A stretch of 37,408 nucleotides of DNA from a virus, in IMG/VR virus record IMGVR_UViG_3300021599_000693, positions 1 through 37,408 of that record, one strand, 5' to 3'. Below, piece after piece: positions 1 to 37,408 of the stretch. The notes beneath the pieces are model-generated. The model was given only the letters and a program-made list of their open reading frames with translations, was not told the origin of the DNA and made no database searches. Numbering within the stretch: position 1 is the stretch's first letter; the number at the start of each line of letters is the position of its first letter. Both the position numbers and the translations under genes were made by a program.

Positions 1-927
1 GTAGAGCAACGTTATGAATACTATCATAAAGATGAATCAAAGATTCCATTTGATCTTGAGAAATTTAATCTTATCACCAAAGGGGGACTCCCGAATAAGA
101 CGCTTAACGTTGCTTTGGCTGGAACTGGTGTGGGTAAGTCTCTTTTTATGTGCCACTGTGCCTCTTCTAATCTTTCCCAGGGGAAGAATGTTCTTTACAT
201 TACCATGGAGATGGCAGAAGAGAAGATTGCTGAACGCATTGATGCAAACTTACTGAACGTAAACATCAAAGATATTGGGTCTATTCCAGAATCAATCTTT
301 ACTTCTAGAGTTCATCAGATTGGACAGAAGACCCAGGGTAAACTTATTATTAAAGAATATCCTACTGCTTCTGCTCACGTTGGACACTTCAAAGCATTGC
401 TCAGTGATCTACGATTGAAAAAGGATTTTGCTCCTGACATTATTTACATTGACTATCTTAATATCTGTGCTTCTGCTAGATATAAAGGTCATATCGTAAA
501 TTCATATACGTATGTTAAAGCGATTGCTGAGGAGCTTCGTGGTCTTGCTGTTGAGCACAACGTACCAATTGTCACTGCTACTCAGACTACTCGTTCTGGT
601 TTTGGGAATTCTGACGTTGATCTTACCGACACTTCTGAATCCTTTGGTCTGCCTGCTACAGCAGATTTTATGTTTGCTCTTATTGCCACTGAGGAGCTTG
701 AACAGTCTGGGCGTATCATGGTTAAACAACTTAAGAACCGATACAACGATCCGACTTACTACAAGAGGTTCACTGTGGGTATTGACAGAGCGAAGATGAA
801 GTTGTATAATGTAGATGACTCTGACGGAGACATCACTGCTGGTGTTGAAGAAGAATCTTTTGAATCTTTTGAAGAAACTTCTGTTAGACAAAATCGTTTT
901 GATAAATTTTCTAAATTTGTAATTTAA
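1..927 (+). CDS. 41: Replicative DNA helicase gp41 (partial, 5' end outside window)
   Basis: The reading frame is open from the first base and ends at TAA 925-927, so the N-terminal half lies upstream. The visible 308 residues are a RecA-fold helicase domain of the DnaB/gp41 type: Walker A AGTGVGKS about 40 residues in, Walker B-like DIIYIDYLNI, and a conserved TATQTTRSGF motif. gp41 is the hexameric 5'-3' helicase of the T4 replisome and works with primase gp61, whose gene lies 5 kb downstream. The C-terminus is acidic and Glu/Ser/Phe-rich. mazG starts 3 bp after the stop, so the two are probably co-transcribed. Confidence 0.93.
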   Translation, partial: VEQRYEYYHKDESKIPFDLEKFNLITKGGLPNKTLNVALAGTGVGKSLFMCHCASSNLSQGKNVLYITMEMAEEKIAERIDANLLNVNIKDIGSIPESIFTSRVHQIGQKTQGKLIIKEYPTASAHVGHFKALLSDLRLKKDFAPDIIYIDYLNICASARYKGHIVNSYTYVKAIAEELRGLAVEHNVPIVTATQTTRSGFGNSDVDLTDTSESFGLPATADFMFALIATEELEQSGRIMVKQLKNRYNDPTYYKRFTVGIDRAKMKLYNVDDSDGDITAGVEEESFESFEETSVRQNRFDKFSKFVI

Positions 928-930
928 CTT

Positions 931-1341
931 ATGGCTGATACTATTGTGTTTAAGCGTTACGAGGAATTCGTTGATGCCGTTACCAGCGATGCTTCTAAAG
1001 ATTTTTGTTCACTGGCTGATCGCCTTGTTGAACTTGACTCTAAGGGTGCCAATATTGAACGACTGCTTACTGCTGGCGTTGGTATTAATGCTGAAGGTGG
1101 TGAGTTTTTGGAGATCGTTAAGAAAATGGTTTTCCAAGGCAAACCCTGGAATGATGACAATCGTGAGCATCTTATTATTGAACTCGGTGATATTATGTGG
1201 TATGTTGCTCAAGCAACTCAAGCCCTTGGAGTTTCTTTCAATGAAGTCATTGAGCGTAATGTAAAGAAACTTGAAAAGCGTTATCCTGGTGGAGCTTTTG
1301 ACATCTACTACTCAGAAAACAGAGCAGAAGATGATCTCTAA
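931..1341 (+). CDS. mazG: MazG-type nucleotide pyrophosphohydrolase
   Basis: 136 residues forming a single all-alpha NTP pyrophosphohydrolase domain. The Mg-binding pattern is visible as E55, E58 and E61 (AEGGEFLE) and then E84/D87 in ELGDIMWYV. Single-domain MazG proteins are common cyanophage auxiliary genes. The family hydrolyses (d)NTPs to monophosphates, and a role in host (p)ppGpp levels or in recycling host GC-rich nucleotides has been proposed. It lies 3 bp behind gp41 and probably shares its transcript. Length is normal for the phage family. Confidence 0.87.
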   Translation: MADTIVFKRYEEFVDAVTSDASKDFCSLADRLVELDSKGANIERLLTAGVGINAEGGEFLEIVKKMVFQGKPWNDDNREHLIIELGDIMWYVAQATQALGVSFNEVIERNVKKLEKRYPGGAFDIYYSENRAEDDL

Positions 1342-1355
1342 ATATAAATGATAGA

Positions 1356-1398
1356 GTTCAAGTCCCTGTTATATCCTTAAGATATATCACACTTGAAC
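1356..1398 (+). other. Nested inverted repeat between mazG and tRNA-Ser
   Basis: GTTCAAGT (1356-1363) pairs perfectly with ACTTGAAC (1391-1398). Inside it ATATC (1371-1375) pairs with GATAT (1381-1385). It ends 12 bp before the tRNA and has no T-tract, so it looks more like an RNA-processing or stability structure than an intrinsic terminator. Function not known. Confidence 0.5.
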
Positions 1399-1410
1399 CA
1401 TCAAAATATT

Positions 1411-1495
1411 GGAAGTGTGGCCGAGTGGTTGAAGGCACTTGTCTTGAAAACAAGCAACGTGAAAGCGTTCGTGGGTTCGAATCCTACCACTTCCG
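1411..1495 (+). tRNA. tRNA-Ser (anticodon TGA)
   Basis: Full cloverleaf with a long variable arm, as expected for serine. The acceptor GGAAGTG pairs with CACTTCC, the anticodon stem is CTTGT/ACAAG with loop CTTGAAA (anticodon TGA at 1445-1447), and the T arm contains GTTCGAATC. The discriminator is G1495 and CCA is not encoded. It reads UCA codons. Confidence 0.95.
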
Positions 1496-1513
1496 TTCAA
1501 TCAAAAACTTTAA

Positions 1514-1726
1514 ATGAAAAGTTTCAAACAATTAAAACAAGAAGTAACTCAAGAGTTTTATCTTCAAAAAGAAATTTTTCAAGAAGGCGATTATATAATG
1601 AATGTTAATACTGGGCAGAAAGGTAAAATCATTCGCCCAGGGGTCAACTATGTAATTGCTGTAACTGAAGATAATCAAATGTTTCGTGCCTGGGTAAAGG
1701 ATATTCGTGAAGTAAACGTTTCCTGA
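1514..1726 (+). CDS. Small conserved hypothetical protein
   Basis: 70 residues, not recognised. The N-terminal 28 residues are charged and helical (MKSFKQLKQEVTQEF). The rest, from MNVNTGQKGKIIRPG to MFRAWVKDIREV, looks like a small beta-barrel (SH3/KOW-like). A shorter start at ATG 1601 is possible; no strong Shine-Dalgarno separates the two. It lies between tRNA-Ser and a late promoter. Confidence 0.55.
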   Translation: MKSFKQLKQEVTQEFYLQKEIFQEGDYIMNVNTGQKGKIIRPGVNYVIAVTEDNQMFRAWVKDIREVNVS

Positions 1727-1728
1727 AC

Positions 1729-1735
1729 ATAAATA
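1729..1735 (+). promoter_or_regulatory. Late promoter (CATAAATA)
   Basis: The ATAAATA core of the T4-type late promoter (bound by gp55, with gp33 and the gp45 clamp) lies in the 37-bp gap before the 1764 gene. AAGGAAA just downstream could serve as ribosome binding site. Confidence 0.6.
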
Positions 1736-1763
1736 AACTAAGGAAATCGTATACACTTTACAG

Positions 1764-2675
1764 ATGGAAAGACAACGAGCAACGACACAAGCAGCACATT
1801 ATGACGACTTTTCAAAAGCATTGATTGCGTCGGCAGTAAGATATCTTGGTGAAGAAGGAATCCCTTCGCTACAAAAGAAAGGTAACGAGGATGATTTCTC
1901 AAAGAAAGATCCTAAAGCTAAAGCCGCTCCAGCAGATCCTGCTATTAATTTAGCTACTGGTTCTGGTCCTAAGCAATCCCATGGTGCTGAAATTAAGTAC
2001 ACTAATGTAGTCAAAAAAGAAGAAGTAGAAACTGAAGAAACTACTATTGAAGAAGCCAAAAATAAAGAAGGTAAAGAGCAAGGTGCTGATGGCAAAGCTT
2101 GTTGGAAAGGCTATAGATATGCTGGCACCGAAAAGGGCAAAGATAAGTGTGTGAAAGAAGAAGACGAAAGCAAAGCTGAAGAAGAAAAAGAAAAGAAGAT
2201 GAGCAAGTCTGCTAAAGAAAAGCACGAGAAGGCTGAGGACAAAGCAGAGAAGAAGGCTGGTATGAAGGAACAAGTAACCCTTCAGGACATTGTTGAGAAG
2301 GCTGTGAGCAAGTCTCAGCAAAGATTTATGGGTATGGTTCACGCCAAGAAGAAAGGCGAAATGAAAGATGGATCAGAAAAAGTTGAGAAGGCTGCTGCTT
2401 CTTTAACTGCCAAGGAAGCTGAAAAGTTTGCTTCAACTAAGCATAAAGGTCTTCCTGAAAAGAAAGCTCAAAAAGAAGAGTTTGAACTAGCAGAGAAGAA
2501 GCTTGATGCTGTAGGTAAAGAAGATAAAGATATTGATAATGATGGCGATCATGATAAGTCAGATAAGTATCTTTTAAATCGTCGTAAAAAAGTTGGCAAG
2601 ATTCTTGCTGCCAAGAAAAAAGTTGATGAAATGCTCGCTTTTCATCAGGAGATGATCAACGAAAAAAAGCAATGA
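1764..2675 (+). CDS. Lys/Glu/Ala-rich conserved cyanophage protein
   Basis: 303 residues of extremely charged, low-complexity sequence (long K/E/A runs, residues 85-250) predicted helical or disordered. A compact conserved-looking patch, ACWKGYRYAGTEKGKDKC (about residues 112-129), carries two cysteines. A DIDNDGDHDKSDKYLLNRRK stretch near the C-terminus resembles a calcium-binding (dockerin/EF-like) loop. The function is not known; a late promoter and neighbouring structural genes suggest a virion or head-assembly role. Stop and next start overlap (ATGA at 2672-2675). Confidence 0.7.
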   Translation: MERQRATTQAAHYDDFSKALIASAVRYLGEEGIPSLQKKGNEDDFSKKDPKAKAAPADPAINLATGSGPKQSHGAEIKYTNVVKKEEVETEETTIEEAKNKEGKEQGADGKACWKGYRYAGTEKGKDKCVKEEDESKAEEEKEKKMSKSAKEKHEKAEDKAEKKAGMKEQVTLQDIVEKAVSKSQQRFMGMVHAKKKGEMKDGSEKVEKAAASLTAKEAEKFASTKHKGLPEKKAQKEEFELAEKKLDAVGKEDKDIDNDGDHDKSDKYLLNRRKKVGKILAAKKKVDEMLAFHQEMINEKKQ

Positions 2676-2821
2676 AGGCAGCGCCTACTGTTGAGGTGAT
2701 GCCTAATCTTCCCGACGAAAATTCTCCTGAGTACAAACAACAAAAGAAAAAACATCATAAGTATGTAAATCGTGCTTTGGATAGTCAAAGAAGAGATCCC
2801 AAACCAAATGATGCTAAATAG
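2672..2821 (+). CDS. Small basic hypothetical protein (49 aa)
   Basis: ATG at 2672 overlaps the upstream stop as ATGA, which points to translational coupling. The 49-residue product has an acidic/Pro N-terminal half (VMPNLPDENSPE) and a basic C-terminal half (KQQKKKHHKYVNR). No family is recognised. The arrangement suggests co-expression with the charged protein before it. Confidence 0.55.
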   Translation: MKAAPTVEVMPNLPDENSPEYKQQKKKHHKYVNRALDSQRRDPKPNDAK

Positions 2822-2857
2822 TTCAGGGGAACCCAAGATAGTTTAGGGAGCAGAATC

Positions 2858-3025
2858 ATGAAAGTATTTCTAGGAGTAGCTGAGAAAATTGTAGAGCATT
2901 TCATGGCTAGCCGTGAAGTCAAGGAGTTTGTTGTTAAACTACTTGAGCGTTATGCTGCTACTACAGATAACGATATTGATAATGCTATTGTTGCTATGGT
3001 AAAAAGCGCACTTCTTCGTGAGTGA
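2858..3025 (+). CDS. Small helical hypothetical protein (55 aa)
   Basis: ATG 2858 follows TTAGGGAG (2843-2850), a good Shine-Dalgarno at about 7 nt. The 55-residue product is a helix-rich amphipathic sequence (KVFLGVAEKIVEHFMASREV, then FVVKLLERYAATTDNDI). Its stop overlaps the next start as TGATG. No family is recognised. Confidence 0.6.
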   Translation: MKVFLGVAEKIVEHFMASREVKEFVVKLLERYAATTDNDIDNAIVAMVKSALLRE

Positions 3026-3177
3026 TGGAATGTTTTTTAGGAAACATTTTAGCTGACGTTTTACTTTTACTTTTACTTGCCCTTTCCGAATGGATGGGAC
3101 ATAATAAAAATATAAAAGAAAACAGTATCTATGATTGGATACATAACAAATTAAAGAAGATTGCTAGGGGAGGCTAA
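3025..3177 (+). CDS. Small single-pass membrane protein (50 aa)
   Basis: It starts in a TGATG overlap with the preceding gene. Residues 5-20 (LGNILADVLLLLLLAL) are one hydrophobic segment, followed by a polar, Lys-rich tail of about 30 residues. Function unknown; possibly a small membrane effector or a lysis accessory. Its stop lies inside the terminator hairpin. Confidence 0.6.
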   Translation: MECFLGNILADVLLLLLLALSEWMGHNKNIKENSIYDWIHNKLKKIARGG

Positions 3178-3190
3178 CTCCCCTTTTTTT
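3167..3190 (+). terminator. Intrinsic terminator
   Basis: GGGGA (3167-3171) pairs with TCCCC (3179-3183) around a 7-nt loop and is followed by seven T (3184-3190). It closes the operon of small genes and runs directly into the late promoter of the next gene. Confidence 0.85.
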
Positions 3191-3197
3191 ATAAATA
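3190..3197 (+). promoter_or_regulatory. Late promoter TATAAATA
   Basis: An exact match to the T4 late consensus begins on the last T of the terminator. The expected start is about 3203, giving a leader of about 30 nt before ATG 3233 with AGCTGGAG as ribosome binding site. Confidence 0.8.
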
Positions 3198-3232
3198 TGT
3201 TTTAGATATAAAGTTAAAGCTGGAGAAATTAA

Positions 3233-4159
3233 ATGGCTCTCTACAGTCGTTCTGAAAGTAACGCACAAAGTTTAAAAGTATTAAATACCACGGAAAAAAA
3301 TTCTGTGGATAAGTACGATTGGGATAATACTCTTATTGTAAATGGTCCTAGCACTGTTGCTGGAGCACAGGGTTATAGCACCGCTGCTCGTCGTACAATT
3401 TACATCGATGATGTAGAAGCAACACTTCCAGAAAATAGAGAGCGTGGTTTGACTGCTCCTGGTTGGTGGGAGTATATGACTTATACTGATGCTTCTGGAA
3501 ACACTCGCCATAAAGCACAGCACCTTGTAGCATTCAAAGATGCTCCTGTAAATACTGCTGACCTTGATGATGCTGTTGCTGCTGACGTAGCATCTGCTAT
3601 CTCAATCTCGGCACAGCCATCTAACCAAACCACTAATACTCCTGCTGGTGGCATTCTAACGGTTGACACTATTGGCGCTGCTGATGCCCTCAGAACTGCT
3701 GGTACATACACCATCGCTGCTACTGACTACATTACTGATGCTGCTGGAACTGGTGCTACATTCAGTGTAGTTGTTAACGGTTCTGGTGCTGCTACTGTAA
3801 CAGTAACTGGTGCTGGATCTGGTTTTGTTGTTGATGAAACCATCACTATTGATGACGCTGATCTAGGTGGCGGTGGTGCTGCTGATCTAACCTTTGATGT
3901 TGCTACTGTTGCAACTGCTGCTGCTACCTTCTCGGTAACTGCTTCTGCTACAACTGGATCACTTGTTTATCAGTGGCAGCGTAGAACCAGCAGCACTGCT
4001 AAGTGGACAAATGTTTCTGGTGCTACCAGTGCTTCACTTGCTCTTACTGGTCTTACCACATCATCTGATGGTTATCAGTATCGTGTCAAGATTACAACAT
4101 CTGCTGGTGCTGAAGAGAAGATCTCCAATGTTGCTACTCTCACAGTAACTGCTGCTTGA
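3233..4159 (+). CDS. Virion structural protein with C-terminal Ig-like domain
   Basis: 308 residues. The N-terminal 115 (with TIYIDDVEATLPENRERGL and PGWWEYMTYTDASGN) are a conserved-looking globular part. Residues about 130-215 are Gly/Ala/Thr/Asp-rich beta repeats. The last 85 (LVYQWQRRTSSTAKW then SSDGYQYRVKITTSAG) are a bacterial/phage Ig-like domain with the typical Q-W and D-G-Y-x-Y-R-V motifs. Ig-like domains of this kind decorate phage capsids and tails and bind weakly to cell surfaces. It has its own late promoter. Which virion part it belongs to is not visible. Confidence 0.75.
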   Translation: MALYSRSESNAQSLKVLNTTEKNSVDKYDWDNTLIVNGPSTVAGAQGYSTAARRTIYIDDVEATLPENRERGLTAPGWWEYMTYTDASGNTRHKAQHLVAFKDAPVNTADLDDAVAADVASAISISAQPSNQTTNTPAGGILTVDTIGAADALRTAGTYTIAATDYITDAAGTGATFSVVVNGSGAATVTVTGAGSGFVVDETITIDDADLGGGGAADLTFDVATVATAAATFSVTASATTGSLVYQWQRRTSSTAKWTNVSGATSASLALTGLTTSSDGYQYRVKITTSAGAEEKISNVATLTVTAA

Positions 4160-4165
4160 TAATAT

Positions 4166-4522
4166 ATGAATTTCGGTGAGTTGACGAAAGATAACTGGGT
4201 TATCTTTGCTATTAAACATTATAACAATCCTTCCTCCGTTACATATGAAGATTTTGAGGAAGATTTGAATAGATTTAAGTACATCAAAAGATTACTTAAA
4301 CGTTACGAAATGACAGGCGAATTGAAAACTCACCTCATTCTAAATCATATTATATTAATGTATAATGTGTTTGATGATGCCGCTACGCCATTGTTGTTCT
4401 TCAAAGTTGAAGCGACATATTGGCCAATTCTAAAGGCATTTTTGTTATTCCTAAATAGATTACCAGATACCCTTAATAAAGACGTTGACGAAGAATGTCT
4501 AAAACAGTTGAACCTATTATAA
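4166..4522 (+). CDS. Conserved cyanophage hypothetical protein (118 aa)
   Basis: All-alpha sequence with no signal peptide. Its features are an IKHYNNP motif near the start, a basic helix (RFKYIKRLLKRYE) and an aliphatic C-terminal half (WPILKAFLLFLNRLPDTL). I recall similar proteins from other cyanomyoviruses but no function. It overlaps the next gene by 28 bp, which implies co-translation. Confidence 0.65.
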   Translation: MNFGELTKDNWVIFAIKHYNNPSSVTYEDFEEDLNRFKYIKRLLKRYEMTGELKTHLILNHIILMYNVFDDAATPLLFFKVEATYWPILKAFLLFLNRLPDTLNKDVDEECLKQLNLL

Positions 4523-5217
4523 ACGAAATGATTAATTCTGCTGGTGATGGCAGTGGTCTTCAGCTACCACCAGCTTTTGTTTTAGTCAATCCAAAACAAC
4601 ATAGAAAATATAAAAAAAATAATGAAGACAAAATTGACGGTAGAACTAAGGGGGCTAAGAAATTATTCTCTCGTATTTCAAGAAGGAGACAAATGAAAGA
4701 AGAATTAGAACAATTAATTTCTGAGGCTGCTCCCTCCGAAACCGAGAGAGCACAAAAACAAATTGCTCAGGAGAAAAAGCTTAAGCGTCAAAAAGATCTT
4801 CAGAAAAAGCGTGACGAAGCGAAGAAAAAGATGATGGATAAAACTAAAGAAATGGATACATTGATGAAAGCTCGTCTGGCTGATTTTAAAAAGAGAGCTT
4901 CCAGACAACAACAAAAAGTTACTAAAGAATCTACTGATAATAATGGAGAAATGATTATGGAATCGACTGCTAAATTAGATGCTGTTGAAGTTGCTCTACA
5001 AGTAGCAACATCAGAATTAACACATGGCGAAACACAGTTTGCTAAAATTCAATTTGATGATGGTAGCGTTCAGAACCTAGACAATTTTTCAGCAAAAAAG
5101 ATTGCTGCTACCTACGCTTCTCTCTCCCCAGAGAATCAAGAGAAGTTTAGATATATGCTTAATAAAGATGCTTCGACATATCAAAGTGCTATTGACTTTG
5201 CTGTAAGAAACATTTGA
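4495..5217 (+). CDS. Coiled-coil conserved cyanophage protein (240 aa)
   Basis: Residues 85-150 are a long Lys/Glu/Arg-rich coiled coil, preceded by a proline-containing segment (LQLPPAFVLVNPKQHRKY) and followed by a compact C-terminal domain (AKIQFDDGSVQNLDNFSAKK). It starts inside the previous gene. A structural or assembly role fits the neighbourhood, but nothing catalytic is visible. Confidence 0.65.
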   Translation: MSKTVEPIINEMINSAGDGSGLQLPPAFVLVNPKQHRKYKKNNEDKIDGRTKGAKKLFSRISRRRQMKEELEQLISEAAPSETERAQKQIAQEKKLKRQKDLQKKRDEAKKKMMDKTKEMDTLMKARLADFKKRASRQQQKVTKESTDNNGEMIMESTAKLDAVEVALQVATSELTHGETQFAKIQFDDGSVQNLDNFSAKKIAATYASLSPENQEKFRYMLNKDASTYQSAIDFAVRNI

Positions 5218-5230
5218 TAGGTATAAGTAG

Positions 5231-5665
5231 ATGTTTAATAACACAATCAACAAAGAACTCGCTAAGTTAGATGTATTGGAATCTAAATTAAACATCTACG
5301 AAACACTATCAAGGGAGATGCTCGATAAGTTGGAGAATGCAGTAGATAAGATTTCTGAATCTAATCAACGTATTGCTAACATTCTCGCTAAGCATGACGA
5401 ACGTATTGACCAAAGTATTAAAACAGATGAACTCATCGTTAAAATGATCGAGGATGTTAAGCACAGTAATTCAGAAGAACATAAAGCTGTTATCAAAAGA
5501 TTAGAAACAGTTGAAAACAATGTAGCTGAATTATCAAAATTCAAATGGCAGGCGGCGGCTCTTGTGGGTGCCGCCATTTTGCTGGTTGGATTGGTGGTCC
5601 CGTTTGTTGACAACATGCTTGTCATGCGCTATGATGGGGGGACTGAGCAAACCCAACCTAGATAA
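5231..5665 (+). CDS. Coiled-coil protein with C-terminal membrane anchor
   Basis: 144 residues: a heptad-rich helix over residues 8-103, one transmembrane segment at 106-127 (WQAAALVGAAILLVGLVVPF) and a short polar tail. The layout resembles XhlA-type hemolysin/holin accessory proteins, which pair a coiled coil with one membrane span, but that is a resemblance only. Its last base is the first base of the gp61 ATG (TAATG). Confidence 0.7.
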   Translation: MFNNTINKELAKLDVLESKLNIYETLSREMLDKLENAVDKISESNQRIANILAKHDERIDQSIKTDELIVKMIEDVKHSNSEEHKAVIKRLETVENNVAELSKFKWQAAALVGAAILLVGLVVPFVDNMLVMRYDGGTEQTQPR

Positions 5666-6195
5666 TGAGTTACATTGATGTCAAGTACATTGGTCTAGTT
5701 TCCCCACAACTTCAAAAATTTTCAAAGAAAAAAGATTCCCTCTACAACTTCCGATGCCCTTACTGTGGTGACAGTAAAAAGCATCAGAACAAAACTAGAG
5801 GGTATCTTTTTAAGGTAAAGAATGATTTTGTATTCAAGTGCCACAACTGTGGTGTCGGAAGAACCTTCACTAATTTTCTGAAAGATAACTGTCCTCACCT
5901 CCACAATCAGTATGTGATGGAGCGTTATCGTGAAGGTCTTACTGGCAAGAATACTCAAACCAAAAATCCAGATTTCAATTTCAGTAAACCTGAATTTCAG
6001 AAAAGGAAAACAGGAATTGATCTAGAAAAGATTTCAGAACTAAATATTACACACCCAGCTCGGGTGTACCTAGAAGAAAGAAAAATTAAAGATCTCGATT
6101 ACTTTTACTACTGTCCCAAATTTAAAGAATGGACGAACTCACAGCGAAAAGTTTTCCCAAACTTGAAGCAAGATGGTCCTAGAATTATATTCTAA
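5665..6195 (+). CDS. 61: DNA primase gp61, N-terminal part (disrupted gene)
   Basis: A zinc-binding module CPYC (about residues 30-33) and CHNC (about 56-59) followed by the linker typical of T4-type gp61. The frame then stops at TAA 6193-6195 just after DGPRIIF. In intact gp61 proteins this point is followed by roughly 35-45 more residues leading into the TOPRIM domain. Here that stretch is absent and the TOPRIM part continues in another frame. gp61 makes RNA primers with helicase gp41, so this break would abolish a normal primase unless it is a sequence error. Confidence 0.85.
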   Translation: MSYIDVKYIGLVSPQLQKFSKKKDSLYNFRCPYCGDSKKHQNKTRGYLFKVKNDFVFKCHNCGVGRTFTNFLKDNCPHLHNQYVMERYREGLTGKNTQTKNPDFNFSKPEFQKRKTGIDLEKISELNITHPARVYLEERKIKDLDYFYYCPKFKEWTNSQRKVFPNLKQDGPRIIF

Positions 6196-6553
6196 GACCA
6201 AGATATTTGGGATGGACAGGGTAAACGAAGACAAACCAATCTATGTTACTGAAGGACCATTTGATAGTATGTTCCTCTCTAATAGCATTGCTATGTGTGG
6301 TAGTGACGTTAGTATGAATAATAAAAATGTGGTGTATGTCTTTGATAACGAACCCAGAAACAAAGAGATCGTATCCAAATACGAAAAAACAATTAATAAT
6401 GGAGAACCGATAGTTATTTGGCCACAACATATTGTTGAAAAAGACATCAACGATATGGTGATGGCTGGACATGATGTTCAAAATGTGGTAGAATCAAACA
6501 CCTATCAAGGCTTAGAAGCAAAACTTAAATTTACAACCTGGAAGAAAGTATGA
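6173..6553 (+). CDS. 61: DNA primase gp61, C-terminal TOPRIM part (disrupted gene)
   Basis: Homology to gp61 begins near 6191 (KTKIFGMDRV). It contains the TOPRIM glutamate motif YVTEGPFDSMFL and the acidic motif VVYVFDNEPRNKE that carry the catalytic metal ions. A nominal ATG at 6173 lies in sequence that encodes the N-terminal half in another frame and is probably not a real start. The stop overlaps the nrdA ATG (ATGA, 6550-6553). Two-part primases do exist, but the missing middle argues for a deletion. Confidence 0.82.
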   Translation: MVLELYSKTKIFGMDRVNEDKPIYVTEGPFDSMFLSNSIAMCGSDVSMNNKNVVYVFDNEPRNKEIVSKYEKTINNGEPIVIWPQHIVEKDINDMVMAGHDVQNVVESNTYQGLEAKLKFTTWKKV

Positions 6554-8265
6554 GCAACGGCATTAAAGTTCAAAAACGTGATGGCAGTATTGAAGCTTTA
6601 AATCTAGATAAGATTCATCGTATGGTAGATGAAGCTTGTGATGGACTTGCTGGAGTTTCTGCCTCACAAGTAGAAATGAATTCGGGGATTCAATTCTATG
6701 ATGGCATTACTACAGCGGAAATTCAAGAAATTCTGATTCGTTCTGCTAGTGATTTAATTTCTCTAGATAATCCTAATTATCAATTCGTAGCTGCCCGTCT
6801 TCTTTTGTTTGCTCTTCGTAAACAAGTGTTCCATAAAAACATTTGGAAAGAAGGTATGCCTGGCATTTATGATGTAGCTCTTTATAATTCAACTGTATTG
6901 AAAGTGTACGACGAAGAAATTCTCGACAAATACGCTGATGAAGATTGGGCAAAAATTAATAGTTGGATTGATCATGATCGTGATTATCTATTTTCCTATG
7001 CTGGTTTACGTCAAGTAGTTGATAAGTATCTTGTACAAGACAGGAGCAGTGGAGATATTTACGAAACTCCTCAGTATATGTACATGATGATTGCTTTAAC
7101 TCTTTTTGCTGAATATCCCCTGTCAGTAAGATTAGATTACGTTCGCCGTTACTACAATGCCATCAGCAAGCACAAGATCAACATCCCCACGCCAATCATG
7201 GCAGGAGTTAGAACAACCCTTAGACAATTTGCTAGTTGTGTTCTCATTGATTCTGATGACACCCTCAATAGCATCTTTAGCAGCGACATGGCTATTGGGC
7301 GTTATGTTGCTCAAAGGGCGGGCATCGGCATCAACGCTGGTAGAATCCGTGGAGTCAACAGTAAGATCCGAGGGGGAGAAGTTGCTCATACAGGGGTTAT
7401 CCCATTCCTCAAAAAGTTTGAAGCAACTGTCAGATGCTGTACACAAAACGGGATTCGTGGTGGAAGTGCTACTGTCCACTTTCCAATCTGGCACCAAGAA
7501 ATAGAGGACATTATTGTTCTCAAAAATAACAAAGGAACGGAGGACAACCGTGTACGCAAACTCGATTATTCCATTCAGATCTCGAAGATCTTTTACGAAA
7601 GGTTCATTCAAAATGGAGAGATCACCTTATTTTCTCCCCATGATGTCCCTGGTCTTTATGATGCTTTCGGCACTGATGAGTTTGATAATTTGTATACCTC
7701 TTACGAATCAGATCCTTCAATCCCAAAGAAGCGAATTGGTGCTCAAGAATTAATTCTCGACCTTCTCAAAGAACGTGCTGAGACTGGTCGTATTTACATC
7801 ATGAATATTGACCACTGTAATACACATTCTTCTTTCAAAGATAAAGTTTACATGTCCAATCTGTGTCAAGAGATTACCCTTCCTACAGATCCTCTTGAGC
7901 ATATTGATGGTGATGGTGAGATTGCTCTTTGTATTCTTTCTGCTATTAATGTCGGTAAGCTTAAGAACTTAGATGAACTTGAAGAACTTTGTGATCTTGC
8001 TGTTCGTGGTTTGGAAGAACTGATTGATTATCAGAACTATCCAATTAAAGCTGCCGAACTATCTACCAAGAATCGTCGTTCACTTGGTATTGGCTACATT
8101 GGTCTTGCTCACTATCTTGCTAAACACGGAGAACATTATGACGATCCAAAAGCATGGAAACTCGTCCACGACCTTACTGAAGCTTTCCAGTACTATTTGC
8201 TCAGAGCATCAAATGCCATTGCCCAGGAAAAAGGAGCCTGTGGATATTTTGATAGTCAGCTATGA
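6550..8265 (+). CDS. nrdA: Ribonucleotide reductase class Ia, large subunit NrdA, main part (disrupted gene)
   Basis: 571 residues: ATP-cone at about 5-95, then the ten-stranded barrel. Catalytic residues are visible: C230 in QFASCVLIDSDDTL, N437/C439/E441 in SNLCQEI (thiyl radical loop) and C461. The frame ends at TGA 8263-8265 just after GACGYFD. Compared with E. coli NrdA, about 27 residues between this point and the YDWE motif are missing, and the remainder lies in another frame. NrdA makes dNDPs for phage replication, and nrdB follows directly. Confidence 0.92.
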   Translation: MSNGIKVQKRDGSIEALNLDKIHRMVDEACDGLAGVSASQVEMNSGIQFYDGITTAEIQEILIRSASDLISLDNPNYQFVAARLLLFALRKQVFHKNIWKEGMPGIYDVALYNSTVLKVYDEEILDKYADEDWAKINSWIDHDRDYLFSYAGLRQVVDKYLVQDRSSGDIYETPQYMYMMIALTLFAEYPLSVRLDYVRRYYNAISKHKINIPTPIMAGVRTTLRQFASCVLIDSDDTLNSIFSSDMAIGRYVAQRAGIGINAGRIRGVNSKIRGGEVAHTGVIPFLKKFEATVRCCTQNGIRGGSATVHFPIWHQEIEDIIVLKNNKGTEDNRVRKLDYSIQISKIFYERFIQNGEITLFSPHDVPGLYDAFGTDEFDNLYTSYESDPSIPKKRIGAQELILDLLKERAETGRIYIMNIDHCNTHSSFKDKVYMSNLCQEITLPTDPLEHIDGDGEIALCILSAINVGKLKNLDELEELCDLAVRGLEELIDYQNYPIKAAELSTKNRRSLGIGYIGLAHYLAKHGEHYDDPKAWKLVHDLTEAFQYYLLRASNAIAQEKGACGYFDSQL

Positions 8266-8788
8266 TTGGGAAGAACTTAGAGCATCGATCTTGGCTCACG
8301 GTCTTAGGCACTCAACATTGTCCGCACAGATGCCATCGGAGAGCAGCTCCGTTGTGTCAAACGAAACTAATGGAATCGAACCTCCTAGAGATTACTTGTC
8401 CGTTAAGAAATCAAAGAAAGGACCTCTCAAGCAGATTGTCCCCTCTTATCAATCTCTTAAGAACAACTATACGCTTCTTTGGGATATGCCTGACAATACT
8501 GGTTATATCAATATTGTTGCTGTTATGCAGAAGTTCTTTGATCAGGCAATCTCGGGTAACTGGTCGTATAATCCAGAAAATTATGCCGATAATGAAGTAC
8601 CTGTGTCGGTAATGGCTCAAGACTTTTTAAATACTTATAAGTATGGTTGGAAAACTTCTTACTATCAAAATACTTATGATGCTAAGAAAGATGAGCCAAT
8701 TGATGAACAGAAAAAACAGGATATTGAATCCATGCTTGACGAACTACTAAACCTACAGGAGGATGATTGTGACAGTTGTAAAATTTAA
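8261..8788 (+). CDS. nrdA: NrdA C-terminal part in a shifted frame (disrupted gene)
   Basis: There is no start codon of its own: the homologous sequence begins with YDWEELRASILAHGLR and runs to the redox tail DDCDSCKI. It includes the STLSAQMPSESSSVVSN phosphate-binding motif, NGIEPPR, and the radical-transfer tyrosine pair in SYYQNTYD. This part is essential for NrdA activity and is only useful if joined to the preceding frame. The break centres on ATAG/CTAT (8252-8263). It overlaps the long form of nrdB by 26 bp. Confidence 0.88.
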   Translation, partial: YDWEELRASILAHGLRHSTLSAQMPSESSSVVSNETNGIEPPRDYLSVKKSKKGPLKQIVPSYQSLKNNYTLLWDMPDNTGYINIVAVMQKFFDQAISGNWSYNPENYADNEVPVSVMAQDFLNTYKYGWKTSYYQNTYDAKKDEPIDEQKKQDIESMLDELLNLQEDDCDSCKI

Positions 8789-9953
8789 ACTCAACGAAGA
8801 ACCCATGAGCCACATTCAAGGAATGACTGTTTTTAATACAGAACAAGTCAATACTCTAAAACAACCGATGTTCTTTGGTGCCCCCTTGGGGGTCCAAAGA
8901 TACGATCAGTTTAAGTATCCAGTCTTTGATAAGCTGACTCAACAGCAACTTGGGTATTTCTGGAGACCAGAAGAAGTTTCACTTCAGAAAGATCGAGCTG
9001 ATTTTCAATCACTTCGTCCAGAGCAAAAGCATATTTTCACTGCTAATCTGAAGTATCAGATTCTTCTTGATTCTGTACAGGGGCGTGGTCCTAGTATGGC
9101 ATTCGCCCCATACTGTTCTCTTCCTGAACTTGAAGCTTGTATGAAAGTTTGGGAATTCATGGAAATGGTTCATAGTCGTTCTTATACTTACATCATTAAA
9201 AACGTTTATCCTGATCCAACTGAAGTATTCAATACCATCATTCACGATGAGCAAATCCTTCAACGTGCTCAGAGTGTAACTAAAGCATATGATGAGTTTA
9301 TCCAGGCAGCTCAAAATTATTCTTCTGGCAATCAGTGGCAGCATCAATTAGAAGGTGTTCCTGCTGCTCAAGATACTCTTTATGAACTAAAGCGTAAACT
9401 CTATCGTGCCGTTGCTAACGTTAATATCCTTGAGGGTATTCGTTTCTATGTTTCGTTCGCTTGCTCATTTGCTTTTGGTGAACTCAAACTCATGGAAGGC
9501 AATGCTAAGATTATTGGTCTCATTGCTCGTGACGAATCTCAGCATCTGGTTATCACTCAGAACATTCTAAACAAATGGCATAGTGGTGATGATCAAGACA
9601 TGGTGAAAATTGCTAAAGAAGAGGAGCAAACTGTCTATGATATGTTTAGGCAGTGTGTTGAGGAAGAGAAGCGTTGGGCAGAATATCTTTTTAAAGATGG
9701 TTCTATGATTGGTTTGAATGCTAAACTACTTCAAAAGTATGTTGAGTGGACAGCTAATCGTCGTCTGAAAGCAATTGGTCTTAATCCAATCTTTGATGCT
9801 CCTTTGAATAACAATCCACTTCCATGGACTGAGCATTGGTTATCTTCTAAAGGTCTCCAGGTTGCTCCCCAAGAAACAGAAGTCGAATCTTATGTTATTG
9901 GTGGTCTTAAACAAGACGTAACTAAAGATACTTTCGCTGGTTTCCAGCTATAA
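8763..9953 (+). CDS. nrdB: Ribonucleotide reductase class Ia, small subunit NrdB
   Basis: An intact diiron-tyrosyl subunit. In the 396-residue form the iron ligands and radical site are D103 (LLDSVQG), E134 and H137 with tyrosyl radical Y141 (MEMVHSRSY), then LEGIRFYVSFACSFAF and RDESQHL. The start is uncertain. AGGAGG (8757-8762) directly abuts ATG 8763 but is ideally spaced (6 nt) for GTG 8769. Family alignment suggests the core begins at MTVFNTEQV (ATG 8823), and ATG 8805 is also possible. It pairs with NrdA to supply dNTPs. Confidence 0.94.
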   Translation: MIVTVVKFKLNEEPMSHIQGMTVFNTEQVNTLKQPMFFGAPLGVQRYDQFKYPVFDKLTQQQLGYFWRPEEVSLQKDRADFQSLRPEQKHIFTANLKYQILLDSVQGRGPSMAFAPYCSLPELEACMKVWEFMEMVHSRSYTYIIKNVYPDPTEVFNTIIHDEQILQRAQSVTKAYDEFIQAAQNYSSGNQWQHQLEGVPAAQDTLYELKRKLYRAVANVNILEGIRFYVSFACSFAFGELKLMEGNAKIIGLIARDESQHLVITQNILNKWHSGDDQDMVKIAKEEEQTVYDMFRQCVEEEKRWAEYLFKDGSMIGLNAKLLQKYVEWTANRRLKAIGLNPIFDAPLNNNPLPWTEHWLSSKGLQVAPQETEVESYVIGGLKQDVTKDTFAGFQL

Positions 9954-9961
9954 ATCGAATA

Positions 9962-9969
9962 GATAAATA
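9962..9969 (+). promoter_or_regulatory. Late promoter GATAAATA abutting a terminator/RBS hairpin
   Basis: T4-type late core 8 bp after the nrdB stop. With the usual geometry (motif from -13 to -6) transcription starts at about 9975. That is immediately after the 5' arm of the next hairpin, so late RNA would lack that arm. Confidence 0.7.
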
Positions 9970-9989
9970 CCTCCGTAAGGAGGTTTTTT
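9969..9989 (+). terminator. Intrinsic terminator that also sequesters a Shine-Dalgarno
   Basis: ACCTCC (9969-9974), loop GTAA, GGAGGT (9979-9984), then T to 9989. The 3' arm AAGGAGG is itself a near-perfect ribosome binding site 9 nt before ATG 9993. Read-through RNA from nrdAB would therefore be terminated, or have the site masked. Confidence 0.85.
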
Positions 9990-9992
9990 ATT

Positions 9993-10331
9993 ATGAGAGT
10001 ACAATCAGCGAAAGCAAAAGGTCGTCGTCTTCAGCAATGGGTTCGTGATAAACTTATTGAAATGTTAGATGTTCATCCCGAAGACATTGAATCCAGATCA
10101 ATGGGAGCTGGCGGAGAAGATTTAATTATGGCTAGAGCAGCTAGACAAAAGTTTCCTTACAGCATTGAATGTAAAAATGTAGAAAAATTAAATGTTTGGG
10201 AAGCATACGAACAAGCTCAAGCAAACTCAGGTGATTATGAACCAATTGTTGTCATGAAAAAGAATGGCAAAAAGCCATTGGTCGTAGTAGATGCCGAGTA
10301 TTACATTCAACTTCACGGAGAAAAACAATGA
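9993..10331 (+). CDS. PD-(D/E)XK endonuclease/resolvase-like protein
   Basis: 112 residues. The nuclease core is visible as SMGAGGEDL (E42, D43) followed by YSIECKN (E59-x-K61) and a C-terminal Gln-rich helix. This is the layout of small PD-(D/E)XK nucleases such as Holliday-junction resolvases and VRR-NUC-like proteins. A DNA-processing role late in infection is inferred. Its start is set by AAGGAGG inside the upstream hairpin. Its stop overlaps the peptidase ATG (ATGA), so it is translated with the endolysin. Confidence 0.7.
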   Translation: MRVQSAKAKGRRLQQWVRDKLIEMLDVHPEDIESRSMGAGGEDLIMARAARQKFPYSIECKNVEKLNVWEAYEQAQANSGDYEPIVVMKKNGKKPLVVVDAEYYIQLHGEKQ

Positions 10332-11032
10332 AAATTACATTACAAAATTTCTTTGAACACTTTGATAAGAATAATCCTAATCACGTAAAAGCAGTTCAAT
10401 TGTTTTTACAAGCTCTAGAAAAATCAGCACCAGAAGAACTAGAAGATACTTCTGGCTGGGTTAAAACATTCAGAACACCTGTTCAAAAACAAGCAAGCAA
10501 TATCTTAGAAAACTTTCCTTGGTTTCCTCAGACAGATAATTATAGAGATGCTCAGAGAACTTGTAATAGTTCTGCCTGTGCTATGTGTCTAGAGTATTTG
10601 AAACCAGGCACACTCAAAGGATCCAAAGGTGATGATGCTTATGTTCAAAAAGTATTTGCTACAGGTGATACCACAGATCATACAGTTCAAACTCGTGTGT
10701 TGATGTCGTATGGTATCAACTCTGCTTTCAGATATAATTTAACTTTTGCTGATCTTGATCGTGAACTTGCTGCCAAACGTCCAGTGGTAATTGGCATCCT
10801 TCACAGGGGGTCTCTAGCAGCCCCTACAGGCGGTCATATGGTTGTTGTGGTCGGGAAGACCCCATCAGGCGACTACATCGTTCACGACCCTTATGGAAGC
10901 CTTAACGACGGCTATACGGGTCCTGTAACAAATGGTAAGGGAGCAGTCTATAAACGTTCTGAGCTAGCTCGTAGATGGTGCCCTGGCGGCAATGATGGTT
11001 GGGGTAGAATTTTTGATGCTGTAAAAAAGTAG
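10328..11032 (+). CDS. C39-like cysteine peptidase domain (short form of the endolysin)
   Basis: 234 residues. The papain-like triad is visible: Cys in RTCNSSACAM, His in GGHMVVVVG, Asp in IVHDPYG. This is the C39-like/NlpC-type fold, expected to cut peptide bonds in peptidoglycan. The N-terminal 75 residues are helical. The frame ends in AAA AAG TAG, where A AAA AAG is a classic -1 slippery heptamer. The lysozyme domain follows in the -1 frame, so this ORF may be only the unshifted product. It overlaps the nuclease gene by ATGA. Confidence 0.8.
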   Translation: MKITLQNFFEHFDKNNPNHVKAVQLFLQALEKSAPEELEDTSGWVKTFRTPVQKQASNILENFPWFPQTDNYRDAQRTCNSSACAMCLEYLKPGTLKGSKGDDAYVQKVFATGDTTDHTVQTRVLMSYGINSAFRYNLTFADLDRELAAKRPVVIGILHRGSLAAPTGGHMVVVVGKTPSGDYIVHDPYGSLNDGYTGPVTNGKGAVYKRSELARRWCPGGNDGWGRIFDAVKK

Positions 11033-11062
11033 AAGGTTCTACTCTCACGGCGGGAGTAGAAC
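11023..11062 (+). promoter_or_regulatory. Candidate programmed -1 ribosomal frameshift site
   Basis: The heptamer A AAA AAG (11023-11029) is in the zero-frame phase X XXY YYZ, followed at once by TAG (11030-11032). After a 6-nt spacer (11030-11035) comes a hairpin: GTTCTACTC (11036-11044) pairs perfectly with GAGTAGAAC (11054-11062). The stem can extend inward by a U-G and a C-G pair. This matches the dnaX-type arrangement of slip site plus downstream stem. There is no T-tract, so it is not a terminator. A loss of linker sequence is the competing explanation. Confidence 0.7.
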
Positions 11063-11499
11063 TCATCAAAGAATTTGAAAGTTGCCATTTAAAATCATAT
11101 CCAGATCCGAAAACTGGTAGAGAACCAATCACTATTGGTTGGGGAAGTACTAAAGATTTTGATGGCAGTCCTTTTAAACTTGGAAGAGTTATCACACAAA
11201 AGTATGCTGATACTCTATTTGATTTTGATTTGAAAAATAGATTCCTTCCACAACTTATAAAAATACCATATTGGAGCGAAATGAATGACAATCAAAGAGG
11301 GGCTTTACTTTGCTTTGCTTATAATCTTGGTGGAGATTTTTATGGTCATCCTGACTTCAATACTATTACGAGGGTCTTGAAGAATAAAGAATGGTCTAAA
11401 GTACCTGATGCCCTTTATCTTTATAGAAATCCTGGTAGTAATGTAGAGGCAGGATTAGCGAGAAGAAGAAAAGCAGAAGGAAAACTTTGGGTTTCTTAA
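11029..11499 (+). CDS. GH24 lysozyme domain of the endolysin, -1 frame (fusion spans 10328-11499)
   Basis: The domain reads GVELIKEFESCHLKSY, then PITIGWGST, and ends NPGSNVEAGLARRRKAEG. The T4-lysozyme-type catalytic Glu (KEFES), Asp (YPDP) and Thr (ITIGWG) are present. The frame is closed just upstream by TGA 11014-11016. No ATG, GTG or TTG occurs before TTG 11230, which lies past the catalytic residues, so independent initiation of a working domain is unlikely. A -1 slip at A AAA AAG gives a peptidase-lysozyme fusion of about 390 residues that would cleave both the peptide and glycan parts of the host wall. Confidence 0.85.
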   Translation, partial: VEGSTLTAGVELIKEFESCHLKSYPDPKTGREPITIGWGSTKDFDGSPFKLGRVITQKYADTLFDFDLKNRFLPQLIKIPYWSEMNDNQRGALLCFAYNLGGDFYGHPDFNTITRVLKNKEWSKVPDALYLYRNPGSNVEAGLARRRKAEGKLWVS

Positions 11500-11735
11500 T
11501 CTTCAACTTTAGTTCTTAGAGCGATTACTGTAGTTAAAATTGCTAATAAAGTTTCATATCCTCTTCTCTCGGATTCTTTACAATCCAAGGGAGGAGGATT
11601 TTTTAAACCACCTAATACATTAGCACTGATGATTGATCCTGGAATCATAAAGTTACATGCCATGAAGTTCAATCCAACAAAACCAACTGCTGATACACAA
11701 ACGATAAAAATAAGTTTGTTTAAATTTAGTTTCAT
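11496..11735 (-). CDS. Small membrane protein, possible holin
   Basis: 79 residues with two hydrophobic segments, residues 8-31 (LIFIVCVSAVGFVGLNFMAC) and about 61-75 (ETLLAILTTVIALRT), separated by a Pro/Gly-rich loop. The first segment could also be a lipoprotein-like signal. It converges on the lysozyme domain, sharing 4 bp at the stops. A small two-span membrane protein beside an endolysin is a reasonable holin candidate, but no holin family is recognised. It is translationally coupled to the upstream minus-strand gene by ATGA. Confidence 0.6.
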   Translation of the reverse strand: MKLNLNKLIFIVCVSAVGFVGLNFMACNFMIPGSIISANVLGGLKNPPPLDCKESERRGYETLLAILTTVIALRTKVED

Positions 11736-11941
11736 CTTCCCTCCTGTTTGTGTATCCAGGTCTTTAATTCATGTAAATAATGTCTGAGTTGATCTGCTTT
11801 TTGTAGATGCCAAATATCTCCACTCTTGAAATATTCTTGAGTGTGGTTATCTATTGCTTTTAACGTGTTGTGAATAGGAGCATTCCATGGCTCTCTAATC
11901 GGAGTGTTCCACTCTCTTGGCATATTCGGGTTCCCCACCAT
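11732..11941 (-). CDS. Small conserved hypothetical protein (69 or 63 aa)
   Basis: A soluble, Trp/His-rich sequence (REWNTPIREPWNAPIHNTLK, then HLQKADQLRHYLHELKTW). ATG 11941 would lie almost at the expected start point of the late promoter at 11945-11952. The next ATG (11923) has GGTGGGG about 9 nt upstream and is the likelier start. Function unknown; it is coupled to the membrane protein gene. Confidence 0.6.
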   Translation of the reverse strand: MVGNPNMPREWNTPIREPWNAPIHNTLKAIDNHTQEYFKSGDIWHLQKADQLRHYLHELKTWIHKQEGR

Positions 11942-11944
11942 TTA

Positions 11945-11952
11945 TATTTATC
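11945..11952 (-). promoter_or_regulatory. Late promoter GATAAATA (minus strand)
   Basis: T4-type late motif read right to left, placing transcription start near 11939 for the two small minus-strand genes. It is back to back with the sigma70-like promoter at 11960. Confidence 0.6.
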
Positions 11953-11959
11953 CAGGGGG

Positions 11960-11988
11960 TTGACAGAATCCTAAATAAATGCTATATT
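11960..11988 (+). promoter_or_regulatory. Early sigma70-like promoter (TTGACA-17-TATATT) with embedded CTAAATAAA
   Basis: TTGACA at 11960-11965 and TATATT at 11983-11988 are separated by exactly 17 bp. The spacer holds TCCTAAATAAA, which is also found in the psbA promoter spacer. Start expected near 11995, leaving a leader of about 120 nt before the RlpA-like gene. Confidence 0.85.
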
Positions 11989-11994
11989 ATGAAT

Positions 11995-12114
11995 TCCTCA
12001 CAAACGGGGATCACATCATGACAGCGTGAGTGAAAATTTAGAGCCGTGGAAAGTGCCCTCCGAGAGGTTGGGTGTACCCCCTTTCTATACGGATGTAGAG
12101 TTCTATTCAATTAA
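11995..12114 (+). ncRNA. Long structured leader of the RlpA-like gene (candidate cis-regulatory RNA)
   Basis: 120 nt without a convincing ORF; the only small one is ATG ACA GCG TGA. Possible pairings are TCAC/GTGA (12011-12014 with 12026-12029), CCTC/GAGG (12057-12060 with 12064-12067), and GGGG 12007-12010 with CCCC near 12077-12081 closing them. Purine-rich single-stranded patches lie between. The length and G/C content stand out in an AT-rich phage. wcaG-type RNAs, known from cyanophages, are one class to test; I cannot assign it. Confidence 0.4.
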
Positions 12115-12477
12115 ATGCTTTTTAAAACCTTTTCAATTCTTGCCATTGCCGCTGCAGGACTAGCACCCCTTCAAGCAAAGGCAGCGAGCGGATGTTCCCT
12201 CGCTTCACATTATGGTATTGGTGATGGATATCACGGGCAGACAACTGCCAATGGTGAAAGATATAACGCATATGGAAAATCGGTAGCACATAAATGGTTG
12301 CCATTCGGAACAAAGTTGAGAGTGACCAACCAACGTAATGGTAAATCTGTAATTGTGCGTGTGAATGATCGTGGTCCCTATGTAGGTGGCAGGGATCTAG
12401 ATTTGTCTTATGGAGCATTTTCCACGATTGCAAATCCTGGACAAGGTGTAGCCAGCATCTGTTATTCACGGGTCTGA
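12115..12477 (+). CDS. Secreted RlpA-like double-psi beta-barrel protein
   Basis: 120 residues with a signal peptide (MLFKTFSILAIAAAGLAPLQAKA, cleavage near A24/A25). A double-psi beta-barrel follows, with GQTTANGERYNAYGKSVAH, LPFGTKLRVTN and VRVNDRGPYVGGRDLDLS. The VNDRGPY Asp and the His in VAHKWLPFGT match the conserved residues of RlpA, a lytic transglycosylase acting on denuded glycan strands. An export signal and the endolysin neighbourhood suggest peptidoglycan remodelling in the periplasm. It has its own early promoter and long leader, so it may act early rather than at lysis. Confidence 0.85.
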   Translation: MLFKTFSILAIAAAGLAPLQAKAASGCSLASHYGIGDGYHGQTTANGERYNAYGKSVAHKWLPFGTKLRVTNQRNGKSVIVRVNDRGPYVGGRDLDLSYGAFSTIANPGQGVASICYSRV

Positions 12478-12483
12478 TAACAC

Positions 12484-12491
12484 CATAAATA
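12484..12491 (+). promoter_or_regulatory. Late promoter CATAAATA overlapping a terminator
   Basis: The expected start near 12497 falls inside the 5' arm of the next hairpin (12494-12499), so late RNA would lack half of that arm and read through. This is the same logic as at 9962-9989. Confidence 0.65.
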
Positions 12492-12493
12492 AT

Positions 12494-12521
12494 GGGGAGT
12501 GCTGCAGACCTCCCCTTTTTT
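12494..12521 (+). terminator. Intrinsic terminator after the RlpA-like gene
   Basis: GGGGAG (12494-12499) pairs with CTCCCC (12510-12515) and is followed by six T (12516-12521). The loop contains CTGCAG. Confidence 0.85.
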
Positions 12522-12923
12522 ATGAACCTCAAACAAAAAACAATTAGGTTTGCTATTATTGGTATTACATTAACAACAATCGTAGCATCTCTTTCAAAAT
12601 GTACAGGTATTGATGAGAAACATCTTTATGATCTGTTTGATGAAATTCAAAGAAAGTATTTCCCAAATACTGAATTGAACGAATACATTATCAAAGATCC
12701 TAAACTTTTAGACAATAGAGTTAAGCGTGATGTTGACAAAGCAATAGCTGAGTATGAACGCTTGACAGGAGACGATGGAACTGTTAGAATTCCACCACCA
12801 CGACGTTCAGAAAAACCAGTAGACACTTCGGTGTGCTACACTCCTGAATGTCAAGCACTTGGAGGAGAAATCCGACTCTGTGCTCCATGGGTTGACAACT
12901 GCCCATTGGATGTGGTAAAATAA
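12522..12923 (+). CDS. Membrane-anchored hypothetical protein (133 aa)
   Basis: The likely start is ATG 12522 just after the T-tract. An upstream in-frame ATG (12492) would lie before the late start site and encode terminator sequence. Residues 8-23 (IRFAIIGITLTTIVASL) form a membrane anchor or signal. Then come a helical region (LYDLFDEIQRKYFPN), a Pro/Arg linker and a C-terminal cysteine cluster (CYTPECQALGG, CAPWVDNC). A periplasm-facing domain with disulfides is inferred. No clear Shine-Dalgarno is seen. Confidence 0.65.
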   Translation: MNLKQKTIRFAIIGITLTTIVASLSKCTGIDEKHLYDLFDEIQRKYFPNTELNEYIIKDPKLLDNRVKRDVDKAIAEYERLTGDDGTVRIPPPRRSEKPVDTSVCYTPECQALGGEIRLCAPWVDNCPLDVVK

Positions 12924-12930
12924 ACAAGTT

Positions 12931-13003
12931 GTCTCAGTAGCTCAGTGGACAGAGCAACCGCCTTCTAAGCGGTCGGTCGTTGGTTCGACCCCAACCTGAG
13001 ACG
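12931..13003 (+). tRNA. tRNA-Arg (anticodon TCT)
   Basis: Acceptor GTCTCAG/CTGAGAC, D arm with AGCTCAGTGG, anticodon stem ACCGC/GCGGT with loop CTTCTAA (anticodon TCT), T loop TTCGACC, discriminator G. It reads AGA, a codon favoured by AT-rich phage genes. CCA not encoded. Confidence 0.95.
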
Positions 13004-13006
13004 CCA

Positions 13007-13078
13007 GGGCGATTAACTCAGCGGTAGAGTGGCCTCCTTACAAGTGGTAAGTCACTGGTTCGATTCCAGTATCGCCCA
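13007..13078 (+). tRNA. tRNA-Val (anticodon TAC)
   Basis: Acceptor GGGCGAT/ATCGCCC, T arm ACTGG-TTCGATT-CCAGT, discriminator A. The anticodon loop CTTACAA gives TAC. The anticodon stem GCCTC/GTGGT has one T-T mismatch and one G-T pair, so it is weaker than usual. It lies 3 bp after tRNA-Arg. Confidence 0.88.
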
Positions 13079-13085
13079 TTACATC

Positions 13086-13093
13086 TATAAATA
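13086..13093 (+). promoter_or_regulatory. Late promoter motif TATAAATA
   Basis: An exact late consensus 4 bp before ATG 13098. The usual geometry puts the start on that ATG, so either the mRNA is leaderless or translation begins at the internal ATG 13137, which follows AAAAGG. Confidence 0.55.
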
Positions 13094-13097
13094 AGTC

Positions 13098-13370
13098 ATG
13101 GAAGAAATCCAGAATGAATTGAAAGAAATAAAAAGGATGTTGAAAGATGTTAGTTATCAGATGCAGGAGCTGCGGGAAAGTATTAGAGGAACATCCTTCC
13201 CAGCTCCGATGCTGCCAATGCCCCAACCTTACCAGCATCCGTGGTGGGAATATCAGCGGATTGGATCTTACCCTAGTAGAAATAATCTCGGGGGCCAAGT
13301 CCAAGCGGCAGGATCAGTCGATCTTGACCAAACAAGATCTACAATTTCAGGAGCAGCGAAAGCAGCGTAA
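13098..13370 (+). CDS. Coiled-coil hypothetical protein, probable frame change near its C-terminus
   Basis: 90 residues as read. Residues 1-30 are a coiled coil (EEIQNELKEIKRMLKDVSYQ), followed by a Pro/Met/Tyr/Trp-rich segment (PMPQPYQHPWWEYQRIGSYP). After CTCGGGGGCC (about 13288-13297) this frame yields a bland Ala/Ser tail. The +1 (or -2) frame instead continues as KRQDQSILTKQDLQFQEQRK...RRLDFEVR to TGA 13399-13401, which looks like real protein. The gene may therefore span 13098-13401 with a shift in the five-G run. Function unknown. Confidence 0.6.
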   Translation: MEEIQNELKEIKRMLKDVSYQMQELRESIRGTSFPAPMLPMPQPYQHPWWEYQRIGSYPSRNNLGGQVQAAGSVDLDQTRSTISGAAKAA

Positions 13371-13397
13371 AGTTCGTAGATTAGATTTTGAAGTAAG

Positions 13398-13511
13398 ATG
13401 AGACATTTAATTGTCACTATAATGGAGAATCCAGTATTAGTATCTCTAATGGGTTCTCTCTTGATCATTCCCCCGATCTGTGGTATCATGATCATACATC
13501 GGGAAAAATAA
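13398..13511 (+). CDS. Tiny hydrophobic protein (37 aa)
   Basis: ATG 13398 overlaps the TGA of the shifted frame of the preceding gene (ATGA). This supports both that frame and this start. The product has one hydrophobic span (VLVSLMGSLLIIPPICGIMI) ending in HREK, so it is a single-pass membrane peptide. An internal ATG at 13422 gives a 29-residue form. Its TAA directly abuts tRNA-Pro. Confidence 0.45.
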   Translation: MRHLIVTIMENPVLVSLMGSLLIIPPICGIMIIHREK

Positions 13512-13585
13512 CGGGGTGTAGCTCAGTTTGGTAGAGCACTGCTTTTGGGAAGCAGGGGCCGTAGGTTCGAATCCTATCACCCCGA
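13512..13585 (+). tRNA. tRNA-Pro (anticodon TGG)
   Basis: Acceptor CGGGGTG/CACCCCG, D arm AGCTCAGTTTGG, anticodon stem CTGCT/AGCAG with loop TTTGGGA (anticodon TGG), T arm GTAGG-TTCGAAT-CCTAT, discriminator A. It reads CCA and has no encoded CCA. Confidence 0.95.
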
Positions 13586-13603
13586 TTGTCATTACGACAT
13601 ACT

Positions 13604-13798
13604 ATGATTGAAATCACACAAGATGAATTTGAAAGCAACTTCGATGCTTATATGGATCGAGTTGAACAAAACCAAGAAATGTTTTTAATCAGACTACCTG
13701 ATGGTAGAGGTGTTGTAATGGCACCTGTTGATAAAGAAACTAAAGAAGTTTTTGACAACGTTATTCAAAAAAATTATGTCCCTGAAATCACAGATTGA
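13604..13798 (+). CDS. Phd/YefM-like protein without a partner toxin
   Basis: 64 residues from ATG 13604; an upstream ATG at 13586 lies immediately behind the tRNA. The sequence EITQDEFESNFDAYMDRVEQ then FLIRLPDGRGVVMAPVD follows the Phd/YefM antitoxin N-terminal fold: a helix ending in D-R-V-E, then a strand-turn-strand. No Doc-, RelE- or HicA-like gene is adjacent. It may neutralise a host toxin or act as a small transcription factor; this is inferred. It overlaps the next gene by 23 bp. Confidence 0.65.
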   Translation: MIEITQDEFESNFDAYMDRVEQNQEMFLIRLPDGRGVVMAPVDKETKEVFDNVIQKNYVPEITD

Positions 13799-14033
13799 AA
13801 CAGCAAAAGATGCTGTAAGTAAAGCATTAATTACTGCATTAGAAAAAAAAGATACTAGTGCTATTAGCAATTTGATAAGCTGCTACAACAATTTAACTTC
13901 AATTCAAATTGTTGAACCATTTAATATTGAAATTGGCAAAGGTTCTGGTGGAATCTATACTAATAAGTACGAATCGTATAACATTCCTTGTGCTATGAAT
14001 GATGATGTAATCTCATTCAGTGGTCTGGGTTAG
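13776..14033 (+). CDS. Hypothetical protein (85 aa)
   Basis: It starts at ATG 13776 inside the end of the Phd-like gene. The N-terminal 40 residues are helical (SLKSQIETAKDAVSKALITA). The rest is beta-like, ending NIPCAMNDDVISFSGLG. No family is recognised. The overlap indicates co-translation with the Phd-like protein, so a linked function is possible, but nothing toxin-like is visible. Confidence 0.55.
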   Translation: MSLKSQIETAKDAVSKALITALEKKDTSAISNLISCYNNLTSIQIVEPFNIEIGKGSGGIYTNKYESYNIPCAMNDDVISFSGLG

Positions 14034-14049
14034 ACCTTAACTTACCCTG

Positions 14050-14268
14050 GTGGAGTCAATTACCCTAAATGCTATGCTTGAAACTAACATGAGATTTGTC
14101 GAAGAACTCGACAATGGCGATAAAGTGATCACGTATTACAGCGTGAAAGAGGTTGACAACCGATTCTACTACGTGTATAATGGTGTCAATCACGGTCCTT
14201 TCGGGGACTTTGACGATGCTGTTCAAGCAGCATACGAGGATCTTATTCCTCAATCTGTCTCGGGATGA
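14050..14268 (+). CDS. Small acidic hypothetical protein (72 or 64 aa)
   Basis: The start is either GTG 14050 or ATG 14074. Neither has a good Shine-Dalgarno, and the ATG is likelier. The product is acidic with a beta-rich core (GDKVITYYSVKEVDNRFYYV, then NHGPFGDFDDAVQAAYEDL). The Y-Y-V-x-x-G-x-x-x-G-P-F pattern resembles small phage proteins of unknown function. Confidence 0.55.
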   Translation: MESITLNAMLETNMRFVEELDNGDKVITYYSVKEVDNRFYYVYNGVNHGPFGDFDDAVQAAYEDLIPQSVSG

Positions 14269-14330
14269 CATTAAAAGCGCCCTGGTCGGGTGAATCCCCC
14301 TTCTACACACATACACACAGGAGACATATT

Positions 14331-14537
14331 ATGTCCAAGACACCTTATGAGCTTCGCTTTGAAATTTTCAAGCAAGCATACAATATGCTTTCTGATAATT
14401 ATCATGTCGAATTTGCTCTTGCTGAAGCAACTAATGCTGGATGTCTTCCAGCAAATTTTGCTGTCAGTTATCCAACTCTAACAGATGTTCTTCGTCAAGC
14501 AGAAGTCATCAACAACTTTGTTTCCGAGACAAAGTAG
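14331..14537 (+). CDS. Small hypothetical protein (68 aa)
   Basis: ATG 14331 is chosen because CAGGAGA (14318-14324) is a strong Shine-Dalgarno at the right distance. An in-frame upstream extension lacks one. The helical product (YELRFEIFKQAYNMLSDNYH, then FALAEATNAGCLPANF) ends PTLTDVLRQAEVINNFVSETK. No family is recognised. A hairpin array starts right after the stop. Confidence 0.65.
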   Translation: MSKTPYELRFEIFKQAYNMLSDNYHVEFALAEATNAGCLPANFAVSYPTLTDVLRQAEVINNFVSETK

Positions 14538-14654
14538 GTTTCCAATTTCCTAAAAAAATTGGTGGTGCGGATGGGGTTTTTAACTCCGCCGAGTTTCCAA
14601 TTTTCTCGTAATCAAAATTGGTGGCGAGCCTGCTCACGGGGATTGACCGTCCCC
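14538..14654 (+). repeat. Tandem hairpin array with a repeated GTTTCCAATTT...AAATTGGTGG unit
   Basis: Four stem-loops in 117 nt. CCAATTT/AAATTGG (14542-14548 with 14556-14562). GCGGA/TCCGC (about 14567-14571 with 14584-14588). CCAATTTT/AAAATTGG (14596-14603 with 14613-14620). GGGGA/TCCCC (14638-14642 with 14650-14654), which has TTGACCG in its loop. The first and third share both flanks (GTTT before, TGG after), so they are copies. No coding sequence. It leads into tRNA-Gly. Possibly a small RNA or processing region. Confidence 0.6.
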
Positions 14655-14659
14655 ACCCT

Positions 14660-14731
14660 GCGGTTGTAGTTCAGTGGTAGAACGCTATCCTTCCAAGTTA
14701 GATGTCGCCCGTTCGAATCGGGTCAGCCGCT
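14660..14731 (+). tRNA. tRNA-Gly (anticodon TCC)
   Basis: Acceptor GCGGTTG/CAGCCGC, anticodon stem CTATC/GTTAG with loop CTTCCAA (anticodon TCC), T arm GCCCG-TTCGAAT-CGGGT, discriminator T. It reads GGA. CCA not encoded. Confidence 0.93.
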
Positions 14732-14732
14732 T

Positions 14733-14746
14733 GCCCCACATGGGGC
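14733..14746 (+). other. Hairpin after tRNA-Gly
   Basis: GCCCC (14733-14737) pairs with GGGGC (14742-14746) with loop ACAT and no T-tract. It is followed by CTAAATAAA (14749-14757), a motif also present in the psbA and RlpA-gene promoters, 25 bp before the porin start. Likely a tRNA 3' processing structure or weak terminator. Confidence 0.45.
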
Positions 14747-14781
14747 TACTAAATAAACTCTGTAGTTAATTATACAATACT

Positions 14782-15663
14782 ATGATGATTCGTTCATTTA
14801 TTGCCGCTGGTGTTGCTGCCGCTTCTATGGCTGCTCCTGCTATGGCACAAGTCACCAGCGTTAAGCAACTGAGTGATGTTCAACCTACACAGTGGTCGTA
14901 TCAAGCGATTACTAATCTGGTGGAGCGTTATGGTTGTGTCGCTGGTTATCCCAATGGCACCTTCCAGCCTGGTCAACCCGCTACTCGTGCTGAGCTTGCT
15001 GCTCTGACGAATGCTTGCCTTGATCGTATCAGTGAGTTCTACAGTGCTGCTGACGCTGCTCTTGCCGCTGCTCTCCGTGCTGAGTTCGCTAAAGAAATCG
15101 GTGCTACTAATGCTCGTGTGAGTGCTCTTGAACTTGCTGCTGCTCAAAAGGCACAAGGCGTGGGTAACTACCTGGGCGCTGGTGTACTGCTGAACAAGCA
15201 AGGCACCGCTGGTAACGGTTACACCGAGAACCGTACTATCTCTGGTGCTACCATCCAAGGTCGTTATGCTGTGAAGACTTTCAGCAATCAGAATGCTGTT
15301 GCTGTCCGTCCTTACACTAACCTTGTTGGTACTCCTGCTGGTCAGATCGGTGCTGGTGGTGGTGCTCTTCTCTCTTATGATTGGAGTCTTGCCCGTGCTG
15401 CTTCTGGTGTAAGCAAGGCTAACATCTACACTGGTGTTGGTTATCAAATCCCCTTCGTGAATAACACCGCTGCTAACTTCCAGTCCGCTGTGGGTGATCG
15501 TGGTCAAGTTGTTCTCGCTCTGGGTATCGAAGGTCGTCTGACCAACTCTCTGGTTGGTTTTGCTGATTTGAAGTTCCCTACCACCAATGCTGCCAATAGC
15601 TATGGTGCTACTAACGGAACTTATTCCCCCGTGTTCACCACTGGTCTTGGCTTTAAGTTCTGA
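14782..15663 (+). CDS. SLH-domain outer-membrane porin-like protein
   Basis: 293 residues: signal peptide (MMIRSFIAAGVAAASMAAPAMA, cut near residue 22/23). An SLH domain spans residues 26-82 (DVQPTQWSYQAITNLVERYG, GYPNGTFQPGQPATRAELA). An Ala-rich coiled coil spans about 85-122. The rest is a beta-rich barrel ending in GLGFKF with the terminal Phe typical of outer-membrane proteins. This is the domain order of cyanobacterial SomA/B-type porins, but about half their size. Codon use is strongly biased (GCT, CGT, GGT), as in psbA, suggesting high expression. It probably alters host envelope permeability; host origin is inferred. Confidence 0.8.
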   Translation: MMIRSFIAAGVAAASMAAPAMAQVTSVKQLSDVQPTQWSYQAITNLVERYGCVAGYPNGTFQPGQPATRAELAALTNACLDRISEFYSAADAALAAALRAEFAKEIGATNARVSALELAAAQKAQGVGNYLGAGVLLNKQGTAGNGYTENRTISGATIQGRYAVKTFSNQNAVAVRPYTNLVGTPAGQIGAGGGALLSYDWSLARAASGVSKANIYTGVGYQIPFVNNTAANFQSAVGDRGQVVLALGIEGRLTNSLVGFADLKFPTTNAANSYGATNGTYSPVFTTGLGFKF

Positions 15664-16031
15664 TGAAACTAATCAAGTATTGGAAAAATAGACCAAGGAC
15701 CCGCCAAGGGTGGATTGATCTTTATATTTCATACTTGAAAAGGATACCAGAGAGGCAATACTTTCCAATCTTTGTATTGCTCTCTCTGTATTTCGTAGTT
15801 CCGTATAGTGAGTTTGTAGTCACTGCTCTCATACCACTATACTTTATCTTCGAGAAACAAGTTCGCTGGCTCTGTAGTAAGATCCCAATGCCAGATTATT
15901 TAAGGATAGGTGGATCAGTTATATTCTTTTTGGTTATGATTGATGACTACCTGTTTTACTTTGCTATCATGGCATTTGCTGCTTGGAGTGCCAAACAAGT
16001 AAGTAAAAGAAAGCAAAATGATGAAGAGTAG
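15663..16031 (+). CDS. Membrane protein (122 aa)
   Basis: It starts in a TGATG overlap with the porin gene, so both are co-translated. The N-terminus is basic, followed by hydrophobic segments at about 33-50 (YFPIFVLLSLYFVVPYSEF), 52-66 and two near the C-terminus (IGGSVIFFLVMIDDYLFYFA, IMAFAAWSA), then a charged tail. No family is recognised. Coupling to the porin suggests a linked envelope role. Confidence 0.65.
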   Translation: MKLIKYWKNRPRTRQGWIDLYISYLKRIPERQYFPIFVLLSLYFVVPYSEFVVTALIPLYFIFEKQVRWLCSKIPMPDYLRIGGSVIFFLVMIDDYLFYFAIMAFAAWSAKQVSKRKQNDEE

Positions 16032-16056
16032 GGAGGCTTGACATCCTCCCTTTTTT
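16031..16056 (+). terminator. Intrinsic terminator with TTGACA in its loop
   Basis: GGGAGG (16031-16036) pairs with CCTCCC (16045-16050), followed by six T. The loop CTTGACAT holds the -35 box of the next promoter. Confidence 0.9.
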
Positions 16057-16066
16057 CATATATACT
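16038..16066 (+). promoter_or_regulatory. Early sigma70-like promoter TTGACA-17-TATACT
   Basis: Consensus -35 TTGACA (16038-16043), exact 17-bp spacer, -10 TATACT (16061-16066). Start expected near 16073, 20 nt before the hli gene. The -35 lies inside the terminator loop, so this unit ends one transcript and starts the photosynthesis cassette. Confidence 0.9.
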
Positions 16067-16092
16067 ATTGTAACAATTCGTAATACAACAAG

Positions 16093-16302
16093 ATGACCGT
16101 AACGACTAATGAGCATGGGCAACAAAATCTGTTTGCTCGTGAACCAAAAATGTATATTTCTGATGAAGATGCCATCAAGTATGGTATGATGACTCATAAC
16201 GAACGAGCAGAGCTTGCCAACGGACGCTGGGCTATGCTAGGATTCGTTGCTGGCATCGTGTCCTACGTTGCCACTGGCAAACTGTTTTTTGGCATTCTCT
16301 GA
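16093..16302 (+). CDS. hli: High-light-inducible protein (Hli), 69 aa
   Basis: A single-helix chlorophyll-binding protein: the motif AELANGRWAMLGFVAGIV has the conserved ExxNGRxAMxG pigment ligands, followed by the membrane span and TGKLFFGIL. Hli proteins protect photosystems and dissipate excess energy. Cyanophages carry them to keep photosynthesis running during infection. First gene of the cassette behind the strong early promoter. Confidence 0.96.
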   Translation: MTVTTNEHGQQNLFAREPKMYISDEDAIKYGMMTHNERAELANGRWAMLGFVAGIVSYVATGKLFFGIL

Positions 16303-16315
16303 CATTTGATTGACA

Positions 16316-16402
16316 ATGACCGAACTTATCTTTATAATTACTAGTGTTGCCTTCTTCGTACTGTTGGCATACGCTGTAAATCAATTATCTGAAACTTACT
16401 AA
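16316..16402 (+). CDS. 28-residue single-span membrane peptide
   Basis: ATG 16316 to TAA 16400-16402. The stop overlaps the ferredoxin start as TAATG. The product, [20 protein letters not shown] then VNQLSETY, is one transmembrane helix with short polar ends, the size of small photosystem or cytochrome b6f subunits. I compared it from memory with PsbN, PsbM, PetG, PetN and PsaM and saw no match. Its place between hli and petF suggests a thylakoid role, which is inferred. Confidence 0.6.
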
Positions 16403-16692
16403 TGGCTTATCAAATTACTCTCCGTTCCCCTGATGGCACCGAACAAATTATTCAGTGTGCTGAGGATCAATACATTCTCGAAGCTGCTGAAGAAGCAGGT
16501 GTAGATCTTCCTTCATCATGTAAAGCTGGTGCTTGCTCTGCTTGTGCTGGCAAACTGCTTGAAGGAGAAGTTGATAACGAGGAGCAATCGTTCCTTGATG
16601 ATGATCAACTGGAAGATGGCTGGGTGCTTACTTGTGTAGCATATCCCAAATCTGATTGTGTAATTCTTACTGAACAGGAAGAGAATCTGTGA
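16402..16692 (+). CDS. petF: Plant-type [2Fe-2S] ferredoxin
   Basis: 96 residues with the cluster motif CKAGACSAC (C-x4-C-x2-C) and the fourth cysteine in WVLTCVAYP, framed by the ferredoxin beta-grasp fold. Length matches cyanobacterial PetF. It takes electrons from photosystem I and could supply phage reductive reactions; in this window ribonucleotide reductase is the likely consumer through the thioredoxin/glutaredoxin pool (inferred). Overlaps at both ends with its neighbours point to tight translational coupling. Confidence 0.95.
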
Positions 16693-16853
16693 GTGCTGGA
16701 ATGCTGGGGCAACTTAGCCTTGCCCTTCAACAACTTGTAGAAGAAGGTGCTTGGGCTAACGATGATGAACTTAAAGTTTGTATCGCTGGCACCTTAAAGA
16801 AAGACAAATTTATTGTTATTCAAAACACCACTAAAAGAGGAGAAACGAAATGA
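16689..16853 (+). CDS. Small hypothetical protein in the photosynthesis cassette (54 aa)
   Basis: Starts at GTG 16689 overlapping the ferredoxin stop (GTGA); an internal ATG at 16701 is a shorter option. Ends with ATGA overlapping the next hli start. The product, [20 protein letters not shown]...[16 protein letters not shown], is soluble and of unknown function. The gene supplies the AGAGGAG ribosome binding site for the downstream hli. Confidence 0.55.
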
Positions 16854-16969
16854 AATTTGGATGGACCCCTGAGGCTGAAATTCTCAATGCTCGTCTGGCA
16901 ATGCTTGGATTTGTAATTGCTGTAGGAACATATGCTACTACTGGGCAAATTATTCCTGGAATTTTTTGA
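16850..16969 (+). CDS. hli: Short high-light-inducible protein (39 aa)
   Basis: ATG 16850 behind AGAGGAG. The sequence AEILNARLAMLGFVIAVGTY keeps the ExxNxRxAMLGF chlorophyll-binding motif, with Ala for the usual Gly. Only a minimal N-terminus (MKFGWTP) is present, so it is one of the shortest Hli forms. Second hli of the cassette. Confidence 0.9.
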   Translation: MKFGWTPEAEILNARLAMLGFVIAVGTYATTGQIIPGIF

Positions 16970-16979
16970 TTTGTGAGTG

Positions 16980-17585
16980 ATGATTGATCTGTTTCCTGTT
17001 AGATTATATAAAAATTCTATTTACCCAACGGCTGAAGAAAACGAAAATACAGCACAATTGCTCAAAGACTTGTTTTCTAAATGCCAAGGAAATAATAAAT
17101 TTCCTGGAGAATCTGGAGTATCAACGGGAGAGTTGGGATTAAATCTTCACAAACATGAAGAATTAAATTGGTTAGTCAAACAATTAAATAATCACGTAGA
17201 ACATTATTGGAAATATGGATTATTTTATGAACCACGCCAAATTGAAATGGTAGATTGTTGGGCGAATCTCCATAAAAAAAATGACAGTACTGCTGAGCAC
17301 TGTCACATGGGAGGTTGTTATGGCGAGAATCATGTTTCTGGAGTTTACTATTTTAGAAAACCCAAAGATCATGGGCATATAGAATTTTGTAATCCTTTGG
17401 ATTCTATTCTTAGAATGACCCCAGCGGCTATTCCCAATATTGGAATAGAAACTATTGGTTCTGAATTCCCAGCCAAACAATATGATGTTATATTATTTCC
17501 ATCATGGCTTAAACATAGAGTTAAACCACATCCAGTTGATGAAATTAGAATAGCTATATCTTTTAATTATCAAGGAAAAAAATAA
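16980..17585 (+). CDS. 2OG-Fe(II) oxygenase family protein
   Basis: 201 residues from ATG 16980 (GTG 16977 is also in frame). The C-terminal half carries the double-stranded beta-helix pattern. An Fe-binding HCHMGG motif precedes SGVYYF, then GHIEFCNP, then ILFPSWLKHRVKPH with the distal His, and RIAISFN with the Arg that would hold 2-oxoglutarate. These proteins are frequent in cyanophages; the substrate is unknown. It ends just before a bidirectional terminator. Confidence 0.85.
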   Translation: MIDLFPVRLYKNSIYPTAEENENTAQLLKDLFSKCQGNNKFPGESGVSTGELGLNLHKHEELNWLVKQLNNHVEHYWKYGLFYEPRQIEMVDCWANLHKKNDSTAEHCHMGGCYGENHVSGVYYFRKPKDHGHIEFCNPLDSILRMTPAAIPNIGIETIGSEFPAKQYDVILFPSWLKHRVKPHPVDEIRIAISFNYQGKK

Positions 17586-17592
17586 AAAAACA

Positions 17593-17615
17593 GGGGGCAT
17601 ATGCCCCCCTTTTTT
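17593..17615. terminator. Bidirectional intrinsic terminator
   Basis: A perfect 16-bp palindrome GGGGGCATATGCCCCC (17593-17608) with a T-tract on the right for the plus strand and an A-tract on the left (17584-17590) for the minus strand. It separates the 2OG oxygenase from the convergent virion genes. Confidence 0.92.
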
Positions 17616-20091
17616 ATGCCTGTGCTTCAGTCCAAGAGAAGCGAGCGTCAATGTTTCTAGATGTAGTATCTAAATTAGTAACTCTAACAGCAAGAACTTC
17701 TGGACCATCTGGGAAGATACCCGATGGGTTTGGTGGAGTTGATACCGAATACGAAGTTCCGCCACCACCAAGGATACAGTTAGAAATTTCTTTTACAATT
17801 GAAAGATCATATGAGTTAACACCAGTATCACAATAGAAACCATAGATAACTTCACCACCAAGTAGATCAGTATCTGTTGATAGAATAGAATATTGTGCTA
17901 ATGATGTTCCTCCAACGTTTACCCAGTTGTTGTTGGCATCTGGTCTTGGATTTAAAAGTAGTTCAACAAAGAACTTACCAGTAGATGAAATGTCAACCTG
18001 GCGAAGAACAAGTTGCATTCTGTTTATGAGTTCTCTAGTAGCAAAGTTCCCAGGGGTGCTATTATCAACTGCTGGTGATACACGAAGAGCAATAATAGCT
18101 CTGGTTGCTCCAGCGGTAATTGAACGCTGTGTTTTAGAACCAACAGTATAAACATAAGCACGGTCTTCATCGTAACGACCTTCCATGATAACAGAAGATC
18201 CCCAGTGAGAAATGGTTGGAACTGATGTTGCTCTTAGAAGTTCAAGTGTAATTGGTTGAGCTGTGCTGTATGTAAATGTTTTAGCAGAACCTCCTCCAAG
18301 AGCAGGGAAAATAACTCCAGTTGGGTTTGCTGCTGTTACTGCTTTACTGAGAACAATATTAGTTCCAGAAATTGAGTGAACAAAAGCATCGTCTGGAATA
18401 TTTGGTCCGACTACAACTTGTCCTTTTTGAATACCAGTTGCTGAACTTACTGTGCCAGTAGATGCCCCAGAAGCAATAGTTAAATTAACTCCTGTTGCTC
18501 CTGCCTGTTCTCTGGTAACTCCAGTAAATGAACCACTTTCAACTTGAGCTAGAGGAGAAAGAGCTGATCCTGTTGCTGTAGTTAAACTGGTTGGAGTTGA
18601 ACTTCCAGCAACAGTTGTGATTGTGAATGTTGTAGAACTAGGAACAGAAGCGACGTAATATGTTTTTTCTGATACAACATTCGAGAACGGTCTATCAAAT
18701 GTAATTGTTTGTGTTCCGCCTGGAATTAATCCTGAAGTTGAACCAACTGTAATTGTATTTCCAGCACCATCTACAGAAATTACATCTTGTTTAAATTCTG
18801 TTTTGCCAGTATAATTAATGTATTCGATAACACCAGCAGTAGAGCTTGTGGTTTGTTTTACTCTTAAAGTTCCTGATGGTGGGAAAGCATAAGGTGCTTT
18901 GTCAACATAAATTGTTGTGTCGGAAGGTCCAATAGACTTGGTTGCTTTGGCAAATGGGGGAATTGTATTAACTTCATAACGAGCAGGTAAGTTACCTGAT
19001 CTCATGTATGCTTCTGTGTTGAAGTTATTGTTTGGAATCTTGTGAGCATAGATTACGTTACCATCTGTAGCTCTAAATCCCCAACGAATGAATCCAGCAC
19101 CATACCAAGAGTAATCAATGTAGAACATCTGCATTTTGGTTACATCAAGATCGTAACCAGATTTACCAGTTCCATCACAACGATCAATGTTCCATTCATT
19201 CTGGAACCACTCTACTTCTAATGTTTTAGAAACAGGAACATTATTAGCAGAAGGACCACGATAATCTGGGAAGATTACAATCTGTGTGTCTGAAATAACA
19301 CCATCAACTCTATAAGAAGAACCACGAATTACAACGTAATCTCCAGGAGTTAATTGCTTGGAAAATTTAGTACCCTGACCATTTGGAGTTGTATAACTAG
19401 AAACCAGTGAACTACCAGAGGTTACAGTTACTTTTCCAGATAACTGGAATGTGGAAGATCTACGAACAGCACTTAGATGACCATTGGCATAACGGAAGAA
19501 GATACCGTTTTGTTGATCCATCATACCAATTTCAAGTTTACATCCATAAGAATTGACGGGAGAAATTGTATAATTACCAGCAGCCGTAGATTCTTGAGGA
19601 GTTGTAGTTGTTGTGTATTGGAATGTATTTGGTCCTATCACATTAGATACTTGGAATTGTCCATTGTAGTTATTATCATTAACGCCACGGACATCAACAA
19701 TAGTATCTCTGGTTAGATTATGAGCAACAGCACAAACAACTGTTACTGTACTACCAGATGCTGTGATGCTATCAATGTTTTCGATGGCAGGAGCAAGAAT
19801 AGAACCAGTAGAGAATGCTACGCCTTTACCTGACTGGTAACGGAAGTAACGTTTTGTCTGGCGAATTGCTGCTTGGTTTTTGGAGAATGAATTGGTGGAG
19901 AATTTTACGCCACCATCAAATGCTCTATGGATTGAATTGCCTTGTGGTCTAGGATAAAGCTTTTTAGTTCCACTGTTAATTGATCCAGAGGGGGCGGCAT
20001 CTGGGAAATAATATAATCTGGTTGGAGATTCTACTCTTGCTACAACCCAAGAACCGTTGACATTAGTACCAGAAGAGCCAGTAACGGCGAT
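17614..20091 (-). CDS. Virion structural protein, C-terminal part (disrupted gene)
   Basis: The frame reads from IAVTGSSGTNVNGSWVVARV near 20091 to the stop at 17614-17616, about 825 residues, without a start codon. The first ATG in frame is only at 19641. Contents: GIFFRYANGHLSAVRRSS, a DYVVIRGSSYRVDGV beta region, FYIDYSWYGAGFIRWGFR, AYMRSGNLPARYEVNTIPP, and Gly/Thr/Ser beta repeats. This resembles a large conserved cyanomyovirus structural protein. It should be fused to the part at 20040-20789; the join is out of frame and some sequence seems missing. Confidence 0.82.
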   Translation of the reverse strand: MAVTGSSGTNVNGSWVVARVESPTRLYYFPDAAPSGSINSGTKKLYPRPQGNSIHRAFDGGVKFSTNSFSKNQAAIRQTKRYFRYQSGKGVAFSTGSILAPAIENIDSITASGSTVTVVCAVAHNLTRDTIVDVRGVNDNNYNGQFQVSNVIGPNTFQYTTTTTPQESTAAGNYTISPVNSYGCKLEIGMMDQQNGIFFRYANGHLSAVRRSSTFQLSGKVTVTSGSSLVSSYTTPNGQGTKFSKQLTPGDYVVIRGSSYRVDGVISDTQIVIFPDYRGPSANNVPVSKTLEVEWFQNEWNIDRCDGTGKSGYDLDVTKMQMFYIDYSWYGAGFIRWGFRATDGNVIYAHKIPNNNFNTEAYMRSGNLPARYEVNTIPPFAKATKSIGPSDTTIYVDKAPYAFPPSGTLRVKQTTSSTAGVIEYINYTGKTEFKQDVISVDGAGNTITVGSTSGLIPGGTQTITFDRPFSNVVSEKTYYVASVPSSTTFTITTVAGSSTPTSLTTATGSALSPLAQVESGSFTGVTREQAGATGVNLTIASGASTGTVSSATGIQKGQVVVGPNIPDDAFVHSISGTNIVLSKAVTAANPTGVIFPALGGGSAKTFTYSTAQPITLELLRATSVPTISHWGSSVIMEGRYDEDRAYVYTVGSKTQRSITAGATRAIIALRVSPAVDNSTPGNFATRELINRMQLVLRQVDISSTGKFFVELLLNPRPDANNNWVNVGGTSLAQYSILSTDTDLLGGEVIYGFYCDTGVNSYDLSIVKEISNCILGGGGTSYSVSTPPNPSGIFPDGPEVLAVRVTNLDTTSRNIDARFSWTEAQA

Positions 20092-20789
20092 TTGTAAATA
20101 GCAGTTCTTGAAGAATCAAAGATACCACCATTGCCAGCAGTCCAGGGGAATGTAGCTGTATACTTAAACGTGCTTTGCCCTACTTGAACGCTATCTACAA
20201 TGAATACGCCATTAGCACCAGGGAAATCTGTATCTTGTACAAAGATTGCTGAACCTTCTGCTGGCAAAGCAGTTGATAAAGTATTAACCGAAACAGTAAC
20301 AATTTTGCTATTTGTTGTTACTTGAATATCAGTAACAGTTAATGGACTTTCTCCTTTATAAGCAAAAGGATTATTGTTAATTGTTGCTAATCCTTCCCAT
20401 TTTGTGCTCTGAGTTCCATACTCAAAGTCAGTATCCATTTGAGATTGTGGTTGAGAAATTCTCAACTTGTTTACAGCATCATGATATGATTCAGCTGGTT
20501 GTAATGTCTCTTCAAATTCATCATAGACAATTTGTAATTTGTCTGTGGATGACATTGAGGTGGTATCGTATGCTAACGTTACTCTTGTTGTGGTAACGTT
20601 ACGAATATCAGTGGCAATTTGGTAATTAGTTGCTGTAAGCTCTGGGTCCGAGAAATTATAGATTACTTTGTTGTCGGTAACGTTAGTAATCAGTACAAGT
20701 TTTTCTCTAGTGATACCACCAGGAATAACAACTTGTCTTGTTGCTGGATCAAAGATGTAGTAATTGTTTAGAATAGACTTTCTCGCCAT
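20040..20789 (-). CDS. Virion structural protein, N-terminal part (disrupted gene)
   Basis: About 237 residues of real sequence, from MARKSILNNYYIFDPATRQV through PGGITREKLVLITNVTDNKV and FEYGTQSTKWEGLATINN, up to SSRTAIYK near 20095. After that the frame gives an unrelated Leu-rich tail before its stop. The following conserved sequence lies in another frame, and from memory of relatives roughly 40 residues are absent at the join. The join contains ATTT-GT-AAAT (20090-20099). Confidence 0.8.
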   Translation of the reverse strand: MARKSILNNYYIFDPATRQVVIPGGITREKLVLITNVTDNKVIYNFSDPELTATNYQIATDIRNVTTTRVTLAYDTTSMSSTDKLQIVYDEFEETLQPAESYHDAVNKLRISQPQSQMDTDFEYGTQSTKWEGLATINNNPFAYKGESPLTVTDIQVTTNSKIVTVSVNTLSTALPAEGSAIFVQDTDFPGANGVFIVDSVQVGQSTFKYTATFPWTAGNGGIFDSSRTAIYKSPLLALLVLMSTVLGL

Positions 20790-20832
20790 TACTTAGTGCC
20801 TCTAAATGGATATTCTTTGCTCTTTCTATTTA

Positions 20833-23800
20833 TTAGACACCATACTTGCCACGAGTAGCGTTGAAGTTCTTAGAGACTTCTGATGCTGTCAATACTCTAC
20901 TATAAATTCTTGCTTCTCCCATTCTTCCATTAAAATATAAAGGAGAACTATCATTTGTCCATCTCCCCAGTCTTATTACTCTTGAAGATATGTTTGGGGT
21001 AATAGCAGATGCCCAAGAGCCAAGTTGTGATTGAACACCATTAATATAAAGAGTAATTGTTTGTGTTCCTCCAGGACTTCCAGTAGATCCAGCAGATTTT
21101 GTTCCTACTACATGACACCATGTATTTTTATATGGACTTAAAGCACCAGCTAAAGTTCCTATATTAGTGCCACCATTAAAAAACATTCCGAGACGAGAAT
21201 CGTCATATATTCCCAGAGCAATTGTATCTCCAGTAGATGGTCCATTACCATAAGCAAGTATCGCTTCTGTTGGGAATGGAGAACTAAATGTGGTTGTATA
21301 ATAAATCCATGCTTCTAGTGTTGCATTTACATTTCCAGTTAAAGGAAAAGAATTAGTAGCATGTTCTATATAATCGTTTATACCATCAAAAACAAAATAC
21401 CCAGCACTATTAAATACTGCTTCGCCATTAACTGTGCCAGTATAAGAAGAACTCGAAAGGTTCTTTACATTATTTAAAGAATAGATATACATTCCTCCAT
21501 CATAATTATTAGTACTCGTATCCGAGACAACTATATTATCATTATCAAGAACAGTGAATCCAGCTTCTACCCATGCTGCGCTTAATCCATGTAATTTTCT
21601 CTCGAAATTTCCATTAATATCGTAGATGTTTATGCCTCCTGGTTGAATAGCATTTCGTGGTCCGTATGCCACATAAATTTTTTGATTTTTGATAGTAACT
21701 CCAACATTAATTTGTTGTCCTGTATAACCAAAAAATCTTCGTGTAGTTCCGAAATCAGTATCTGCTGCTCTTAATTTCTTTATAAAATTGCCGTTATAAT
21801 CATACAGATATACAGCTCCAGAACTATAACCACCCTCAGCATTATCATCATCTACAACAGCAAATCTATTATCACCCAGAAAACATCCACTTCCACCCCA
21901 ATTGTTTCTTAATGTACTATCATTTGCTGGAGGTTCTAGTGTTCTTATTAGATTTCCAGATAGATCATAAATCCATACTTTTCTGGTGGCAGTAGATCCA
22001 ATATTTCTAAATGCCGAAATAGCAATTTTACTATCTGCTATGCTAATTTTATATCCAAATTGATTGAAATTATCTGGATCTGGATTTGATATTGCTATTT
22101 GATTAGTTCCATCAATATTCCAAACCCACACTTGTCCTACTTGAGTAGTTGTGCCAGATTTATAATAATCTATGTTAGCAGCAGCAACTTTTCCATTACC
22201 TACTGCCAATCCATACTCACCAATCGAAGACCATGTTGGAGCAGTTGTGCCATTGAAAGGAGATGGATGTGAAATTGTTGTTACTAGTGCTCCAGTAGAT
22301 CCATTCAACACATAAATTCTTCCTCCATTATTGTTGTAATTATTAAGGCTAGTAACAATCCTATTACTAATAGAATCAGCCTCAAATGTAAATCCAATCT
22401 CGCCACCATATACTAAATCTGGATTAGCAATCGTAGTTTTTATACTTCCATTTGATCCACAAACGTAAAGATATCCATTATCTCTCCATGGTTCTCCTAC
22501 TACTACATCATTTCCAAATGATGTTGCTTTCATTCCAAACTCAGATCCATTACCAGAGGTAGGAGAAGTAGCTAAAGTTCTAATATAATTTTTAGATGGA
22601 TACGTTACTTTATTTTTAAAGTCATAGTTTAATAACAAGTTGTTATCATATACAATACCAGGACCAATCTTAGGTGCTGTTTCTGCTTGTTCGCCAATAT
22701 ACTTTGCTTTAGAAGCATTATAGTTTTGGAATACTTGTGCTGCTGTTAGTGCTTTTGAATATATACGAACGTTCCCAATATAACCAGTCATAAATTCAGA
22801 AGTGCCAGCAGAATTTGATCCAATACGTAATGCTGTGCTTATCTGTATGGCAGCAGTTTCTGGAAATGTAGAATCTAAAACACCATCGATATAATGTTTG
22901 ATATTTGATCCATCATATGTGGTCATTACATGATGCCAATTTCCATCATTTATAGAAAGTGTTGACGTATTATTATGTGCTATAGGATTATTGCATTGAG
23001 TACCAAAATTTAGTTTCCCAGAATTTACTGCCCATAAAATATCTCCACATGGACCACAAACAATTTGATTCCATGTAGATGTACTAGTTGTATTAATCCA
23101 CGCTTCAAGAGTTATATTGGTCGAATAATTAATTCCAAGAGAACCAATAGATATTGATGTACTACCATTGAAATAAACACTATTTGTTGGAGCAAGAGGT
23201 AGTGGAGTAGCAACATTAGCATTAGAATATAATTGTATAGTACCAGTAGAAGAAGTTATAATTCCCTCAATAGAGTCATCATTCAATTTATATTCATCAA
23301 ACCAACATTTCTTATGAGCGAAAAGTAAAGCTTCATTTCCAGTAAATGTAAATGGTGTAGATGGCGGAGTAAAGTTTGAAGTGTATAATTCTTGATAAGT
23401 TAATCTTACACTACTAAAATATCCATTTAACGACCCGTAGGAACCCCAAAACTCACCTAATCTTATACTAATAAAATTTAAACTAGCAGAACTGCCACCA
23501 GCATATCCAGACATCATAGCAACCCCGTTAATATAAACAGAACGTAAGTTTCCATTCCTAGTAATTGCTATATGAACCCACTGATTTAATGGAATAGTAT
23601 TTGGATTTGATACTAATAAACCATTAGAAGGGGAGAAGGATAATGTTCCAGCACTATTCAACACCAAAGTATCATAAGGATTTGGATATGGATGTTCCAT
23701 TGCCATCACGTTTACATTTCCAGATACTGGATAAGCATTAACATAAATAAATGCTTCGAAAGTATATGGACCAGTTCCAGGAGCAACTGTTGGATTATTC

Positions 23801-25434
23801 CATAATGCTTGAACAGTTCCAGGTGTTTTTATAGATCCCACTCCAGCAAATGGACCAAATGCACTGAACTCGGCACTGACATTATTTCTAGAATCTTCAA
23901 TAGCAACCGTTATTTTATTAAAGTTTGAGATATCTAATGACAAATTTGGGAAATCAACAGGTCTAACAGCAGGACTACCACTATACTCAAAGCTATCAGC
24001 ACTATCCATTTGCCTCTTTTTATTAGAGACTTGGGTTGCTAGATCATCGAATACCAATTTGTTAGCACTGAAAGGATATGTGATAAGATCGCTAGTATCT
24101 TGTCTTACGGAACCATCATATAGCTTACCAATTTCATCAGAAATGTTAAGAATTTTATATGAAATTGTTTCTCCAGCTCCATCCAAATATTCGAAATCTC
24201 CTAAACCATTACCAGATGTACTAACTTTTCCAAATGTATATCTTTCTGGGTATTGAATTACTTCAACAATAGGTTGATCATAAAACAAAACATAATAAAA
24301 TGATGGATCGGCATCAAGATTTATTCCCCCGCCATGTCCAGTTAAACCATCGCCAATACCAAAGGTATTACTTACCCAAGTGCTATACAGTTCTCTTCTC
24401 CAAACAACATCTCCATTTTTGGAATACTTGGTTAGAATTCCTCTCCAGTCATTGGCAGTATCATCATAATACCTACCAAATACTACGGTTTGTTCTGTTT
24501 CTGTATCTGATTTTACTTGAAAATAATTGATTAATTCGCTGCCAGGAGTTTGTTTTTGCCAAATGATATTACCTTCGGCAGTATATTTTATAATAAAAGA
24601 ACGTTGATTTGAACCAAGGTCAGCAATTCTTCCCACCACGTAAATTTGATCATTGTCATCTATATACACATCTTCACAGTACACATCAACATAATATCCA
24701 GGATTGCTTGTGATAAAACTATTGAGTGTTCTATCCCAAAGAACTTCTCCAGTAGTCGTATCTAATTTAACAATATAACCTTTATAAGAACTATCGTCTT
24801 CTATTGATCCGACAGCAACAACTTCTCCTCTATCATTAGCTGCAATTTTATTTAAAATTACGTCTCTGCCTAGCATGTAAGCAGACTTACCCCAACCAGG
24901 ATTACCTGACGTATCAAATTTTTCTATAAATGCTTGAGCACCTGAAGTTAAATATGGGGTATTGCCACAAGCATAATAATTGTTGTTGCTATCAATAGCA
25001 ATACCAGTATATTCTAAGTCAGCTGTATTTGTAGAAGACTGCCAACTAATCACACCACCATTAGAATACTTAGCAATCCAAGGAACAGTTCCTGTTTTAC
25101 CAACAACAATCAAATTATTATTGTTGTCAATCTCCATTGCTTTTAGAGTAGTATTAACTCCAGTCTGAGTAGATTGAACAGTAATATTCCACTCAGCAGC
25201 ACCTTGATCGTTTCTTTTTTCAAACCATCCAAACTTTTTTGATTGGCTATCAGATGCTGTGCCAGATAAAAGATATTTTTGATCTACAAAATTATATCTA
25301 ATTTCGTCGGGAAGATAAACTCCGTCAGTTGTTGCTGATTTATCAATCGTTTTGAAAAAATTTGTAACTAAATCTACGCCTGATGAACCTAAAAGAAAAA
25401 GGTTTCTGGCTGCGCTGTTAAAACCTACTGGCAT
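20833..25434 (-). CDS. Giant adhesin with three LamG-like domains and beta-propellers
   Basis: 1533 residues. Residues about 50-430 are propeller-like repeats (IAKYSNGGVISWQSS, FIEKFDTSGNPGWGKS, YIVKLDTTTGEVLWDR). LamG/concanavalin-like domains lie at about 530-700 (YTFEAFIYVNA), 748-915 (ITLEAWINTTS...NWHHVMTTYDG...GYIGNVRIYSKALT) and 1338-1533 (ATLEAWIYYTT...NGRMGEARIYSRVLT). A second propeller fills about 950-1310 (GRIYVLNGSTGALVTTI). LamG folds bind carbohydrates, so a receptor-binding tail-fibre role is likely. GAGG lies 9 nt before ATG 25434; the gene sits 10 bp behind the next fibre gene. Confidence 0.8.
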   Translation of the reverse strand: MPVGFNSAARNLFLLGSSGVDLVTNFFKTIDKSATTDGVYLPDEIRYNFVDQKYLLSGTASDSQSKKFGWFEKRNDQGAAEWNITVQSTQTGVNTTLKAMEIDNNNNLIVVGKTGTVPWIAKYSNGGVISWQSSTNTADLEYTGIAIDSNNNYYACGNTPYLTSGAQAFIEKFDTSGNPGWGKSAYMLGRDVILNKIAANDRGEVVAVGSIEDDSSYKGYIVKLDTTTGEVLWDRTLNSFITSNPGYYVDVYCEDVYIDDNDQIYVVGRIADLGSNQRSFIIKYTAEGNIIWQKQTPGSELINYFQVKSDTETEQTVVFGRYYDDTANDWRGILTKYSKNGDVVWRRELYSTWVSNTFGIGDGLTGHGGGINLDADPSFYYVLFYDQPIVEVIQYPERYTFGKVSTSGNGLGDFEYLDGAGETISYKILNISDEIGKLYDGSVRQDTSDLITYPFSANKLVFDDLATQVSNKKRQMDSADSFEYSGSPAVRPVDFPNLSLDISNFNKITVAIEDSRNNVSAEFSAFGPFAGVGSIKTPGTVQALWNNPTVAPGTGPYTFEAFIYVNAYPVSGNVNVMAMEHPYPNPYDTLVLNSAGTLSFSPSNGLLVSNPNTIPLNQWVHIAITRNGNLRSVYINGVAMMSGYAGGSSASLNFISIRLGEFWGSYGSLNGYFSSVRLTYQELYTSNFTPPSTPFTFTGNEALLFAHKKCWFDEYKLNDDSIEGIITSSTGTIQLYSNANVATPLPLAPTNSVYFNGSTSISIGSLGINYSTNITLEAWINTTSTSTWNQIVCGPCGDILWAVNSGKLNFGTQCNNPIAHNNTSTLSINDGNWHHVMTTYDGSNIKHYIDGVLDSTFPETAAIQISTALRIGSNSAGTSEFMTGYIGNVRIYSKALTAAQVFQNYNASKAKYIGEQAETAPKIGPGIVYDNNLLLNYDFKNKVTYPSKNYIRTLATSPTSGNGSEFGMKATSFGNDVVVGEPWRDNGYLYVCGSNGSIKTTIANPDLVYGGEIGFTFEADSISNRIVTSLNNYNNNGGRIYVLNGSTGALVTTISHPSPFNGTTAPTWSSIGEYGLAVGNGKVAAANIDYYKSGTTTQVGQVWVWNIDGTNQIAISNPDPDNFNQFGYKISIADSKIAISAFRNIGSTATRKVWIYDLSGNLIRTLEPPANDSTLRNNWGGSGCFLGDNRFAVVDDDNAEGGYSSGAVYLYDYNGNFIKKLRAADTDFGTTRRFFGYTGQQINVGVTIKNQKIYVAYGPRNAIQPGGINIYDINGNFERKLHGLSAAWVEAGFTVLDNDNIVVSDTSTNNYDGGMYIYSLNNVKNLSSSSYTGTVNGEAVFNSAGYFVFDGINDYIEHATNSFPLTGNVNATLEAWIYYTTTFSSPFPTEAILAYGNGPSTGDTIALGIYDDSRLGMFFNGGTNIGTLAGALSPYKNTWCHVVGTKSAGSTGSPGGTQTITLYINGVQSQLGSWASAITPNISSRVIRLGRWTNDSSPLYFNGRMGEARIYSRVLTASEVSKNFNATRGKYGV

Positions 25435-25444
25435 TTATCTATCC

Positions 25445-28400
25445 TCAGCTAAAGTCGGTGTTGCCTTGACCATATACTCTAACGTTTCCTCCAGAATCTC
25501 TTACGATAACAAATGTTAGAATATCTGTGTTTGTTGTTGAAAGTGGTGGAGAACCTCCAGACCAACGAATGCCGTTAGCAACGGCATTTCCATCTACAGT
25601 ACAAGCATCTCCATAAGTAGCAGCTGTATTACCTTCTAGAATTAGAGTAATAGTAATGGACTGACCATTAACTAAATTAGCTCCAGTGAATGCCCAGGTA
25701 TTGATTGCTTGTGTTGTTGGTTTGCCTAGTACGGTGTTAGAACCTGCTACGTTGATTGTTAATGTATTTGAAGTTGGTGTTAGCGTGGTTGTAAATTCGT
25801 TGAATACTTTTTCAACAATACGACCACCCAAAGTTGTGGAACCATCAACACTTAAACTTACTAGGGTTCCAACTGATGTGAGTGAAGAGTTGACAACTGT
25901 TGGACCAAGAGATGTTAAACTTAAAGCAAGCTGGTTTCCGATTGCGAATTTTTTGCCAGTGGCAAGTTCTAGGTTTTCCGACATTACCCAGTACTTGTCA
26001 GTTCTGCTGTGATCGTATAGAATTGTCTTGTTGGATGCTCCCTTAAGAATCAAACCACCGCCATCTGCTCCCAGATCAGTAGGACCAGCGGCTTCAAATG
26101 TGGCAGTACCAGTTGAACCAGAAACAGCATTAGAAAGAACTGCTGTGTTACCAGAAATAGAAACGATGTATGTGCCAACTGGTACAGAAATACCTCCAGT
26201 CAATGAAGTAATTGTCATACCAGGAATCAATCCAGAAGTTGGAGTTATTCCAGTAATTGTTGTTTGACCATTTTGAGTATTTGCTGTGAAACTTGTTGTC
26301 ACTACAGCGGCAAGTTCTAAATTCTTATCATCGACAGAGACAACGTTTGAATTAACAGTGGTTACAGTTCCGTTGACAGTCAATTGACCATCAATAATTA
26401 GCCCACCATTAACTCTCAAATCTTTTGGAATGGTAACGTTGAAAGAACTATCTCCACGAATCCAAGCTTCGGTTCCAGAAGCAATAACTAGCTGGTTATT
26501 ACCAGTAGCACTAGGTGGAACATATGTAGCGTTGGTTGAGTTCTCATCTGGAGAAGCACCAAACAGAACGTTACCACTTCCCAGTAATCCATAGCCAGCA
26601 AAGTGACCAATACAAACGTTGTAGTTGCCTGAAATATTTGATTCTAAAGCACTGTTACCAACTGATATATTTCCATCACCATCTTGTACTGATAGTTGAG
26701 AATCTTTACCAACAGCGACGTTGTTAAATCCTGTAGAACATGCTCTTAAAGTTCTATAACCATAGGAAGTGTTAGAAGCTCCAGATGTAACTCCTAATCC
26801 AGATTCATAACCAAAGGCAGTATTTTGAGAACCAGTGGCATTGTTTTCTAAAGCATTGAAACCTAATCTTGTGTTGGTATTAACTTCACCACCACCTCTA
26901 CCAATTTTGATTGGGGTGCTTCCGCCGCCACGAATAATAATATCTGAATTAGCAAAGTTTGGCGTACCATTTACAGTGAATGTATCGCCTACAACTGTAT
27001 TAACTGTAAAGTTTTTTGAAACAGTTAAAGAATTATTGATTGTTGTTGTGCCAGTTGAAGCAGCAAAGTTTAATGATGTGGCTGCTCCAAAAGCATTTAC
27101 TGTAGTTGCTGATGTATTGAATACAGAAAATGATGTCGTGTTGGTTGTTATGCTGGTGCTAAATTGTGGGCTCGTGGAGAATACGAGAACACCAGTTCCT
27201 GTGCTATCAGAAACAACACCTCTTAATTGTGTTGATGTTGTCGTGGAAAATGCTGCTAATGTATTTGAGGTATATGCTACTTGAGCACCAGCACCACCAC
27301 CTGTACCAAAGTTAATTGTTGACCCATCAGTAGCATTAAAAGTTAATGTGTTGTTGATTGTTAAAGACTTTTGGGAAGCAAATGTTAAAGCTGCTGCTGT
27401 TGTCGTTGTTAAAGTAAGACCATTAATGCTCGTGGCTGTAGCAACGCCAAGAGTAGGACTTGTTAATGTTGGTGATGTTAATGTTTTGTTTGTTAAAACT
27501 TGGGATTCAGATTCTGTTACAAATCTATTAGCAATAGAACCATCGTATGTTCTCCAATAACCTCCAGCTTCATACCATTGGATAGAACTAAATGTCTGAA
27601 CAACTCCACTTGAGTTGGTTGTTCTGTTTACACGTACTCCTCCGTCCGAGCCAACTAAATTATTTCCTCTTCTTAATTCAATTTCGTTGTCAGCTACATT
27701 TAAAGTTGTTGTATTAATAGTTGTTGTAGTTCCAGAAACAAGAAGATCTCCACCAATGGTTACTGTGGATCCATCATCTGTAATAATGCTATTTACAAAC
27801 TGTTTGTTTGAATTATCCCACTTAATAACTTTAGAGTCACCAAAATTATTAGAATTTTTTACTGAGAATGCTGTAGATGAAAGGGATAATCCTCCGTTAG
27901 AATCAGCAGTGTATGTTGTATCTGTATTTACAGAAGAGATATTGATCGTGGTATCTGTCTGAGTTACAGTTGATGCTCCTGAAGCAGTGATTGTTAAATC
28001 GCCAGAAACATATGAGCCGCTTGTTGTTCCTCTTAATCTAGTTACAGTGTTTGTATCTGTAGCAGCTACTGTTATTGTTGTTCCAGTTTGAGAAATCGTG
28101 GCAGCTCCAGAACCAGTGATGGTAATGTCGCCAGTATTATAACTAGCAGTATTTCCTCCACGAATTCTGGTAATTGTATCTTGGGAAGAAATGGTGATGT
28201 CCGTACCACTTTGAGATAATGTAGTTGCTCCTCCTTGTAATAATGTAAAATCTCCTGAAGACAATACTTGACCAGTTCCTGCTCTTAATTTGGTTACTGT
28301 GTCAGTAAATGTAGAAGAAATTGTTATGACATTACCTGTTTGGGAAACAGTAGAAGATCCACCAGCGGCAATAGTAACATCGCCATCAACTAAAGATCCT

Positions 28401-28963
28401 CCAGTTGAAGCTTGAATTCTTGTTACAGTATTTGTATCGGTAAAACTAGAATTAATTGTGATGCTATCATTTGTTCTAGTCAAACTGACATTTGAACCAG
28501 CAACTAATACTACATCATCTGAAATTCCTCCTCCCGAATTTCCACCTGAAGTAAGACGAATTATTTTTTCACTCGATGATGGTCCGTCTTGAGCTGAGAT
28601 GCTGTATGTGGTATTATTATCTGGGGTTGTTATCGTGCCTCCCAGCGAAACAGCAGTACCATTTATATTAATTGTGGAATTCGCTAAAGCAGTGTTAGGA
28701 ATATTGGAAAATAAATTATTACTTCCAGATAAACTACAATTCTGTAGCGTTTTATTGGTTATTGTTTGGGTAGCATCTAAGTAAACATTACCTGGACTAT
28801 CCCAAACAAGACTATTGCCTGTGCTTTTTAAGTATTGACCAGAAATTCCAGTGGAACCATTAATAGAAATGCCATTACCAGTTAAATCTAAGTTATCTCC
28901 AGATACCAGTTCTTCAATCTTTTTTGAAACTGGGTTGACAATTAATGGAAAACGGTCTGCCAT
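25445..28963 (-). CDS. Tail-fibre-like protein with repeats and a YadA-type head region
   Basis: 1172 residues. The N-terminus (MADRFPLIVNPVSKKIEEL) is a typical fibre attachment start. Residues about 170-350 hold five or six repeats of about 30 residues built on VTRIRG...GDITITGSGAATISQ. Residues about 700-800 contain the trimeric-adhesin head pattern NTAFG, NTSYG, NVAVG, NISVG, NVCIG, spaced 14-18 residues apart. The rest is Thr/Ser/Gly/Asn beta structure. A trimeric long tail fibre is inferred. Two minus-strand late promoters lie just upstream. The receptor is unknown. Confidence 0.82.
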   Translation of the reverse strand: MADRFPLIVNPVSKKIEELVSGDNLDLTGNGISINGSTGISGQYLKSTGNSLVWDSPGNVYLDATQTITNKTLQNCSLSGSNNLFSNIPNTALANSTININGTAVSLGGTITTPDNNTTYSISAQDGPSSSEKIIRLTSGGNSGGGISDDVVLVAGSNVSLTRTNDSITINSSFTDTNTVTRIQASTGGSLVDGDVTIAAGGSSTVSQTGNVITISSTFTDTVTKLRAGTGQVLSSGDFTLLQGGATTLSQSGTDITISSQDTITRIRGGNTASYNTGDITITGSGAATISQTGTTITVAATDTNTVTRLRGTTSGSYVSGDLTITASGASTVTQTDTTINISSVNTDTTYTADSNGGLSLSSTAFSVKNSNNFGDSKVIKWDNSNKQFVNSIITDDGSTVTIGGDLLVSGTTTTINTTTLNVADNEIELRRGNNLVGSDGGVRVNRTTNSSGVVQTFSSIQWYEAGGYWRTYDGSIANRFVTESESQVLTNKTLTSPTLTSPTLGVATATSINGLTLTTTTAAALTFASQKSLTINNTLTFNATDGSTINFGTGGGAGAQVAYTSNTLAAFSTTTSTQLRGVVSDSTGTGVLVFSTSPQFSTSITTNTTSFSVFNTSATTVNAFGAATSLNFAASTGTTTINNSLTVSKNFTVNTVVGDTFTVNGTPNFANSDIIIRGGGSTPIKIGRGGGEVNTNTRLGFNALENNATGSQNTAFGYESGLGVTSGASNTSYGYRTLRACSTGFNNVAVGKDSQLSVQDGDGNISVGNSALESNISGNYNVCIGHFAGYGLLGSGNVLFGASPDENSTNATYVPPSATGNNQLVIASGTEAWIRGDSSFNVTIPKDLRVNGGLIIDGQLTVNGTVTTVNSNVVSVDDKNLELAAVVTTSFTANTQNGQTTITGITPTSGLIPGMTITSLTGGISVPVGTYIVSISGNTAVLSNAVSGSTGTATFEAAGPTDLGADGGGLILKGASNKTILYDHSRTDKYWVMSENLELATGKKFAIGNQLALSLTSLGPTVVNSSLTSVGTLVSLSVDGSTTLGGRIVEKVFNEFTTTLTPTSNTLTINVAGSNTVLGKPTTQAINTWAFTGANLVNGQSITITLILEGNTAATYGDACTVDGNAVANGIRWSGGSPPLSTTNTDILTFVIVRDSGGNVRVYGQGNTDFS

Positions 28964-28984
28964 TACACTAACTACAGAAGGGCG

Positions 28985-29008
28985 TATTTATTCTTAAAGT
29001 TATTTATG
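28985..29008 (-). promoter_or_regulatory. Two late promoter motifs for the fibre operon
   Basis: Read on the minus strand, CATAAATA (29008-29001) and AATAAATA (28992-28985). The second would start RNA near 28979, leaving a 16-nt leader before ATG 28963. Confidence 0.7.
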
Positions 29009-29038
29009 CCCAACAAAGACCGACTGATAAAGGATCTT

Positions 29039-29078
29039 AATGTCAGGACCCTGTGACATTAGTAGGTACTAACACCTA
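29039..29078. other. Two inverted repeats in the divergent spacer before psbA
   Basis: AATGTCA (29039-29045) pairs with TGACATT (29054-29060) around an 8-nt loop. TTAGTA-GG-TACTAA follows directly at about 29059-29072. Neither has a T-tract. They sit between the fibre late promoters and the psbA promoter, where a protein-binding site or an RNA element would fit. Confidence 0.4.
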
Positions 29079-29107
29079 TTGACTTCCTAAATAAAAGGTT
29101 GTATTAT
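29079..29107 (+). promoter_or_regulatory. psbA early promoter (TTGACT-17-TATTAT)
   Basis: -35 TTGACT (29079-29084), 17-bp spacer beginning TCCTAAATAAA, -10 TATTAT (29102-29107). The same 11-mer sits in the spacer of the promoter at 11960. Confidence 0.85.
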
Positions 29108-29112
29108 AAATA
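29105..29112 (+). promoter_or_regulatory. psbA late promoter TATAAATA, overlapping the early -10
   Basis: A perfect T4 late consensus sharing bases with the sigma70 -10 box. Its start (about 29118) would be next to the hairpin at 29119-29138, so psbA can be made from nearly the same start both early and late. Confidence 0.75.
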
Positions 29113-29118
29113 AGTGTT

Positions 29119-29138
29119 AAGGAATGGAAACATTCCTT
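29119..29138 (+). other. 5' UTR hairpin of psbA with GAAA tetraloop
   Basis: AAGGAATG (29119-29126), GAAA, CATTCCTT (29131-29138): eight perfect pairs closed by a GNRA tetraloop, at or next to the predicted 5' end and 38 nt before the ATG. 5'-terminal hairpins commonly protect mRNA from RNase E-type decay. Confidence 0.7.
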
Positions 29139-29175
29139 CACATACATTCATAAACCTTTACGCTCTTTTAGAACT

Positions 29176-30255
29176 ATGACTGCTACTCTCGCTCAACAGC
29201 GTGGAAGCAACACTTGGGAACAATTCTGTGAGTGGGTGACTTCTACCAACAATCGTCTTTACGTTGGTTGGTTCGGAACTCTAATGATTCCAACCCTTCT
29301 CGCCGCTACTATCTGTTTCATTGTTGCTTTTATTGCTGCCCCTCCTGTCGATATTGACGGCATCCGTGAACCTGTTGCTGGTTCTCTAATGTATGGAAAC
29401 AACATCATCTCTGGTGCTGTTGTTCCTTCAAGCAACGCTATCGGACTTCATTTTTATCCCATTTGGGAAGCAAATTCACTCGATGAGTGGCTATATAATG
29501 GTGGACCTTTCCAACTAATCGTCTTCCACTTTTTGATTGGTATCTATGCTTACATGGGTCGTGAATGGGAACTATCTTACCGACTGGGTATGCGTCCTTG
29601 GATTTGTGTTGCCTACTCAGCACCCGTTGCTGCTGCTAGCGCAGTTTTTCTGGTCTATCCCTTCGGTCAAGGATCCTTCTCTGACGCTATGCCTCTGGGG
29701 ATTTCGGGAACTTTCAACTACATGCTTGTTTTCCAGGCAGAACACAACATTCTTATGCACCCTTTCCACATGCTGGGAGTTGCTGGTGTCTTCGGTGGTT
29801 CTCTTTTCTCTGCTATGCACGGATCTCTTGTCACCTCTAGTCTTGTACGTGAGACGACAGAAACTGAATCCCAAAACTATGGATACAAGTTCGGTCAAGA
29901 AGAAGAAACCTACAACATTGTAGCTGCTCATGGATATTTTGGTCGTCTTATTTTTCAGTACGCTAGTTTTAATAACTCTCGTAGTCTTCACTTTTTCTTG
30001 GCAGCTTGGCCTGTTGTCGGTATTTGGTTCGCTGCTCTGGGCGTGTCAACCATGGCGTTCAACCTGAATGGTTTCAACTTCAACCAGTCCCTGCTTGATA
30101 GCAGCGGTCGTGTGGTTAACACTTGGGCTGACATTCTCAACCGTGCTAACCTTGGCTTCGAAGTGATGCACGAGCGTAATGCTCATAACTTCCCTCTCGA
30201 CCTTGCTGCTGCTGATATGACCCCTGTTGCTCTTACGGCACCAGCCATCGGTTGA
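29176..30255 (+). CDS. psbA: Photosystem II D1 protein
   Basis: 359 residues, colinear with cyanobacterial D1: five-helix core, [43 protein letters not shown] with the chlorophyll/iron His, and a C-terminal extension ending TAPAIG for CtpA processing. Residue 130 is Glu, as in the high-light D1:2 form of Synechococcus. Phage D1 replaces the rapidly turned-over host D1 during infection. The gene is intact, with no intron or endonuclease insertion. It is preceded by early and late promoters and followed by a strong terminator. Confidence 0.99.
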
Positions 30256-30278
30256 TCTCTTTTTTAGAAACAAACTGT

Positions 30279-30304
30279 GGAGTCCTTCGGGGCTCCTTTT
30301 TTTT
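30279..30304 (+). terminator. psbA terminator
   Basis: GGAGTCC (30279-30285), loop TTCG, GGGCTCC (30290-30296), then eight T. Seven pairs (one T-G) with a stable UUCG tetraloop. Confidence 0.93.
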
Positions 30305-30381
30305 GTGCTTATTGATTTGTTAATAATCCATAACAAATATATGCCAGACGAATCCGATCCCATAGACGATCGTATATTTTC

Positions 30382-30957
30382 TTGACAAACCCACATTTTA
30401 CTTTCACTGAAGACGGCGAACTTGAATTTGATCAAGATCTTCTTGCCGAAGCAACCGAGAAAGAATATGATGACCCAGAGCGGGATATGCCATCATGGGA
30501 TACCATTACTGATGGTTGTATTTGCTGGGGTCCTGATGTAGATGATCAAAACATTGGCGTTTCTCTAGCAGATGATGAAGATAATCCTATTTGGGTTAAG
30601 TCAATTTCCACGCTTCCTTATTACACACAAGAAGAAATTGAAGACGGAATCCCTCAAGAAAATGAAGAGGATGATGCTATTGCTTATATCAGTTATGAAA
30701 TGATGAGCAAAGAAGGGGTGTGGATTGCCTACAATTCTTATGAGCGTGGAGGATACATTGGTGAACTTGAACTTCCCGATGACGAAGAGTTTGATCCGTC
30801 CAAACTTGTGGTATACTTGACTGAGGTAGCAGAGTCCTGGACCGTCGTGAGTGGCATTGAGTACAACGGTACAGATGTATACTGTGATGGAGATACCATT
30901 GGAAAAGGTATTGATTGGTATGTCTACCACAATGATAATCTTTATAGCTTTAAATGA
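30382..30957 (+). CDS. Acidic hypothetical protein (191 aa), TTG start
   Basis: The only available start is TTG 30382 (MTNPHFTFTEDGELEFDQDL). It overlaps the stop of a 14-codon upstream ORF (ATG 30341 to TGA 30383-30385), which may deliver ribosomes by coupling. The protein is very acidic with several WGPD, YISYEMMSKEG and WYVYHNDNLYSF segments suggesting a beta-rich fold. It is not assigned to a family. The glutaredoxin ATG starts 2 bp after its stop. Confidence 0.65.
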   Translation: MTNPHFTFTEDGELEFDQDLLAEATEKEYDDPERDMPSWDTITDGCICWGPDVDDQNIGVSLADDEDNPIWVKSISTLPYYTQEEIEDGIPQENEEDDAIAYISYEMMSKEGVWIAYNSYERGGYIGELELPDDEEFDPSKLVVYLTEVAESWTVVSGIEYNGTDVYCDGDTIGKGIDWYVYHNDNLYSFK

Positions 30958-30958
30958 T

Positions 30959-31210
30959 ATGAACATTCACATTTACAAAACAACTGGCTGTAGTTATTGT
31001 ACTAAAATTATTGAACTTATGGAACGGGCTGGTGTTCCTTATCACTCATCTTTAGTTGGTGTGGATATCACTAGAGAAGAATTCAAAGAACTTTATCCCA
31101 AAGCTTCTGGGTTCCCTTATGTTATTATTGATGATGAACCTATTGGTGGTCTTACCGAAGCAGTTAAACTATTTGTGGAAAAGGGGTTAGTAAGTTCTAG
31201 AAAAAAATGA
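30959..31210 (+). CDS. grx: Glutaredoxin
   Basis: 83 residues from ATG 30959, giving MNIHIYKTTGCSYCTK with a dithiol CSYC active site. Then GFPYVIIDDEPIGG with the cis-Pro and Gly-Gly glutathione-binding motifs. A T4 NrdC-like role as electron donor for ribonucleotide reductase is likely. Stop overlaps the next start (ATGA). Confidence 0.93.
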   Translation: MNIHIYKTTGCSYCTKIIELMERAGVPYHSSLVGVDITREEFKELYPKASGFPYVIIDDEPIGGLTEAVKLFVEKGLVSSRKK

Positions 31211-31371
31211 GTAATGACGATAAAACACCCATAAATAAAGGTGTGGAGCTAATGCTCAGGAGGGCTAAGTCAGAGCCAAAAACACATGGTTTAAAATTAT
31301 TCAAACAATTTTCCCTCCTAAAAAAACAATTCTTTTTTAAATTTGAATTCGCTTGGAGGGACTTAAACTAA
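31207..31371 (+). CDS. Small basic hypothetical protein (54 aa)
   Basis: Coupled to grx by ATGA. Sequence: SNDDKTPINKGVELMLRRAK, then a Phe/Lys-rich half (KLFKQFSLLKKQFFFKFEFA) ending WRDLN. An amphipathic membrane-surface helix is possible. No family is recognised. Confidence 0.55.
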   Translation: MSNDDKTPINKGVELMLRRAKSEPKTHGLKLFKQFSLLKKQFFFKFEFAWRDLN

Positions 31372-31394
31372 CCAAGTCACTCGGAGAATTAAAA

Positions 31395-31628
31395 ATGGAA
31401 TCACCTACAATCCTCTTTTTCATGGGCTGTTTTGTAGTTCTATTTCTTATAGTTGGAATTATAGCTGGTTGGTTTATTAACGATATCGTTTATAATTTCT
31501 ACAACAAAAATTCTCCTCAACTTCATCCAGAAATGTATGATGACCAGGGAATTGTTATTAACGAAGAGCTACTCGCTGTAACTTTTATTGACGAAGAAGA
31601 GGAAGAAGAAGAGGATGATTATTATTGA
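31395..31628 (+). CDS. Small membrane protein with acidic tail (77 aa)
   Basis: ATG 31395 gives MESPTILFFMGCFVVLFLIV, a clean N-terminal membrane span. It is followed by NDIVYNFYNKNSPQLHPEMY and a poly-Glu/Asp tail. An earlier in-frame ATG (31353) adds 14 polar residues and overlaps the previous gene. The end overlaps the RNase H start by 14 bp. Function unknown. Confidence 0.6.
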   Translation: MESPTILFFMGCFVVLFLIVGIIAGWFINDIVYNFYNKNSPQLHPEMYDDQGIVINEELLAVTFIDEEEEEEEDDYY

Positions 31629-32478
31629 CATGAATCAGGTTATGATTAGTAACTTGATGGCACAACTTAAGAAAGACGAACTGAATGAAAGTTTGGTTCG
31701 TCACATGGTCCTCAAAAGTTTAGTCGCTTACGAGAGACAATACAAAGAAGAGTATGGGGAAGTTGTTTTAGCTTACGATAGTAAGCATTACTGGCGTAAA
31801 GACTTCTTTCCCTACTACAAATATAATAGAAAAAAAGATCGAAAAAGTTCTGGATTAGATTGGCATTCAATCTTTGATGTCTTGAATAAAATTCGTGATG
31901 AAATTAAACAATACTTCCCATATAAAGTGATGGAAGTATTGGGAGCAGAAGCAGATGATGTTATTTCCGTACTGTGCCGAAATAAAAAACCGAAAGAAAA
32001 AATTTTAATTCTTTCTGGAGATAAAGATTTCATTCAACTTCATAAGTATCCTGGGGTGTATCAATATAACCCCATCATGAAGAGTTATATTACATCCGAC
32101 AATCCTTATACTTTTATTAAAGAACATATTATTAAAGGCGACAAGTCGGATGGCATACCTAATTTCTTATCAGATGATGATACTTTTGTCTCGGAAAAAA
32201 GGCAGAAGCCAATCAGTCAAAAGAAATTAAATATGTGGGTGGACCAAGACCCTGCTATGTTTTGTAAAACTAAGGCAGAAATTGATAACTATTATAGAAA
32301 TAGAACACTCATTGATTTAGATTATGTGCCATTAGATTTGGAGTTTAAAATTTTGAATGAATTTAATGATCTAAATACAATTGACAAACAAATTCCTTTG
32401 GAATACTTCCAGAAAAATCAATTAAATGATCTGATAGAAGTATTCTATTTTCGTAGTTCCTCGCCATTTAAGAAATGA
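31615..32478 (+). CDS. rnh: T4-type RNase H (FEN-1 family 5'-3' nuclease)
   Basis: 287 residues from ATG 31615 (MIIIDMNQVMISNLM). Longer in-frame readings to 31588 are only the acidic tail of the previous gene read in another frame. FEN-family metal ligands are visible: D5 in IIIDMN, LAYDSKHYWRK, GAEADDVISVL, LILSGDKDFIQL and KSDGIPNFL. It removes RNA primers from Okazaki fragments together with gp32. The stop overlaps the next ATG (ATGA). Confidence 0.9.
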   Translation: MIIIDMNQVMISNLMAQLKKDELNESLVRHMVLKSLVAYERQYKEEYGEVVLAYDSKHYWRKDFFPYYKYNRKKDRKSSGLDWHSIFDVLNKIRDEIKQYFPYKVMEVLGAEADDVISVLCRNKKPKEKILILSGDKDFIQLHKYPGVYQYNPIMKSYITSDNPYTFIKEHIIKGDKSDGIPNFLSDDDTFVSEKRQKPISQKKLNMWVDQDPAMFCKTKAEIDNYYRNRTLIDLDYVPLDLEFKILNEFNDLNTIDKQIPLEYFQKNQLNDLIEVFYFRSSSPFKK

Positions 32479-32909
32479 AACTTTTAATTTCGGAAGTGCT
32501 CCAAAAAGTGAGCAACGCCAAGACCAAATCGGAGAAAATTAAACTTCTTCACGAACATAATACTCCTGCCCTACGTTCCATTCTCATTGCTAACTTTGAT
32601 GAGAGTGTAATCTCTATGCTTCCTGAGGGTGATGTTCCATTCACTCCCAACGATGCTCCCAAGGGCACGGAACATACTGTTCTTGAGCACGAATATCGTA
32701 AGCTTTACCTGTTCTTCAAGGGTGGTAATTCTTCCATCAATCAAACAACCAGAGAGAATCTTTTCATTCAACTTCTGGAAGGTCTACAAGAAGAAGAAGC
32801 TAACCTTCTTGTACTCACAAAAGATAAAGCACTCAATAAAAAATATAAAATTACTCGTGCTTGTGTTGAAGAAGCATTCCCCCAAATTAAGTGGGGTGGT
32901 CGTAGCTAA
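32475..32909 (+). CDS. Conserved T4-like cyanophage protein (DUF6433-like)
   Basis: 144 residues: helical N-terminus (KLLISEVLQKVSNAKTKSEK), a conserved-looking MLPEGDVPFTPNDAPKGTEH segment, a helical middle and a C-terminal VEEAFPQIKWGGRS. I recall the family from many T4-like phages, where it lies beside replication genes; no activity is known to me. It overlaps both neighbours (ATGA, TAATG). Confidence 0.72.
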   Translation: MKLLISEVLQKVSNAKTKSEKIKLLHEHNTPALRSILIANFDESVISMLPEGDVPFTPNDAPKGTEHTVLEHEYRKLYLFFKGGNSSINQTTRENLFIQLLEGLQEEEANLLVLTKDKALNKKYKITRACVEEAFPQIKWGGRS

Positions 32910-33163
32910 TGAGAATTCTCCATCAAAATTGTGACCCTGAAATAGCAAACGACAAAAGTTTGCCTTATAATGCTTATCTAGTTACCTATGAGATTGATGG
33001 AGCGATTGCTTACGATTTAGTTATCCCAGAAAAGCAAATGGAAATTTTTGATTATTACTGGGATAACTATCGTCAAGGTCTCAAAGGTTGGAAACAATCT
33101 GAAGGTAGAGTCAATCCAAAACTTTGGGGAAATAAACCTAAAGAAGAAAAGAAGAGGCGCTAA
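32909..33163 (+). CDS. Conserved cyanophage hypothetical protein (84 aa)
   Basis: Soluble, with aromatic patches (YLVTYEIDGAIAYDLVIPEK, FDYYWDNYRQGLKGWKQSEG) and a basic tail ending EEKKRR. No known domain seen. Starts and ends in one-base TAATG overlaps, so it is part of the same translational unit. Confidence 0.65.
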   Translation: MRILHQNCDPEIANDKSLPYNAYLVTYEIDGAIAYDLVIPEKQMEIFDYYWDNYRQGLKGWKQSEGRVNPKLWGNKPKEEKKRR

Positions 33164-33411
33164 TGGAAAGCAGTTATAAAAATACTTTTTGTATTCAATA
33201 TTGGAAACTAATTGATCCGTCTGATGTTAAAGTTCTTAGACGGATCAATAAAAATGGTAGACCAATATCTACCAAAAAATATTCTGAAGTATTTTTCTAC
33301 ACCAATTTAAAAGATGCTATGCCTGATGCCAGATTTTTAATGGAAAATGGATATGACATCAAGATTAGAAAATGTTGTAAAGGAAAAAACGATTCATTCT
33401 GGCTAATGTAA
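33163..33411 (+). CDS. Hypothetical protein (82 aa)
   Basis: Contains an FCIQYWKLIDPSDVKVLRRI strand-helix and a basic C-terminus with vicinal cysteines (IRKCCKGKNDSFWLM). No family is recognised. Directly followed, with no gap, by speD. Confidence 0.6.
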   Translation: MESSYKNTFCIQYWKLIDPSDVKVLRRINKNGRPISTKKYSEVFFYTNLKDAMPDARFLMENGYDIKIRKCCKGKNDSFWLM

Positions 33412-33738
33412 ATGGGAAAGCATTACTTACTTAATCTTTACGGCTGCTCGTTGTCTCTCTTAGACAACGAGTTTTTTCTCTGTGATCTATTAGAGAATGC
33501 TGCCGAAGCATGTGGAGCACATGTACTCCAAACTATGTCACATCAATTTGAACCTCAAGGAGTGACAGCAATTTGTTTACTTTCTGAGAGTCATATTAGT
33601 ATTCATACTTGGCCAGAGAAAGGAGAAGCCGCTGTTGATGTATTTACTTGTGGCGAATCAGAACCAAAGATTGCTTGTGACATTGTTATCGAACAATTAA
33701 AAGCAACAGATTATACTTTAGAGTATATACAACGGTAA
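33412..33738 (+). CDS. speD: S-adenosylmethionine decarboxylase proenzyme
   Basis: 108 residues of the short prokaryotic SpeD type. The self-cleavage site LLSES60H starts the alpha chain, where Ser60 becomes the pyruvoyl group. H65 in SIHTWPE and C80 in DVFTCG have the same spacing from that Ser as the processing residues of the Thermotoga enzyme. It makes decarboxylated SAM for spermidine synthesis; speD is a known cyanophage auxiliary gene. A glutamine riboswitch starts 33 bp downstream. Confidence 0.93.
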   Translation: MGKHYLLNLYGCSLSLLDNEFFLCDLLENAAEACGAHVLQTMSHQFEPQGVTAICLLSESHISIHTWPEKGEAAVDVFTCGESEPKIACDIVIEQLKATDYTLEYIQR

Positions 33739-33770
33739 CAAAAGATACAAAATTGGTGCCATAGATAATA

Positions 33771-33815
33771 TACGTTCACCCATTTGGGCGGAAGTAGGGA
33801 AACCGAAGGAACGCA
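33771..33815 (+). ncRNA. Glutamine riboswitch (glnA / Downstream-peptide class)
   Basis: P1 is CGTTC (33773-33777) with GAACG (33809-33813). P2 is CCC-ATTT-GGG (33779-33781 with 33786-33788). The conserved core CGGAAGTAGG (33789-33798) is followed by the GG-GAAA-CC hairpin, CCGAAGGAACGC completes it. These are the signature sequences of the cyanobacterial/cyanophage glutamine aptamer. It precedes a short YRG-peptide gene, the usual partner of the Downstream-peptide form. The promoter is not clear. Confidence 0.88.
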
Positions 33816-33842
33816 CTTTACACTAGTAAAGGAGCAAATCCC

Positions 33843-34001
33843 ATGTCACAAGCAACCTATAGAGGTTGTCAGTATAATACTGACACACCCAAAGAAGAAT
33901 ATCGTAAGTGGTATTCACAAACTCATGCCCCAGCACACCCACATAATACATATCGTGGTGTTGCCTATCGTCCCTGTAAGAATCAGGAGGTAGCACAATG
34001 A
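33843..34001 (+). CDS. Downstream peptide with two YRG motifs (52 aa)
   Basis: ATG 33843 with AAAGGAG about 6 nt upstream. The 52-residue product begins MSQATYRGCQYNTDTPKEEY and later has NTYRGVAYRPCKN. The repeated TYRGxxY element resembles small cyanobacterial DUF4278/PirA-type proteins, which act in PII-linked control of nitrogen metabolism; that relation is inferred from the motif. Control by a glutamine riboswitch fits a role in host nitrogen/carbon balance. It overlaps the next small ORF (ATGA). Confidence 0.75.
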   Translation: MSQATYRGCQYNTDTPKEEYRKWYSQTHAPAHPHNTYRGVAYRPCKNQEVAQ

Positions 34002-34081
34002 GTTGGTTAGAAATTATTCGTAGACGTATTCAAAAAGAGAAACGTCTAAAGCAAGCACAACTTGTAATGGCAATGAAATAA
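33998..34081 (+). CDS. Tiny basic peptide (27 aa)
   Basis: ATG 33998 overlaps the YRG-peptide stop (ATGA) and has AGGAGG (33984-33989) at good distance, a strong signal for such a small ORF. Product: MSWLEIIRRRIQKEKRLKQA then QLVMAMK, an amphipathic basic helix. It ends just before the terminator. Function unknown, but it is in the riboswitch-controlled unit. Confidence 0.55.
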   Translation: MSWLEIIRRRIQKEKRLKQAQLVMAMK

Positions 34082-34086
34082 TTTAG

Positions 34087-34112
34087 AGAGGGGTTGACAC
34101 CCCTCTTTTTTT
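34087..34112 (+). terminator. Intrinsic terminator with TTGACA loop
   Basis: AGAGGGG (34087-34093) pairs with CCCCTCT (34100-34106), with loop exactly TTGACA and seven T ending at 34112. It closes the riboswitch operon. Confidence 0.92.
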
Positions 34113-34122
34113 GTGTTATGAT
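34094..34122 (+). promoter_or_regulatory. Early sigma70-like promoter TTGACA-17-TATGAT inside a terminator
   Basis: -35 TTGACA (34094-34099) is the terminator loop, the 17-bp spacer contains the 3' arm and T-tract, and -10 is TATGAT (34117-34122). Start near 34129, ahead of the 34146 gene and thyX. Confidence 0.88.
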
Positions 34123-34145
34123 ATGAACGAATCTGCTTTGATACT

Positions 34146-34448
34146 ATGGCTTCATTAAAGCGGGCTACTAAAATGCTTACCAAAGCATTAGATAACCCAG
34201 CATATACTTACGACCAGTATGTTGAAATTCTCAAGCGTCGTCATGAAATTAAGAAACTACGTAAAAACCTACAAGACTATGAGCGAGCAAACCGTGGATT
34301 TGGATACACAATTGACCCAGCGATCTTTGAACAACCAATCAGTGAAGCTAGTGACGGTGACTCCGAAAGCGGAGGAGACGATGGCGTATGTAGCGAGAGT
34401 GAGCAACCCGAACAACCAGGACAATCCGAAGATCTCGGGGTTGCTTAA
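34146..34448 (+). CDS. Hypothetical protein whose acidic tail overlaps thyX (100 aa)
   Basis: Residues 1-65 are a basic helical region (SLKRATKMLTKALDNPAYTY, then ILKRRHEIKKLRKNLQDYER) and look like ordinary phage protein. Residues 66-100 are an Asp/Glu/Ser/Gly/Pro tail encoded by the same DNA that encodes the start of ThyX in another frame. The tail probably arose by loss of an earlier stop. Function unknown. Confidence 0.65.
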   Translation: MASLKRATKMLTKALDNPAYTYDQYVEILKRRHEIKKLRKNLQDYERANRGFGYTIDPAIFEQPISEASDGDSESGGDDGVCSESEQPEQPGQSEDLGVA

Positions 34449-34971
34449 GTATTGTATTCAACATGGTCACTGGAGTGTGTTTGAACAAGCACACATGACT
34501 CTTGAAATCAATACAACTCGTGGACTAGCGGCTCAAATTTTGCGTCATCGTTCGTTCACATATCAAGAATTTTCACAACGATATGCTGATACGAATCTTT
34601 TGACCGAAGAGATTCCTTTGCCAGAACTTCGTCGTCAAGATACTAAGAATCGTCAAAACTCTATTGATGATCTTGATCCTGAACTTGTGATTGCTTTCCA
34701 GAGGCGAATGAAAATGTTGTTCGCTGAAGCACAAGAACTGTATGATGATATGCTTGGTGCTGGTGTTGCTAAAGAGTGTTCTAGATTTGTTCTTCCTCTC
34801 GCTGTTCCCACCAGAATCTACATGACAGGATCTGTGCGTTCATGGGCACACTATATAGAATTGAGATCCGCTAACGGTACTCAAAAAGAGCATATGGAAA
34901 TTGCTCAAATGTGTAAAGAAATTTTCGCTACACAATTCCCAACTGTCGCTGAAGCTTTGGAGTGGATCTGA
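34342..34971 (+). CDS. thyX: Flavin-dependent thymidylate synthase ThyX
   Basis: About 209 residues if translation starts at GTG 34342 (VKLVTVTPKAEETMAYVARVS). Upstream in-frame sequence does not look like ThyX, and no ATG fits. The signature RHR-x7-S is present at residues 68-78 (RHRSFTYQEFSQRYAD), with FEQAHMTLEI and YIELRSANGTQKEH for FAD and dUMP binding. It makes dTMP from dUMP using FAD and methylene-THF. The first 107 bp overlap the preceding gene out of frame, and no Shine-Dalgarno is evident, so coupling is likely. Confidence 0.92.
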   Translation: MKLVTVTPKAEETMAYVARVSNPNNQDNPKISGLLKYCIQHGHWSVFEQAHMTLEINTTRGLAAQILRHRSFTYQEFSQRYADTNLLTEEIPLPELRRQDTKNRQNSIDDLDPELVIAFQRRMKMLFAEAQELYDDMLGAGVAKECSRFVLPLAVPTRIYMTGSVRSWAHYIELRSANGTQKEHMEIAQMCKEIFATQFPTVAEALEWI

Positions 34972-35213
34972 TGCCTACTTATCCTGTAATTCATACTGAA
35001 ACTGGAGAGAAAAAAGAACTCTACATGTCGATGGTAGAGTACGATCAGTGGAGAAAAGACAATCCCGAATGGGATAAAGATTGGTCCGCTGGCGTTGCTG
35101 GTGTTGGAGAAGTCGGAGACTGGAAGGACAAGATGAGCAAGACTCATCCAGGTTGGGCGGATATTATGAAGAACAAGGTGTCTAAAGCCCCTGGTTCTCG
35201 TGTTCAATGGTAA
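34971..35213 (+). CDS. Small FmdB-like protein lacking zinc cysteines (80 aa)
   Basis: Starts in a TGATG overlap with thyX (ATG 34971). MPTYPVIHTETGEKKELYMS then VEYDQWRKDNPEWDKDW and a C-terminal KMSKTHPGWADIMKNKVSK follow the outline of the FmdB-type proteins common in T4-like phages. The usual zinc-ribbon cysteines are absent. Function unknown. Confidence 0.6.
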   Translation: MPTYPVIHTETGEKKELYMSMVEYDQWRKDNPEWDKDWSAGVAGVGEVGDWKDKMSKTHPGWADIMKNKVSKAPGSRVQW

Positions 35214-35233
35214 ATTAATCACTATAAACAACT

Positions 35234-35986
35234 ATGCCAAGAGCAAGAAAAAGAAATACTCCAGACCTCAATGGTATGAGTGCTAAGCAAATGAGAAGAA
35301 AGAAGCCAATCAATTCTGATTACCTTCTTGATATTGAACCTCTCACAGAAAATCAAACTAAAATGTTTGAGCAGTATGGAACAGGTCAAAACATCTTTGC
35401 CTATGGCGCTGCTGGAACTGGCAAAACATTTGTCGCCCTTTACCTTGCTCTTCGTGATGTTCTAGATGAAAGAACTCCTTACGAAAAGATTTACATCGTT
35501 CGATCCCTAGTTGCTACTAGGGAAATTGGTTTCCTTCCTGGCACACACGAAGACAAGTCATCGCTTTACCAAATTCCATATAAGAATATGGTAAAATATA
35601 TGTTTGAGATGCCAGACGACCCTTCGTTTGATATGCTTTATGATAATCTTAAAGCACAAGAAACAATTAGTTTCTGGAGTACCTCTTTCCTTCGTGGTTC
35701 TACCTTAGACAATTCTATTGTAATTGTTGATGAATGCCAGAACCTTAACTTCCATGAACTTGATTCTATTATGACTCGTATTGGTCAAGATAGTAAGATT
35801 ATGTTCTGTGGTGATGCCAGTCAGTCAGACCTACAACGTACCAATGAACGTACAGGCATCATTGATTTCCAAAGAATCCTTCAGAACATGGAAGAGTTTT
35901 CACTTATTGAATTCAATATTGAAGACATCGTTCGTTCTGGTCTTGTTAAATCGTATCTAATTGCTAAAATTAATTTGGGGATGTAA
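35234..35986 (+). CDS. phoH: PhoH-like P-loop ATPase
   Basis: 250 residues with Walker A GAAGTGKT (58-65), Walker B SIVIVDECQNLNFHEL, and the sensor-like MFCGDASQSDL. This is the PhoH/RecD-like NTPase core at normal phage length. phoH is nearly universal in cyanophages; its role is unsettled, with RNA-related ATPase activity suspected. The next gene starts immediately after the stop. Confidence 0.95.
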   Translation: MPRARKRNTPDLNGMSAKQMRRKKPINSDYLLDIEPLTENQTKMFEQYGTGQNIFAYGAAGTGKTFVALYLALRDVLDERTPYEKIYIVRSLVATREIGFLPGTHEDKSSLYQIPYKNMVKYMFEMPDDPSFDMLYDNLKAQETISFWSTSFLRGSTLDNSIVIVDECQNLNFHELDSIMTRIGQDSKIMFCGDASQSDLQRTNERTGIIDFQRILQNMEEFSLIEFNIEDIVRSGLVKSYLIAKINLGM

Positions 35987-36505
35987 ATGAAAATTTTTAA
36001 TCATGTTGGGCTGATTGAGCCTATTGAAATGAATACTGTTATGATTGAAGGTCGAAGGTATTACAATACCCCGACTGGGAAGAAGCACAAATCAGTCACC
36101 ACCGTGATTAGTAACAACCCCAAAAAGAAAGAGGTGATTGCTAAGTGGAGAGCGAGAGTTGGGGAGGAAAAAGCAAACCGAATCTCCTCTCGCTCCACCA
36201 CCAGAGGCAATCGCTACCACAAACTGGTAGAGAACTACCTCAACAATGAACATAATACAAATCTTTATAAGGAATTTCCTTTGGAAGAAGAATATCTTTA
36301 CGATTATTACGTTCAAGAAACAGCATATGCTTGTATGCTACAGGAACTCTATAATCTGAAGGTGGAACAGTTAGTTACGATTGTTGCTTGTGAAAACGGA
36401 GAGACACAAGTAAGTATTCAGCCTCCTAAAAAAGAATATTTTATTAAACTACAACAGTACATTCAAGAATACGAAGAGAGGTATGAAAGAAATAATAGAG
36501 AATAG
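35987..36505 (+). CDS. PD-(D/E)XK exonuclease relative lacking its catalytic middle
   Basis: 172 residues. The N-terminal 90 (YYNTPTGKKHKSVTTVI, KWRARVGEEKANRIS, TRGNRYHKLVENYLN) and C-terminal 65 (DYYVQETAYACMLQELYN, TIVACENGETQVSI) match a cyanophage exonuclease that is usually about 50 residues longer. The missing block would carry the catalytic Asp and the (D/E)xK of the fold. The join encodes KEFPL from the palindrome AAGGAA-T-TTCCTT (36269-36281). Unlike the other breaks this one stays in frame. It is predicted to be inactive as a nuclease if real. Confidence 0.75.
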   Translation: MKIFNHVGLIEPIEMNTVMIEGRRYYNTPTGKKHKSVTTVISNNPKKKEVIAKWRARVGEEKANRISSRSTTRGNRYHKLVENYLNNEHNTNLYKEFPLEEEYLYDYYVQETAYACMLQELYNLKVEQLVTIVACENGETQVSIQPPKKEYFIKLQQYIQEYEERYERNNRE

Positions 36506-36728
36506 TTTTATGACACCTACTAAGTTCGCTCAGGAGGTTGAAAAAATAGCTCATGAAAATTCAATGAATTATATTGATGCTATTGTTCACTACTGTGAGT
36601 CAAATGAAATTGAAATTGAATCAGTTCCGAAACTGATTTCAAAGCCACTAAAAGAAAAACTTAAATATGATGCCCAAAAGCTCAACTTCATGAAGAAAAC
36701 ATCAAGAGCAAAACTCATGCTTGTATAA
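36483..36728 (+). CDS. 33: Late transcription co-activator gp33
   Basis: 81 residues (72 if from ATG 36510). MTPTKFAQEVEKIAHENSMN, YIDAIVHYCESNEIE and a C-terminal KEKLKYDAQKLNFMKKTSRA match the cyanophage gp33 I recall. gp33 bridges RNA polymerase and the gp45 sliding clamp at gp55-dependent late promoters, the ATAAATA sites seen across this window. GAGAGG lies close upstream of ATG 36483. It overlaps the exonuclease gene by 23 bp. Confidence 0.75.
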   Translation: MKEIIENSFMTPTKFAQEVEKIAHENSMNYIDAIVHYCESNEIEIESVPKLISKPLKEKLKYDAQKLNFMKKTSRAKLMLV

Positions 36729-36730
36729 CT

Positions 36731-37072
36731 ATGGGAAACTTTTTTAAATCCGAAATGGTTCGGGGTGATCTTCAAGAAATGGCAGAGCTTCAGCAGTTCT
36801 GTATGAGATCTATGGTTGCTTTTCCTGTTCTTACCAAAGAAAAAAAGCTTCAATACTTTGAAGTGATGGAGCAACTGATTGAGAAACAAAAAATCTTTCA
36901 TGCTCGTGTTATGTTGAGTGATGATCCCGAAGCTCAGGAGATGGCTGAAAGCATGAAGCAAGCTGCTGTCATGCTGGGAGCTACCCCTGGGCAAGCCATG
37001 GGAGCTATGTTTGACGACCTTCTAGAGAAGGTCCGTGTCATGAAAGAGCAACTAGAGGCTCAGAGGGATTGA
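36731..37072 (+). CDS. DUF1825-like protein
   Basis: 113 helical residues beginning MGNFFKSEMVRGDLQEMAEL. This follows the pattern of the cyanobacterial DUF1825 family (a start like MGFF-S-E, a central helix ending in EKQKIFHARVMLSDDPEA, and a Met-rich GATPGQAMGAMFDDLLEKV). The family is otherwise known from cyanobacteria and their phages, so host origin is plausible. Function unknown. Its stop codon lies inside the -35 box of the gp32 promoter. Confidence 0.7.
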   Translation: MGNFFKSEMVRGDLQEMAELQQFCMRSMVAFPVLTKEKKLQYFEVMEQLIEKQKIFHARVMLSDDPEAQEMAESMKQAAVMLGATPGQAMGAMFDDLLEKVRVMKEQLEAQRD

Positions 37073-37097
37073 CGCTCCCCTGAGCCTGTGGTATGAT
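37056..37097 (+). promoter_or_regulatory. Early promoter of gp32 with -35 in a hairpin loop
   Basis: TTGACG (37069-37074), 17-bp spacer, TATGAT (37092-37097). The -35 is the loop of a stem formed by AGGCTCAG (37056-37063) with CTGAGCCT (37080-37087) and GGGA (37065-37068) with TCCC (37076-37079), with A37064 bulged. No T-tract follows. Start near 37104. Confidence 0.85.
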
Positions 37098-37151
37098 GAT
37101 CAGGTGATTCAGCGTCACACAAGCCAAATCCAATTTATCCGAGAAAATCCT

Positions 37152-37408
37152 ATGTCTTTTGCTGATCTTAAGCGTAAGTCCCAGAGCAACTTCGAGTTCC
37201 TTCAGAAAGAACTTGAAAAGTCCAGCACCAGCAATGGTGCCGACGATAGGCTCTGGAAGCCCGAACTTGACGCTTCGGGTAACGGTTATGCCGTTGTCCG
37301 TTTTCTGCCCGCTCCCGAAGGGGAATCGGTGCCTTGGGCGAAGGTTTACAATCATGCCTTCAAGGGTCCTGGTGGTTGGCTGATTGATGGCTGCCCCACG
37401 ACCAACGG
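37152..37408 (+). CDS. 32: Single-stranded DNA-binding protein gp32 (partial, 3' end outside window)
   Basis: ATG 37152 opens MSFADLKRKSQSNFEFLQKE, the basic N-terminal cooperativity arm. Then LWKPELDASGNGYAVVRFLP and the first part of the OB-fold core (VPWAKVYNHAFKGPGGW) up to the window edge. gp32 coats ssDNA and coordinates replication with gp41, gp61 and RNase H, all encoded in this window. GC content and codon bias rise here, as expected for a highly expressed gene. It has its own early promoter. Confidence 0.95.
   Translation, partial: MSFADLKRKSQSNFEFLQKELEKSSTSNGADDRLWKPELDASGNGYAVVRFLPAPEGESVPWAKVYNHAFKGPGGWLIDGCPTTN

Follow-up and report, generated by a model that had tools for sequence, protein, structure and literature searches.

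Several genes of bacteriophage T4, including e, soc, 49 and those of intron endonucleases, are preceded by hairpins that silence the early RNA, while the RNAs initiated at late starts are open (PMC3014915, PMC2988022). The hairpin of gene e represses the early read-through RNA about 100-fold, and gene 49 is named among the hairpin-regulated genes (PMC3014915). In T4 segB, I-TevI, I-TevII and I-TevIII, and in mobE of phage Aeh1, the late promoter is positioned in such a way that the late RNA drops the arm that hides the ribosome binding site (PMC2988022). Few T4 genes are known to use the switch, and according to a T4 review no gene e was present in the cyanophages sequenced by then.

Here we describe a leader of this kind in a fragment of a T4-like cyanophage that includes nrdAB, psbA, phoH and a thymidylate synthase gene among others (IMG/VR record IMGVR_UViG_3300021599_000693, positions 1 to 37,408; this whole stretch of 37,408 nucleotides is referred to as the window). 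The leader is probably the cyanophage counterpart of the e/49 switch of T4, a reading to which we assign a probability of about 0.7. What would be new is the presence of the switch in abundant marine cyanophages, where unrelated genes for resolvases and nucleases carry it together with a terminator-like U-tract. If this is true, a single compact device serves T4-like phages to restrain enzymes of DNA cutting and of lysis, and it would keep apart the early and late expression of genes that lie within early operons. The element is also a sequence signature for locating such genes, and phage S-PM2, whose homologue is located at about 115170 to 115200 of NC_006820.1, is a cultured carrier.

Structure of the nuclease leader

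The leader (GATAAATACCTCCGTAAGGAGGTTTTTTATTATG) is located between nrdB (nucleotides 8763 to 9953) and a nuclease ORF that starts at 9993, all on the plus strand. As nrdA-nrdB are directly upstream on the same strand, the nuclease gene lies downstream of presumed early/middle genes. The segment 5'-GAATAGATAAATACCTCCGTAAGGAGGTTTTTTATTATG includes, in this order, a late promoter core, the two arms of a hairpin with the loop between them, a run of T residues and the ATG. The core, GATAAATA, occupies nucleotides 9962 to 9969 and has matching cores in related phages. It is of the gp55 type, defined by TATAAATA near −10 with a weakly conserved T at −13. The T4 late consensus TATAAATA spans positions −13 to −6 (PMC1524935), and consequently the predicted late +1 is nucleotide 9975, the first base of the loop. 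The hairpin ACCTCC-GUAA-GGAGGU consists of a 6-bp GC stem between nucleotides 9969 and 9984 followed by the U-tract. The 5' arm (9969 to 9974), which co-varies with the 3' arm, is predicted to be missing from the late RNA; the loop (9975 to 9978; GTAA in the DNA) is of the GNRA type; and the 3' arm (9979 to 9984) includes the Shine-Dalgarno sequence GGAGG (9979 to 9983), 9 nt from the ATG at 9993. A9969 is used twice, as the final base of the core and as the opening base of the 5' arm, where it pairs with the first of the six T residues (9984 to 9989). The GC-rich 6-bp stem, the loop of four bases and the tail TTTTTATT have the sequence characteristics of an intrinsic terminator. A preliminary description of this DNA had placed the end of the core at 9969, had taken the 3' arm of the ACCTCC-GTAA-GGAGGT hairpin, followed by the T-tract, as the Shine-Dalgarno sequence of the gene at 9993, and had located the late start at about 9975, just past the 5' arm; the sequence agrees with the first two statements and the position rule leads to the same predicted start.

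By computed folding, the ribosome binding site of the read-through RNA is paired within the hairpin. The 22-nt hairpin alone has a folding energy of −9.6 kcal/mol, which was equalled by 1 of 200 shuffles, and the values for the complete leader are −15.1 kcal/mol (z −3.2) in the read-through RNA versus −0.5 in the predicted late RNA. The mean unpaired probability of the ribosome binding region (−14 to −5) is 0.20 in the former and 0.47 in the latter; the promoter-derived AUAAA is also paired in the read-through RNA, with the T-tract beside the start codon. Octamers that differ from GATAAATA by at most one mismatch occur 88 times in the window, 70 being expected, and a bare octamer of this kind is weak evidence in AT-rich sequence; it is the combination of elements and its conservation that carry the case. 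Core, 6-bp GC stem, T-tract and ATG were found together once in the window and in none of 300 dinucleotide shuffles, a result that, with the contrast between start-codon and other hairpins given below, rules out an artefact of base composition. A search of Rfam matched nothing relevant.

Comparison with the T4 leaders

By sequence comparison T4 gene 49 can be considered the nearest twin of the leader. In the gene 49 leader (AATAAATACCCTTATCTATTTAAGGTAAGGGTTTATTATG) the core abuts the 5' arm directly (AATAAATACCCTTA...TAAGGGTTTATTATG), the 3' arm carries the ribosome site, the late RNA would drop the 5' arm, and the gene, which codes for a Holliday junction resolvase, is located downstream of early genes; the cyanophage leader has the same arrangement, before a gene that is likewise labeled a resolvase. 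On the other hand, endonuclease VII belongs to an unrelated nuclease family, and the gene 49 stem is longer, AT-richer and followed by UUUAUU rather than by U6. The leader of the lysozyme gene e shows the same contact between core and arm (TATAAATACCT...AGGAGGTATTATG), but it has two late promoters and no T6, and, unlike e, the cyanophage lysis gene occupies the second place of its operon, with an exposed Shine-Dalgarno sequence of its own. The segB leader, also scored here, has the same layout with a late RNA that lacks the hiding arm, although segB, I-TevI/II/III and Aeh1 mobE are homing endonucleases and not resolvases. The pairs lost by late initiation were 11.9 for e, 10.6 for 49 and 13.0 for segB, used as positive controls, and about 10 for the cyanophage leader. 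The gene e logic put forward in the preliminary description thus holds as to anatomy and likeness to T4, except that the closest T4 case is 49 and not e. With ordinary intrinsic terminators the element shares a GC stem followed by a U-tract; it differs from them in that the promoter core extends into the 5' arm, the ORF starts less than about 10 nt from the stem, and the upstream stop codon is close. Scans with a T4-style pattern ending in ATTATG, with no T-tract, gave zero matches.

Conservation in related phages

Leaders were compared in 80 IMG/VR loci of the nuclease gene. The order core, hairpin, T-tract and ATG is kept behind differing upstream genes and with differing stems (CCTCC/GGAGG, CCCCT/AGGGG, CCTTC/GAAGG and CCCC/GGGG), and the geometry is conserved in about 25 distinct cyanophage leaders while the stem co-varies. 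TAAATA is invariant in all 28 leaders that were aligned; 95% of the stem cells of this alignment are paired, four of the six pairs have changed on both sides, and the covariation score was reached by none of 500 shuffles. A late core is located near the start in 39 distinct leaders of the nuclease family, and in 37 of these the predicted start cuts the pairing, a few of the 37 being weak or not abutting. The spacing between promoter and hairpin, which the preliminary description had proposed to compare among related phages, is clearly maintained, as it is in T4 e, 49 and segB.

The element is missing in the 31 leaders of the nuclease gene that have no late core. S-CAM1, Syn1, S-RIM32, S-H9-2 and other phages do not have the element, and in them the gene overlaps other small genes or comes after them. 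That many phages carry the nuclease gene without the element counts against the switch; the gene lacks a late core there. AT-rich leaders (L150, L166, L154 and L175) retain core and hairpin, lack the T-tract and have TTGACA/TATAAT-like boxes upstream. S-H34 has core, hairpin and T-tract, and its 3' arm is CCCCTC, which is not a Shine-Dalgarno sequence. In phage MA01 (L216, 1320 to 2001), compared with S-H34 (L215), a homing endonuclease gene with its own late core separates the promoter-hairpin element from the start of the resolvase gene, lying exactly between the two.

When the window was examined together with about 120 related stretches, an abutting late core was found at 23 of 35 terminator-like hairpins in contact with a start codon and at 4 of the 201 other terminator-like hairpins (p 2e-19), even though both sets have A-rich flanks. 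By this contrast the late core is not merely a terminator A-tract, and mimicry of a promoter by such a tract is rejected. The hairpin begins between −3 and +2 from the end of the core, out of 34 possible offsets, in 61 of 95 cases in which core, hairpin and an ORF start codon occur together, a count that includes many homologous leaders. When late-core leaders were ranked by the pairing lost on late initiation, the nuclease leader was first or second of 12 to 56 in each of five genomes, which indicates a specific rather than a general device; a rule for all late promoters was not supported, the mean pairing cut in S-PM2 being 2.1 versus 2.07 in shuffles. Some high scores elsewhere came from facing late-promoter pairs (TAAATA...TATTTA) and were set aside. 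Such facing cores, separated by about 20 nt and flanked by divergent genes, are found in Syn9 (L229, 5154 on the plus and 5174 on the minus strand) and S-H34 (L245, 2466 and 2479, respectively), where the RNAs should overlap at their 5' ends.

Proposed mechanism and alternatives

In the proposed switch, RNA reading through from nrdAB would keep the whole hairpin, with the Shine-Dalgarno sequence and much of the T-tract paired to promoter-derived sequence, and the nuclease gene would be poorly translated from it; the GC-rich hairpin and U6 could additionally act as an intrinsic terminator. After the beginning of DNA replication, the phage-modified polymerase with a gp55-type late sigma factor would start at about 9975, within the loop, and the late RNA (GUAAGGAGGUUUUUUAUUAUG), having neither terminator nor blocking arm, would be translated. 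The persistence of promoter and hairpin in the AT-rich leaders that lack the T-tract suggests that the ribosome site is hidden, although the 3' arm of S-H34 shows that hiding is not universal. Pairing with the Shine-Dalgarno sequence is possibly less needed in marine cyanobacteria than in E. coli. The nrdB stop codon is 15 nt from the hairpin, and a stop codon is located 2 to 26 nt before the hairpin in 39 of the 39 leaders in which one was found. In E. coli, ribosomes repress terminators close to a stop codon, tR2 being almost fully repressed at several bp and attaining its full strength at more than about 27 nt (PMC4824070). In view of these distances hiding may outweigh termination, and ribosome-site hiding, with partial termination, would be the likelier main function.

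The element could instead be a terminator fused to a late promoter, in which the hairpin ends nrdAB transcription, the promoter restarts it downstream, and the Shine-Dalgarno sequence lies in the 3' arm by economy, with no regulatory hiding. The GC stem with U6, the terminator form of S-H34, the second leader of the window (at 12484), which has the same form, and the −35 boxes that this phage nests in terminator loops (at 16038 and 34093) are in favor of this explanation. We nevertheless regard it as unlikely, as the stop codons are at distances at which terminators are repressed in E. coli (PMC4824070), the geometry persists in the AT-rich leaders without a T-tract, and T4 49 and e show it without T6. 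That there is no late promoter, the TAAATA core being just the A-rich flank of an intrinsic terminator, is very improbable: TAAATA-like octamers are common in AT-rich DNA and terminator A-tracts pair with T-tracts, but the contrast between hairpins at start codons and elsewhere, the strict TAAATA in 28 of 28 aligned leaders and the AT-rich leaders without a T-tract all argue against it. Hairpins at RNA ends often slow decay, and the structure could chiefly stabilize RNA, either the nrdAB transcript at its 3' end or the downstream transcript at its 5' end, rather than set timing; this possibility also seems remote, given that no 5' hairpin remains in the predicted late RNA and that a role at the 3' end leaves the fixed spacing to the late core unexplained.

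The nuclease and endolysin genes

The ORF at 9993 to 10331 codes for a 112-amino acid nuclease labeled in phrog_244 as a RusA-like Holliday junction resolvase, and the PHROG label is the only source of the RusA assignment. The protein has a conserved E42-D43 ... E59-x-K61 pattern and a match to Pfam PDDEXK_15 below the cut-off; its structural model is of low confidence and gave no significant PDB match, the weak top neighbors including archaeal Hjc and tRNA-splicing endonucleases, with no RusA among them. We tentatively consider it a PD-(D/E)XK/Hjc-like rather than a RusA-like enzyme, as suggested by sequence pattern and model. The next ORF (10328 to 11032), which overlaps the nuclease stop codon (ATGA), is the N-terminal part of an endolysin by its profile matches (Peptidase_C39_2; phrog_3617/10051), and the lysozyme-domain C-terminal part (Phage_lysozyme) is found at 11230 to 11499. 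The endolysin thus appears as two ORFs about 200 nt apart, peptidase-like and then lysozyme-like; phrog_3617 is a single 405-amino acid protein, and a split in S-PM2 resembles that of the window.

The endolysin ORF has its own unhidden GGAG (10317 to 10320). The hairpin alone therefore does not hide its Shine-Dalgarno sequence, and timing of the whole operon would require termination or translational coupling. Control of the complete nuclease-endolysin operon by the hairpin is accordingly less certain. An endolysin ORF overlapping by ATGA comes next in many of the phages that bear the element. The element is present in 18 of 19 leaders with endolysin as the next gene and in 19 of 51 others (Fisher p 1e-5; S-H34 and L173 are not counted as endolysin neighbors), the latter fraction excluding an exclusive link to endolysin. 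In several of the others with the element the next gene belongs to phrog_591, whose product is secreted and has an HExxH motif.

Other genes preceded by the element

Pattern scans of viral contigs found the device before 52 copies of the nuclease gene and also before genes for a RuvC-like resolvase (phrog_159), T4-type endonuclease VII, SegE-like and other GIY-YIG enzymes, HNH enzymes and an SNase, as well as the structural genes for a head-tail adaptor, terminase and gp25, which rule out an exclusive link to nucleases. The early and late folding energies at these other genes match the model. Nucleases represent about 8 of 36 protein clusters with the device and about 5 of 72 control late genes, a suggestive bias in sets that are not genome-matched and with controls from 25 of 35 families. 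T4-like phages may have repeatedly and independently put genes of DNA-cutting enzymes, among them three or more unrelated resolvase families (phrog_244, RuvC-like phrog_159 and endonuclease VII) and GIY-YIG/HNH endonucleases, behind one terminator and ribosome-site-lock device of about 35 bp, with a late promoter that starts the RNA inside the hairpin, a generalization that is conceivable and that we offer with some doubt. Matches with AAATACCCTCAAATATGAGGG before MKKIILL genes were excluded as a separate repeat. A repeated leader, ATAAATACCCTCAAATATGAGGGTATTTTTATGAAAAAGATTATTTTA, precedes many lipoprotein-like ORFs that are alike in their first residues only (L398, L403, L404, L410, L454 and others) and resembles a shared cassette start.

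Sequence, folding and scans identified a second late-promoter/hairpin leader in the window (12484 to 12521, plus strand), with the core CATAAATA at 12484 to 12491, arms GGGGAG (12494 to 12499) and CTCCCC (12510 to 12515), T6 and an ATG at 12522. Its 3' arm is not a Shine-Dalgarno sequence and the predicted start, 12497, is within the 5' arm. In the region 12484 to 12923 it precedes a phrog_3316 ORF of unknown function, after a lytic-transglycosylase-like gene, and it recurs in related loci. At 16030 to 16066 and 34085 to 34116 of the window a terminator-like GC hairpin carries TTGACA in its loop, with −10-like boxes (TATACT and TATGAT) exactly 17 nt after TTGACA and the T-tract in the spacer; both may be read as early promoters located within terminators. 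L254 has a comparable arrangement near 7011 on the minus strand.

Follow-up and report, generated by a model that had tools for sequence, protein, structure and literature searches.

A conserved slippery heptamer and hairpin between a C39-like peptidase and a GH24 lysozyme suggest programmed -1 frameshifting in a cyanophage endolysin

Background

The closest described counterpart of the locus studied here is E. coli dnaX (tau/gamma), in which the heptamer A AAA AAG, a short spacer and a 3' hairpin allow one gene to yield two products. Slippage at this heptamer is favoured where a single tRNA-Lys (UUU) decodes both AAA and AAG. The upstream Shine-Dalgarno (SD)-like stimulator of dnaX is not universal to -1 frameshift sites, and its absence is not disqualifying. 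In insertion sequence (IS) elements and in the phage tail-chaperone genes (lambda G/GT), slippage fuses an upstream ORF to an ORF in the -1 frame; the lambda heptamer is G GGA AAG (PMC7618472), which differs from A AAA AAG. The lysis gene of MS2 offers another parallel, being a shifted-frame phage lysis gene that overlaps the gene upstream of it. Frameshifting was once proposed for the MS2 gene. Judging from titles in the reference list of PMC5009743, later work attributes activation of the gene to termination at the coat gene stop. Homologous endolysins of the ACG-2014f type (PHROG 3617) carry C39 and GH24 domains in the order described below, but in one frame, so that their fusion needs no frameshift.

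No description of a frameshifted endolysin was found by title or abstract in the open-access literature searched, an absence that is not proof of novelty. Neither "endolysin" nor "cyanophage" is mentioned in the available text of the Atkins 2016 review or in the body of the GeneTack survey of 2013. The apparent novelty lies not in the mechanism, which is known, but in its use by a conserved family of endolysins.

The window analysed is the whole 37,408-nucleotide viral stretch IMGVR_UViG_3300021599_000693. A psbA-type gene (29257-30153), five tRNA genes and closest isolate relatives among Synechococcus phages (Kyanoviridae) fit a cyanophage origin.

Results

The junction. A 0-frame ORF on the plus strand (10328-11032) encodes a 234-residue C39-like peptidase with an N-terminal module, matching Peptidase_C39_2 (PF13529, E 7e-11) and PHROG 3617 (E 3e-95) in profile searches. 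Its 3' end reads GTA AAA AAG TAG, which places the heptamer A AAA AAG in phase at 11023-11029, abutting the stop codon TAG at 11030-11032; the stop itself makes up the first three nucleotides of the spacer. From 11029 the -1 frame is uninterrupted up to 11499 and encodes a 156-residue GH24 lysozyme (VEGSTL...LWVS), over the full domain of which Phage_lysozyme (PF00959) matches with an E value of 4e-19. The earliest ATG, GTG or TTG in this frame is TTG 11230, 67 codons 3' of the shift site and 3' of the catalytic E, D and T. The initial annotation had described the in-phase heptamer before TAG and a GH24 domain in the -1 frame with no usable start before 11230, and both hold. The lysozyme would thus be entered via a frameshift, giving a fusion of about 390 residues. 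A distinct contig that is 99.7% identical to the window (L115) has an identical junction.

Survey of relatives. Approximately 270 related loci were collected from IMG/VR and a phage collection. Counted with redundancy, the lysozyme lay in the -1 frame relative to the peptidase in 171 loci and in the +1 frame in none; it was fused in frame in 33 and followed an intervening stop in the same frame in 18, and 39 loci had the peptidase alone. PHROG 3617 covers both domains, and natural fusions of the two in one frame exist. A single-ORF fusion in S-CREM1 (2006-3187) has the reverse order, with lysozyme first and peptidase second.

Removal of identical junctions left 97 in the -1 frame. The heptamer was present in 83 of these, always in the same phase, either abutting the stop (69) or one codon earlier (14); the stop varies among TAG, TAA and TGA, and no -1 junction carried AAAAAAG out of phase. 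None of the 27 non-identical peptidase-alone genes and none of the 10 non-identical genes with a same-frame stop had it. Given that A AAA AAG occurs in phase only five times in the 7,133 codons of the window ORFs, its placement at the end of the peptidase exceeds chance. Among the 83 relatives the peptidase motifs GH and (H/N)DP are kept in 82 and the lysozyme catalytic motif E-D-T in 80. In codons 3' of the stem, differences per -1-frame codon position amount to 2.1/0.8/5.4, and, judging from these sequences, the -1 frame is evolving under purifying selection.

The hairpin. RNAfold predicts a putative stimulatory hairpin with a 5' arm at 11035-11046 and a 3' arm at 11052-11063, comprising 12 bp (two of them G-U) closed by a 5-nt loop; the 3' arm encodes the start of the lysozyme G-V-x-L motif in the -1 frame. 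The perfect 9-bp stem that had been noted previously (11036-11044 with 11054-11062) is present as the core of this longer helix, and the 6-nt spacer reported with it applies to that core, becoming 5 nt if all 12 bp are counted. The minimum free energy is -17.3 kcal/mol, a z score of -4.7 relative to dinucleotide-shuffled sequences, which average -6.4 +/- 2.3; none of the 200 shuffles reached so low a value.

Arm sequences diverge widely by lineage (e.g., GTTCTACTC/GAGTAGAAC, TCAACACCAC/GTGGTGTTGA, GCCAACTAAC/GTTAGTTGGC and GTCCCACTAC/GTAGTGGGGT), and despite this divergence the pairing is retained, in three main registers one codon apart. The position of the 5' arm thus tracks that of the 3' arm, in which part of the conserved G-V-x-L region is encoded. 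Mean stem length in the relatives is 10.6 bp versus 6.4 bp when codons are shuffled. Own arms formed a helix of 10.6 bp versus 4.7 +/- 0.5 for swapped arms in 56 non-identical pairs, a pooled comparison biased toward structure because registers were picked by best pairing; the register-0 group by itself had no excess in this test. On loop-free arm alignments, 91.7% of cells were paired in register 6 (21 sequences) and 91.2% in register 3 (19 sequences), and in each register 6 of the 12 pairs had changes in both arms, whereas slid registers paired at just 28-59%. The covariation score was matched by 0 of 500 shuffles in either group, the shuffles being made within the group at one fixed register and the statistics coming from related, non-independent sequences. 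The alignment with relatives that the initial annotation had proposed therefore finds heptamer, stop and stem conserved, with compensatory changes.

Folding energy as the sole discriminator was dropped, since in-frame fusions lacking the heptamer are equally stable (-16.9 versus -17.5 for frameshift junctions). By eye, no SD-like element was seen about 10 nt 5' of the heptamer in the upstream bases of the window or of the relatives' junctions, a difference from dnaX. As a separate observation, TTTTTGATG (11010-11018) is complementary to CATCAAAGA (11064-11072), a pairing that would enclose heptamer and hairpin; it is possibly due to chance, both segments encoding conserved motifs.

Isolates and alternative sites. 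The frameshift junction is carried by isolate S-PM2, with an equal frame offset in a second record. Isolate S-CAM7 has the heptamer T TTT TTT (U UUU UUU) and a different stem, with an equal offset in three records; this stem is bulged, with 13 bp, -16.7 kcal/mol and z -4.9. The heptamer and the stem (GTAGAACC/GGTTCTAC) are shared with one further locus (L091). In a peptidase-domain tree of 128 rows, built with a quick method and having many weak branches, the two are nested within a clade of fusions in one frame (SH-aLRT support 95 and 100), and on the strength of this position the S-CAM7-type site was probably gained separately. Two in-frame fusions with seven A residues (L065 and L079) adjoin frameshift relatives with six, so single-base changes appear to interconvert the two states. 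Relatives with both domains in one frame or with another number of A residues, which the initial annotation had set against its own reading, do exist, but as a minority seen in the ACG-2014f clade and at these two A7 junctions.

ACG-2014f-type phages and one further locus (L200) have the fusion in frame 0 and nevertheless retain A AAA AAG in phase, followed after 5-6 nt by a hairpin; a -1 slip would there meet TGA one codon on. A tentative reading, to which we give somewhat less than an even chance, is that two-product output is kept whichever frame holds the fusion: slippage in these phages would yield the peptidase alone, as in dnaX, and one-base indels would swap the default product. The -1 TGA also occurs in related in-frame fusions without the heptamer, and the dnaX-like polarity may therefore be incidental.

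Discussion

The window junction is very probably a site of dnaX/IS-type -1 programmed ribosomal frameshifting that yields a 234-residue peptidase and a 390-residue peptidase-lysozyme. An X XXY YYZ heptamer stands in phase ahead of the 0-frame stop; a structure follows at short spacing and covaries; and the -1 extension is conserved without a start of its own, apart from relatives with an overlapping start. The two-product interpretation made from the window gains support from the comparison in phase, run length, spacing and paired stem. Under this model, the majority of ribosomes would stay in frame 0 at A AAA AAG and terminate, releasing the peptidase alone. Some would be stalled by the hairpin, whereupon tRNA-Lys would re-pair on AAA AAA, and the slipped ribosomes would go on to translate the lysozyme in the -1 frame, giving the fusion. 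The -1 product of dnaX is the short one, a polarity that ACG-2014f and L200 would share, whereas in the window and S-PM2 it is the long one. Slippage joins ORFs as in IS elements and lambda G/GT, but here it concerns a lysis enzyme.

Slippage could instead be transcriptional, with RNA polymerase inserting an A and the A7 mRNA being translated as an in-frame fusion. The A run and the genomic A7 versions speak for this, as does the run of eight T in S-CAM7, a length that makes polymerase slippage more plausible. Polymerase slippage, however, disregards phase and prefers longer runs; 82 of the 83 heptamer junctions have precisely six A before the G, the phase always suits two-codon tRNA slippage, and a hairpin 3' of the run is as yet unmade while the polymerase traverses it. 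We therefore consider the transcriptional route very unlikely and infer that slippage is by ribosomes.

The lysozyme might also be translated separately, whether by reinitiation or from an internal start or a non-AUG start 3' of the peptidase stop; the family offers some precedent. Among the 97 junctions, 71 carry the heptamer and no start that overlaps the stop, both features occur together in 12, an overlapping start (NTGA, i.e., ATGA, GTGA or TTGA) occurs without the heptamer in 11, and three have neither, two of these being of the S-CAM7-like U7 type and one a separate gene; wholly separate lysozyme genes also occur in some relatives. Heptamer and overlapping start thus appear to complement each other across -1 junctions. 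Reinitiation may occur at the 12 junctions having both, and for NTGA relatives activation may be termination-dependent, by analogy with MS2. Against separate translation as a general account, 33 of the 77 heptamer junctions with a located catalytic Glu, the window included, lack any -1-frame ATG, GTG or TTG before it, no codon common to relatives replaces a start, and heptamer phase and stem are left unexplained. A non-AUG start within the stem region was sought, and no conserved candidate was seen. This route is even less probable than transcriptional slippage. Elsewhere in the window, an ORF at 1764-2675 ends GAA AAA AAG CAA TGA (2661-2675), where A AAA AAG lies in phase ahead of an ATGA overlap in which a small ORF starts at 2672, a layout matching the S-SRM01 endolysin junction.

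Least probable of all is that the junction reflects gene decay or an indel introduced by sequencing or assembly. Other genes of the window do look frame-broken, namely nrdA near 8265 and primase-like ORFs near 6180 (in full, within 5665-8788: primase-like ORFs at 5665-6195 and 6173-6553, and nrdA at 6550-8265 and then 8024-8788). Dozens of distinct contigs nevertheless share the identical state, as do isolate genomes, the -1 frame appears to be under purifying selection and the catalytic motif is retained; the small indel or linker loss that had been offered as the alternative is contradicted, for the family, by this conserved -1 state. An intron or intein is ruled out, there being no gap and only a one-base frame change.

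Programmed frameshifting also accounts for annotations of "lysin" that miss the catalytic N-terminal part. The "putative lysin" of S-PM2 is annotated only at 116499-116717 and that of S-CAM7 also begins late, because there is no upstream start codon in that frame. PHROG 10457 ("endolysin", 95 positions) matches just lysozyme residues 83-156, the C-terminal half (query window 11029-11496), and was probably built from truncated annotations.

Slippage would set the ratio of the two products and may serve to keep a fixed share of the lysozyme joined to the peptidase, N-terminal module included. Separate lysozyme genes in some relatives (L206, L216, L222 and DSL-LC03, at approximately 40-45% identity) bear their own copy of that module; the remaining separate lysozymes are without it. 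One reading is that frameshifting endows a limited share of the lysozyme with the module. The lineage-specific slippery sites suggest that two-product output is under selection. If the frameshift reading is true, it would be a conserved instance in which programmed frameshifting determines how much of a lysis enzyme is made, in cyanophages that are widespread and include the laboratory phage S-PM2.
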